A stretch of 46,696 nucleotides of DNA from Veillonellaceae bacterium DNF00626 (GCA_001553355.1 KQ960873.1:1-46696); one strand, 5' to 3'; shown: positions 1 to 46,696, counted from the stretch's first letter. Notes: generated by a model not told the origin, from the sequence alone. Made by a program: numbers and translations.

Positions 1-105
1 TAAAAAGGCGGAAGAGGATAAAAGGGTGATAGGGAACAATATAATGTAAATATAAATTAAAGGGGGCGCATCGGCAAAGGGTAGGGGTGGAATATTTTTT
101 TGCGG

Positions 106-134
106 TTGAAAAGTTTAGAAAGATTTTTTATATT
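106..134 (+). promoter_or_regulatory. Distal promoter P1 of the S10 operon
   Basis: TTGAAA (106-111), 17-bp spacer, TATATT (129-134). Predicted from consensus match only. Confidence 0.6.
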
Positions 135-261
135 TCTTTGAAAATAGAGAAACGCACGGAGGCGTGTTAATCAAATATTACAAAAATATAAAATCGAAAA
201 AGTCAGTATTTATCGTTTACAACAAGTGATTTTTTGAAAATATAAATTTTTTATAAAATAG

Positions 262-290
262 TTGCAACGTGTGCTGTTAAATAGTATCAT
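262..290 (+). promoter_or_regulatory. Proximal promoter P2 of the S10 operon
   Basis: TTGCAA (262-267), 17-bp spacer, TATCAT (285-290). It lies between the two halves of the 19-nt direct repeat. Confidence 0.55.
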
Positions 291-434
291 ATAAAGGCTG
301 GACGTAAAGGCAGATTGTCGGCAAAAGTCTGTATTTATCGTCTAAATCTAAACTATGAAGTGGAAGGTGGCCTGAATACAGGGAAATTTCCACGGAGCAG
401 TTCATTCGAGAAATGAACGTAGGAGGTTAATGTA

Positions 435-746
435 ATGTCGAAACAGGAAAGAATCAGAATTCGCCTTAAGGGCTATGATCACAAAGCGATTGATCAGAGT
501 GCGGCGAAAATTGTGGAAACGGCTAAGAGAACGGGTTCTCGCGTTTCCGGTCCGATTCCGCTTCCCACTGAGCGGAATGTGTATACTATTCTCCGTTCAC
601 CGCATGTTAATAAGGACAGCCGTGAACAGTTCGAAATGCGTATTCACAAAAGATTGATTGACATTTTGGATCCGTCAAAGAAAACGGCGGATGCGCTGAT
701 GAGACTGGAGCTCCCGGCCGGCGTCAGCATTGAAATTAAAGTGTAA
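435..746 (+). CDS. rpsJ: Ribosomal protein S10
   Basis: Small-subunit protein S10 (also NusE, a partner of NusB and NusG in antitermination), 103 aa, the normal length. The family segment [16 protein letters not shown] is present in the second half. The ATG follows a strong AGGAGG (421-426) by 8 nt. It is the first gene of the S10 operon and rplC starts 12 nt downstream. An alternative-frame ORF inside it has no family match and is a shadow. Confidence 0.98.
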
Positions 747-758
747 GGAGGTGCAAAG

Positions 759-1400
759 ATGTCTAAAGCTATTTTGGGAACAAAAGTAGGTATGTCTCAG
801 GTTTTCGCTGAAAATGGCGACTTGGTTCCGGTTACCGTTATTGAAGTTTTGCCGAATGTGGTAGCAGGAGTTAAGACTGTTGAGTCTGACGGCTATGATG
901 CTGTACAGTTGGGTTATGGTTCTGTCAAAGAAAAGCATTTGACCAAACCGGTAAAGGGTCAGTTTGAAAAATCGGGAATTGATCCGGTGAAGTTTATCCG
1001 TGAGTATAGACCGCTTGAAAAGACGGAATACACGGTAGGCCAAACTCTGGCTGTTGATATCTTCGCAGCAGGAGACATTGTTGACGTAGTAGGTACGAGT
1101 CGCGGCAAGGGTTTTGCCGGTACTATTAAGCGTCACAATCACCAGCGTGGACCGGAAAGTCACGGTTCTAAGAATCATCGTCAGACGGCATCCTTGGGTG
1201 CGCGTATGTCCGGTGGCGGCGGAAAGGTTTTCCGCGGCAAGAAAATGCCTGGACAAATGGGCGGTGAACGGGTGACTGTTCAGAATTTGGAAGTCATCAG
1301 AGTCGATGCGGATCGTCGCATCATGCTGGTAAAAGGCGGTATCCCCGGAGCCAAGGGAAGCCTTATCATGGTAAAGACTGCTATCAAGTCTGTCCAATAA
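759..1400 (+). CDS. rplC: Ribosomal protein L3
   Basis: Large-subunit protein L3, 213 aa, one of the first proteins assembled on 23S rRNA near its 3' end. It opens with GTKVGMSQVF and carries the central loop RGKGFAGTIKRHNHQRGPE that reaches toward the peptidyl-transferase centre, followed by the glycine-rich MSGGGGKVFRGKKMPGQMGG region. An AAGGAGGT precedes the ATG. Second gene of the S10 operon. The 51-nt gap to rplD is the longest among the early genes but shows no terminator. Confidence 0.98.
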   Translation: MSKAILGTKVGMSQVFAENGDLVPVTVIEVLPNVVAGVKTVESDGYDAVQLGYGSVKEKHLTKPVKGQFEKSGIDPVKFIREYRPLEKTEYTVGQTLAVDIFAAGDIVDVVGTSRGKGFAGTIKRHNHQRGPESHGSKNHRQTASLGARMSGGGGKVFRGKKMPGQMGGERVTVQNLEVIRVDADRRIMLVKGGIPGAKGSLIMVKTAIKSVQ

Positions 1401-1451
1401 TATTGTCCGGAACAACAGAAAATTGTTCTTAAGTAAGGGAGGAACATCTCA

Positions 1452-2078
1452 ATGCCGAAAGTAACACTGTATAATATGGCCGGTGAGGCAGCCGGTGAGA
1501 TAGAGTTGAATGACGGCATCTTCGGTGTAGATTACAACGAAGCTGTTATTCATCAGGCAGTGGTGCGTCAGATGGCTAATGAACGTCTTGGCACACATGC
1601 TACAAAGACCAGGGGTCTTGTTCGCGGCGGCGGCAAGAAGCCTTGGCGACAGAAAGGGACAGGCCGTGCTCGTGCAGGTTCTATCCGTTCTCCACTTTGG
1701 GTAGGTGGTGGTACTGTATTTGGCCCGACCCCCAGAAGTCATGCAAAGGATATGAACAGAAAAGCACGTCGCTTGGCTGTAAAATCTGCATTAAGTGAAA
1801 AACTTCGTGCCGGTGAACTTATTGTCCTTGATTCTATTCATTTTGAAGCTCCTAAGACTAAGGATGTCCTTGCTATGTTAAAGAGTTTTGATGTAGCAGG
1901 TAAGGCTTTAATCATTGACGGCGGTGACGCTGTAATGAATACGGTCTTGGGCGCACGTAATATTCCCGGGGTAAAAGCAATGGCGCCTTGCGGAATGAAT
2001 ATTTATGATTTGGTTCATTATACCAAGTTGTTCTTAACACAGGATGCTGTGAAACAAATTGAGGAGGTGCTGGCATAA
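1452..2078 (+). CDS. rplD: Ribosomal protein L4
   Basis: Large-subunit protein L4, 208 aa. The basic extended loop KTRGLVRGGGKKPWRQKGTG (residues about 50-70), which lines the nascent-peptide exit tunnel, is intact. In E. coli L4 also represses its own operon by binding the S10 leader; whether that holds here is unknown. The stop codon shares one base with the ATG of rplW (TAATG), so the two genes are probably translationally coupled. Confidence 0.98.
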   Translation: MPKVTLYNMAGEAAGEIELNDGIFGVDYNEAVIHQAVVRQMANERLGTHATKTRGLVRGGGKKPWRQKGTGRARAGSIRSPLWVGGGTVFGPTPRSHAKDMNRKARRLAVKSALSEKLRAGELIVLDSIHFEAPKTKDVLAMLKSFDVAGKALIIDGGDAVMNTVLGARNIPGVKAMAPCGMNIYDLVHYTKLFLTQDAVKQIEEVLA

Positions 2079-2359
2079 TGGAAGCACGTGAAGTCCTCAT
2101 TCGTCCGATCGTGACGGAAAAATCAACCGCTCTTATGGAACAGGGGAAATACACGTTCCGTGTATCGCTTAAGGCTACGAAAGTTCAAATTCGCCAAGCG
2201 GTAGAGCAAATTTTTAAAGTAAAGGTACAGTCTGTCAATACTATGCGTTATGAAGGAAAGTTGAAACGTATGGGACGTAGCGAAGGCCGTCGTAGTGATT
2301 GGAAGAAGGCAATCGTCACCTTAAAACCGGGTGAATCGATTGAGCTCTTCGAAGCGTAA
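2078..2359 (+). CDS. rplW: Ribosomal protein L23
   Basis: Large-subunit protein L23, 93 aa, located at the tunnel exit where trigger factor and SRP dock. It starts MEAREVLIRPIVTEKST, a typical L23 N-terminus. The ATG overlaps the rplD stop by one base; a GAGGAGGTG within the end of rplD serves as ribosome binding site. Confidence 0.97.
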   Translation: MEAREVLIRPIVTEKSTALMEQGKYTFRVSLKATKVQIRQAVEQIFKVKVQSVNTMRYEGKLKRMGRSEGRRSDWKKAIVTLKPGESIELFEA

Positions 2360-2375
2360 GGAGGAGTAATAGTAA

Positions 2376-3203
2376 ATGGCTTATAAATCATTTAAACCGT
2401 ATACCCCCGGACGCCGTCAGATGACAGTTTCTACTTTTGAGGAAATAACAACTGATAAGCCGGAAAAATCCCTTCTGGCTCCTCTTCATAATCATGGCGG
2501 TCGTAATATTTCGGGAAGAACCACCGTTCGTCATCAGGGCGGCGGTCATAAACGTCAGTATAGAATTATTGATTTTAAAAGAAATAAAGATAATATTCCG
2601 GCAAAAGTGGCTACAATCGAATATGATCCGAACAGAACTTGTCGTATAGCACTTTTACATTATGCCGATGGTGAAAAGAGATATATCTTGGCACCGAAGG
2701 GACTTAAAGTCGGTGATGTCGTTACCAGCGGTCCTGAATCGGATATTAAGGTAGGAAATACACTTCCGTTCCGGAATATTCCCTTAGGTACCATCGTTCA
2801 CAATGTTGAATTGAAAATAGGTAAGGGCGGACAGATGGTCAGAAGTGCCGGCGCATCTGCTCAGCTCATGGCAAAAGAGGGAGATTATGCTCTTCTTCGC
2901 CTTCCTTCAGGGGAACTTCGTCGAGTACATATCCGTTGCCGTGCGACTATCGGTGTGGTAGGCAATGAAGATCATGAAAATATTACCTTGGGTAAAGCCG
3001 GTAGAAATCGTTGGCTTGGCGTTCGCCCGGCGAACCGTGGTGTTGTCATGAACCCGAACGACCATCCGCATGGCGGTGGTGAAGGTAAGTCCCCGGTAGG
3101 ACGTAAGCGTCCGGTAACACCGTGGGGTAAACCGGCTTACGGCGTGAAGACCCGCGATAACAAGAAAGCGTCCACGAAGTTAATCGTGAAGAGACGTAAG
3201 TAA
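2376..3203 (+). CDS. rplB: Ribosomal protein L2
   Basis: Large-subunit protein L2, 275 aa, needed for subunit association and peptidyl-transferase assembly. Recognisable blocks are [15 protein letters not shown] near residue 55 and the C-terminal loop [15 protein letters not shown], which contains the conserved histidine of the family. AAGGAGG precedes the ATG. The gene lies between rplW and rpsS, the standard order. Confidence 0.98.
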
Positions 3204-3220
3204 GATAAGGAGGAGTCAAA

Positions 3221-3487
3221 GTGTCCAGATCTGTAAAAAAAGGTCCGTTTGTCGCATTTTCTTTAGTAAAAAAGATTGATGCTATGAATGAAGCCAATGA
3301 AAAGAAAATTGTTAAAACCTGGTCCCGTGCTTCTACTATCCTGCCGAGTTTCGTAGGTCACACCATTGCGATTCACGACGGAAGAAAACACGTACCGGTA
3401 TACATCACCGAAGATATGGTAGGCCATAAACTTGGCGAATTCGCTCCGACCCGTACATTCAAAGGTCATAATAAGAGCGATAAGTAA
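3221..3487 (+). CDS. rpsS: Ribosomal protein S19
   Basis: Small-subunit head protein S19, 88 aa. The start is GTG (3221), set by AAGGAGGAG about 7 nt upstream and by the family N-terminus [10 protein letters not shown]. The C-terminal block [18 protein letters not shown] is typical. Non-ATG starts recur in this operon (rpsS, rplE with GTG; rpsC with TTG). Confidence 0.97.
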
Positions 3488-3501
3488 TAGGGAGGATAGA
3501 C

Positions 3502-3837
3502 ATGGAAGTACAAGCTATTGCAAGAAACGTCCGCATTTCTCCCCGTAAGGTTCGCATTGTGGCTAACCTCGTTCGCGGTAAGAATGCCGGAGAAGCACTT
3601 GCCATTCTGCGTCATACACATAAAGCAGCATCAATTGTTATTGAAAAGGCTTTGAAAAGTGCTATGGCTAATGCAGAAAACAACAACAATATGAATATTG
3701 ATAATTTGTATATTTCTACTATTTATGTAGATGCAGGCCCGATAATGAAGCGCGTACACCCACGTTCACGTGGACAGGCTTTCGGGATTATGAAACGTAC
3801 CAGCACACTGACGGTAAAAGTTTCTGAAAGAGAATAA
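3502..3837 (+). CDS. rplV: Ribosomal protein L22
   Basis: Large-subunit protein L22, 111 aa, whose beta-hairpin lines the exit tunnel near the macrolide site. The block ISPRKVRIVANLVRGKN is near the N-terminus and PRSRGQAFGIMKRTSTL is the hairpin/C-terminal region. GGGAGG precedes the ATG. Standard position between rpsS and rpsC. Confidence 0.97.
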   Translation: MEVQAIARNVRISPRKVRIVANLVRGKNAGEALAILRHTHKAASIVIEKALKSAMANAENNNNMNIDNLYISTIYVDAGPIMKRVHPRSRGQAFGIMKRTSTLTVKVSERE

Positions 3838-3855
3838 TCGAAGGAGGGAAACGTT

Positions 3856-4626
3856 TTGGGTCAGAAAGTTAATCCGCATGGAATGCGTGTAGGTGTAATC
3901 AATGACTGGGATTCCAAATGGTTTGCAGAAAAAGACTATGCCGACCTTTTAGTGGAAGATGCTAAGATTCGTGAATTTCTGAAGAAGCATTTATTTGCTG
4001 CAGGCATTTCCAAAATTGGGATCAAACGCGTAGGCAAAAGAGTAAAAATTGCCATTTATACGGCTAAACCCGGCATGGTTATCGGCCGTGGCGGCACAGG
4101 CATTGAAGACATTAAAAAGGCTTTGACGGTAGTCACTGATAAAGAAGTGGATATTGATATCTTAGAAATCAAATCTATTTCTATGAGCGCTCTTTTGGTA
4201 GGGGAAGATATTGCTTCTCAATTAGAAAGACGTGTCAGCTTCCGTCGAGCAGTGAAACAAGCGGTAGGCAGAACAATGCGTGCCGGCGCTAAGGGAATCA
4301 AAGTAATCGTATCCGGCCGTTTGGGCGGCGCAGAAATTGCTCGTTCTGAAACGGTGAAGGAAGGATCGATTCCTCTTCAGACGCTCCGCGCAAATATTGA
4401 TTATGCCGTAGCTACCGCTCACACCACTTATGGTGCTATCGGCATCAAAGTTTGGATTTACAGAGGCGAATTGGCGCCGGGACAGATGGTCGATGAGACT
4501 GAGAATGTCCGTACAAATAAAGACCGGGGTAATCGCAATGAAAATAGACGTGGCGGACGCCGGGGCGAACGTAGAGAACGTAAACCGAGACATAATGGTG
4601 AGCGTGCCGAAAGGAGTGATTCCTGA
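3856..4626 (+). CDS. rpsC: Ribosomal protein S3
   Basis: Small-subunit protein S3 at the mRNA entry tunnel, 256 aa, somewhat longer than the common 207-233 aa. The KH domain carries [19 protein letters not shown] (GXXG loop) near residues 75-93. The last ~35 residues form an Arg/Asn/Glu-rich tail ([18 protein letters not shown]...) that explains the extra length. Start is TTG at 3856 after AAGGAGGG. Its TGA overlaps the rplP ATG by one base (TGATG). Confidence 0.97.
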
Positions 4627-5051
4627 TGTTAATACCGAAGCGTACTAAGTACCGCAAGCAGTTCCGCGGCCGTATGAAAGGCAAAGCACATCGTGGAAAC
4701 ACGGTCATTTACGGCGAATACGGTTTGGTGGCATTGGAACCGTCATGGATTACCAGTCGTCAAATCGAAGCAGCTCGTATCGCTATGACACGTTACACAA
4801 AGCGTGGCGGTAAAGTTTGGATAAAGATATTCCCCGATAAGCCGGTAACGGCAAAGCCTATCGGTACTCGTCAAGGTTCCGGTAAAGGTTCGGTAGAATA
4901 TTGGGTAGCAGTAGTGAAACCGGGACGCGTTATGTTTGAAATGGGCGGTATTTCTGAAGAAGTCGCCAAAGAAGCAATGCGTCTGGCAGGGCATAAGTTG
5001 CCTATTAAAACAAAATTTGTAGTTAAAGGTCAAGAAGTGGCAGGTGAATAA
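4626..5051 (+). CDS. rplP: Ribosomal protein L16
   Basis: Large-subunit protein L16, 141 aa, which helps position tRNA in the A site. It begins [19 protein letters not shown] and contains the block [20 protein letters not shown]. An internal AAGGAGTG near the end of rpsC acts as ribosome binding site, and the ATG overlaps the rpsC stop by one base, suggesting coupling. Confidence 0.98.
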
Positions 5052-5052
5052 A

Positions 5053-5259
5053 ATGAAGGTCAATGAAATTCGTAACCTGAGCACTGCCGAAAGAAATGAA
5101 AAGGTTGCCGGCTTAAAGGAAGAACTGTTCAACCTCCGTTTTCAATTAGCTACCGGTCAGCTTGAAAATCCGATGCGTATTCGTCAAGTGAAGAAGGACA
5201 TCGCAAAAATCAAGACCGTTCAGCGTGAAGAAGAGTTGAAGGCTGCCCAAAAGGCATAA
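5053..5259 (+). CDS. rpmC: Ribosomal protein L29
   Basis: Large-subunit protein L29, 68 aa from the ATG at 5053, sitting beside L23 at the tunnel exit. The sequence [13 protein letters not shown] and the helix [20 protein letters not shown] are typical. An in-frame GTG at 5044 inside the end of rplP would add three residues; I prefer 5053 because the family starts at this Met and the AGGTGA motif is placed for it. Confidence 0.95.
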
Positions 5260-5283
5260 CGGTTATTCCATAAGGAGGATCTC

Positions 5284-5544
5284 ATGGCAGAAGAAAGAAA
5301 TCTGCGCAAAGTGCGCCAGGGAATCGTAGTAAGTGACAAAATGGATAAAACCGTTGTTGTTGCCGTAGAACGTAAGGTTCCCCATAAGCTTTATAGAAAA
5401 GGTATTAATACCACAACCAAGTTTAAAGCCCATGACGAAAACAACGAATGCCGCATTGGTGATACGGTGCGCATCGTCGAAACTCGCCCCTTATCTCATG
5501 ATAAACGGTGGAGAGTGGAGAAAATCGTTGCCCGTCAGGATTGA
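5284..5544 (+). CDS. rpsQ: Ribosomal protein S17
   Basis: Small-subunit protein S17, 86 aa, an OB-fold protein that binds 16S rRNA early. Motifs [14 protein letters not shown] and [19 protein letters not shown] are the family signatures. AAGGAGG precedes the ATG at good distance. Confidence 0.97.
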
Positions 5545-5572
5545 TTAATAGTTTTATAGGAGGATTGGCACG

Positions 5573-5941
5573 ATGATTCAGCAGGAAAGCAGACTCAACG
5601 TTGCAGATAATACCGGAGCAAAGAACATCCTGGTGATTAAAGTCTTAGGTGGTTCTTTCCGTAAAAGCGGAAACATCGGCGATGTGGTAGTAGCTACAGT
5701 CAAAGATGCATCACCCGGTGGCGTTGTGAAAAAGGGCCAGGTGGTAAAAGCTGTTGTGGTTCGTAGCGTAAGCGGCGTAGCCCGTTCGGACGGTTCTCAT
5801 ATCCGTTTCGATGAAAATGCAGCTGTTATTATAAAAGATGACAAGAGCCCGGTAGGAACACGTATTTTTGGACCGGTAGCAAGAGAACTCCGTGAAAAGG
5901 ATTTCATGAAGATTATTTCCTTGGCTCCGGAAGTGCTCTGA
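5573..5941 (+). CDS. rplN: Ribosomal protein L14
   Basis: Large-subunit protein L14, 122 aa, the universal length. It lies at the subunit interface and forms part of bridge B8. It opens [17 protein letters not shown] and ends [16 protein letters not shown]; both are nearly invariant in bacteria. AGGAGG precedes the ATG. Confidence 0.98.
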
Positions 5942-5953
5942 TAGGAGGCAAAT

Positions 5954-6286
5954 ATGAGTCAGAAACTGCACGTAAAAACCGGTGATACAGTAGAAGTTAT
6001 TTCCGGTAAAGACAAAGGTAAACAAGGTAAAATTACAGCGGCTATGCCTAAAGAAGGACGTGTTATCGTCGAAGGCGTAAACGTTGTAAAAAGACATACC
6101 AAACCGTCTCAGGCAAACCCTAAGGGCGGAATTATTGAAAAAGAAGCTCCGATTTATGCATGTAAGGTCATGATTGTGGATCCGGAAACAAAGAAACCGA
6201 CCCGCATTAAGAAAGTACAGCAGAAAGACGGTTCTTATGTAAGAGCCTCAGTTAAGAGCGGTGCTATCTTAGACGAAGTAAGGTAA
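5954..6286 (+). CDS. rplX: Ribosomal protein L24
   Basis: Large-subunit assembly initiator L24, 110 aa. The N-terminal KOW motif [18 protein letters not shown] (residues about 10-27) is clear, followed by [26 protein letters not shown] precedes the ATG 12 nt after rplN. Confidence 0.97.
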
Positions 6287-6306
6287 GCGGGGAAGGAGGA
6301 TAACAA

Positions 6307-6846
6307 GTGTCCAGATTAAATGATTTGTACCAAGAAGAGATAAGAAAATCCCTTCGCGAAAAGTTCGGCTATAAAAATGAAATGCAAATTCCGAAGTTGG
6401 AAAAAATCGTTATTAATATCGGCGTTGGCGAAGCAACAGAAAATTCAAAAACTATTGATGCAGCCGCATCCGATTTAGCAACGATCACCGGACAGAAGCC
6501 GATTATTTGTAAAGCACGTCGCTCTTTGGCAGCTTGGAAAATCCGTGAAGGAATGCCCTTAGGCTGCAAAGTGACACTGCGTGGCGAAAGAATGTATGAA
6601 TTCTTAGATCGCCTTATCAATATTGCACTTCCCCGTGTCCGCGATTTCCGCGGTATCAGTGCTACAAGCTTTGATGGTCGTGGGAATTATGCTTTCGGTG
6701 TAAAAGAACAACTTATTTTCCCGGAAGTAGATTATGAAAAGATTGATAGAATCCGTGGTATGGATATTATCATTGTAACGACGGCTAAAACCGACGAAGA
6801 AGCAAGAGAAATGCTTACTCAATTCGGTATGCCGTTTAAGAAATAA
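6307..6846 (+). CDS. rplE: Ribosomal protein L5
   Basis: Large-subunit protein L5, 179 aa, which binds 5S rRNA and contacts P-site tRNA. Signature blocks are [15 protein letters not shown] and [20 protein letters not shown]. The start is GTG (6307) after AAGGAGGA; the family N-terminus ([11 protein letters not shown]) fits this start. Confidence 0.97.
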
Positions 6847-6859
6847 TGAGGAGGACAAT

Positions 6860-7129
6860 ATGGCAAAGAAGTCTATGCTCGAACGCGAAAAGAAGAGAGA
6901 ACTTTGCGTAGATAAATATGCAGCGAAGCGTAAAGCTTTGAAAGAAGCCGGAGACTATGAAGCGCTGAGCAAATTACCTCGTAATGCATCTCCCACGCGT
7001 TTACACAACCGTTGCAAACTGACCGGTCGTCCCCACGGTTTTATGCGTAAATTCGGAATTTGTCGTAACCAATTCCGGGATTTGGCTTACCGAGGAGAAA
7101 TTCCCGGCGTGAAGAAAGCCAGCTGGTAA
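6860..7129 (+). CDS. rpsN: Ribosomal protein S14, zinc-independent long form
   Basis: Small-subunit head protein S14. At 89 aa, and without the two CXXC zinc knuckles of the short 61-aa form, it belongs to the C-minus type. The C-terminal block [20 protein letters not shown] is diagnostic. In many Firmicutes the operon copy is the zinc-binding short form and the long form is a zinc-starvation paralogue, so a C-minus copy as the operon gene is worth noting. Confidence 0.96.
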
Positions 7130-7155
7130 CAGGATTTCGGAAGGAGGATTAGAAT

Positions 7156-7554
7156 ATGGTAACAACCGATCCGATTGCGGATATGCTTACTCGTATCCGT
7201 AATGCGAACGACGCATATCATGAAAAAGTAGATATGCCTGCTTCTAAAATTAAGGCCGCTGTGCTTGAAATTTTGAAGAACGAAGGCTTTATTAAAAGCG
7301 TTGAAAAAGTAGAAGTAGAAGGACATCAAGTATTGCGCGTAGCTTTGAAATATGGAGCTAATCGCGAAAAAGTTATTAAAGGTCTGAAAAGAATTTCCAA
7401 ACCGGGTCTCCGTGCTTATGCAGGCAAAGATGAATTGCCGAAAGTATTGGGCGGTTTAGGAATTGCAATCATTTCCACATCTAAAGGCATTAAGACAGAC
7501 AAGGCTGCTCGAAAAGAAGGTCTTGGCGGAGAAGTCCTTGCCTATGTTTGGTAA
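7156..7554 (+). CDS. rpsH: Ribosomal protein S8
   Basis: Small-subunit protein S8, 132 aa, a primary binder of the 16S central domain and, in E. coli, the translational repressor of the spc operon. It starts [17 protein letters not shown] and ends [13 protein letters not shown], both typical. AAGGAGG precedes the ATG. Confidence 0.98.
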
Positions 7555-7571
7555 TCCGTAGGAGGTAGCAT

Positions 7572-8114
7572 ATGTCAAGAATTGGCAATAAACCTATTAC
7601 GGTTCCTGCCGGTGTGGAAGTCAAATTTGACGGTCATACCGCAACCGTAAAAGGACCGAAAGGCACATTAACACGTAAACTCAATCCGGAAATTGCAGTA
7701 AAATTGGAAGACGGTCAAATCATCGTCACCCGTCCGGATGATGAAATTAAACATCGTTCTCTTCATGGCCTTACACGCACACTCATCAATAACATGGTAG
7801 TTGGCGTTACAGAAGGTTTTGAAAAGAAATTGGAAATTCAAGGTGTAGGATACAATGCACAAATGCAAGGTCAGAATCTGAAATTGGCATTAGGATTCTC
7901 TCATCCGGTTATCATTACACCGCCGGCAGGGATCACTATTTCCACACCGTCAGCTGTGAATATCATCGTATCCGGAGCTGATAAAGAATTGGTAGGACAA
8001 GTGGCATCAGAAATTCGTGACTGGCGCCGTCCGGAACCATACAAAGGAAAAGGAATCCGCTATGCCGGTGAACATGTTCGTCGTAAGGCCGGTAAGACCG
8101 GAGCAACGAAGTAA
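7572..8114 (+). CDS. rplF: Ribosomal protein L6
   Basis: Large-subunit protein L6, 180 aa, near the factor-binding site. It starts MSRIGNKPITVPAGV and its second repeat ends RRPEPYKGKGIRYAGEHV, the family signature. AGGAGGT precedes the ATG. Confidence 0.98.
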   Translation: MSRIGNKPITVPAGVEVKFDGHTATVKGPKGTLTRKLNPEIAVKLEDGQIIVTRPDDEIKHRSLHGLTRTLINNMVVGVTEGFEKKLEIQGVGYNAQMQGQNLKLALGFSHPVIITPPAGITISTPSAVNIIVSGADKELVGQVASEIRDWRRPEPYKGKGIRYAGEHVRRKAGKTGATK

Positions 8115-8131
8115 GGAGGAGGTAGAAATAT

Positions 8132-8497
8132 ATGCGTACAAATAAAAGTAAACAAGCTCTTCGCCGCCGCCACTTGCGTCTTCGTCAGAAGATTTCCGGT
8201 ACTACCGCACGTCCTCGCCTGAACGTATTTCGTTCCTTAGCTAATATTTACGCACAGGTTATTGACGACGAAAAAGGAGTAACCATTGTTTCTGCAAATA
8301 GCTTAGATAAAGAACTCAAAGAAAAAATATCTTATGGCGGAAATATTGAAGCGGCTAAAGCTGTTGGCGAATTAGTAGCAAAAAGAGCTCTTGAAAAGGG
8401 CATTGAAACGGTCGTATTCGATCGTGGCGGTTGCATTTATCACGGCAGAGTTAAAGCTTTAGCTGAAGGCGCCCGTGAAGCCGGCCTCAAATTTTAA
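8132..8497 (+). CDS. rplR: Ribosomal protein L18
   Basis: Large-subunit 5S-rRNA-binding protein L18, 121 aa. The basic N-terminus ([20 protein letters not shown]), the RPRLNVFRS block and the C-terminal [20 protein letters not shown] are typical. AAGGAGGAGG precedes the ATG. Confidence 0.98.
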
Positions 8498-8514
8498 GAT
8501 AAAGGAGAAAACAC

Positions 8515-9015
8515 ATGGCAAGATTTGAAAAGCAAGAATCCGACTTACAGGAAAACGTCGTTTTCATTAACCGCGTTGCTAAAGTCGTAAAAGGCGGCCG
8601 TCGTTTTTCCTTTGCTGCTGTTGTCGTAGTTGGCGACGGAAAAGGTAAAGTAGGGGCAGGCCTCGGGAAAGCATCTGAAGTGCCGGAAGCTATCCGCAAA
8701 GGCGTAGAAGATGCTAAGAAAAATATGATTTCCATAGCATTGAAAAATGGCACCGTACCTCATGAAGCATTAGGTATTTACGGTGCAGGAAAAGTCGTTA
8801 TGAAACCGGCTGCTGAAGGTACCGGCGTTAAAGCCGGCGGGCCCGTTCGTGCGGTTCTCGCTATGGCAGGCGTTCGTAACGTACTTACCAAATCATTAGG
8901 CTCATCCAATCCGATTAATATGGTGAAAGCTACTATCAACGGATTGGCACAATTACAAAACGTACAAACCGTAGCAGCTCTTCGTGGCAAAACGGTAGAC
9001 GAAATTTATAACTAA
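8515..9015 (+). CDS. rpsE: Ribosomal protein S5
   Basis: Small-subunit protein S5, 166 aa, important for decoding fidelity and mRNA helicase activity. The double-stranded-RNA-binding-like domain shows [16 protein letters not shown] followed by [27 protein letters not shown] precedes the ATG. Confidence 0.98.
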
Positions 9016-9029
9016 GGGAGGGCGCGGTC

Positions 9030-9209
9030 ATGAAAGTACTCATTACATTGAAAAAAAGCGTGATTGGCTCAAGACCCGAACACAAAGCAACCATTAAAGC
9101 ACTTGGTTTGAAGAAAACCAATTCCTCTGTGGTGAAAGAATTAACTCCACAGATTGAAGGCATGATTCATGCTGTTCGTCACTTAGTGGAATGCAAAGAA
9201 GCAGAATAA
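9030..9209 (+). CDS. rpmD: Ribosomal protein L30
   Basis: Large-subunit protein L30, 59 aa, short enough to be missed by length filters. It reads [20 protein letters not shown] at the N-terminus, then a [13 protein letters not shown] segment, the standard L30 pattern. GGGAGG precedes the ATG. It lies between rpsE and rplO as in other bacteria. Confidence 0.96.
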
Positions 9210-9224
9210 GAAGGAGGTGCACGA

Positions 9225-9665
9225 ATGAAACTGCATGAATTGAAACCGGCCGAAGGATCTCGTAAAGTACGTCGTCGTGTAGGTCGTGGTCTCGGCTCCG
9301 GCATGGGTAAACAAGCTACCCGAGGAACCAAAGGCCAGATGGCAAGAACCGGTGGTGGTACCCGTCCGGGATTCGAAGGCGGACAGATGCCTTTGTATCG
9401 TCGTCTTCCTAAACGCGGATTTAAGAATGTTTTTGCGAAGAAATATGCTGTTGTCAATGTAGAAGAATTGAACGCTTTTGAAGACAAATCCGTTGTCGAT
9501 CCGGCAGCTCTCGTAGAAGCAGGTATTCTCAAAAACGTTTTAGACGGTGTTCGTATTCTGGGAGATGGTGAATTAACCAAAGTTCTTGACGTAAGAGCAC
9601 AAGGTTTCACCAAGACTGCACAGGAAAAGATTGAAGCAGCAGGTGGAAAAGTAGAGGTGATCTAA
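9225..9665 (+). CDS. rplO: Ribosomal protein L15
   Basis: Large-subunit protein L15, 146 aa. The long basic N-terminal extension contains [18 protein letters not shown] and [18 protein letters not shown], the signature region. AAGGAGGTG precedes the ATG. The gene ends one base before the secY start, and its last codons (GAGGTGATC) supply the secY ribosome binding site. Confidence 0.98.
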
Positions 9666-9666
9666 T

Positions 9667-10929
9667 ATGAGGTCTCTTCTAGCAGAGTTTATGGACAATA
9701 CAGAACTGAAAAATCGTATCCTCTTCACCCTTATGATGTTCTTCGTATTTCGTTTGGGTGTACATATACCGGTTCCCGGTGTAGATACGTCTGTTCTGGA
9801 AAGCTTATTCTCATCAGGAAACCTATTCGGATTCCTCGATTTATTCTCCGGTGGTGCACTAAGTAAATTCTCCATATTTGCTATGAGCATCACGCCCTAC
9901 ATTAACTCATCCATTATCATGCAATTGATGACAGCCGTCATTCCGAAATTGGAAGAATGGAGAAAAGACGGACAAGAAGGAAATAAGAAAATACAAAAAG
10001 TAACTCGATACTTTACCATTTTCTTAGCAGTAGTACAAGCCTTCGGGATGACCTACGCCCTTCGCATCAACCATGCATTAGTGGACAACAGCTGGTTATA
10101 TTTCTTCTTTGTCATCCTCATCCTCACAGCAGGCACATGCCTTCTCATGTGGGTGGGAGAACAAATTACAGAACATGGCATCGGAAATGGTATATCACTT
10201 ATCATCTTCTGCGGGATCGTTGCTCGATTCCCTGAAGCCATTACCACTGTCGTAGATTACATTAAGGTAGGAACAATCAGTCCTTTCCAATTGGTACTCT
10301 TTACCATTATTGCCCTTGGAATGACAATTATGGTTATTGAAATCAATGAAGGACAACGGAGAGTTTCCATACAATATGCAAAACGAGTGATTGGACGGAA
10401 AATGTACGGTGGACATTCCACTTTCCTGCCTCTGAAAGTCAATCAAGCAGGCGTTATCCCCATCATCTTTGCATCATCTATTATCATGCTGCCTGTCACA
10501 TTGGCACAATTCGTTCAAGTCGGATGGGTACAATCCATAGGTAACTTCTTTGCCTGGGGATCTTGGCCCAATACCATATGCTATGGCGTGTTGATATTCA
10601 TCTTCACCTATTTCTACACAGCCATCACCTTGAACATCAAAGAATTAGCAGACAATATGAAAAAATACGGTGGATTCATACCGGGGATACGCCCGGGTGA
10701 ACCGACAATGAAATACATCGACAAAGTTATGAGCCGGATCACACTTACCGGTGCACTCTTCCTTGCATTCGTTGCCATTCTGCCGAATTTTATCGGAAAT
10801 ATGACCGGTATCCAAGGTGTATATTTCGGTGGTACATCTATTTTGATTGTTGTCGGTGTAGCCTTGGACACGATGAGACAAGCACAATCTCTGATGGTGA
10901 CAAGAAACTATCAGGGCTTCATTAAATAA
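9667..10929 (+). CDS. secY: Preprotein translocase channel subunit SecY
   Basis: Central channel of the Sec translocon in the inner membrane, partner of SecE (encoded at 16595 here) and SecA. 420 aa with about ten hydrophobic segments. The plug region following LDLFSGGALSKFSIFAMSI, and the cytoplasmic loop YGGFIPGIRPGEPT, are typical. It is translationally coupled to rplO. From about this gene onward the coding strand becomes A/C-rich (see findings). Confidence 0.98.
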   Translation: MRSLLAEFMDNTELKNRILFTLMMFFVFRLGVHIPVPGVDTSVLESLFSSGNLFGFLDLFSGGALSKFSIFAMSITPYINSSIIMQLMTAVIPKLEEWRKDGQEGNKKIQKVTRYFTIFLAVVQAFGMTYALRINHALVDNSWLYFFFVILILTAGTCLLMWVGEQITEHGIGNGISLIIFCGIVARFPEAITTVVDYIKVGTISPFQLVLFTIIALGMTIMVIEINEGQRRVSIQYAKRVIGRKMYGGHSTFLPLKVNQAGVIPIIFASSIIMLPVTLAQFVQVGWVQSIGNFFAWGSWPNTICYGVLIFIFTYFYTAITLNIKELADNMKKYGGFIPGIRPGEPTMKYIDKVMSRITLTGALFLAFVAILPNFIGNMTGIQGVYFGGTSILIVVGVALDTMRQAQSLMVTRNYQGFIK

Positions 10930-10939
10930 GGAGAGGGAC

Positions 10940-11593
10940 ATGTTTATTTTATTAATGGGACCGCCCGGTGCAGGAAAAGGCACACAAGCGGAAAAACTCA
11001 TTCGTGATTATGGCATTCCCCAAATTTCCACCGGTGACATGTTTCGCGCAGCCGTGAAATCAGGCACCGAACTTGGAAAAGAAGCTAAAAGCTACATGGA
11101 TAAAGGGGCATTAGTGCCTGACAGCGTTACCATAGGAATCGTGGGCGAAAGACTCGCACAAAAAGACTGCCAAAAAGGCTGGATACTTGACGGATTCCCA
11201 CGGACAGAAGCGCAAGCCAAAGCATTAGATGACATACTGAAAGAAATGAATATTTCCCTTACAGCGGTATTAGAAATAAAAGCTGATGCTAAGGGACTTA
11301 TCAAAAGAATTAGTGGACGCCTTGTATGCAAAGGCTGCGGAGCCTCATTCCACAAAGACTTCCGCCCGCCGGCAAAAGAAGGCATCTGCGATAATTGCGG
11401 AGGCGAACTCTATCAAAGAGCCGACGATAACGAAGCAACCGTAGGCGAAAGACTGGAAGTCTATGAAAAGTCTACCAGACCACTCATAGACTACTACAAA
11501 AAAACCGGGAAACTTTATGAAATCGACGGCGACCAAGAGATGGACAAAGTCTATGATGACATCTGCGGCGTATTAAAGAAGGTGTCCCGATGA
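10940..11593 (+). CDS. adk: Adenylate kinase, zinc-containing
   Basis: Converts ATP + AMP to 2 ADP in the cytoplasm. 217 aa, the long-LID class. P-loop GPPGAGKGTQ at residues 7-16 and the LID/NMP motif DGFPRTEAQ near residue 84. Four cysteines (130, 133, 150, 153; CKGC...CDNC) form the structural zinc site of Gram-positive-type enzymes. Its TGA overlaps the map ATG by four bases (ATGA). Confidence 0.98.
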   Translation: MFILLMGPPGAGKGTQAEKLIRDYGIPQISTGDMFRAAVKSGTELGKEAKSYMDKGALVPDSVTIGIVGERLAQKDCQKGWILDGFPRTEAQAKALDDILKEMNISLTAVLEIKADAKGLIKRISGRLVCKGCGASFHKDFRPPAKEGICDNCGGELYQRADDNEATVGERLEVYEKSTRPLIDYYKKTGKLYEIDGDQEMDKVYDDICGVLKKVSR

Positions 11594-12342
11594 TCACCAT
11601 TTATTCCCCTGAAGAAGTGGAAAAAGTGGCGGCAGCGGGGAAACTGACAGCAGAAACCCTATCCATGCTTGAAAAAGCAGTGGAACCGGGGATGAGTACC
11701 AAAGACCTCGACCAATTGGCAGAAAAATTTATTCGAGAAAGAGGTGGCATACCGGCATGCAAAGGATATCAAGGATTTCCTGCAACCATATGTACCTCAG
11801 TCAACGAAGTCGTCGTACATGGTATACCATCCAATAAAACCATCCTAAAAAAAGGCGATATTATTTCCTTAGACTTAGTGGTGGAATTAGACGGATACAT
11901 GGGAGACTCGTGCATCAGCGTACCCGTCGGACACATAAACAAGAAAAATGCTGAGCTTCTGAAAGTGACAGAAGAAGCACTATTTGCCGGAATAAAAAAA
12001 GCCATACCCGGAAATACCGTAGGAGATATAGGGCATGCCGTAGAAAGCTACGTTAAACCCTATAAATTCGGCGTACTACGGGACTATGTAGGCCATGGAA
12101 TTGGCATAGAAATGCACGAAGATCCGGAGATTCCAAACTATGGAACACCGGGACACGGACCACGATTGGAAGAGGGGATGTGCATTTGCATCGAACCCAT
12201 GATAACCATGGGAAAAGCAGATGTAATGACCCTTAGAGATGGATGGAGCGTAGTGACAGCAGATGGACTTCCGGCGGCACATTACGAACACACTCTCGTA
12301 ATCACAAAGAATGGTCCCAAAATTCTGACAATGCGCGACTAA
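11590..12342 (+). CDS. map: Methionine aminopeptidase type I
   Basis: Removes N-terminal Met from nascent proteins, 250 aa. The metal ligands of the pita-bread fold are visible: Asp in ISLDLVVELDGYMGDSC, His in VGHGIGIEMHEDP, Glu in CICIEPMIT and the last Glu in HYEHTLVIT. It overlaps adk by 4 nt. The small KOW-domain gene found between map and infA in Bacillus is absent. Confidence 0.97.
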   Translation: MITIYSPEEVEKVAAAGKLTAETLSMLEKAVEPGMSTKDLDQLAEKFIRERGGIPACKGYQGFPATICTSVNEVVVHGIPSNKTILKKGDIISLDLVVELDGYMGDSCISVPVGHINKKNAELLKVTEEALFAGIKKAIPGNTVGDIGHAVESYVKPYKFGVLRDYVGHGIGIEMHEDPEIPNYGTPGHGPRLEEGMCICIEPMITMGKADVMTLRDGWSVVTADGLPAAHYEHTLVITKNGPKILTMRD

Positions 12343-12394
12343 AGCGAACCGCTACGACAGAAAAGCGCAGTTATCTAAGCCAAAGGAGGCTTGA

Positions 12395-12616
12395 ATGAGC
12401 AAGGCAGACGTTATAGAAGTGGAAGGAAAAGTGATAGAAAAACTTCCGAATGCCATGTTTCGAGTAAAATTGGAAAATGGTGGCCACATCGTACTGGCAA
12501 CAATTTCAGGGAAAATGCGTATGAACTTCATACGAATTCTACCCGGAGACAAAGTCACTGTAGAACTTACGCCTTACGATTTAGAGCACGGCAGAATTAC
12601 CTATCGTTACAAGTAA
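12395..12616 (+). CDS. infA: Translation initiation factor IF-1
   Basis: OB-fold factor that occupies the A site during initiation, 73 aa. It starts [20 protein letters not shown] and has the typical [17 protein letters not shown] block. AAAGGAGG (12383-12389) precedes the ATG. A frame-shifted ORF from 12391 is a shadow. Confidence 0.97.
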
Positions 12617-12632
12617 GCAAGGAGGTACCAAG

Positions 12633-12746
12633 ATGAAGGTCAGACCGTCCGTCAAAAAGATATGTGACAAATGCAAAATCATCAAACGCAAAGGCCGCGT
12701 CATGGTCATTTGTGAAAATCCGAAACATAAGCAAAGACAAGGTTAA
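12633..12746 (+). CDS. rpmJ: Ribosomal protein L36, zinc-binding form
   Basis: Large-subunit protein L36, 37 aa, below most ORF length cut-offs. It reads [20 protein letters not shown] and then [17 protein letters not shown]; the C-x2-C...C-x4-H zinc ligands are all present (C-plus form). AAGGAGGT precedes the ATG. Standard position between infA and rpsM. Confidence 0.97.
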
Positions 12747-12764
12747 AAAGGAGGTAAAGAGTAG

Positions 12765-13142
12765 ATGGCACGTATAGCTGGTGTAGACTTACCAAGAGAT
12801 AAGCGCGTTGAGATCGGCTTAACTTACATATTTGGAATAGGCCTTACTCTATCCAAAGAAATATTAAACAAAACAGGAATCAATCCCGACATACGCGTGA
12901 GAGATTTAACGGAAGACGATGTGGCAAAGATCAGAAATGCCCTTGCCGACTATAAAGTAGAAGGCGACTTACGTAGAGAAGAATCCCTCAACATTAAACG
13001 ATTAGTAGAAATCGGATCCTATAGAGGCCGTCGTCATCATGCAGGACTGCCCACTAGAGGACAGCGGACAAAAACAAACGCCCGTACCCGCAAAGGACCG
13101 AGAAAAACCATCGCAGGCAAAAAGACTGCGACAAAGAAATAA
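12765..13142 (+). CDS. rpsM: Ribosomal protein S13
   Basis: Small-subunit head protein S13, 125 aa, which contacts P-site tRNA and bridges to L5. It starts [20 protein letters not shown] and carries [20 protein letters not shown], the family signature, before a lysine-rich tail. AAGGAGGT precedes the ATG. Confidence 0.98.
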
Positions 13143-13160
13143 TGTTGAAGGAGGGATAAC

Positions 13161-13550
13161 ATGGCTACGGTAAAAAGCAAAACAAAAAGAAAAGAAAGAA
13201 AACATGTAGAATCCGGTGCAGCACATATTCGATCCACATTCAACAACACGATTGTGACGATAACGGATTCCAACGGAAATACGATTGCCTGGGCATCTGC
13301 CGGCGGATTAGGCTTCAAAGGCTCAAGAAAGAGTACACCCTTTGCCGCACAAATGGCCGCAGAACAAGCAGCCAAAACGGCTATTGACCAGGGCATGAAA
13401 AGTGCAGACGTATTTGTTAAAGGACCGGGAGCAGGAAGAGAAGCTGCGATCCGCGCCCTTCAAGCGGCAGGCATTGAAGTATCAAGCATTAAGGACGTCA
13501 CCCCCATTCCGCATAACGGTTGCCGTCCTCCGAAACGCAGAAGAGTATAA
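13161..13550 (+). CDS. rpsK: Ribosomal protein S11
   Basis: Small-subunit platform protein S11, 129 aa. Signature blocks: [19 protein letters not shown] near residue 23 and the C-terminal [26 protein letters not shown] precedes the ATG. rpsD, which follows in E. coli, is absent here, as in Bacillus, and 94 nt containing two small hairpins separate it from rpoA. Confidence 0.98.
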
Positions 13551-13560
13551 CACAGGACAA

Positions 13561-13628
13561 GATTTACTTAAATAAAAAGTAAATCACAACTCCTTTTCAC
13601 TTGCGTATATTTTGGCGCCAAACGGCGC
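13561..13628 (+). other. Two hairpins in the rpsK-rpoA spacer
   Basis: A 9-bp AT-rich stem (13561-13569 with 13577-13585, 7-nt loop) and a 5-bp GC stem (13615-13619 with 13624-13628, 4-nt loop). Neither has a T-tract, so they are not typical terminators. They could be mRNA processing or stability elements, or a site for feedback on rpoA/rplQ. The role is inference. Confidence 0.5.
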
Positions 13629-13644
13629 AGAAGGAGGACTTTGG

Positions 13645-14637
13645 ATGAACGAAAATACAAGCTTCACCATAAAAACCGTAGAACTCCGTGACGACGGAAC
13701 CTATGGGAAATTTGAATGTGAACCATTAGAACGTGGCTACGGGATTACCTTAGGAAATAGCCTAAGACGCGTACTCCTCTCCTCATTAGACGGAGTAGCC
13801 ATCACATCCATAAAAATTGACGGCGTACTTCACGAATTCTCGACCATGGAAGGCGTTCGCGAAGACGTCACAGATATGATTCTGAACCTGAAAAAAATTC
13901 GTTTCCTGGCCCATCCGGAAGCAGAATTTCCCCTTACAGTGAGAGTAGACATTACCAAAGAAGGGATCTTCCATGCAGGAGACATCGAACTGCCATCAGA
14001 ATTAGACATTCTGAACAGCGACTTAGCCCTCTGCACACTTGATGCTGATGCCCATTTAGGAATGGAACTCACCATTGATCGCGGACATGGGTACGTACCC
14101 TTCACAAAGAACAAAAAAGAAGGAGACCCCATAGGAGTCATACCCATTGATTCCATCTACTCGCCGGTAGTCAAATGCAACTACGACGTAAGCGATACAC
14201 GAGTAGGGAACGAAATGGACTACGATAAACTCACACTTGAATTAGAAACAGACGGATCCATCAAAGCAAACGATGCCGTTGCCACAGCAGCAACCATACT
14301 TATCAACTGCTTTGAAACCTTCAGACCCTTAGCGACGGGACCCATCCCGGACACCAAAGAAATCGGGGCAATAGAAAACATAGAGGAACAAAAAGAAAAC
14401 GAAAAGAACCAAATCGACCTCTCTATCATCCCCATAGAAGATCTGGAACTGTCCGTTCGCGCCTTCAACTGTTTAAAACGAGCAGACATCAATATGCTTG
14501 ACCAGCTCACCGAAAAAACAGAAGACGAATTAGGACGCGTAAGAAACCTTGGTAAAAAGTCCATAGATGAAATCATAGAAAAATTAGGCACATTCAGAGC
14601 CTTAGGACTTCATTTGAAAGACGAAAATGATAGGTAA
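13645..14637 (+). CDS. rpoA: RNA polymerase subunit alpha
   Basis: Alpha subunit, scaffold of RNA polymerase assembly and contact for UP elements and activators. 330 aa from the ATG at 13645, which follows AAGGAGG (13631-13637) by 7 nt; an in-frame TTG at 13612 would add 11 unlikely residues. The NTD shows EPLERGYGITLGNSLRRVLL. The CTD shows ELSVRAFNCLKRADI and GRVRNLGKKSIDEI. An acidic linker (about residues 240-260) joins them. Confidence 0.98.
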   Translation: MNENTSFTIKTVELRDDGTYGKFECEPLERGYGITLGNSLRRVLLSSLDGVAITSIKIDGVLHEFSTMEGVREDVTDMILNLKKIRFLAHPEAEFPLTVRVDITKEGIFHAGDIELPSELDILNSDLALCTLDADAHLGMELTIDRGHGYVPFTKNKKEGDPIGVIPIDSIYSPVVKCNYDVSDTRVGNEMDYDKLTLELETDGSIKANDAVATAATILINCFETFRPLATGPIPDTKEIGAIENIEEQKENEKNQIDLSIIPIEDLELSVRAFNCLKRADINMLDQLTEKTEDELGRVRNLGKKSIDEIIEKLGTFRALGLHLKDENDR

Positions 14638-14651
14638 CATAGGAGGAAAAG

Positions 14652-14993
14652 ATGGCACGTAGTAGACTGAGAAGAGTGAGCGGAGCGCGTAAAGCCCTAC
14701 TCCGCAGCCTTGTCACCGCTTTGTTTGATCACGGTAGAATCACTACCACAGAAAGCAAAGCCAAAGAACTTCGTCACGTAGCAGACAAAATGATTTCCCT
14801 TGCCAAAAGAGGAGATCTCCATGCACGTAGACAAGCAGAAGCATACATCATGGATAAAGGGGTCACAAAGAAACTCTTTGACGAAATATCAAAGAAATAC
14901 ACAACCCGCAACGGCGGATACACCCGTATTTACAAAACGGAATCCCGCTTAGGCGACAATGCACCCCAAGCTATCATTGAACTGGTAGACTAA
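14652..14993 (+). CDS. rplQ: Ribosomal protein L17
   Basis: Large-subunit protein L17, 113 aa, last gene of the superoperon. The N-terminus aligns with the L17 family but is unusual in starting [20 protein letters not shown] rather than the common MxHRKLGR; the block [19 protein letters not shown] is typical. AGGAGG precedes the ATG. A terminator follows at 15006-15034. Confidence 0.96.
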
Positions 14994-15005
14994 AAAAGAG
15001 AAAAA

Positions 15006-15034
15006 ATGACTTCCGACAAGGGAGTCGTTTTTTT
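15006..15034 (+). terminator. Intrinsic terminator of the ribosomal superoperon
   Basis: Stem GACTTCC/GGGAGTC (one T-G wobble) with loop GACAA at 15008-15026, extendable into the flanking A and T runs, followed by seven T. Confidence 0.85.
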
Positions 15035-15138
15035 ATGGAAAAATATATGATAAAACATGGAATAATGGCAGTGAAAAAATACGAAATGATAAAAACATAT
15101 GTCATATAAAGAAAAAGACAGTTCATTCAAATAAAAAG

Positions 15139-15167
15139 TTGAACGGAAGAAAAAAAGAGTGTAATAT
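15139..15167 (+). promoter_or_regulatory. Promoter of msrAB
   Basis: TTGAAC (15139-15144), 17-bp spacer, TAATAT (15162-15167), about 40 nt before the start codon. Confidence 0.6.
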
Positions 15168-15207
15168 AGATAAATATCAATATAATGGTAAATAATAAGG
15201 AGACATT

Positions 15208-16143
15208 ATGAAAGAAATATACTTAGCCGGCGGATGTTTTTGGGGGATGGAAGCCTATTTCGATAAAATTTTTGGCGTGATAGCCACCGATGTAGGATAT
15301 GCCAATGGATATACAGAAAAAACAAATTATGACATTGTGGATACGACCGGTCATGCGGAAACGATCCATGTAACTTATGACGAAAAAAATATTTCTCTAA
15401 GAGACATATTACTCTACTACCTTCGTGTGGTAGATCCCACAGCGCTTAATCACCAAGGAAATGATTACGGAAAACAATACAGGACAGGTGTATTTTATGT
15501 AGAAAAGGAAGACGAAGAAGAAATACGAAAATTTTTTGCTGAAAAACAGAAAAATTACAAGAAAAAAATAGTAGTGGAAATAGAACCGCTGAGAAACTAT
15601 ATTTCGGCGGAGGAATATCATCAGAAATACCTGGCAAAAAATCCCGGCGGATATTGTCATATTGATATCGAAAAAGCGACAGAACCTTTGATTGATGATG
15701 AGAAATATACAAAGAAAAATAAAGAAACATTGAAAGAAGAACTGACAGAAGAACAGTATGAAGTGACGCAGGAAAATAAAACGGAAATGCCATTTAAAAA
15801 TGAATATTTCAATCAATTTGATGAAGGTATTTATGTAGACGTCACCACAGGAGAGCCGCTTTTCTCCTCAGATGATAAATTTGAATCCGGTTGCGGATGG
15901 CCGGCATTTTCAAAACCCATTGCCGATGAAGTGGTGACGGAAAAAGAAGATGACAGTTTTGGCATGGAACGTACAGAAGTGCGGAGTAGAGTGGGTGATG
16001 CGCATTTAGGTCACGTCTTTAATGACGGCCCGAGAAATTTAGGCGGCTATCGCTATTGCATCAATAGTGCCGCATTACGATTCATTCCGAAGAAAGATAT
16101 GGAAAAAGAAGGGTATGGGTATTTGTTGAAAAAAATAAAATAA
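15208..16143 (+). CDS. msrAB: Bifunctional methionine sulfoxide reductase MsrA-MsrB
   Basis: Repairs both S- and R-methionine sulfoxide. 311 aa, two fused domains. MsrA (about 1-155) has the catalytic Cys10 in GGCFWG. MsrB (about 190-308) has SGCGWPAF (Cys229, likely resolving) and catalytic Cys284 in [12 protein letters not shown]. The MsrB half lacks the CXXC zinc pairs found in many MsrB proteins. No signal peptide, so cytoplasmic. It stands alone between two terminator/promoter regions; AAGGAG precedes the ATG. Confidence 0.97.
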
Positions 16144-16266
16144 TTTTTATTTCCAAATGATGCTAAGACATGGTGACGTAGCAAGAATAAAAGCAAGAGA
16201 AAAGGAAATATGTAGAAACACGGTGACTTTGTTGTTAAAAGAAAAAATATTTCCTTTTCGAGATAC

Positions 16267-16295
16267 TTGCGATGATTAAAGGGAAGTGTTATAAT
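16267..16295 (+). promoter_or_regulatory. Upstream promoter of the rpmG-secE-nusG operon
   Basis: TTGCGA (16267-16272), 17-bp spacer, consensus TATAAT (16290-16295). The predicted start site coincides with the hairpin at 16302. Confidence 0.6.
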
Positions 16296-16301
16296 TTATT
16301 C

Positions 16302-16323
16302 GTCGGGAAACCCCGACCTTTTT
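16302..16323 (+). terminator. Terminator-like hairpin at the transcription start
   Basis: Perfect 6-bp GC-rich stem GTCGGG/CCCGAC (16302-16307, 16312-16317) with loop AAAC, followed by C and five T. It begins about where RNA from the upstream promoter would start, so it would give a ~20-nt RNA or act as a 5' stabilising hairpin. It could also terminate readthrough from msrAB. Confidence 0.6.
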
Positions 16324-16334
16324 AAGTGGTTTTA

Positions 16335-16363
16335 TTGACTCTTATGGCGGACTGTGTTATACT
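16335..16363 (+). promoter_or_regulatory. Main promoter of the rpmG-secE-nusG operon
   Basis: TTGACT (16335-16340), 17-bp spacer, TATACT (16358-16363). Transcription would start near 16370, about 50 nt before rpmG. Confidence 0.75.
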
Positions 16364-16418
16364 TCATTAGTATGTTATAAGGGTGAGTATGCCCAATGAG
16401 TTGAGTGAGGTGTATAGA

Positions 16419-16568
16419 ATGCGTGAAGGAATTACCATGGCATGTCCTGATTGCAAGCGTCGTAATTATCGTACGAACAAGAACAAGAAGAATAATGCTG
16501 AACGAATTGAAATGATGAAATATTGCAAGTGGTGCCATAAACATACCCTGCATAAGGAAACAAAATAA
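16419..16568 (+). CDS. rpmG: Ribosomal protein L33, zinc-binding form
   Basis: Large-subunit protein L33, 49 aa. Start chosen at ATG 16419 because GAGGTG (16406-16411) lies 7 nt upstream and the family begins MREGITMAC; an in-frame GTG at 16383 would add 12 non-homologous residues. The two zinc pairs CPDC and CKWC are intact. Gene order rpmG-secE-nusG is the usual one in Firmicutes. Confidence 0.96.
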
Positions 16569-16594
16569 TTATTTCATAGAATGAGGGTGTAAGA

Positions 16595-16834
16595 ATGGCG
16601 AAGCGTAAACAATTAACCAGACAAGAAGTGGCAGATGAAAATAAAAATGCGTGGAGTCGCTTTTTCCGTGAAACGAAAATGGAAATGAAAAAAGTCGTCT
16701 GGCCGGATAAACAGCAGCTTTTACGGTATACCATCGCAGTTATCGTATCTGTTATTCTTGTGTCCTGTCTGATCATCGTAGTTGACTTCATATTCATGCA
16801 GCTCTCCCATTTATTGGTTAATACTGTAGGCTGA
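16595..16834 (+). CDS. secE: Preprotein translocase subunit SecE
   Basis: Clamp of the SecYEG channel, 79 aa. The amphipathic helix FFRETKMEMKKVVWPDKQQ precedes one transmembrane segment (about residues 48-68), the minimal one-span SecE of Firmicutes. GAGGGTG precedes the ATG. It partners the SecY encoded at 9667. Confidence 0.96.
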   Translation: MAKRKQLTRQEVADENKNAWSRFFRETKMEMKKVVWPDKQQLLRYTIAVIVSVILVSCLIIVVDFIFMQLSHLLVNTVG

Positions 16835-16847
16835 AAGGAGAGAGTGT

Positions 16848-17468
16848 ATGTCGGCTAAAGAAATAAAGCAGAAACAGACAGGCGATTTGTCAGACGTGAA
16901 TGCACCGACAGAAATCGGGCAGCCTAAAGAAGGTTCAGATAAGGACATTCGTTGGTATGTGATCCATACGTATTCAGGGTATGAAAATAAAGTCCAGGAT
17001 ACGCTTACCCGTAAAGTGCATTCCATGGGCATGGATGATACCATTCTTCAAATAGTCCTTCCTATGCATGATGAGGAAGAAATGAAGGACGGTCAAAAGA
17101 AGGTAGTGTCTCGGAAAGTATTTCCCGGATATCTTCTCATCCAGATGGAAGTAAATGATAGAAGTTGGTATGTTGTAAGAAATACGCCGGGGGTTACCGG
17201 ATTTGTAGGTACGACTACGAAGCCGATACCTTTGTCTGATGAAGAGGCGGAGAAAATTATTCATGGGGACTCAATGAAAGTGTCTGTGAAAACTGAAGCA
17301 GCACCGGGTGATACGATTAAAATCACTCAAGGGCCTTTTGAAGGGCGTAGTGCTGTGGTCTTGGAAGTTTCTGATGATAAGAGCAAAGTGAAAGCAGACA
17401 TCAGTAATTTTGGAACTACAACGACTATTGAGTTAGAAGCAGGGGTTTTTGAACTGTTTCATAAATAA
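16848..17468 (+). CDS. nusG: Transcription termination/antitermination factor NusG
   Basis: Elongation factor that binds RNA polymerase and couples it to Rho or to ribosomal S10. 206 aa. An acidic N-terminal extension of about 30 residues precedes the NGN domain (WYVIHTYSGYENKVQ; VFPGYLLIQM), and the KOW domain shows PGDTIKITQGPFEGRSAVV. AAAGGAG precedes the ATG. Confidence 0.97.
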   Translation: MSAKEIKQKQTGDLSDVNAPTEIGQPKEGSDKDIRWYVIHTYSGYENKVQDTLTRKVHSMGMDDTILQIVLPMHDEEEMKDGQKKVVSRKVFPGYLLIQMEVNDRSWYVVRNTPGVTGFVGTTTKPIPLSDEEAEKIIHGDSMKVSVKTEAAPGDTIKITQGPFEGRSAVVLEVSDDKSKVKADISNFGTTTTIELEAGVFELFHK

Positions 17469-17472
17469 TTTC

Positions 17473-17527
17473 TGTGAGACTGTCTTGTACTTGGCTTGTC
17501 TCACAAACGTGGGAGGGGAGTTACCCC
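17473..17527 (+). other. Structured nusG-rplK spacer
   Basis: Two hairpins: TGTGAGAC/GTCTCACA (17473-17480 with 17498-17505, 17-nt loop) and GGGG/CCCC (17515-17518 with 17524-17527). No T-tract follows. L1 feeds back on rplK-rplA mRNA in E. coli; the spacer could hold such a site, but I see no proof. Confidence 0.45.
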
Positions 17528-17566
17528 CCGACAACCACATTCCGATAAGGAAAAGGAGGTGTAACA

Positions 17567-17992
17567 ATGGCAAAGAAAATTGCAAAAGTAGTAAAGCTGC
17601 AGGTTCCTGCAGGGAAAGCTACACCGGCACCGCCCGTAGGTCCTGCATTGGGCCAGGCCGGAGTCAATATTATGGCTTTCGTCAAGGATTTTAATGATCG
17701 CACAGCAAAACAAGCGGGTCTTATTATCCCGGTAGAAATCACTGTATTTGAAGACAGAAGCTTTACCTTCATTTGTAAGACGCCGCCGGCAGCTGTTCTC
17801 TTGAAAAAGGCTGCAGGTTTGGAAAAAGCGTCCGGTGAACCGAATAAGAATAAAGTCGGTAAAGTCACCAAGGCACAGGTCAAGGAAATCGCTGAAACGA
17901 AGATGCCTGACTTGAATGCGAATGATGTAGAAGCAGCAATGAGAATCGTCGAAGGGACAGCCCGTTCTATGGGCATTGTTGTAGAAGATTAA
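17567..17992 (+). CDS. rplK: Ribosomal protein L11
   Basis: Large-subunit protein L11 of the GTPase-associated centre, 141 aa, the normal length. [20 protein letters not shown] at the N-terminus and the C-terminal [19 protein letters not shown] block are signatures. AAGGAGG precedes the ATG. Confidence 0.98.
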
Positions 17993-18000
17993 TGACTGTA

Positions 18001-18015
18001 CGTGACATTGTCACG
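18001..18015 (+). other. Hairpin before the rplA ribosome binding site
   Basis: Perfect 6-bp inverted repeat CGTGAC-ATT-GTCACG directly upstream of AAGGAGG (18016-18022). It could modulate L1 translation. Confidence 0.55.
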
Positions 18016-18027
18016 AAGGAGGAAACT

Positions 18028-18735
18028 ATGGCAAAATTGACAAAGAAACAAAAAGCCGAAGCTGCCATCGTTGACAGTCATAAACTCTATGATGTCGACG
18101 AAGCGGTGAAATTGGTAAAAGAATTAGCGAAAGCAAAATTTGATGAAACCATTGAATTGGCTTTCCATTTGAATGTTAATCCGAAGTATGCTGATCAGCA
18201 ACTTCGTGGTGCGACCGTTCTTCCTCATGGGACAGGCAAATCCAAGAAAGTGTTGGTATTTGCTAAAGACCATAAAGAAGATGAAGCAAAAGCTGCTGGC
18301 GCTGATTATGTAGGTGGTAAAGAATTGGCAGACAAGATTCTCCAAGGATGGATGGATTTTGATGTTGTCGTAGCTACACCGGACATGATGGCTGTGGTAG
18401 GTCGTTTAGGTAAGACATTGGGCCCGAAAGGACTCATGCCGAACCCGAAAGTGGGTACGGTTACACAAGATGTGACAAAAGCTGTTACTGAAATCAAATC
18501 AGGTAAGGTAGAATATCGTACCGATAAAGCAGGTAACGTTCAAGTCATCATCGGAAAAGCATCTTTTGATGAAGTGAAATTGAAAGAAAATTTGGTTGCT
18601 ATTTATAATACGATTCTGAAAGCTCGTCCTGCCACAGTAAAAGGGCAGTACATGAAGAGCCTTACGGTTTCTTCAACAATGGGGCCCGGAATCCGTTTGG
18701 ATACAACGAAAGTAGTAGCTCCGAAAGCAGAATAA
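18028..18735 (+). CDS. rplA: Ribosomal protein L1
   Basis: Large-subunit protein L1 of the mobile stalk, 235 aa from ATG 18028, placed by AAGGAGG (18016-18022). A longer reading from ATG 17992 adds 12 residues that encode the hairpin and ribosome binding site, so it is rejected. The signature [20 protein letters not shown] is present. L1 is the known translational repressor of its own operon in E. coli. Confidence 0.97.
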
Positions 18736-18759
18736 TAAGTTATTTACACTTAGCTTAAG

Positions 18760-18870
18760 ACCGGCGGTATTTATAATGGGCGCATGCCCGCCTCCCGAGG
18801 CTGAGTACTGAAGACAGTACACGACCTCGCAATTAGCGGGGTCATTTTAGCTAATGTGATAAATATAAAG
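18760..18870 (+). ncRNA. Ribosomal protein L10 leader
   Basis: Structured leader between rplA and rplJ. The segment around 18778-18830 (GGGC/GCCC hairpin, CCTCCCGAGG, then hairpin GTACTG-AAGA-CAGTAC at 18805-18820) resembles the L10-leader class that binds the L10(L12)4 complex. The following stem GACCTCGC/GCGGGGTC (18823-18830 with 18836-18843, one wobble) with a weak T-rich tail looks like an attenuator. Boundaries are approximate and need a covariance-model search. Confidence 0.8.
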
Positions 18871-18913
18871 AATGCTGAGGCATTTTATCAATACATAGCA
18901 AAGGAGGTGTACT

Positions 18914-19459
18914 ATGAGCGATACATACAAATTAAAAATTCGTCCTGAAAAGGTAGCGATTGTTGAAGGTATGAAAGAAAAATTATCTTCTGAAGGGGTA
19001 GTTTTGATAGCTTATGACAAATTAGACGTAGCCACAGCTATGAAACTTCGTCGTACTTTCTTAAAACATGGAGTAGAGTATAAAGTTATCAAAAATACAT
19101 TGACCCGTATTGCTGCCAATGAATTGGGCATCACTGATTTGGACGATGCCTTGCAAGGGCCAAACGGCTTAGCAGTCAGCAAAGAAGATGCCGTAGCACC
19201 GGCTGCCGCTTTGAAAGAATTCTTAAAAGAAACAAAGAGCGAAGCTATTACAATTAAAGCAGGCCTTTTGGACGGAAAAGTTATTGACGAAAAAGCTGTC
19301 AAAGCATTGGCAGATTTGCCGTCGAAAGAACAAATGCTTGGTATTTTGGCAGGTACTTTGCAAGCACCGATCACCGGTCTTGCCCGTGCCCTCAATGGAA
19401 ACATTCAGAATTTGGCTTATGCTTTGGAAGCAGTGCGTAAGCAAAAAGAAAGTGCGTAA
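18914..19459 (+). CDS. rplJ: Ribosomal protein L10
   Basis: Large-subunit stalk base protein L10, 181 aa; it binds 23S rRNA and L7/L12 dimers. The N-terminal domain shows KVAIVEGMKEKL and EYKVIKNTLTRIA; the C-terminal helix that binds L12 is at residues about 140-180. AAGGAGGTG precedes the ATG. The upstream L10 leader implies feedback by the L10-L12 complex. Confidence 0.97.
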   Translation: MSDTYKLKIRPEKVAIVEGMKEKLSSEGVVLIAYDKLDVATAMKLRRTFLKHGVEYKVIKNTLTRIAANELGITDLDDALQGPNGLAVSKEDAVAPAAALKEFLKETKSEAITIKAGLLDGKVIDEKAVKALADLPSKEQMLGILAGTLQAPITGLARALNGNIQNLAYALEAVRKQKESA

Positions 19460-19496
19460 TTGCGCTTAATATTTCAAAAATTTGGAGGAAAATAAA

Positions 19497-19868
19497 ATGA
19501 CAAAAGAAGAAATTTTAGAAGCCATTAGTAATATGTCCGTACTCGAATTGAGTGAATTGGTTAAGGCTATTGAAGAAAAATTCGGCGTATCCGCAGCAGC
19601 TCCGGTAGCAGTAGCAGCAGCAGCTCCGGCAGCAGCAGGTGCCGCAGCAGAAGAAAAGAGCGAATTTGACGTTATTCTCAAAGACGCAGGCGCTCAGAAG
19701 ATTCAGGTCATCAAAGTTGTTCGTGAAGTTACAGGCCTCGGCTTGAAAGATGCTAAGGCATTGGTTGACGGCGCACCGAAGGAAGTTAAGACCGGCGTAG
19801 CTAAGGCAGAAGCTGAAGAACTCAAGAAGAAATTGGAAGAATCCGGCGCAACCGTAGAATTGAAATAA
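19497..19868 (+). CDS. rplL: Ribosomal protein L7/L12
   Basis: Acidic stalk protein L7/L12, 123 aa from ATG 19497, 8 nt after GGAGG. The N-terminal dimerisation helices, the Ala/Pro-rich hinge (about residues 36-53) and the globular domain with [19 protein letters not shown] are in order. An upstream in-frame TTG at 19482 overlaps the ribosome binding site and is rejected. rpoB does not follow; a terminator does. Confidence 0.97.
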
Positions 19869-19883
19869 TTTTATTTCATAGAG

Positions 19884-19910
19884 AAGAGATCCGAAAGGGT
19901 CTCTTTTTTT
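19884..19910 (+). terminator. Terminator after rplL
   Basis: Stem AAGAGATCC/GGGTCTCTT (one wobble) with a GAAA tetraloop, followed by a run of T. Confidence 0.88.
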
Positions 19911-19987
19911 TATCCCCTTATATTTTCCTTAGGTATGTTGTAAAATGAAAGTAATATGAATGAAATAAAAAGAGTGAAAGGTGCATT

Positions 19988-21907
19988 ATGGAAAAAACAG
20001 AGGGTTTGTTTGAGGAATTGAAGGCGCATATGGCGGAAGATAATGATGGGGAAGTCGGGTCTTTAAATAGAGAGTTGACAGCTTTGTATAATATCTATGC
20101 CGGTATCGTCGGTGGCGATCAGGTTCTTGCGACGGCCGGTCGATTTGATGCGTTGAAATATATTCATGATAAAGATCCTTATGTTCGCCTTTTGGGCATG
20201 GAACGTCTTATATTCGAGAAGCGAGATTTGAATGATGTGCCTGAAGATGATGATATATCGGACATTTTAGGAGAAATTAAGGATAAACTGGCGGATCTTT
20301 TGACTCGTCGCAGTGTAGAAGAACAGTTGGAGCAGAAAATTTCCGATCGCATGGCGGAGAAGCATAAGGAATATATTAATGAAATTAAACAGGAACTGAT
20401 TGAAGAAGAGTCTGATTCGGTGGAAACGACTCAGAGCCGTCATAAATTAGCGAAATTAGAGGCTATGGATTCTGTTCATCTGACCAAAACAGTTATGGAA
20501 GTGGTGCGTCCGAGAGATTTATCCGAAATGGTAGGGCAGAGTAAAGCGGTGAAAGCATTGGCATCTAAAATAGCTTCGCCATATCCGCAGCATGTGATTC
20601 TCTATGGGCCTCCGGGGGTGGGGAAAACCACGGCAGCTCGGTTGGTATTGGAAGAAGCCAAAAAAAGAGAGTGGACAGCTTTTCAAGAAGATGCACCCTT
20701 TGTAGAATGTGACGGAACGACACTTCGTTTTGATAGCAGAGATATCACGAATCCGCTTTTAGGGTCTGTGCATGATCCTATTTACCAAGGAGCGCAGCGT
20801 GAATTGGCGGAGGACGGTGTGCCTGAGCCGAAACCGGGGCTTGTCACCGATGCGCATGGCGGTATTCTTTTCATTGATGAAATAGGAGAGATGGATCCGC
20901 TTTTACTAAATAAATTGCTCAAAGTGTTGGAAGACAAACGTGTTCACTTCGAGTCTGCTTACTATGATGAAGATAATCCGGCTGTTCCTGCCTATATCAA
21001 AAAATTATTCCGAGACGGAGCGCCGGCAGATTTCATTTTAATCGGGGCAACGACAGAGTCGCCGGATCACATTAATCCTGCCATTCGATCACGTTGTGCG
21101 GAAGTATTCTTTGAACCCTTACAACCTGAGCATATTCAGGAAATAGTGAGACATTCTGCGGATAAATTGAAAGTCGTTTTAGATGACGGTGTAGCAGAAT
21201 TGATTAGTGATTACACAATGGAAGGCAGAAAAGCAGTGAACCTTTTGTCCGATGCGTATAGCTTGGCTGTGTATGAAACGAATCGCACAGAAGGAATCCA
21301 TATTACGATGAATATTATGCGTCGCACAGCGCAAGAAGGAAGACTTTCCGCAGGGCATATAAAAGTCGCATCCGATGTGCCGGTAGTAGGTCATATTTAC
21401 GGCTTAGGCGTATCAGGATTTTGGGGAAGTACTATTGAAATAGAAGCAGCGGCGTACCCGGCGCATACGGCAGGGAAAGGACGCATACACTTCAATGATA
21501 CGGCAGGCACGATGGCGAAAGATTCTGTGGCTACGGCATCTTCAGTCGTTCGTGCGATGACAGATAAAAATTTGAGTGACTACGATTTGCATATTAATAT
21601 TGTCGGGGGCGGTCAAGTAGACGGGCCGTCAGCCGGGGCAGCCATCACGGTGGCTATTATTTCCGCCTTAGAGAAAATACCTGTCCGCCAAGATATGGCA
21701 GTGACAGGAGAAATATCCCTTTCCGGGCATATCAAACCGGTGGGCGGAGTGTACGAAAAAGCCTTTGGCGCGCATCAAGCCGGCATGAAAGGGATATTTA
21801 TTCCCTTTGACAATAAGGGCGATATCGAATGTCAGCACTTGGGCATGACCGTGAAAGCCGTCAAAGATATTAAAGAAATTTTAGATGATATGCTGGTAAA
21901 AGGTTGA
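19988..21907 (+). CDS. lonC: Lon-family ATP-dependent protease, LonC/LonB type
   Basis: 639 aa. An N-terminal helical region (about 1-180, no classical LAN domain) is followed by an AAA+ domain with Walker A GPPGVGKT at 207-214 and Walker B LFIDEIGEMD around D297-E298, then a Lon protease domain. The catalytic dyad is Ser548 (DGPSAGAA) and Lys591 (GGVYEKA). This is the architecture of the LonB/LonC proteins first described in spore formers. It has its own start region after a terminator and runs straight into dnaB. LonC rather than LonB is inferred from length. Confidence 0.85.
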   Translation: MEKTEGLFEELKAHMAEDNDGEVGSLNRELTALYNIYAGIVGGDQVLATAGRFDALKYIHDKDPYVRLLGMERLIFEKRDLNDVPEDDDISDILGEIKDKLADLLTRRSVEEQLEQKISDRMAEKHKEYINEIKQELIEEESDSVETTQSRHKLAKLEAMDSVHLTKTVMEVVRPRDLSEMVGQSKAVKALASKIASPYPQHVILYGPPGVGKTTAARLVLEEAKKREWTAFQEDAPFVECDGTTLRFDSRDITNPLLGSVHDPIYQGAQRELAEDGVPEPKPGLVTDAHGGILFIDEIGEMDPLLLNKLLKVLEDKRVHFESAYYDEDNPAVPAYIKKLFRDGAPADFILIGATTESPDHINPAIRSRCAEVFFEPLQPEHIQEIVRHSADKLKVVLDDGVAELISDYTMEGRKAVNLLSDAYSLAVYETNRTEGIHITMNIMRRTAQEGRLSAGHIKVASDVPVVGHIYGLGVSGFWGSTIEIEAAAYPAHTAGKGRIHFNDTAGTMAKDSVATASSVVRAMTDKNLSDYDLHINIVGGGQVDGPSAGAAITVAIISALEKIPVRQDMAVTGEISLSGHIKPVGGVYEKAFGAHQAGMKGIFIPFDNKGDIECQHLGMTVKAVKDIKEILDDMLVKG

Positions 21908-21919
21908 TTGGTGGGAAAG

Positions 21920-23347
21920 ATGGCAGATATAAAAAAGAATGAAAAATATAGAAAAAAAGAAAAACCTGATACGGAAATACTAACGCTCGGACGCATGCCG
22001 CCGCAAAATGTGGAAGCGGAAATGGCGGTTTTAGGCGCTATGCTTTTAGATAAAGATGCGATCATTGAAGCGGAAGATGTTTTGACCTATGAAGACTTTT
22101 ATCGTGAACAAGACGCTATCATCTTCCAGGCGATTTTGCGCCTATCCCATGCAGGAAAGAGCTCAGATATTTTAACCGTTACAGAAGAATTGCGACGCAT
22201 GGGACAATTAGACGATGTGGGTGGTATCTTATACATTAACGAATTGTTGGAACATGTCATCACCACCAAAGGTGTGTCACGGCATGCAGAAATCGTATCA
22301 GGAAAAGCGAAACTCCGCCGACTGATTGACGTAGCAGGCACTATTGCCGATGCGGCATATACAGAAGAAGACACCGTAGAAGATATAGTTGATGATGCAG
22401 AACGATCAATACTCCAAGTGGCGAAAGACGACCGAAAAGGGAACTTTATTCCCATCGGCGAAGCAGTGCAATACACCTTAGAAGATATTACAAAGAAATT
22501 CCAAACACACGAAAGCATTACCGGATTACCCACGGGCTTTGCACGACTTGACTCCTTCACCGGAGGATTTCAAAAAGGAAGCCTTGTTATTGTAGCCGCC
22601 AGACCGTCCATGGGAAAAACCGCCATTGTTTTAAATATGGCGAAAAATATGAGCCTATCACAAGAAAGAAAAACAGTAGCCTTTTTCTCCTTAGAAATGG
22701 GAAAAGAAGAACTGGTACAACGTCTTTTGAGTGCCACCTCATTAATTGACAGCCAAAGACTTAAAACAGGTCGCATCAATGGTGAACAAGAATGGCAAAA
22801 CCTGTCCGAAGCAGTAAGCGTTTTCATGGAAGCACCCCTTTACATCGACGACACACCGGCAGTGACAGTAGGACAAATCCGATCAAAATGCCGGCGCCTG
22901 AAAGCCGAACACGGACTTGACGTGATTATGGTCGACTACCTGCAACTGATGACAGGAAGAAATAATAAATACACTGAAAGTCGGCAACAAGAAATATCAG
23001 AAATATCCCGATCACTCAAAAGCTTAGCCAGAGAATTAGAAGTACCGGTTATTGCACTATCGCAACTTTCCCGCGGACCGGACTCCCGACCCAATCATCG
23101 GCCACTCCTTTCCGACTTGCGTGAATCCGGATCCATCGAACAAGACGCAGATATGGTATGTTTCCTCTATCGTGAATCCTATTACAATAAAGAACTCGAA
23201 GAAGGAGACCCGAAACAAAACGAAACAGAAGTTATCTTAGCAAAAAATAGAAACGGCCCTACCGGCACAGTGCGTATGTATTTTGCCGGGCAATTCACAC
23301 TTTTCTACGAAATGGACGATAGAGAAGCACCGCCGGACATGGAATAA
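21920..23347 (+). CDS. dnaB: Replicative DNA helicase DnaB
   Basis: Hexameric replication-fork helicase, 475 aa from ATG 21920; in-frame TTG 21908 or GTG 21911 would add up to four residues. The N-terminal domain shows PPQNVEAEMAVLGAML. The RecA-like domain shows Walker A RPSMGKTA, Walker B VIMVDYLQLMTG and the ALSQLSRGPDSR arginine-finger region. It starts 12 nt after lonC. Its coding strand is markedly A/C-rich compared with the first part of lonC. Confidence 0.97.
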   Translation: MADIKKNEKYRKKEKPDTEILTLGRMPPQNVEAEMAVLGAMLLDKDAIIEAEDVLTYEDFYREQDAIIFQAILRLSHAGKSSDILTVTEELRRMGQLDDVGGILYINELLEHVITTKGVSRHAEIVSGKAKLRRLIDVAGTIADAAYTEEDTVEDIVDDAERSILQVAKDDRKGNFIPIGEAVQYTLEDITKKFQTHESITGLPTGFARLDSFTGGFQKGSLVIVAARPSMGKTAIVLNMAKNMSLSQERKTVAFFSLEMGKEELVQRLLSATSLIDSQRLKTGRINGEQEWQNLSEAVSVFMEAPLYIDDTPAVTVGQIRSKCRRLKAEHGLDVIMVDYLQLMTGRNNKYTESRQQEISEISRSLKSLARELEVPVIALSQLSRGPDSRPNHRPLLSDLRESGSIEQDADMVCFLYRESYYNKELEEGDPKQNETEVILAKNRNGPTGTVRMYFAGQFTLFYEMDDREAPPDME

Positions 23348-23354
23348 AGAAATA

Positions 23355-23395
23355 AAAAAGCAGCGACTGTCCGTTATAGACAATCACTGCTTTTT
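23355..23395. terminator. Bidirectional terminator, dnaB and DUF3298 gene
   Basis: Long stem AAAAAGCAG-CGACTGTC against GACAATCA-CTGCTTTTT with loop CGTTATA. Mismatches on the plus strand become G-T wobbles on the minus strand, so it should serve both convergent genes. Confidence 0.85.
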
Positions 23396-23403
23396 CTATT
23401 TCA

Positions 23404-24018
23404 CTACTTCAATAAAATAGGGAGCAGGACATGGAGCGAGCCATAGCTGAAAGGCGCTACATCGCCGGGCTGATAAAGCATTGCTAAATGCCCATCCTTC
23501 GTGAGATAAAAATTATTAACCATACGTAAAGGCTTGAAAGATGAATCATAATCGACCGATTGATCCTGTTCATTCAAGAGAACATACTCCTTATTAGAAA
23601 GACCTTTTAAAATAGACGCAGGCGAAGGCCATATCACCTCAGACGACAAATCCGCACGATCGCCGGTGCGTTTATCAAAAATGAGACCATACGCATAACT
23701 TTCCGGATGCGCTAAATATTTTCCCTGATACAAAACATGAAGAATCACCGATACATAGCGATCATTCTCGAAGGTCGTTTCATAGTGCATGGACACTTCA
23801 TCATAACGATTACTTTTATACGCTTTTATCGCTTCATCCGTATAAAGGCGTATAAATTTATTAATAGTTACCGTGGTGGATGCCTTATCCGTATGGATAG
23901 CAGGGTAAGACAAATGAAGATTGAAACCGTCATCTTGCGTAGCTGTCGTTACAGAGGCAGAAGCGGAGAGAGAAAGGGACAATGCCATCAATGTTCCTAA
24001 TAAAATCTTTTTCATCAT
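23404..24018 (-). CDS. Exported DUF3298/DUF4163-like protein
   Basis: 204 aa with a signal peptide (about residues 1-22, cleavage after ASA). The mature part (LHLSYPAIHT..., VSVILHVLYQGKYLAHPESYAYGLIFDKRTG..., YLTKDGHLAMLYQPGDVAPFSYG) resembles the periplasmic/extracytoplasmic domain of RsiV and PdaC-like proteins (DUF4163 + DUF3298). Two ATGs occur in tandem; AAGGAGG suits the second (24015), giving 203 aa. Function unknown; an envelope role is inferred. Confidence 0.72.
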   Translation of the reverse strand: MMKKILLGTLMALSLSLSASASVTTATQDDGFNLHLSYPAIHTDKASTTVTINKFIRLYTDEAIKAYKSNRYDEVSMHYETTFENDRYVSVILHVLYQGKYLAHPESYAYGLIFDKRTGDRADLSSEVIWPSPASILKGLSNKEYVLLNEQDQSVDYDSSFKPLRMVNNFYLTKDGHLAMLYQPGDVAPFSYGSLHVLLPILLK

Positions 24019-24086
24019 ATCCTCCTTAAGAAATATAAAACTACATCGAAGTATATCATAAAGCTAAGAAAAAAGAAACGAACAAA

Positions 24087-24115
24087 TTGTTTTTCCCCGA
24101 GCAGCGTGATATGAT
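24087..24115 (+). promoter_or_regulatory. Promoter of the thiW-like gene
   Basis: TTGTTT (24087-24092), 17-bp spacer, TATGAT (24110-24115) with an extended TG at 24107-24108. No TPP riboswitch is recognisable in the following leader. Confidence 0.55.
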
Positions 24116-24206
24116 GAATTTGATAAAAATAACCTTTTGTGAAGGCATATTTCCTTAGCAAGAAAGAAATAGACGAGAGACAATTCCGAAAGGAGCAGAC
24201 ATATTT

Positions 24207-24704
24207 ATGAAAAAATATATATCATCTACCTTATCAAAATGGATATTTGCGGCGCTTCTTTCAGCGATAACTATCGTCATGTCGCCGCTTTTTTCCTTAC
24301 CGATCGGCGTGAGTCGCGTGTATCCGCTTCAGCATATGGTGAATATCTTTTTGGCGGTTCTTTGCGGAACAAGATATGGCGTGTCGGCAGCTTTTGTAAC
24401 ATCATCCATACGAAATATGATAGGCGCCGGGACAATATTAGCTTATCCCGGATCAATGATTGGCGCATGGCTTTCCGGGTATTTGTATCATAAGACAGGA
24501 AAACTGTGGGCGGCCGTCATAGGGGAATTGATAGGCACATCACTCATCGGCGGACTCGTAGCATATCCCGTGGCTTTATTCCTCTTAGGAAGTGATAAAG
24601 GCGCGTTCTTCTTCGTGATTGCCTTCTCACTTTCATGCGCGACCGGTTGTGTTATCGCCTATGCGATACTGCAGGGATTGAAATGGTTTTCTCATCAAAA
24701 ATAA
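24207..24704 (+). CDS. thiW: ThiW-type energy-coupling factor S component
   Basis: Small integral membrane protein, 165 aa with about five hydrophobic segments, the size of an ECF transporter S component. The segments IVMSPLFSLPIGVSRVYPLQHMVN and GTRYGVSAAFVTSSIRN, GAGTILAYPGSMIGAWLSG match the ThiW family, thought to import a thiamine thiazole precursor with a shared EcfAAT module encoded elsewhere. No thi genes adjoin and no TPP riboswitch is visible, so the substrate rests on family resemblance. AAGGAG lies 11 nt before the ATG. Confidence 0.8.
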   Translation: MKKYISSTLSKWIFAALLSAITIVMSPLFSLPIGVSRVYPLQHMVNIFLAVLCGTRYGVSAAFVTSSIRNMIGAGTILAYPGSMIGAWLSGYLYHKTGKLWAAVIGELIGTSLIGGLVAYPVALFLLGSDKGAFFFVIAFSLSCATGCVIAYAILQGLKWFSHQK

Positions 24705-24750
24705 TAATTTTTTACAACATGTTTGAAAATGCAATCGTTTACCATGTAGG

Positions 24751-24779
24751 AAGCGGGGAAATTCCCTCTTCTTTTTTTG
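24751..24779 (+). terminator. Terminator after thiW
   Basis: GAAG-C-GGG ... CCC-T-CTTC stem (loop GAAATT) followed by seven T. Confidence 0.7.
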
Positions 24780-24849
24780 TGCGTGTTTGATTTTTTGAAA
24801 AAAGTGAAAAAATAAATATTTAAAAGGATTTTATGCTATGTGTTGAGAT

Positions 24850-24878
24850 TTGACACGTTTCTTTTTATCAGTTATAAT
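24850..24878 (+). promoter_or_regulatory. Consensus promoter of ompM
   Basis: Perfect TTGACA (24850-24855), 17-bp spacer, perfect TATAAT (24873-24878). The best promoter in the window, fitting an abundant outer-membrane protein; the leader would be about 70 nt. Confidence 0.85.
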
Positions 24879-24953
24879 ATGTCCGTTTATATATGTTTTT
24901 TTCATTCTTTAGAATAAATTTGTTTAACTTTATTGTGATAGAAAGGATATCAA

Positions 24954-26708
24954 ATGAATAAAAAATTTTTGACAACAGCATTGGCTATTTCCTTGAGTGC
25001 TATGGCGTGGACAGCATCGGCAGCACAGTCTTTCAGCGATGTACCGGAAGATTCATGGGCTTATCAAGCTGTGGAATCATTAGCAAAGCAACAGGTTATT
25101 GAAGGTTATCCGGATGGAGAATTTAAAGGGGATCATGCGATTACACGTTATGAATTGGCACAAATGGTAGCTCGACTTTTAGCTAAAAAAGAGACGCTTA
25201 CGCAAGAACAGCAGCAGACGGTGCTTCGTTTGGCGCAAGAGTATAGTGCTGAATTAAAAAATTTGGGCGTTCGTTTGAATGAAATAGAAAAGAAAGCCGG
25301 AAAAACTCTTTTAATTACCGAACTTCGTGTACATGGTATTAATCGTTATGATAATGTGTATCGTGGGAATATTTCTAAACATTATGAAACCGGTGTGCGT
25401 CTTCGTGCGAATACCATTACTACGTTGAATGAGCGTGTCCGTTTGTATGGACAGTTGGAAACATACATGTCTATGAATGGTACGCCTATGTATGATGTGA
25501 ATGGCACTTATAATGCACCGCATAATAAAGATAGTCAGCTTCATTTGGGTCATCTTTTCACCACTTATCAATTTGGACAGGTGACACCATCGAAATCTCT
25601 CATGGGTGCTACTAAAAATTTGATTGGTATCGGACAGTTCCCGGTAAAAATGGGGGTAACCGGATATACTTATGACGGGCATTTCAAAGGCGCTTTCATT
25701 CAATTGGGTGATGCCGAAAAAGGCGGTCATTTCCGTTTTGCGGTAGGTCGTGTGACAGATATTAATTATGATTACACAGCACCGATGATGAGAGGTGTGA
25801 AAATCACAAAAGAAGAAATAGGACAATTGGCAGGAAATGCTGCCGCTGCCGGAGCTCTAAAAGCCGGAAAGACACCGGAAGAAGCGAAAGCTTTGGCGGT
25901 TCAGACTGCAAATCAGATAGTTCAGGGGTTTGCAGGAGATCCGAAAGCAACGTATCAGATATTAGCCCAAGTTCTTGGAAATCCTCAATCTCCATTGGCA
26001 CCTATGGCGAAGAAGTTAAAACGTACGGAACAGGGAGATGCGCCTTTCATTTACTACCCGATGCGGGAAAATGTAGAAATGGCACAAGGAAAAGATGAAG
26101 ATGTACCGGCAATATATGTTTCTTATATTTACAAAAATCCCGGACAATTTGAATTTCATGCGTATGGAATGAAAGCGACAGGGCCGGTGGGACATATTTG
26201 CAGGGCTTATGGCACAGCATTGTCTTACCATGTGACACCGAAATTTGAAGTGCATGGTGAATATGTAAAAAATATGCAAAAATTGCCTTTAAATAATGAA
26301 CAGCCTTATAATTATGTTTATGGTATTTCTTATGGGAAAGCAAATATTCTTCAAGGCGGATCATACTCTTTCGGTGTAGATTATGTATACAGTCAGGCAG
26401 GAAGCTATTTCGGCGGATCGGGAAGCGACATTGCCGACCAATACATGGGTCATATCTATACAGACTGGAGAAATAGAGGCAAAAAGTATGGCCCCATGCC
26501 GGCTTATTTGGCGGATAAAATGGGTGCGCTTCTGGCAGGTAAACCGAGTGGAAGAGTGGGCGGTGCTAAATTTTATTTGGCGAAAGTTTCCTATGTTCCT
26601 ATGATGGGACTCATTTTGGAAGGTAGCTATGGATTTAATGCTTCAGACATGGGCGGACGTAAAATGGATAATATATTCATGTTCAAAGCCACTGCATTTA
26701 TAAAATAG
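24954..26708 (+). CDS. ompM: OmpM-like outer-membrane porin with SLH domain
   Basis: 584 aa. Signal peptide 1-23 (cleavage TASA-AQ), an SLH domain (FSDVPEDSWAYQAVESLAKQ ... ITRYELAQMVARLLAK), a coiled-coil segment (about 80-115), and a long beta-rich barrel ending in aromatic F-x-F-K-A-T-A-F-I-K. This architecture tethers the outer membrane to polyaminated peptidoglycan in Negativicutes and is a strong taxonomic marker. An Ala-rich insert near residues 285-330 may be an extracellular loop. It has its own consensus promoter and terminator and is monocistronic. Confidence 0.93.
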   Translation: MNKKFLTTALAISLSAMAWTASAAQSFSDVPEDSWAYQAVESLAKQQVIEGYPDGEFKGDHAITRYELAQMVARLLAKKETLTQEQQQTVLRLAQEYSAELKNLGVRLNEIEKKAGKTLLITELRVHGINRYDNVYRGNISKHYETGVRLRANTITTLNERVRLYGQLETYMSMNGTPMYDVNGTYNAPHNKDSQLHLGHLFTTYQFGQVTPSKSLMGATKNLIGIGQFPVKMGVTGYTYDGHFKGAFIQLGDAEKGGHFRFAVGRVTDINYDYTAPMMRGVKITKEEIGQLAGNAAAAGALKAGKTPEEAKALAVQTANQIVQGFAGDPKATYQILAQVLGNPQSPLAPMAKKLKRTEQGDAPFIYYPMRENVEMAQGKDEDVPAIYVSYIYKNPGQFEFHAYGMKATGPVGHICRAYGTALSYHVTPKFEVHGEYVKNMQKLPLNNEQPYNYVYGISYGKANILQGGSYSFGVDYVYSQAGSYFGGSGSDIADQYMGHIYTDWRNRGKKYGPMPAYLADKMGALLAGKPSGRVGGAKFYLAKVSYVPMMGLILEGSYGFNASDMGGRKMDNIFMFKATAFIK

Positions 26709-26720
26709 AAATAGAAATAG

Positions 26721-26755
26721 AAATCTCGGTGCTTATACGGCATCGGGATTTTTAT
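26721..26755 (+). terminator. Terminator after ompM
   Basis: 12-bp stem AAATCTCGGTGC/GCATCGGGATTT (two wobbles), loop TTATACG, then a T-rich tail. A second copy is at 27393-27428. Confidence 0.88.
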
Positions 26756-26769
26756 TGATAATGTTGTTT

Positions 26770-27310
26770 TGGAATTTCAAATGACTACAACGGTATTACC
26801 ACATCAGAGAATGCACCATACATTCACTTTCCCCGAACATGGGAAAGTATGCTGATTTATCATCTCACGCTTAGTATCCGACATCACTTTCCCCGAGCAC
26901 GGGGAAAGTACCGGCTTTAGCCGGGGATAGGTTAAGCTTGAGTAGACCGGGTACTTCAAACTCGACTGAGAATAGATCACGTTTATAGCTCATTTGTATT
27001 CTAACGGTTTAGCGTTCTCGCTTTTACCGTTTTTAGTCACTTTGAGCATGCTGACGGATAGCGCAGGTTGTTACAACGTGCGTGAGAAAAAGCTCATTGT
27101 ACGCAAGCTTACCTCTACCGTCAATTCCTACCGGAATTGCCACCTTCTCCGTGAGCGGAGAAGGTCTACGTTTTTAGCGATATTTTCATATATACGAATA
27201 CGATTTCTCAGGGATTGTAAATGAGCATAACGGGTTTGCATCATTTGAGATTGCACGATACATGCACTTTCCTCATCACGGAGAAGGTCTACGCTTTTTT
27301 GCGATATTTT
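26770..27310 (+). repeat. Dispersed mosaic repeat, copy A
   Basis: Non-coding stretch built from the modules that form the tandem array at 45701-46696. It carries hairpin ACTTTCCC/GGGAAAGT (from 26826), hairpin ACTTTCCCCG-AGCA-CGGGGAAAGT (26886-26909), CCGGC-TTTA-GCCGG, the TTGAGTA...TACTTCAA segment (about 26939-26960), the conserved ~105-nt core (27062-27166) with hairpins CAATTCC/GGAATTG and ACCTTCTCCG/CGGAGAAGGT, and a chimeric hairpin near 27264-27300 that joins the left arm of one module to the right arm of another. No transposase is present. Confidence 0.85.
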
Positions 27311-27370
27311 TATAAAATAGCCACAAAAAAGACTCAATGAATTGAGAAGGAAAACTCAGATATTATGCAT

Positions 27371-27429
27371 TGCATTTATAAAATAGAAATAGAAATCCCG
27401 GTGCTTATACGGCATCGGGATTTTTATTG
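27371..27429 (+). repeat. Second copy of the ompM 3' end and terminator
   Basis: 59 bases nearly identical to 26693-26757: the last codons of ompM (TGCATTTATAAAATAG), the AGAAAT repeats (one unit fewer) and the whole terminator hairpin, here with a C-G pair replacing a T-G wobble. It suggests duplication, or loss of a tandem ompM paralogue. Confidence 0.85.
27393..27428 (+). terminator. Duplicate ompM-type terminator
   Basis: 12-bp stem AAATCCCGGTGC/GCATCGGGATTT, loop TTATACG, T-rich tail. No gene directly upstream needs it. Confidence 0.8.
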
Positions 27430-27573
27430 TGCGTTTTATAGGCATTTCAAGAAAAGGGTACACATATTTTCATGGTATACTCTTTTTGCTTAGCGTATTT
27501 TCTTGATTTTCAGGAAAAAGGCATATTATTTTGCTCTTTTATGAATAAAAGTTATAACATTTTGCTGAATTTA

Positions 27574-27582
27574 TGTTAAAAT
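27574..27582 (+). promoter_or_regulatory. Candidate extended -10 promoter of the importer operon
   Basis: TGTTAAAAT (27574-27582) matches an extended -10. No good -35 lies 17 bp upstream; an alternative is TTGCTC-16-TATAAC at 27531-27558. Confidence 0.4.
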
Positions 27583-27659
27583 GGAAAAGATGTCATCAAA
27601 TAGTGTATATTATGATAAAATTGATAAGGAAATCTTTTTATTTGAAAGGGGATGTTTTT

Positions 27660-28700
27660 ATGAAGTGGAAGGCGTTGCTTGCTTGTGCAGTAGCCGGAGC
27701 AGCACTGATGATGACAGGCTGCGGTGGTGACAAGACTGCTGATAAAGCGGCGGCAGGGCAGGATTTAAAGGGACAAAAGCTCGTTATGTATGTATCTTTC
27801 CATGAAGATACGGCAAAGGAATTGGCTGAATTATTCAAAAAGAAGACAGGGGCTGATGTGAGCTTTATTCGTTTACCTACCGGTGAGGCGTTGGCTCGTA
27901 TTATGGCTGAGAAGGATGCGCCTAAGGCGGATATTTGGCTCGGTGGTACAGCAGATGCGCATGCAAAGGCAGCGGCTGATGGCCTTTTAAAGGCTTATAA
28001 GTCTAAAAATGCAAATATGATTATGCCGGAATATCAAGATAAAGATGGATATTGGTATGGTACGTACTTGGAAGTTATGTCTATCGGATATAATGAAAAA
28101 CGGTTCAATGAAGAGTTTAAGCCGAAAGGTATCGAACCGCCGACAAAGTTGGAAGATTTACTTAAACCGGAATTTAAAGGGGAAATTATTATGCCTGATC
28201 CGAGAAAATCCGGTACGGGTCTTACTTTCATCAGTGCGATTCTTCAGAAGATGGGCCCTGAAAAGGGATGGGCTTATTTGAAAGCATTGAAATCTCAGGT
28301 AGCACAATTCACTCCATCCGGTTTTACTCCGGGACAGAAAGCAGGCGCAGGGGAATATTTAATTACTTTGAATTTCCTCTCTGATCAGCATTTGGTAAGT
28401 AATAAAGGACAGAAATTAGTTAGTACGATTTATGAGGATGCCGGTTGGACGGTTTGCCCGGTAGGAGAAATTAATAATAATGCACATTCTAAAGTGGCAG
28501 AAGCATTTATTGATTTCGTTTTGACTAAGGAAGCAGGAGACATACTGGTTAAAACGACGAATGGTATTGCTTGCAATCCCGATGTAGCTCCGCCGAAAGA
28601 TACGCCGGCGTTAAAGGATTTGACACTTTTCAAGGCTTATGATTTGGTGAAGGCCGGTGCTGAAAAGATGCAAAACTGTGAGAAGTTTTTTGCTGAATAG
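27660..28700 (+). CDS. ABC transporter solute-binding lipoprotein, FbpA/AfuA-like
   Basis: 346 aa from ATG 27660; an upstream in-frame ATG adds residues lacking signal-peptide character. Lipobox LMMTGC (Cys at about residue 19) anchors it to the membrane. The mature protein is a family-1 type II binding protein (LVMYVSFHEDTAKELAELF..., PKADIWLGGTADAHAKA...). This family takes up ferric iron, phosphonates or hexose phosphates. The paired tyrosines of iron-binding FbpA are not evident, so the substrate is open. First gene of a three-gene operon. Confidence 0.85.
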   Translation: MKWKALLACAVAGAALMMTGCGGDKTADKAAAGQDLKGQKLVMYVSFHEDTAKELAELFKKKTGADVSFIRLPTGEALARIMAEKDAPKADIWLGGTADAHAKAAADGLLKAYKSKNANMIMPEYQDKDGYWYGTYLEVMSIGYNEKRFNEEFKPKGIEPPTKLEDLLKPEFKGEIIMPDPRKSGTGLTFISAILQKMGPEKGWAYLKALKSQVAQFTPSGFTPGQKAGAGEYLITLNFLSDQHLVSNKGQKLVSTIYEDAGWTVCPVGEINNNAHSKVAEAFIDFVLTKEAGDILVKTTNGIACNPDVAPPKDTPALKDLTLFKAYDLVKAGAEKMQNCEKFFAE

Positions 28701-28718
28701 TTGTAATGAGTGAGAAAG

Positions 28719-28748
28719 AGCCTCCGCCTCGGTGGGGGCTACTTTTTT
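28719..28748 (+). terminator. Terminator/attenuator between binding protein and permease
   Basis: Stem AGCCTCCGCC/GGTGGGGGCT (two wobbles) and six T. It would let the binding protein be made in excess over the permease. Confidence 0.8.
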
Positions 28749-28829
28749 GAGGGATCTCATGTAATGATGAGGTCATCCTGTTTCTTTATGAAATAAGAGA
28801 ATAAAGACTTTTTTAGATGAGGAATGGAC

Positions 28830-30491
28830 ATGAATGAAAAAGACACCGGGCATGAACATACCGGTATACGATCAGAGTTGAAGGTGCTTTTTCGGGAACC
28901 GCCGTTATTGATTAGTATCTTGGCGGTATTCCTGTTATTTGCTGTTTTTATTATTTATCCGTTTGTAAAAATATTGTGGGTACCGTCGGCGGCGGATTGG
29001 ATGCGCACTGTGACGGGATCTGAGTTTGCGGAAGTTTTTTCCCATACGATTATTTCTTCTTTGTTGGCGACTACTACGGCTATTATTTTTGGCTTTATTT
29101 TTGCTTATGCCGTCAATTATACGAATATGCCGGGGAAACGTTTTTTCCGTGTAGTGGCGCTTTTGCCTACTATGGCGCCGTCAGTGGTGAGCGGCTTGGC
29201 GTTTATCATGCTTTTTGGTCGGCGTGGATTTATCACTTGGGATATTCTGCATTTGCAGGTGGATTTGTATGGGCCGGTGGGTCTTTGGGTGGCACAAACT
29301 ATCGCCTTTTTCCCATTGGCGTATATTACTATTTCCGGGGTATTGAAAAATATCAGTCCGAATTTGGAGTTGGCAGCACAAAATTTGGGCGCGCGCGGTT
29401 GGCATTTATTTCGTACTGTTACACTTCGTTTAGCGACACCGGGTATACTGAGCGCCTTCCTTTTGGTGGCTATTAATTCATTGGCAGATTTCGGGAATCC
29501 TATGCTTGTAGGCGGAAATTATCACGTCCTTGCTACGGAAGCTTATGCACAGGTGACCGGCGCATGGGATATGCCTATGGGCGCTACGCTATCCGTATTT
29601 CTTGTCATTCCTACATTGATTGTATTTTTCGTGCAGCGTTATTATTTAGAAAAACATTCTTATGTGACGGTGACAGGAAAGCCGGTGGCAGGATTGATTC
29701 GCATTACAGTAGGGCCCGTAGCGACTTGGCTTTTTTGGCTTTTCTGTATGCTTGTTTCACTGACCATATTAATGATTATCGGGATCGTGATTCTCTTTGC
29801 CTTTACAGTGGCTTTTGGCGCTGATTACACCTTCACTTTGAACTATTTCAAAGAAGGCGTAGTTAATTCGGGAGTCATGCTCAATTCTTGGATAGCATCT
29901 ATGGCGACAGCAGCTATTTCTACTATTTTTGGTATTGCTTTGGCGTTTCTTACCATACGGAAAAAATTCCCCGGTCGGCGCATGATGGATTTTCTCGCCA
30001 TGCTTCCGGTATCACTTCCGGGGACATTTATCGGCTTGGCTTTGATATTGGCCTTTAATGACGGGCCACTTGAATTGACAGGTACGTTGGGAATTATCGT
30101 TTTAGGTATGACACTTCGTCAGCTGCCCGTGGGATATAGGCAGGCGGTGGCAGGGCTTTCGCAAATTGAAAGCTCTTTAGAGCAGGCATCCACCAATCTG
30201 GGGGCGAATAGCTTGACGACCTTTAGGAAAGTGGTACTTCCGATGTTGAAAAATTCCCTTTCTGTGAGCTTTGTTTATGCCTTCATGCGGTCTATGAATA
30301 CTTTGAGTACCGTCATATTTCTTGTATCACCGGAATGGAACTTGGCGTCCATTAATATCATGAGCCTTGCCAATCAAGGATTTCTTCCCACAGCCAGTGC
30401 GACGGCGGTCGGGATCATGCTTGTCATCTATGTCACTTTTGGCGTAGTTAAACTTATATTCCGTGATAAAATTAATATTTTTGATTTATAA
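28830..30491 (+). CDS. ABC transporter permease, FbpB-like fused double domain
   Basis: 553 aa from ATG 28830, which suits the GAGG at 28819-28822; the ATG at 28824 is too close to it. About twelve hydrophobic segments in two homologous halves, each with an EAA-type loop for the ATPase (LELAAQNLGARGWHLFRTV and LEQASTNLGANSLTTFRKV). This is the fused permease of the Fe3+/phosphonate/sugar-phosphate importer family. It lies between the binding protein and the ATPase. Confidence 0.9.
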   Translation: MNEKDTGHEHTGIRSELKVLFREPPLLISILAVFLLFAVFIIYPFVKILWVPSAADWMRTVTGSEFAEVFSHTIISSLLATTTAIIFGFIFAYAVNYTNMPGKRFFRVVALLPTMAPSVVSGLAFIMLFGRRGFITWDILHLQVDLYGPVGLWVAQTIAFFPLAYITISGVLKNISPNLELAAQNLGARGWHLFRTVTLRLATPGILSAFLLVAINSLADFGNPMLVGGNYHVLATEAYAQVTGAWDMPMGATLSVFLVIPTLIVFFVQRYYLEKHSYVTVTGKPVAGLIRITVGPVATWLFWLFCMLVSLTILMIIGIVILFAFTVAFGADYTFTLNYFKEGVVNSGVMLNSWIASMATAAISTIFGIALAFLTIRKKFPGRRMMDFLAMLPVSLPGTFIGLALILAFNDGPLELTGTLGIIVLGMTLRQLPVGYRQAVAGLSQIESSLEQASTNLGANSLTTFRKVVLPMLKNSLSVSFVYAFMRSMNTLSTVIFLVSPEWNLASINIMSLANQGFLPTASATAVGIMLVIYVTFGVVKLIFRDKINIFDL

Positions 30492-30515
30492 TCCATGCGA
30501 GATAGAGGTAAAAAA

Positions 30516-31574
30516 ATGTCGGATTTAGTATTGCAATTGAAAAAAATTAATAAATATTTTGGAAAGACTCATGTCATTCATGATGTGAATATTGATTTCC
30601 GTAAAGGAGATTTTGTTACTTTCTTAGGCCCGTCAGGTTGTGGAAAAACCACACTTCTCCGCATGGTGGCAGGATTTTATGAACCGGATGATGGGGAAAT
30701 ACTTTTGAAAGGCGAACGCATTGAACGCATACCGCCGTATGGAAGAAATACAGCGATGGTATTTCAAGAATATGCTTTATTTCCGCATATGAATGTTTTT
30801 GATAATGTGGCATACGGACTCCATGTGAAAAATGCGACAAAAGAAGAGGTAAAAGAAAAAGTAAAGAATGCCTTAGTTCTTATGCAATTGGAAGGAATGG
30901 AAGACAGATTCCCGAACCAAATGTCCGGTGGGCAGCAGCAACGTGTAGCCGTGGCGAGAGCCCTTGTCATGGATCCGGATGTGCTTCTTCTTGACGAACC
31001 CCTTTCCAACTTAGATGCCAAATTAAGAGAAAAAGTGCGCGTAGAATTAAGAGACATACAAAAAAAGATGGGACTTTCAACCATTTACGTCACCCACGAC
31101 CAATCGGAAGCCCTTTCCATGTCGGATATGATTGTCGTCTTAAAAGATGGTTACGTTCATCAAATAGGGACACCGCAAGAAATATATTTCCAGCCGAAAA
31201 CTCCTTTTGTGGCAGATTTCATCGGCACAACGAATCTTCTTGATGTGACAGGAAACGGAAAGACCGAAGTGATGTATCAATCGGTGAAAATACCGATGGA
31301 ACGAGAAGTAAAAGATGGGCAAATATATTGTCTGAGCATTCGCCCGGAATCGCTATTTCTGTCCTTCTCACCTTTAGAAGAAAATGTCAATATCCGTGTT
31401 ACCGTAATGAATCAAATGTTTTTAGGCGAGAAAGTGAGATACTTCGTTCAAGATGATTTTGGAAAAGAATGGATCATCGACATGTTTGACCCCGGGAGAA
31501 CGATATTAGAAGGCGAATTATACGCCACCTTCCCGGCAGAAAAAGCATGGCTCATCGAAGACTTAAAGAAATAA
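30516..31574 (+). CDS. ABC transporter ATP-binding protein, FbpC/PotA-like
   Basis: 352 aa from ATG 30516, placed by AGAGGT; an ATG at 30495 would add seven residues. Walker A GPSGCGKTT, Q-loop FQEYALF, signature MSGGQQQRVAVARAL, Walker B VLLLDEPLSNLD and switch His in YVTHDQSEAL are intact. A C-terminal TOBE-type domain (about 235-352) may regulate transport. Energises the permease encoded upstream. Confidence 0.93.
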   Translation: MSDLVLQLKKINKYFGKTHVIHDVNIDFRKGDFVTFLGPSGCGKTTLLRMVAGFYEPDDGEILLKGERIERIPPYGRNTAMVFQEYALFPHMNVFDNVAYGLHVKNATKEEVKEKVKNALVLMQLEGMEDRFPNQMSGGQQQRVAVARALVMDPDVLLLDEPLSNLDAKLREKVRVELRDIQKKMGLSTIYVTHDQSEALSMSDMIVVLKDGYVHQIGTPQEIYFQPKTPFVADFIGTTNLLDVTGNGKTEVMYQSVKIPMEREVKDGQIYCLSIRPESLFLSFSPLEENVNIRVTVMNQMFLGEKVRYFVQDDFGKEWIIDMFDPGRTILEGELYATFPAEKAWLIEDLKK

Positions 31575-31586
31575 AACGAAGACAAA

Positions 31587-31621
31587 TAAAAAGGACTCGA
31601 ACAAAAGTCGAGCCCTTTTTT
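31587..31621. terminator. Bidirectional terminator, importer operon and arsR-like gene
   Basis: AAAAAGG-A-CTCGA / TCGAG-C-CCTTTTT with loop ACAAAAG; the single A-C mismatch becomes G-T on the minus strand. Confidence 0.8.
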
Positions 31622-31638
31622 CGTGAAATAAAATCATT

Positions 31639-32007
31639 TTACTCATGTGGAAGTGTAATTTTTGCAATGGAATCGATAGCGCGATGAAGTTCCTGCACCG
31701 TTTCCGTTTCCGTTGATGTATAATACATTTCCTTTCCGTCACGTTTAGCCGTAATCAGACCGCAAGCCTTTAACAGACGAAGATGATGAGATACCGCCGG
31801 ACTACTCATATCCATCATAGCGGCGATATTGATGACACACTCCTCTGTATGGCACAGAATCCAAAAAATCTTTAGCCGAGTAGGATCAGATAACTGCTTG
31901 AGTAGAAGTGATACATCCTCAATCGTTTTCTTTGATGGAACATGCTCCATGACTGCTTTTTCACCTTCCCCGTGATAATGGGGGAGCTGTGTGATTGTTT
32001 TTATCAT
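31639..32007 (-). CDS. ArsR/SmtB-family metal-responsive repressor
   Basis: 122 aa winged-helix protein. The recognition helix region is SSPAVSHHLRLLKACGLI and the wing KRDGKEMYYTST. Possible metal ligands: a His-containing N-terminal tail (HYHGEGEKAVMEH), one Cys in the alpha-3 segment EECVINIA (a degenerate ELCVCD), and His residues in the last helix. It is divergent from a P1B metal ATPase operon, so it very likely represses that operon until Zn, Cd or Pb binds. AGAGGT precedes the ATG. Confidence 0.88.
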   Translation of the reverse strand: MIKTITQLPHYHGEGEKAVMEHVPSKKTIEDVSLLLKQLSDPTRLKIFWILCHTEECVINIAAMMDMSSPAVSHHLRLLKACGLITAKRDGKEMYYTSTETETVQELHRAIDSIAKITLPHE

Positions 32008-32042
32008 TTTTATTTACCTCTTTGTCATAATGTAATATCTTT

Positions 32043-32071
32043 ATTTTACGTGTACTTTCAGAAAAATTCAA
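32043..32071 (-). promoter_or_regulatory. Promoter of the arsR-like gene
   Basis: On the minus strand: TTGAAT (32071-32066), 17-bp spacer, TAAAAT (32048-32043), about 35 nt before the start codon. Confidence 0.5.
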
Positions 32072-32121
32072 CAGGGATATATGATTTTCCTAACAATAAA
32101 ATGATTTTTTGATAAATACAT

Positions 32122-32150
32122 TTGACAAAAACAAAAAAGAAAGGTATTAT
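32122..32150 (+). promoter_or_regulatory. Promoter of the metal-efflux operon
   Basis: Perfect TTGACA (32122-32127), 17-bp spacer, TATTAT (32145-32150). The AT-rich inverted repeat at 32164-32178 lies just after the expected start site. Confidence 0.75.
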
Positions 32151-32161
32151 AAAGAAAATAA

Positions 32162-32180
32162 TTAATTAACTGTTTAATCG
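32162..32180 (+). promoter_or_regulatory. Candidate ArsR-family operator
   Basis: Imperfect inverted repeat ATTAA-CTGT-TTAAT just downstream of the -10, ending in TGTTTAATCG. The reverse complement CGATTAAACA recurs at 32454-32463 before the ATPase gene. Position and symmetry fit a repressor site; binding is inferred. Confidence 0.5.
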
Positions 32181-32196
32181 TAGAAACGGAGAAAAT

Positions 32197-32421
32197 ATAA
32201 AAAAGAGTTATCATATAGAATTAGACTGTGCCGGTTGTGCCGTGAAAATAGAAGACGCGGCGAAAGCGATTGCCGGCGTGAAAGATTGCGTTGTAAATTT
32301 CATGATGGGAAAGATGTATGTGGAATTTGACGGAAAACCGGACGTGAAAACAGTCATGAGTGAAGTTTACAAAAATTGCAAAAAAGTTGAAAGTGATTGT
32401 GAAATTGAGTTGAATGAATGA
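32197..32421 (+). CDS. Small HMA-domain metallochaperone with apparent ATA start
   Basis: 74 aa if read from ATA 32197, reading (M)KKSYHIELDCAGCAVKIED... with the metal-binding DCAGC at residues 10-14 and a full ferredoxin-like HMA domain (VKDCVVNFMMGKMYVEF). There is no ATG, GTG or TTG between the in-frame TAA at 32167 and the CxxC; GGAG at 32188-32191 is 5 nt before the ATA. CTG at 32170 is the only other option. The frame is open and clearly conserved, so it is a real gene. It likely carries metal to, or stands in for, the missing N-terminal HMA of the ATPase. Confidence 0.82.
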   Translation: MKKSYHIELDCAGCAVKIEDAAKAIAGVKDCVVNFMMGKMYVEFDGKPDVKTVMSEVYKNCKKVESDCEIELNE

Positions 32422-32430
32422 ACGGAGAAA

Positions 32431-32460
32431 ATGAAGTATTTCTTTTCGCTTAACGATTAA
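32431..32460 (+). CDS. Possible 9-codon leader peptide
   Basis: ATG with GGAG just upstream, encoding MKYFFSLND, between the HMA gene and the ATPase gene. The preceding ACGGAGAAAAT repeats the sequence in front of the HMA gene, so it may simply be a duplicated ribosome binding site. Speculative. Confidence 0.2.
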   Translation: MKYFFSLND

Positions 32461-32488
32461 ACAAATGCTTAATTATCTGGAGGCTATC

Positions 32489-34399
32489 TTGAATAATAAA
32501 CAAAAAAGAAATCTCATGCGGATTATCCTTGCTGCCATGATGATGGCGGGCTTTTATTTCATCGAAGTAGAAGGCACATTACGTTTTTATTTGTACCTGA
32601 TTCCGTACCTTGTTATCGGGTATGATATTTTATGGAAAGCCGTTAAAGGAATCAGAAATAAGCAACCTTTTAATGAAAATTTACTGATGGCTGTGGCTAC
32701 CTTAGGGGCGATTGCTTTGGGCGTTTACGGTGACGGCGATTATACCGAAGCGATTGCAGTTATGCTATTTTATCAAATCGGTGAATGGTTTCAAAGTTAT
32801 GCCATCGGGAAGAGCCGGAGAAATATTTCCGATCTTATGGATATTCGCCCTGATTACGCCAATGTGGAAGATGAAAATGGACAGTTGGTAAAAGTCGATC
32901 CCGATGAAGTGGAAGTGGGTACGGAAATTGTGGTTCGCGTCGGAGAAAAAGTGCCTATCGATGGCGTGGTGGTGGAAGGAAGATCTACATTGCACACCGG
33001 GGCGCTTACCGGGGAAAGTATTCCTCGTGACGTGGAAGAAGGCGATGATATCGTCAGCGGTTGTATCAATCTCTCCGGTCTATTGAAAATACGTACGACC
33101 AAAGAGTTTGGTGATTCTACGGTATCAAAAATATTGGAATTGGTGGAAAGCGCCGGGACAAGAAAATCAAAAGCTGAGAATTTTATTACTCGCTTTGCTA
33201 AAGTATATACACCTATCGTCGTGGCGGCGGCGGTGGCATTAGCGATTATCCCGCCTATTATCAATAGCGGTTTCTTAGGTGCCGATGCTAATTGGAGTAC
33301 GTGGATTTATCGAGCATTGACGTTCCTTGTTATCAGTTGCCCTTGCGCCTTAGTGATTAGCATTCCTCTGACATTCTTCGCCGGTATCGGCGGTGCCGGT
33401 CGGGAAGGAATTTTGATCAAAGGCTCTAATTACATGGAAATTTTATCTCAAGTAAAAACGGTGGTATTTGATAAAACGGGTACACTGACGAAAGGTGTCT
33501 TTGCAGTCACAGCAGCACATCCGGAGACCATTAAGCCGAAAGATTTACTGCATTTGACAGCGCATGTCGAACGATACTCCACACATCCTATTGCAGCGTC
33601 CCTTCGAGCAGCCTATCCTAATGAATCAGATCGTTGTCACGTAACCAAAGCAGAAGAAATAGTCGGTCAAGGCATTCGTGCAGATGTGAATGGTGATGTC
33701 GTTTGTGTAGGAAATACGAAAATGATGAAAGCCATCGGTGTCGAATGGAAAGATTGCGACCGCGTAGGAAGTATCATTCATGTAGCGATCAACGGTACTT
33801 ACGTAGGGCATATTGTCATCTCCGATGTGATTAAAGACACATCAAAAGAAGCCATACAAGCACTAAAAAACATAGGCGTGAAGAAAACAGTCATGCTTAC
33901 CGGAGATGCAGATAATGTGGCACAAGAGGTAGGTAAGGCATTAAATTTAGATAAAGTATATAGCCGTCTTCTCCCGGGCGACAAAGTAGGACAAGTAGAG
34001 CGTCTGTTAAAAGAAAACAAAGGCAAAGGGAAATTGGCCTTCGTCGGTGACGGTATCAACGATGCACCTGTACTGACAAGAGCAGACATCGGAATTGCCA
34101 TGGGCGCTATGGGCGCTGATGCAGCAATCGAGGCGGCGGATGTAGTACTCATGGACGATAATCCTTTGAAAATATCCGAAGCCATCAAATTATCACGGAA
34201 ATGCATAGGTATCGTGAAAGAAAATATATGGCTCTCCATCGGCGTAAAAGTGATTTGTCTCCTTTTAGGTGCGGTAGGCATTGCGAATATGTGGTTTGCC
34301 ATCTTCGCCGACGTCGGTGTCATGGTCATTGCCGTACTCAATGCGATCAGGGTACTTTTCACCGGAAAGAAAATAGAAATTATCGAAAAAACAGCATAA
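32489..34399 (+). CDS. P1B-type heavy-metal ATPase (Zn/Cd/Pb type)
   Basis: 636 aa from TTG 32489, 5 nt after GGAGG (32479-32483); an upstream ATG at 32465 has no such site. Domains: transmembrane helices, A-domain (TGESIPR), the ion-pathway motif SCPCALV, P-domain DKTGTLTKG, nucleotide domain HP (STHPIAASL), and GDGINDAPVLTRADIGIAMG. CPC and the C-terminal region fit Zn2+/Cd2+/Pb2+ export. It lacks an N-terminal HMA domain, which is encoded by the separate small gene upstream. Controlled probably by the divergent ArsR-family repressor. Confidence 0.92.
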   Translation: MNNKQKRNLMRIILAAMMMAGFYFIEVEGTLRFYLYLIPYLVIGYDILWKAVKGIRNKQPFNENLLMAVATLGAIALGVYGDGDYTEAIAVMLFYQIGEWFQSYAIGKSRRNISDLMDIRPDYANVEDENGQLVKVDPDEVEVGTEIVVRVGEKVPIDGVVVEGRSTLHTGALTGESIPRDVEEGDDIVSGCINLSGLLKIRTTKEFGDSTVSKILELVESAGTRKSKAENFITRFAKVYTPIVVAAAVALAIIPPIINSGFLGADANWSTWIYRALTFLVISCPCALVISIPLTFFAGIGGAGREGILIKGSNYMEILSQVKTVVFDKTGTLTKGVFAVTAAHPETIKPKDLLHLTAHVERYSTHPIAASLRAAYPNESDRCHVTKAEEIVGQGIRADVNGDVVCVGNTKMMKAIGVEWKDCDRVGSIIHVAINGTYVGHIVISDVIKDTSKEAIQALKNIGVKKTVMLTGDADNVAQEVGKALNLDKVYSRLLPGDKVGQVERLLKENKGKGKLAFVGDGINDAPVLTRADIGIAMGAMGADAAIEAADVVLMDDNPLKISEAIKLSRKCIGIVKENIWLSIGVKVICLLLGAVGIANMWFAIFADVGVMVIAVLNAIRVLFTGKKIEIIEKTA

Positions 34400-34403
34400 C
34401 AAT

Positions 34404-34440
34404 AAAAAATTCTGCGGAATTCCCTGCCGCAGAATTTTTT
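34404..34440. terminator. Bidirectional terminator after the metal ATPase
   Basis: Perfect 14-bp stem AAAAAATTCTGCGG/CCGCAGAATTTTTT with a 9-nt loop, between convergent genes. Confidence 0.92.
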
Positions 34441-34468
34441 ATTGCCTCTTTTAGCGTTACTATTTCCT

Positions 34469-34948
34469 TTATAATGTAAAATCTTGTGCCGCTTCGCCGG
34501 GTTTGTCCAAGTGGGTGACTATTTCCGCATACTCATTTTGAAGGAAATAAGACACCAAATTGAGGAGCGTGCGAAGAAGATCCGGCTCGAAATGATTCGG
34601 GCGTGATGTGGTGGTCATGTCTAAAAAGACGTGATTTTCCTCATCTACGGAATATTTGAAGACACCGTGCCGCTTGTTGAGTTGATTGAGGTAATGAAAA
34701 AAATCTTTCCGGCGCTTGTCGGTCGGGGCGGTGCCTAAGTGGACACGAAGAACAGTATACATGCTGTTGTCCGTGAGAATGGTAGTGACTAAGCGGTGAT
34801 CTCCTGCCGGTAGAGTAGTGAGAAATGCGATGGTATCCATGGGCCCGCCTAAGGCTTCACGACGGAAAAAATTGAGATTGTTTTCTTTCATATATGTTTC
34901 TAATGCATCGGCTTTTAGATTTTTGCCGGGTGTAAACGATGTGGACAT
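34469..34948 (-). CDS. YbjN-like small protein, function unknown
   Basis: 159 aa from the ATG at 34948, which has AAGGAGG five bases upstream; a longer reading to 35017 lacks support. No signal peptide. The layout (hydrophobic strand TIAFLTTLPAGDHRLVTTILTD, then RKDFFHYLNQLNKRHGVFKYSVDEENHVFLDM, then a helix DLLRTLLNLVSYFLQNEY) recalls the YbjN / secretion-chaperone-like fold, but I do not recognise it firmly. It is convergent with the metal ATPase and divergent from the DUF1294 gene. Confidence 0.65.
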   Translation of the reverse strand: MSTSFTPGKNLKADALETYMKENNLNFFRREALGGPMDTIAFLTTLPAGDHRLVTTILTDNSMYTVLRVHLGTAPTDKRRKDFFHYLNQLNKRHGVFKYSVDEENHVFLDMTTTSRPNHFEPDLLRTLLNLVSYFLQNEYAEIVTHLDKPGEAAQDFTL

Positions 34949-35032
34949 AAGTGCCTCCTTGACAGCGTTTTTTGTTTTATGTACGCTACTATTAGTTATA
35001 TTTATTATAAAGGACAAGGAAATAAATTAATA

Positions 35033-35287
35033 GTGAATTTTTCATTGATGTATTTTTGGCTTTTTATGAATATCGCAACTTTTTTTCTCTATGCTTGGGA
35101 TAAGAGACAGGCAAAGAGAAAAGCGTGGCGAGTGTCGGAGCGTAAACTTCTTCTGTGGGCCTTTCTTGGCGGTGCAGTGGGAGCATTTTTTGCCATGTTT
35201 CTTTTTCATCACAAAACACGGCATCGGACATTCATGTACCTTGTTCCGTGCTTTATATTTCTCCATCTTTTTCTTCTTTTGTCGTAG
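35033..35287 (+). CDS. DUF1294 small membrane protein
   Basis: About 84 aa if started at GTG 35033 (AAGGA 11 nt upstream); ATG 35048 is the alternative. It has hydrophobic segments at the N-terminus, middle and C-terminus, and the family pattern FFLYAWDKRQAKRKAWRVSE, LLLWAFLGGAVGAF, FHHKTRHRTF. Function unknown. It is divergent from the YbjN-like gene; a weak promoter (TTGACA at 34959) may drive it. Confidence 0.75.
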   Translation: MNFSLMYFWLFMNIATFFLYAWDKRQAKRKAWRVSERKLLLWAFLGGAVGAFFAMFLFHHKTRHRTFMYLVPCFIFLHLFLLLS

Positions 35288-35372
35288 GGAAATAGGTTTA
35301 TACATTGTCAAGAAAATTTTTCCGGGGGATAAAACTATTTCTTTGGGTAAATATATTAAATGCGTACTAAAT

Positions 35373-35401
35373 TTGATTTAACTAAGGTCTGTATATATAA
35401 T
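35373..35401 (+). promoter_or_regulatory. Promoter of the DtxR-family regulator
   Basis: TTGATT (35373-35378), 17-bp spacer, TATAAT (35396-35401). The spacer region (TTTAACTAAGGT) is AT-rich and imperfectly symmetric, a possible autoregulatory site. Confidence 0.6.
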
Positions 35402-35472
35402 TGTATGGAGAGAATTGATATGAGGTAAAGGGCATTTTTGGGGAAGTGTTTGGAATGAAGGGGTATAAGTTG

Positions 35473-36120
35473 ATGATGACATCAGGGAAAGAGGATTATT
35501 TGAAGGCGCTTTATATGATTAGCGAGGAGCATGAGATTGTGACGAATAAGGAGTTATGTGAAATGCTCCGGGTATCGCCGCCTTCGGTGAGTGAAATGAT
35601 TGCGAAGTTGCAAAAAGACGGGTATATAGATTATACGGCGTACAAAGGAAGTCGCATGACATCTAAGGGATTGAAAGAGGCCGGTAGGTTATTTCGTTAT
35701 CATGCTTTGTGGGAAGTTTTTTTGGTGGATAAATTACATTTTTCATGGAGTGATGCTCATGAACGGGCAGATGCTTTAGAGCATCAGACGAATTATGAGT
35801 TGGCTAAGCGGTTGGATGAGTTCTTGGGGCATCCCATGCATTGTCCTCATGGGGATCCTATTCCGGAAGAAGACGGAAGGCGAGAGGGGATTACTCATCG
35901 TGTTCTGTCTGAAGCTGATGTGGGTGAAAAAACAAAAATTCGCCGGGTGGTGGAAGATTATTGTTTGATGGATTATTTACAGAGTAAAGGTATTGAGGCC
36001 GGCATGGATATTGTCGTGGAAGCAAAGGAGCCTTATGAGGGTCCGGTGACAATTTCGTGTAAGAAGGGACATATTTCTTTAAGTTATAAGGCGGCGCAGC
36101 AGGTATTTATTAATGATTGA
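35473..36120 (+). CDS. DtxR/MntR-family metalloregulator
   Basis: 215 aa from ATG 35473 (AAGGGG 9 nt upstream); GTG 35446 or ATG 35455 would lengthen it. The N-terminal winged helix (SGKEDYLKALYMISEEHEIV; VSPPSVSEMIAKLQKDGYI) is followed by a metal-binding dimerisation domain (HALWEVFLVDKL; HERADALEHQ; HPMHCPHGDPIP) and a C-terminal FeoA/SH3-like domain. It senses Mn2+ or Fe2+. Its targets are not evident locally. Confidence 0.88.
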   Translation: MMTSGKEDYLKALYMISEEHEIVTNKELCEMLRVSPPSVSEMIAKLQKDGYIDYTAYKGSRMTSKGLKEAGRLFRYHALWEVFLVDKLHFSWSDAHERADALEHQTNYELAKRLDEFLGHPMHCPHGDPIPEEDGRREGITHRVLSEADVGEKTKIRRVVEDYCLMDYLQSKGIEAGMDIVVEAKEPYEGPVTISCKKGHISLSYKAAQQVFIND

Positions 36121-36123
36121 GGA

Positions 36124-36148
36124 AAGACTCCCTTGGTGGAGTTTTTTT
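36124..36148 (+). terminator. Terminator after the DtxR-family gene
   Basis: Stem AAGACTCC/GGAGTTTT (one wobble) with a 6-nt loop running into seven T. Confidence 0.7.
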
Positions 36149-36171
36149 ATGATTTTTTGGATGAGGGAATA

Positions 36172-37107
36172 ATGAATTTCATTGAAAAACGATTGCAAGA
36201 AGTGCCTTTTCTTATTTTAGATGGGGCTGTTTCTACGGAAATAGAGCGGCGCGGTGTGTCCGTGTCGGACAGTCTTTGGGGCGCGTCGGCACTTGAGGAT
36301 CATCCGGGTGTTGTGGAGGCGGTGCATGAGTCTTATTATGAGGCCGGTGCGGATATAGTCACGTCTGATAGTTATCAAGCAACGGTACAGGGATTGACGG
36401 AAAAGGGATATACGGAAGAGGAAAGTAAGGAAATATTAAGAACGTCAGTTGCGTTGGTGAAAAGGGCGCAGAGGAAATATAAGGAGAAAAGTCAAGATAA
36501 ACGACCTTTGTTTGTGGCGGCGTCGGTGGGGCCTTATGGGGCTTATTTGGGAAATGGCGGAGAGTATCGTGGTAATTACGGTAAATCTGTGGAAGAGTTG
36601 AAAGCTTTTCATCGTTTGCGGTTTTCTTTATTGGCAGAAGCCGGGGCAGATGTTTTGGCTTGTGAAACGATTCCGTCTTTTAATGAGGTGAAAGCACTTG
36701 TTTCACTTCTTCATGATTGGCCGTGTGCAATGGCGTGGTTTTCGTTTTCGTCTGTGGATGGAAAACACATGGCTGAAGGGGTAGATATAGGGGAAGCGGT
36801 ACGTTATCTGGATAGGGAGAAGCAAGTCGTTGCTATTGGCGTGAATTGTATCGATCCTTCCTATGGTGAAGGGTTGATAAAACAAATTAAAAAGAGTACA
36901 GAAAAACCTATTATTATTTATGCCAATAGCGGAGAAGTGTGGGATCCGAAGTGTGGTGAGTGGATCGGTCATGCTGTATCTATCGGTAGGTATGCGGAGA
37001 AATGGATATCTGTCGGGGCAAAGATTATCGGCGGTTGTTGTCGAACTACACCGGAAGAATTGAAAGAATTGAAAGAAATAAGAAATCGTATGATGTGTAA
37101 AAGGTAG
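36172..37107 (+). CDS. mmuM: Homocysteine S-methyltransferase, MmuM-like
   Basis: 311 aa from ATG 36172; the longer frame from 36133 reads through the upstream terminator and is rejected. Family motifs: ILDGAVSTEIERRG near the N-terminus, and zinc ligands Cys in AIGVNCIDP and the Cys pair in IIGGCCRTTPEEL. It would methylate homocysteine using S-methylmethionine or SAM. The coding strand is strongly G/T-rich. Confidence 0.92.
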   Translation: MNFIEKRLQEVPFLILDGAVSTEIERRGVSVSDSLWGASALEDHPGVVEAVHESYYEAGADIVTSDSYQATVQGLTEKGYTEEESKEILRTSVALVKRAQRKYKEKSQDKRPLFVAASVGPYGAYLGNGGEYRGNYGKSVEELKAFHRLRFSLLAEAGADVLACETIPSFNEVKALVSLLHDWPCAMAWFSFSSVDGKHMAEGVDIGEAVRYLDREKQVVAIGVNCIDPSYGEGLIKQIKKSTEKPIIIYANSGEVWDPKCGEWIGHAVSIGRYAEKWISVGAKIIGGCCRTTPEELKELKEIRNRMMCKR

Positions 37108-37257
37108 CCATATCTGTATGTTACGGTTTGGCGGTGCGGATAGGCTCAAATAATTTATTTTTATCGTAATGGAGATATAGTCTAATAGGATGGTGAGATT
37201 TTTTAGGACAGGATGGTCAAATTTTCGTATTCCCATTTCATGTCCGGAGGGCGGTTA

Positions 37258-37286
37258 TTGACGGCAAGCTTTTTGAATATTACACT
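37258..37286 (+). promoter_or_regulatory. Promoter of the BtuF-like gene
   Basis: TTGACG (37258-37263), 17-bp spacer, TACACT (37281-37286). The leader is only about 20 nt, leaving no room for a riboswitch after it. Confidence 0.65.
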
Positions 37287-37314
37287 ATATGGTAAATAAA
37301 TAAAAAAAGATAGG

Positions 37315-38316
37315 ATGAGGACAGTGGTTATTTCTTTGCGACGTAGTTTTATATGGATGGTAAGCGTAGTTATTTTCGCTTGCCTTTTTTTATCCGGTTG
37401 CAGCATGAAAAAGGTGGAAACTACGACAGCTGAATCGTATAAGGTGACTGATGCTATCGGCGAGGTAGTCACTATTCCTCATAAACCGATGCGCATCATG
37501 GGTACGTCTCCGGCGATAGATACGATGCTCTTAGGAGTGGTGGAACCTTCTCGTTTGGTGCTTTGCTATGATTCCGATAGAGATCCGGTGATGTCTTATA
37601 TTTCCGAAGACGTGAAAGATATTCCGGTGACTGTTCCTTTTCGCGGTATATCCATGGAAATAATAACGCGCATGAAGCCGGATTTGATTGTGGCGTCTAC
37701 TTACGTGAAACCGAAAGAATTGGAATTGTGGAAGAGTATGGGATACCCGGTTATAGTCATCAGGGGCCCTGTATCAGTCAGCCAAGTCAAGGATGCGGTG
37801 ACACTTATCGCGGCTGCCGTAGGAGAAAATGACCGAGGGGAGCGAGTTATCGGCGAAATGAATCGTCAATTAAAAGAAATAGACGATACTATTTCGAAAT
37901 TGGATCGCCCGAAACCATCGGTCTTTTTAGTGTCACAAATGACTAAGTACGGTGGCCCCGGTTCGATGTACCATGAACTTCTTACTCATGCTCATATACG
38001 AAATGCTATCGAAGAAGCCGGAGCGGTTAATGGTGAACTCTTAGCACAAGAACTTTTGGTTAAAGCCGATCCCGATTTTCTTATCGTGTCGACTGATCGT
38101 GCCGGTGATAGTACCGGTGCCGGTGCATTTCGGGATAAGTTTCTTAGCAATCCTGCCATTCAAAAAATGCGTGCATCGCAGCATATTATTGCTTTAGATG
38201 ATAAATATATTTATGCGTCATCACAAAATTGCGTATTTGCCATAAAAGCGTTAGCCAATGCAGTTTATGGTCCCCTTTTCGACTTATCCGATGAAAAACA
38301 AATCAAAGGCTTTTAA
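37315..38316 (+). CDS. BtuF/FepB-like solute-binding lipoprotein
   Basis: 333 aa. A signal sequence with lipobox FLSGC (Cys29) precedes a helical-backbone class III binding protein: VTDAIGEVVTIPHKPMRIMG, then MKPDLIVASTYVKPKELELW, typical of vitamin B12/siderophore/heme binding proteins. No permease or ATPase gene adjoins, so it must use a transporter encoded elsewhere. The next gene (TIM barrel) starts 23 nt downstream. With the arsAB pair further down, a corrinoid substrate is the best guess. Confidence 0.82.
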   Translation: MRTVVISLRRSFIWMVSVVIFACLFLSGCSMKKVETTTAESYKVTDAIGEVVTIPHKPMRIMGTSPAIDTMLLGVVEPSRLVLCYDSDRDPVMSYISEDVKDIPVTVPFRGISMEIITRMKPDLIVASTYVKPKELELWKSMGYPVIVIRGPVSVSQVKDAVTLIAAAVGENDRGERVIGEMNRQLKEIDDTISKLDRPKPSVFLVSQMTKYGGPGSMYHELLTHAHIRNAIEEAGAVNGELLAQELLVKADPDFLIVSTDRAGDSTGAGAFRDKFLSNPAIQKMRASQHIIALDDKYIYASSQNCVFAIKALANAVYGPLFDLSDEKQIKGF

Positions 38317-38339
38317 AAGAACCGGTGAAGGAGGATATC

Positions 38340-39269
38340 TTGAAACAAAGTGTCAGTTATTATGTCATGAAAAATGATACGGAAAATGAATTAATAGCCA
38401 AAATTCACGCATTAGGGCTTGATGGCATTGAAAACCTGATTTACGGTTATGAACCGGCGGAAAATATTTGTGCCAAAGCCACTGTTGGAGCACATCTGAA
38501 ATATTGGCCCACATGGATGGATTTTTATTTAGGAAAAGAAGACATTTATCGTAAAGATTATCCCACCGACAAAGATTTGATTGATTATTACGGGGCTACC
38601 ACGCCTGATGGATGGATAGAACATATAAAACTCAATATCAAAGCAGCATTGGCAGAAAAACCGGAATATATAGTTTGGCATGTGGCAGATTGTCGAGTAG
38701 AAGAAACTTGGACACGACAATTTCGCTATACATCTGAAGAAGTATTAGAAAAAACAGCAGAAATTTATAGTCAAGTGGCATCGATAGTGCCTGATGACGT
38801 TTACGTTCTTTTTGAAAATATCTTTTGGCCCGGCCTTTGTGATTTGACACCGCATGAAGTAGACTATTTATTTTCTCGACTCCCCTATAAAAACGTGGGA
38901 ATCATGCTGGACACCGGACATGTGATGAATATGGATTGGACGATAAAAACGGAACAAGACGGTGCCGATCGAATTTGCCGGATAGTGAAAGAATTAGGAG
39001 ATATGAAAAATCTTATCAAGGGGATACATTTATCTTGTTCCTTTTCCGGTGAATATCAAAGAAATTTAGAAAGGAATCCGCCGAAAAATCCGGATATGGG
39101 AGTCATACTAAATCACGTGACATCTATTGATGAGCATAAACCTTTTAAGACTGAAGTGACGGCACAAATTGTAGACACCATAGAGCCGGAATATCTTACG
39201 CATGAACTTTTCACCAACGGACATTCGTTACCTGTCGAGGAGTTAAAGGTGCAGATGAAATATTTGTAA
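38340..39269 (+). CDS. AP-endonuclease-2-like TIM barrel, candidate cobamide-remodelling CbiR
   Basis: 309 aa from TTG 38340, 5 nt after AAGGAGG (38328-38334). It belongs to the xylose-isomerase-like TIM barrel superfamily. Probable metal ligands along the strands: His in VGAHLKYWPTW, His in YIVWHVADC, Glu in VLFENIFWPG, Asp/His in MLDTGHVMN, His in IKGIHLSC, Glu in FKTEV. CbiR, which removes the nucleotide loop from cobamides, is of this superfamily. Location just after a BtuF-like gene and near arsAB supports CbiR, but generic sugar isomerase is not excluded. Confidence 0.62.
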   Translation: MKQSVSYYVMKNDTENELIAKIHALGLDGIENLIYGYEPAENICAKATVGAHLKYWPTWMDFYLGKEDIYRKDYPTDKDLIDYYGATTPDGWIEHIKLNIKAALAEKPEYIVWHVADCRVEETWTRQFRYTSEEVLEKTAEIYSQVASIVPDDVYVLFENIFWPGLCDLTPHEVDYLFSRLPYKNVGIMLDTGHVMNMDWTIKTEQDGADRICRIVKELGDMKNLIKGIHLSCSFSGEYQRNLERNPPKNPDMGVILNHVTSIDEHKPFKTEVTAQIVDTIEPEYLTHELFTNGHSLPVEELKVQMKYL

Positions 39270-39314
39270 TTTCGGAGGAAAGACCAGCTAATAATTCTAT
39301 CAAAGGAGATTGAC

Positions 39315-42300
39315 ATGAATCATGAGGAGGATGTATTAAAAGACGGTATTTACGAAAAAGTTATTTCCACTCATTTGGCTGAAAAGTTATTAGAAGCTTT
39401 AAAAAATGATGAAATATGGGTAGCGCGGGAAGATGTAGATCCACAAGAGGCATCGAGTTATTTGTCTCGCTATTTGGCACGTCTAATAAAACTTTGTTTG
39501 TGTGATATAGCGGATAAAAATGAAACCACGGTAGAGGAATTACTTTCGAATGAAGTGGGGTTAGTTAATGAAATAGTAGCTCTTTTGCGTCATAGATTGC
39601 CTTATATGGGAGATGGGCAAGAGGTAGTGACGGATAAATTTCTTCTTCGCTCTGTTCAGCATAAGATTAATTCGATCAAACCTACCCTATACGTAGCACC
39701 GGAAACCTCTTTAACAAAAAGTTTCCTTTTTACTGGTGGTATGCATGATATTTCTTTAGTGTCTGAATTGATAAGGGAAATAAAATCGGCCGATCGAATT
39801 GATTTATTAGTATCTTTTATTAAACGAAGTGGATTATTATCTATTTTGCCTTATTTGCGAGAATTTACGAATAAAGGTGGTAAATTAAGAGTATTAACGA
39901 CAACGTATATGGGCGCTACTGATCCGGTGGCTGTTACAACATTGGCAGAATTGCCACATACAGAAGTTCGTATATCTTATCAAGTGAAATCTACTCGGCT
40001 TCATGCGAAATCTTATATTTTTCATCGTGATACTGGTTATTCTACAGCTTATATTGGTTCGTCTAACTTATCTCATGCTGCTATTACAGATGGTTTGGAA
40101 TGGAATATGAAGATGACGGAATCAGATACGCCTTCAGTGATGGAAAAAGTGAAAGCGACTTTTGAGACGTATTGGCATTCTGAAGAATTTCAACCATTTA
40201 CAATGGCAGATGAAGAAAAATTAAAGCAAGCGATTCATTATGAAAAATATGGAAAAAATGATTTAACTGCATCGTCAGTATATACTTTTGCTGTTAAACC
40301 TTATTATTATCAAGAAGCTATATTAGATCATTTAGAAGTAGAACGAAAAGGAAATAATCGTTGGAAGAATTTAATTGTAGCCGCTACGGGAACAGGAAAA
40401 ACAGCGATTTCGGCTTTTGACTATGCACGTTTCGCTAAAAGTCGGCTTCCTGAACCCACTCGGCTTCTTTTTATTGCACATAGAAAAGAAATATTAGAAC
40501 AGAGCCGATCTTGTTTTCGACAAGTATTGCAAGAACCAAATTTTGGGGAATTATGTGTTGGAGAATATAAACCATCTTCAACAGAACATCTCTTTATGTC
40601 TATACAGTCTTTTCATAGTCAGGCTTATTGGAAAAATATGAATCCAAGTTTTTATGACATGATTATCGTTGATGAATTTCATCATGCGGCTGCTCGTTCT
40701 TATCAAAAACTATTAACCTATTTTCGACCTAAAATATTATTAGGTCTGACAGCTACACCAGAACGAATGGATAATCAATCCATTTTAACTTATTTTGATG
40801 GTTATATGAGCGCTGAGATCAGATTATCTGATGCCATAGAAAAAAGATTACTTTGTCCGTTTCATTATTTTGGCGTTACTGATGCGGTAGATTTATCTCA
40901 AGTACATTGGCGTGGTGGCGATTATGTTACGGCAGATTTAGAGAAATTATACGTTTTTTCTGATACGGCTAAGCAAAGAGCACGTCAGGTTATAGATGCG
41001 TTGCAACATTATGGTCTTGATTTTCAAGAAATCAAAGCATTAGGATTTTGCGTTTCACAGAAACATGCAGCATATATGGCAGAATATATGAATAGTCAAG
41101 GAATATCATCAGTAGCCATAGATGCTCATTCTACGCCAGATGAAAGGCGAAAGGCTAAGCAGAATTTAGAAACAGGGAAAGTTAAGATTATATTTGCTGT
41201 GGATATTTTTAACGAAGGTGTGGATATACCTGCGGTTAATACGGTATTATTCTTACGCCCAACGAATAGTATTACGGTATTTATTCAACAATTGGGAAGA
41301 GGACTTCGCTTAGCTGAAGGGAAAGATTTTTTGACAGTGCTTGATTTCGTAGCACAATCTAATAAGAAATATAATTTTTTTGATCGGTATCGAGCTTTGA
41401 CCGGGAAACCAGATATTTCTGTGAAAAATGAAATAGAAAATTATTTTCCGCATGCACCTAAAGGTTGTTTTATCCAATTAGAAAAAATGGCTGCTTCCTA
41501 TATTTTAGAGAATATTCGAAAGCAAGTGGGGAAATATAAATATTATATAGAGCGATTGTATGAATTGTATGAAACTATGGGAAAGGTCGTACCTACGGCA
41601 GAAGAATTTTTTCAGGCGACGGGCATCGATCCTCTTGAGTTTTATAATGGGAAAAGAACATATACGAGGCTTTGTATAGATGCCAAAATTGTTGATCAAC
41701 CATTATCTGATGAGAGTGAAAAATTGATGCAGAAATTAGCGTATCGATTATTTTATATAGACTCTATTCCTTGGTTAAATTACATTATTAAGCTTTGGGA
41801 AAATCCGAAACTTTTAGACAAAGAGGGGACAATAGAGGAAATAAAATATCAAGATATGTGGAAATGGACATTACATGATAAAAATGAAGAAACGGGAGAA
41901 ATGTATTCTTTCAGGAAAAGTATTCAGCATTTGAAAGATGTGAAGGGGGAAATTTGTTCTCTTCTTTACTATCAAATGAATCATTTAGATTTGCAAACAA
42001 AGAAGATTGAGTTGCCATATCCTTCTGTCATGGAAGTATATGGTCGGTATACAAGGGATCAAATATTTTCCGCATTGGGATTTTCTAAACCGGAAAGTAT
42101 AAAGGAAGGCGTAAAATATTTACACACTAAAAATAGTGATATTGTTACGAAAGATACAGATGTATTTCTTGTCACTTTGAATAAGTCTGAAAAAGAATTT
42201 TCAAATACGACATTATATCAAGATTATTCCATTAATAAATATCTTTTTCATTGGCAATCGCAGCGTCTAACATCTGATACATCACCAACGGGAATGCGTT

Positions 42301-42512
42301 ATAGAGAACAGAACAAAAAAGGGAATATAGTACTTTTGTTTGTTCGACAAAGTAAAAAAGATAATTATGGGCATTCATTGCCTTATACGTTTTTAGGGCC
42401 GGTACATTTTGTCAAATATGAAGGCTCACAACCTATGACGATTATTTATCGTTTGGAAAATCCTATTCCTGCAAAGTATATTTCTATGACGGATACGGCT
42501 GGTATGATTTGA
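39315..42512 (+). CDS. PLD-helicase-DUF3427 protein, SauUSI-like type IV restriction enzyme
   Basis: 1065 aa. N-terminal phospholipase-D-type nuclease with H230-x-K232 followed by IGSSNLSHAAITDG. An SF2 helicase follows: Walker A ATGTGKT (357-363), DEFH box 453-456, QQLGRGLR. The long C-terminal DUF3427-type region ends TFLGPVHFVKYEGSQPM and probably recognises the target. The order matches SauUSI, an ATP-dependent endonuclease cutting cytosine-methylated DNA. It is more AT-rich, with different codon choice (CCT/CCA, TTA), than flanking genes, suggesting transfer. AAAGGAG precedes the ATG. Confidence 0.85.
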   Translation: MNHEEDVLKDGIYEKVISTHLAEKLLEALKNDEIWVAREDVDPQEASSYLSRYLARLIKLCLCDIADKNETTVEELLSNEVGLVNEIVALLRHRLPYMGDGQEVVTDKFLLRSVQHKINSIKPTLYVAPETSLTKSFLFTGGMHDISLVSELIREIKSADRIDLLVSFIKRSGLLSILPYLREFTNKGGKLRVLTTTYMGATDPVAVTTLAELPHTEVRISYQVKSTRLHAKSYIFHRDTGYSTAYIGSSNLSHAAITDGLEWNMKMTESDTPSVMEKVKATFETYWHSEEFQPFTMADEEKLKQAIHYEKYGKNDLTASSVYTFAVKPYYYQEAILDHLEVERKGNNRWKNLIVAATGTGKTAISAFDYARFAKSRLPEPTRLLFIAHRKEILEQSRSCFRQVLQEPNFGELCVGEYKPSSTEHLFMSIQSFHSQAYWKNMNPSFYDMIIVDEFHHAAARSYQKLLTYFRPKILLGLTATPERMDNQSILTYFDGYMSAEIRLSDAIEKRLLCPFHYFGVTDAVDLSQVHWRGGDYVTADLEKLYVFSDTAKQRARQVIDALQHYGLDFQEIKALGFCVSQKHAAYMAEYMNSQGISSVAIDAHSTPDERRKAKQNLETGKVKIIFAVDIFNEGVDIPAVNTVLFLRPTNSITVFIQQLGRGLRLAEGKDFLTVLDFVAQSNKKYNFFDRYRALTGKPDISVKNEIENYFPHAPKGCFIQLEKMAASYILENIRKQVGKYKYYIERLYELYETMGKVVPTAEEFFQATGIDPLEFYNGKRTYTRLCIDAKIVDQPLSDESEKLMQKLAYRLFYIDSIPWLNYIIKLWENPKLLDKEGTIEEIKYQDMWKWTLHDKNEETGEMYSFRKSIQHLKDVKGEICSLLYYQMNHLDLQTKKIELPYPSVMEVYGRYTRDQIFSALGFSKPESIKEGVKYLHTKNSDIVTKDTDVFLVTLNKSEKEFSNTTLYQDYSINKYLFHWQSQRLTSDTSPTGMRYREQNKKGNIVLLFVRQSKKDNYGHSLPYTFLGPVHFVKYEGSQPMTIIYRLENPIPAKYISMTDTAGMI

Positions 42513-42552
42513 TAAAGTTTATTTCCGTAGTGGTATTACATATTTCAAAAGT

Positions 42553-42588
42553 AGAACGCATCGATTTACCTGATCGGCGTTCTTTTTT
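42553..42588 (+). terminator. Terminator after the restriction gene
   Basis: Stem AGAACGC-(AT)-CGAT / ATCG-GCGTTCT with loop TTACCTG, then T6. Confidence 0.85.
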
Positions 42589-42665
42589 GCGTGAAAAATA
42601 GAGTATGAGTTATCGTTTCAAGAGGGGGGAGTTTACAGAAAATACGAAAAATTTCTTAGTGCTTG

Positions 42666-42674
42666 TGTTATAAT
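42666..42674 (+). promoter_or_regulatory. Extended -10 promoter of arsAB
   Basis: TGTTATAAT (42666-42674), a perfect TATAAT with TGn; no clear -35. About 35 nt before the arsA start. No cobalamin riboswitch seen. Confidence 0.55.
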
Positions 42675-42709
42675 TGATATGAAAAAGTGCATGTATCGGG
42701 GGGATTATA

Positions 42710-43762
42710 TTGAGCTTATTAGAAAAAACGGTGGAAGCTATTCAGCCTATCCGGCGAGATGTGATGAGTGAGGCACAAAAGCGTTGGAATCGTTTGTATA
42801 TCGGCATGGGTGACTTGGGGCGTTTGGAAGATTTGGTGATTCAATATGCCGGGATTACCGGTGAAGTTGTACCGGAGATTCCTAAGTGTTGCATGGTGGT
42901 CGCTTGTGCGGATCATGGTGTGTATAAGCAGAAGGTGTCGGCGTATCCTCAATCGACGACGGTGGGAATGGCTCGGGCTTATGTGGAAATAAAAGGAGCA
43001 TCGGCGAATGCGGTGGCGCATTATTGCGATGCGGAGTTGGTTGCTGTGGATATGGGAATCAAGCATGATATGTCTGATGTGCCCGGTCTTTTGCAACGGA
43101 AAATCGCTTGGGGTACGAAAGATATTACGGAAGGACCGGCGATGACAAGAGATGAAGCTATCCGGTCTATCGAAGTGGGTATTGAAATAGCAGAGGAAAA
43201 AATAAAAGAGGGGTATAAAGTATTTACTGTAGGTGAAATGGGTATTTCCAATACGACAGCGTCAGCGTGCATGTTGGGCGCGTTTAATCATTGGAATGCG
43301 ATTGAGGTGACCGGTCGGGGGACGAATATTTCCGATGAACGGCTCAAGCATAAGATCGATGTGGTGCAAAAAGCTCTTGATGTGAATCAACCGGATCCGA
43401 ATGATGGCATTGATGTACTTTCCAAAGTCGGGGGATTTGAGTTTGGTTGTATGACCGGTGTCATGCTCGGGGCGGCGGCACATCATTGTCTCACGATTAT
43501 TGATGGATTTAATTCCACGGCATCGGCGTTTGTGGCGAAAACCATTAAACCTGAGGCTGTGCAATATTTGATGTCATCTCATTTGTCTTTAGAGCAAGCG
43601 CATCAAAAATCGCTTAAGGCGATGGGACTTTCGTCTTATATTGATTTAGATATCCGCTTGGGCGAAGCCACCGGCGCAGGGATTCAGAAAAAAATGCTTG
43701 ATATGGCACTGACCGTGTATCGGGAATGTGCGGATAAGGAAATAGAGGTGCATCATGAGTGA
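42710..43762 (+). CDS. arsA: CobT-family phosphoribosyltransferase, ArsA-like subunit
   Basis: 350 aa from TTG 42710 with CGGGGGGA upstream. It is a NaMN:base phosphoribosyltransferase: VACADHGVYKQKVSAYPQST, GEMGISNTTASACMLG, and the catalytic-region Glu in DIRLGEATGAG. It overlaps the next CobT-like gene by exactly 8 bp, as reported for S. ovata arsA/arsB, whose heterodimer activates phenol and p-cresol (and DMB) for cobamide lower ligands. 'ars' here means alpha-ribotide synthesis, not arsenic. Which subunit is A is inferred from order. Confidence 0.87.
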   Translation: MSLLEKTVEAIQPIRRDVMSEAQKRWNRLYIGMGDLGRLEDLVIQYAGITGEVVPEIPKCCMVVACADHGVYKQKVSAYPQSTTVGMARAYVEIKGASANAVAHYCDAELVAVDMGIKHDMSDVPGLLQRKIAWGTKDITEGPAMTRDEAIRSIEVGIEIAEEKIKEGYKVFTVGEMGISNTTASACMLGAFNHWNAIEVTGRGTNISDERLKHKIDVVQKALDVNQPDPNDGIDVLSKVGGFEFGCMTGVMLGAAAHHCLTIIDGFNSTASAFVAKTIKPEAVQYLMSSHLSLEQAHQKSLKAMGLSSYIDLDIRLGEATGAGIQKKMLDMALTVYRECADKEIEVHHE

Positions 43763-44780
43763 TATTCAGCCATTGCAAAAAGACGTGATGGAGCGTAGTC
43801 GTCTTTATGTAGATAATTTGATTAAGCCTCTGCATTCGTTAGGGCAGTTGGAAGAAATAGCTATTCGCTTAGCCGGTATTACCGGAGAAGTGAAACCGGG
43901 GGCATTAAAGAAAGCTTTGGTCGTTATAGCAGGCGATACAGCCGTTGATGGTGAAAATATCACCGGAGGAAAGAAGAGTTTGCAGGAGTTAACGGCCGTA
44001 GCTAAGGGTTTGGCACCTGTCAATGCGGCGGCGAGAGATTTAGGTGTGCCGGTGTATGTAGCTGATGCAGGATTGCAATTAGATACGGCACATATCGAGG
44101 GCGTATTGGTGAAAAAAGTGGTGCACGGGACTCATCGAGGACAGCCGGCAATGACGGAAGATGCGGCAAAAGAGGCTATTTCTTTAGGAATGTCTATGGC
44201 ACATAGTTTGGCGTTGGACGGTATTCAAGTCGTGGGATTAGGAAATATCGGTGAACGTAGTATGCTTTCTGCTTTGGCTGTCACGACAGCGGTTCTGAAA
44301 GAAGATTTGGCAGGAAGTGCGAAAGATAAGGGGCTATCTTTTGAGTGGCAAGAGGTAGGAAATATAAAAGATGAACCTATACAAGTATTGAGTCGTGTGG
44401 GTTCAGCGGAAATAGCTGCGCTTTTCGGATTTGTTGTACAGGCGGCGAAAGAAAGAATGGCTATTGTCTTTGATAATGCAGTGACCGGAGCGGCAGTATT
44501 GGCAGCTGTTACCGTTTATCCGGAATGTAAGGATTATATATTTCCATCAGTGTACTATGATGAACCGGTACATCAGATGCAAATGCAAAAATTAGGAATG
44601 AAAGCATTCCTCCATTATGATTTTACTTTAGGAGAAGGTTTTGGGTCTGCTATGGGATTATCCGTTATTGATGCGTCGTTATCCATGATCAATGTCATGA
44701 AAACATTTGGCGAAGGAGGTGTCGACGTAGCAGAGGACGGGCCCGGCAAGAATCGTCAAAGAGAGGATGTGCGTCTATGA
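43755..44780 (+). CDS. arsB: CobT-family paralogue, ArsB-like subunit
   Basis: 341 aa, a diverged homologue of the preceding protein: the same start (IQPLQKDVMERSR), LVVIAGDTAVDGENITGG in place of the CobT ADHGV motif, GLGNIGERSMLSALA, and FTLGEGFGSAMGLSV at the C-terminal end. AGAGGTG near the end of arsA serves as ribosome binding site. Its stop overlaps larC-like by 4 bp. Pairing of two CobT homologues implies a heterodimer for phenolic lower-ligand activation. Confidence 0.85.
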   Translation: MSDIQPLQKDVMERSRLYVDNLIKPLHSLGQLEEIAIRLAGITGEVKPGALKKALVVIAGDTAVDGENITGGKKSLQELTAVAKGLAPVNAAARDLGVPVYVADAGLQLDTAHIEGVLVKKVVHGTHRGQPAMTEDAAKEAISLGMSMAHSLALDGIQVVGLGNIGERSMLSALAVTTAVLKEDLAGSAKDKGLSFEWQEVGNIKDEPIQVLSRVGSAEIAALFGFVVQAAKERMAIVFDNAVTGAAVLAAVTVYPECKDYIFPSVYYDEPVHQMQMQKLGMKAFLHYDFTLGEGFGSAMGLSVIDASLSMINVMKTFGEGGVDVAEDGPGKNRQREDVRL

Positions 44781-45553
44781 AAGCTTTATTTGTGAAATGT
44801 CACGGGAAATTAACGACGGATATGCTCATCGGCGGATTGATTGATATGGGTGTGCCGGTAGAATATGTGAAAATGAAATTGCAAGAAGCCGAATTAGATT
44901 TTCAATTCATAGAAAAAAATCGACCGTCAGATAAAATTCCGGCTCGCTATTTCCATGTCGTGGATAAAGCGAATAAGCCGTTACTTTTGCGGCAAGGTGA
45001 TTTATTCCGCATTTGGAGACACATTTGTGATACGGCAGCATCGGAATGGGAACAGATCGGATGGAAAGTATTTTCCATATTAACCGCCGGTGCGTCAGAT
45101 GCTTTGGACGAAATACCGGCCAATATTGTTGGACTTCGGCGTTGTAATGTACGGGAAGAAGATGTGGTATCTCTGTACTGTTTCCTGGCATGTTTAGACT
45201 ATTTAGGCGTAGAAAGCCTTTTTACCGTGCCATTTTCTCTTAACCCCGGTGAGGATGAAGCCGGTAAGACGACTTATAAAATACTCATTCGAGCTAAAAG
45301 CTCATCGGGAGTGCCTCTTTCGCCGGGAGATATAGATCCCTTCGCTGCTGCGGTATTGGAAGGGCTGTCAGCAGAATTTATCGACATGGATGGGCGTTTC
45401 ATTTCAGAAAAAACTACTTATGGCGCATATAATCCGGACGAGATAACAGGAGATAATACAGTGGCTTTGCATTTAGGCTATTTTAATGACAAAAATAGTA
45501 CCATATTCAGCAGGCAACTCAAGGTATTCGGCGTCAATGTGGGAGAATCGTAA
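44777..45553 (+). CDS. LarC-like (DUF111) protein, N-terminal half only
   Basis: 258 aa. The N-terminus (DMLIGGLIDMGVPVEYVKMKL) matches LarC/DUF111, the CTP-dependent nickel-insertion protein of the pincer cofactor. The usual HxHEVGAVDxIVD motif is changed to GASDALDEIPANIVG, and the C-terminal LarC2 half is missing. It overlaps arsB by 4 bp, so it is co-translated with the lower-ligand enzymes, not with larB/larE. Its function here may differ from nickel insertion; unknown. Confidence 0.7.
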   Translation: MKALFVKCHGKLTTDMLIGGLIDMGVPVEYVKMKLQEAELDFQFIEKNRPSDKIPARYFHVVDKANKPLLLRQGDLFRIWRHICDTAASEWEQIGWKVFSILTAGASDALDEIPANIVGLRRCNVREEDVVSLYCFLACLDYLGVESLFTVPFSLNPGEDEAGKTTYKILIRAKSSSGVPLSPGDIDPFAAAVLEGLSAEFIDMDGRFISEKTTYGAYNPDEITGDNTVALHLGYFNDKNSTIFSRQLKVFGVNVGES

Positions 45554-45700
45554 GGACATAATGAAAGGAAATAGAAAATATTCATAGCCTTTGTCACAAA
45601 CATATATTGTTGGAACTATGGCAAAATGGATAGATTTTATCTTAATAAAATTGACTTTTTGCTATATAGGGTAATTGTCTTGCTTTTTATGTTTTTACTT
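45554..45700 (+). other. Spacer between the larC-like gene and the repeat array
   Basis: AT-rich sequence with no convincing gene or terminator. The last ~40 bases already resemble the end of a repeat unit (TGCTTTTTATGTTTTTA). The T-tailed hairpin in the first repeat (45804-45827) may end arsAB transcription. Confidence 0.5.
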
Positions 45701-46696
45701 ACTTTGAGCATGCTGACGGATAGAGCAGGTTGTTACAACGCACGTGAGAAAAAGCTCATTGTACGCCAGCTTACCTCTACCGTCAATTCCTACGGAATTG
45801 CCCACCTTCTCCGTGTGCGGAGAAGGTCTACGCTTTTAACGATATTGTTATATATATAAATACGATTCTTCGGGGATTTAAATCACTATAAAAGTTTTAC
45901 AACGTTTATAGTGATACAATATATACTTTCACTGTTCAGATATAAGCTGTGATATCTATAATGATTTTCCGGGGATTCCTGATGACTACAACGGTTTTAC
46001 AACATCTGAGATTGCACAAATGGTCCACTTTCTCCGCGCACGGGGAAAGTCCCGGCGAAGCCGGGGATAGGGGTAAGCTTGAGTAGAACGAGTACTTCAA
46101 ACTCGACTGAGAATAGATAATACGTTTATGGCTCATTTGTGTTGTAACGGTTTAGTGCTATCGTTTTTTATGTTTTTATTCACTTTTAGCATGTTTATGG
46201 ATAAAGCAGGTTGTTACAACGCACGTGAGAAAAAGCTCATTGTACGCCAGCTTACCTCTACCGTCAATTCCTACGGAATTGCCCACCTTCTCCGTGTGCG
46301 GAGAAGGTCAGCGCTTTTTTGATGTTCTCAAATGTATGAATACGATTCTTCGGGGATTGTAAATGACTATAATGGTTTTACAACGTTTATAGTGATACAA
46401 TATATACTTTCACTGTTCAGATATAAGCTTGTGATATTTATAATGATTTTCCGGGGATTCCTGATGACTGCAACGGTTTTACAACATTTAAAATTGCACA
46501 AATTATTCACTTTCTCCGCGCACGGGGAAAGTACCGGCGCAGCCAGGGATAGGGGTAAGCTTGAGTAGACCGGGTACTTCAAACTCGAATGAAAATAGAT
46601 AACACGTTTATGGCTCATTTGCGTTCTGCCGGTTCAGTGCTACTGTTTTAGTTACTTTGAGTATGCTGACGGATAGAGCAGGTTGTTACAACGCAC
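45701..46696 (+). repeat. Tandem array of a ~475-bp structured repeat
   Basis: Units start at 45701 (481 bp), 46182 (472 bp) and 46654 (cut by the window end). A 105-nt core is identical between units (45724-45828 and 46205-46309). Each unit holds hairpins CAATTCC/GGAATTG and ACCTTCTCCG-TGTG-CGGAGAAGGT, an internal ~99-bp duplication starting GGGGATT (45872 and 45971), hairpin ACTTTCTCCG-CGCA-CGGGGAAAGT, CCCGGC-GAA-GCCGGG, and a TTGAGTA...TACTTCAA segment. Short ORFs (45626-45859, 46128-46322) cross the core but are not supported as proteins. Confidence 0.92.

What the first reader, a model, noticed from the sequence alone, without database searches (positions are those of the whole stretch)
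37258..45553. Putative corrinoid salvage and phenolic-cobamide remodelling locus
BtuF-like binding protein, CbiR-like TIM barrel (would cut off the old lower ligand), and the ArsA/ArsB pair (would activate a new base such as phenol or p-cresol) lie together, followed by a LarC-like gene. This makes a full import-strip-replace route for a gut-type bacterium without de novo corrin genes here. The link of binding protein, remodelling hydrolase and phenolic ligand enzymes in one locus may be undescribed.
Basis: partly seen in the sequence, partly recalled or inferred. Interest (0 to 1): 0.8.

Follow-up and report, generated by a model that had tools for sequence, protein, structure and literature searches.

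The report
Undescribed enzyme family in B12 salvage
A gut bacterium of the Dialister group carries, beside a vitamin-B12-type binding protein, a barrel-shaped hydrolase-like protein of a widespread but apparently unnamed family that keeps company with B12 uptake, B12 switches and the B12-trimming enzyme CbiZ, so it probably takes apart scavenged B12 relatives; the phenolic-B12 genes nearby are already known and form a separate unit.

Summary
The genes are real, but the 'locus' is two units. Unit 1 (37258-39269): lipoprotein binding protein plus an AP-endonuclease-2 TIM barrel. Unit 2 (42710-45553): ArsA-ArsB-LarC-like, a triad kept across Veillonellales and not near the barrel gene in other Dialister genomes. 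ArsAB in Negativicutes, Dialister included, is published. The premise of no de novo corrin genes fails: the genome has CbiDETFGHJC-CbiK, CobUQSDC/CbiB, PduO, two CbiZ, MetH and mutases. The barrel is not CbiR by the curated model (cut-off 105 bits; no match at E<=10). It is one well-supported clade, mostly Negativicutes (238 database relatives). Of 76 loci read, it shares a co-directional run with a binding protein in 38, a TonB receptor in 32 and CbiZ in 20; 9 of 21 loci scanned hold a cobalamin riboswitch. Its metal-site residues match endonuclease IV's. Best reading: a cobamide nucleotide-loop hydrolase that works like CbiR, often with CbiZ. The corrinoid link is strong; the reaction is inferred; a link to phenolic ligands is weak.

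The parts
37258..37286 (+). promoter-like site (TTGACG-17-TACACT) before the binding-protein gene
   Evidence: consensus scan, 9 of 12 matches; 40 sites found against 32 expected, so weak
37315..38316 (+). periplasmic binding lipoprotein (PF01497); orphan here (no permease beside it)
   Evidence: 82.7 bits; lipobox LSGC; 37% identical at best to binding proteins in loci of barrel relatives
38325..39269 (+). AP-endonuclease-2-type TIM barrel (GTG start, 8 nt after the binding-protein gene); putative cobamide hydrolase of an unnamed family
39315..42512 (+). type IV methyl-directed restriction-enzyme-like gene (PLD + DEAD + DUF3427) between the two cobamide units; not part of the pathway
   Evidence: PADLOC mREase_IV 672 bits; Pfam ResIII, DUF3427, PLDc_2
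42553..42588 (+). terminator-like hairpin with T run, -13.0 kcal/mol
   Evidence: folded
42664..42674 (+). extended -10-like sequence TGTGTTATAAT upstream of ArsA
   Evidence: sequence
42710..43762 (+). ArsA, CobT-family phosphoribosyltransferase (TTG start)
   Evidence: PF02277 377 bits; best solved relative S. ovata ArsA 4hdk_A, 362 bits against 221 for the next
43755..44780 (+). ArsB
   Evidence: best solved relative S. ovata ArsB 4hdk_B, 207 bits against 117 for the next
44777..45553 (+). LarC N-domain-like protein, diverged (no FHEVG motif)
   Evidence: PF01969 29 bits; alignment A3; triad with ArsAB in relatives

Best explanation
The SBP-barrel pair is a corrinoid salvage module. The lipoprotein captures a corrinoid, which is imported by a FecCD-type permease (a candidate lies on another contig), and the cytoplasmic metal-dependent TIM barrel cuts the nucleotide loop, most likely at or next to its phosphodiester. 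The resulting cobinamide or cobinamide phosphate can be rebuilt by CobU/CobS, or trimmed further to cobyric acid by CbiZ and rebuilt by CbiB/CobD. ArsAB, a separate transcription unit, supplies the activated new lower ligand (phenol or p-cresol by homology) simply because it is the genome's only CobT-type enzyme. Shown here: gene identities, family-wide neighbourhood, riboswitches, predicted fold, conserved metal-type residues, presence of the late pathway and CbiZ. Inferred: the substrate, the bond cut, import specificity, and that remodelling takes place.
For: Barrel homologues (238 database relatives; 80 loci fetched) lie with corrinoid genes: in 76 loci the co-directional run holds a binding protein in 38, TonB receptor 32, ABC ATPase 28, FecCD 25, CbiZ 20, CobN 8 (CbiZ confirmed as PF01955, 200 bits). 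Cobalamin riboswitches are in 9 of 21 loci scanned. In G007, of the same family, the order is barrel-CbiZ-nitrilase, and the window's genome keeps such a CbiZ-nitrilase pair on another contig. Alignment: H57, H119, E164, D196, H199, H235, D269, H271, E294 are invariant or nearly so, the set and order of endonuclease IV's Zn ligands. Model pLDDT 96; endonuclease IV ranks first, Z 18.5. Genome: late pathway and PduO, de novo genes, MetH and two mutases, two CbiZ, ArsAB as the only CobT-type genes.
Against: No activity is known for any member. Sugar isomerases and epimerases score almost as high in structure (Z 17-17.8), and the profile is nearer to generic superfamily members (E 2e-7) than to CbiR (3e-5) or endonuclease IV (0.003), so fold and motif do not fix the reaction. 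Ten of 76 loci show no corrinoid or uptake gene, several of them on short contigs or in Clostridium. In the window itself the only corrinoid neighbours are the SBP and, across a restriction gene, ArsAB; no riboswitch was found.
Confidence: 0.55

Rival explanations
1. The barrel acts in corrinoid salvage but not as a nucleotide-loop phosphodiesterase: for example it processes the released alpha-ribazole phosphate or ribose part, or another bond of the loop, downstream of CbiZ.
For: 20 of 76 runs include CbiZ, which already opens cobamides; the superfamily contains many sugar-phosphate isomerases that score nearly as high.
Against: G032 carries the barrel in a TonB-receptor/transport locus but no CbiZ was found in that genome, so it does not depend on CbiZ; the residue set parallels endonuclease IV.
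Confidence: 0.25
2. The barrel is a divergent CbiR, i.e. the same enzyme beyond the reach of the curated model.
For: 25 of 60 members match the CbiR model weakly; AU test does not reject a joint clade (p 0.062).
Against: No match to NF041277 in this genome at E<=10; D269 is R in the five CbiR-model matches compared; the tree places the family on its own long branch; the profile is no closer to CbiR than to other superfamily members.
Confidence: 0.1
3. Ordinary sugar isomerase or other unrelated function that happens to sit by the binding protein; the SBP could be for siderophore or heme.
For: Pfam PF01261 only at threshold; SBP matches heme, siderophore and BtuF models all far below cut-offs.
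Against: Repeated linkage to CbiZ, BtuR, CbiK and cobalamin riboswitches in many genera.
Confidence: 0.1

Closest known systems
CbiR, cobamide remodelling phosphodiesterase (Mok et al. 2020, PMC7733943)
   Same: AP endonuclease 2 superfamily, H/D/E metal-type residues, genes beside cobamide genes
   Different: fails the curated CbiR model; separate long-branch clade; D269 retained where the CbiR-model matches have R; mostly Negativicutes, tied to CbiZ and TonB/BtuCDF-type loci
CbiZ, cobinamide amidohydrolase
   Same: corrinoid remodelling; shares a co-directional run with the barrel in 20 of 76 loci
   Different: unrelated protein; cuts an amide bond; two copies elsewhere in this genome
Endonuclease IV (Nfo)
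   Same: closest structures (Z 18.5), same nine-residue set and H-x-x-Y motif
   Different: sequence far below recognition for the window protein (12.7 bits against cut-off 129.65); neighbourhood is corrinoid, not DNA repair; several genomes carry both
ArsAB of Sporomusa ovata / Veillonella parvula
   Same: tandem CobT homologues, best PDB match chain by chain; nearly restricted to Negativicutes (PMC6461909), Dialister succinatiphilus already listed (PMC8123684)
   Different: nothing of note, except the LarC-like third gene

Membership tests
CbiR (NF041277) | score above curated cut-off (105 bits) | tested here: not met
   no match in the window's genome at E<=10; 25 of 60 family members match, best E 1.2e-4
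CbiR (NF041277) | AP endonuclease 2 fold with conserved H/D/E metal-type residues | tested here: met
CbiR (NF041277) | gene beside cobamide genes | tested here: met
   family-wide; in the window itself only via the SBP and, beyond a restriction gene, ArsAB
CbiR (NF041277) | one clade with CbiR | tested here: inconclusive
   separate in the tree, joint clade not rejected, p-AU 0.062; comparators were five Firmicutes matches of the CbiR model, two over its cut-off, none from Akkermansia
CbiR (NF041277) | hydrolyses cobamide to cobinamide phosphate and alpha-ribazole | not testable with these tools
   needs biochemistry
ArsAB | tandem CobT homologues, chains matching S. ovata ArsA and ArsB best | tested here: met
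ArsAB | activates phenol/p-cresol | not testable with these tools
   needs enzyme assay
BtuF | curated BtuF model cut-off (NF002894, 234 bits) | tested here: not met
   24.8 bits; PF01497 class met, ligand unknown
LarC | FHEVG motif and C-terminal LarC2 domain | tested here: not met
   motif absent in Dialister; only one, N-terminal, PF01969 match in the genome
Endonuclease IV | curated nfo cut-off (TIGR00587, 129.65 bits) | tested here: not met
   12.7 bits; no match in own genome at E<=0.001

The most novel reading that the evidence does not exclude
An undescribed family, independent of CbiR, of metal-dependent cobamide-cleaving enzymes in Negativicutes (and some Clostridium) that forms with CbiZ and a CN-hydrolase a multi-enzyme stripping line fed by dedicated TonB/SBP uptake under cobalamin riboswitch control.
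Probability: 0.45. Interest if true: 0.7.

Novelty: new variant of a known kind. Interest (0 to 1): 0.5.

Why it matters
Cobamide exchange shapes gut and rumen communities, and few remodelling enzymes are known (CbiZ, CbiR, V. cholerae CobS). A widespread family with corrinoid neighbours could explain how common gut and rumen Negativicutes (Dialister, Phascolarctobacterium, Selenomonas, Succiniclasticum) swap lower ligands, and it is directly testable by the E. coli assay used for CbiR.

Tried and rejected
One import-strip-replace operon: rejected (restriction gene, terminator-like hairpin; not conserved). Riboswitch in the window: none, also at lax threshold. Barrel as endonuclease IV: sequence far below cut-off. 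Strict link of barrel to phenolic ligands: the seven Clostridium-type genomes checked gave one CobT-type match each. LarC-like model search in PDB: no meaningful match. PHROGs and PDB sequence searches with the single barrel protein: nothing. Akkermansia CbiR itself was not at hand; supplements of the CbiR paper could not be read, so I cannot exclude that a few members are in its table. Papers searched: none found on this family with CbiZ, or on LarC with ArsAB.

Full report
What is there. The window ends at its contig's end (46,696 bases) in a 1.59-Mb, 64-contig genome whose congeners include Dialister succinatiphilus. Near the finding lie MmuM (36133-37107), a lipoprotein binding protein (37315-38316), a TIM barrel (38325-39269), a restriction-enzyme-like gene (39315-42512), ArsA, ArsB and a LarC-like gene (42710-45553). 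ArsA and ArsB each match the S. ovata chain of the same name best (362 and 207 bits).

Not one locus. The binding protein and barrel are 8 nt apart. The gene that follows scores 672 bits as a type IV methyl-directed restriction enzyme. Between it and ArsA stand a hairpin with a T run (42553-42588, -13.0 kcal/mol) and an extended -10-like sequence. ArsA, ArsB and the LarC-like gene overlap one another. In the other Dialister genomes read, that triad stands without the barrel, and the barrel stands elsewhere without it. The triad recurs in other Veillonellales families, there with a recognisable LarC N-domain while the LarC C-domain is encoded elsewhere.

Premise of no de novo corrin genes. The genome holds cbiD, E, T, F, G, H, J, C and K with a FecCD permease, ATPase and binding protein on contig C15 (CbiD by HMM; the others named by me from sequence and order), and CobU, CobQ, CbiB, CobS, PduX-like, CobD, CobC and PduO on C62 (CobS by HMM; the others named from sequence). 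It has two CbiZ, no CobT-type protein besides ArsAB, MetH and two methylmalonyl-CoA-mutase-like proteins. So remodelling would be an option for a likely producer, not the only route.

The barrel. Pfam places it at the threshold of PF01261. The curated CbiR model finds nothing in the genome even at E 10. A pattern scan of species genomes gave 238 relatives; the 80 fetched are mainly Negativicutes with some Clostridium and others. In 76 of those loci the barrel was called; its co-directional run contains SBP 38, TonB receptor 32, ATPase 28, FecCD 25, TonB 21, CbiZ 20, CobN 8. An immediate neighbour is SBP in 23, TonB receptor in 22 and CbiZ in 13. Ten loci, several on short contigs, show neither corrinoid nor uptake genes. 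Cobalamin riboswitches lie in 9 of 21 loci scanned. The 80 loci are the best matches to the window's family, so these counts describe that set and are not independent events; no random-gene control was run.

Ancestral grouping. In a genome of the same family the order is barrel-CbiZ-nitrilase; the window's genome keeps a like CbiZ-nitrilase pair on contig C5. The window's barrel seems to have been parted from it. This is inference from gene order.

Mechanism. Sixty members keep H57, H119, E164, D196, H199, H235, D269, H271 and E294 invariant or nearly so. Seven of them align with endonuclease IV's ligands directly; H57 and E294 correspond by motif and order (HxxY and a final E), not by that alignment; the ligand list of endonuclease IV is from my own knowledge. 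D-x-H also occurs in other superfamily members, so the set suggests metal chemistry but does not prove phosphodiester cleavage. The model is confident (pLDDT 96); endonuclease IV ranks first, sugar isomerases just behind. Against profiles of CbiR, Nfo and generic members hhalign gives E 3e-5, 0.003 and 2e-7 (small comparison sets). The tree gives the barrel family 100/100 support as one side of a branch, but joining it to CbiR is not rejected (p 0.062). So it plausibly works like CbiR but is not shown to be one.

Phenolic link. ArsAB is nearly restricted to Negativicutes and published for Dialister (PMC6461909, PMC8123684). All barrel-bearing genomes checked have CobT-type genes, in many Negativicutes in tandem, but the Clostridium-type ones show a single CobT-type match. 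The barrel is therefore not a phenolic-specific tool.

Verdict. Corrinoid function of the barrel family about 0.85-0.9; nucleotide-loop cleavage about 0.55; an independent family rather than divergent CbiR more likely than not. These are my judgements, not computed values.

Noticed in passing
window 39315-42512: Type IV methyl-directed restriction-enzyme-like gene (PADLOC 672 bits) sits between the two cobamide units, apparently as an insertion.
   Followed up: partly
window 44777-45553; L159, L160, L162, L164, L167: A LarC N-domain gene follows ArsAB across Veillonellales while LarC's C-domain is encoded elsewhere; in Dialister it has lost the FHEVG motif and no C-domain was found. Its role beside phenolyl-cobamide genes is unknown.
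   Followed up: partly
L027, L045, L057, L070, L079, L088: Barrel gene in operons with CobN-like chelatase, ChlI/ChlD-like subunits and a radical-SAM protein; possibly chelation or dechelation of the corrin.
   Followed up: no
L034, L059, L064, L065, L079, L085: Nitrogenase-like NifH and NifD/K-type genes beside the barrel, transporters and cobalamin riboswitches; role unexplained.
   Followed up: no
L024, L037, L042, L052, L076, L079; own genome L157: A carbon-nitrogen hydrolase (PF00795) recurs beside CbiZ and the barrel; possible corrin amide hydrolase.
   Followed up: partly
G001 (L165): A 1.3-Mb congener without detected CobS, CbiD, CbiZ or barrel keeps shortened ArsA/ArsB and the LarC-like gene.
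   Followed up: partly
window 45684-46696: About 481-bp direct repeat, two copies and the start of a third running off the contig end, with palindromic hairpins; seems non-coding.
   Followed up: partly
own genome: No endonuclease IV gene found, although most congeners have one.
   Followed up: no
L020 (G028): Barrel homologue interrupted by stop codons next to a TonB receptor and FecCD permease.
   Followed up: no
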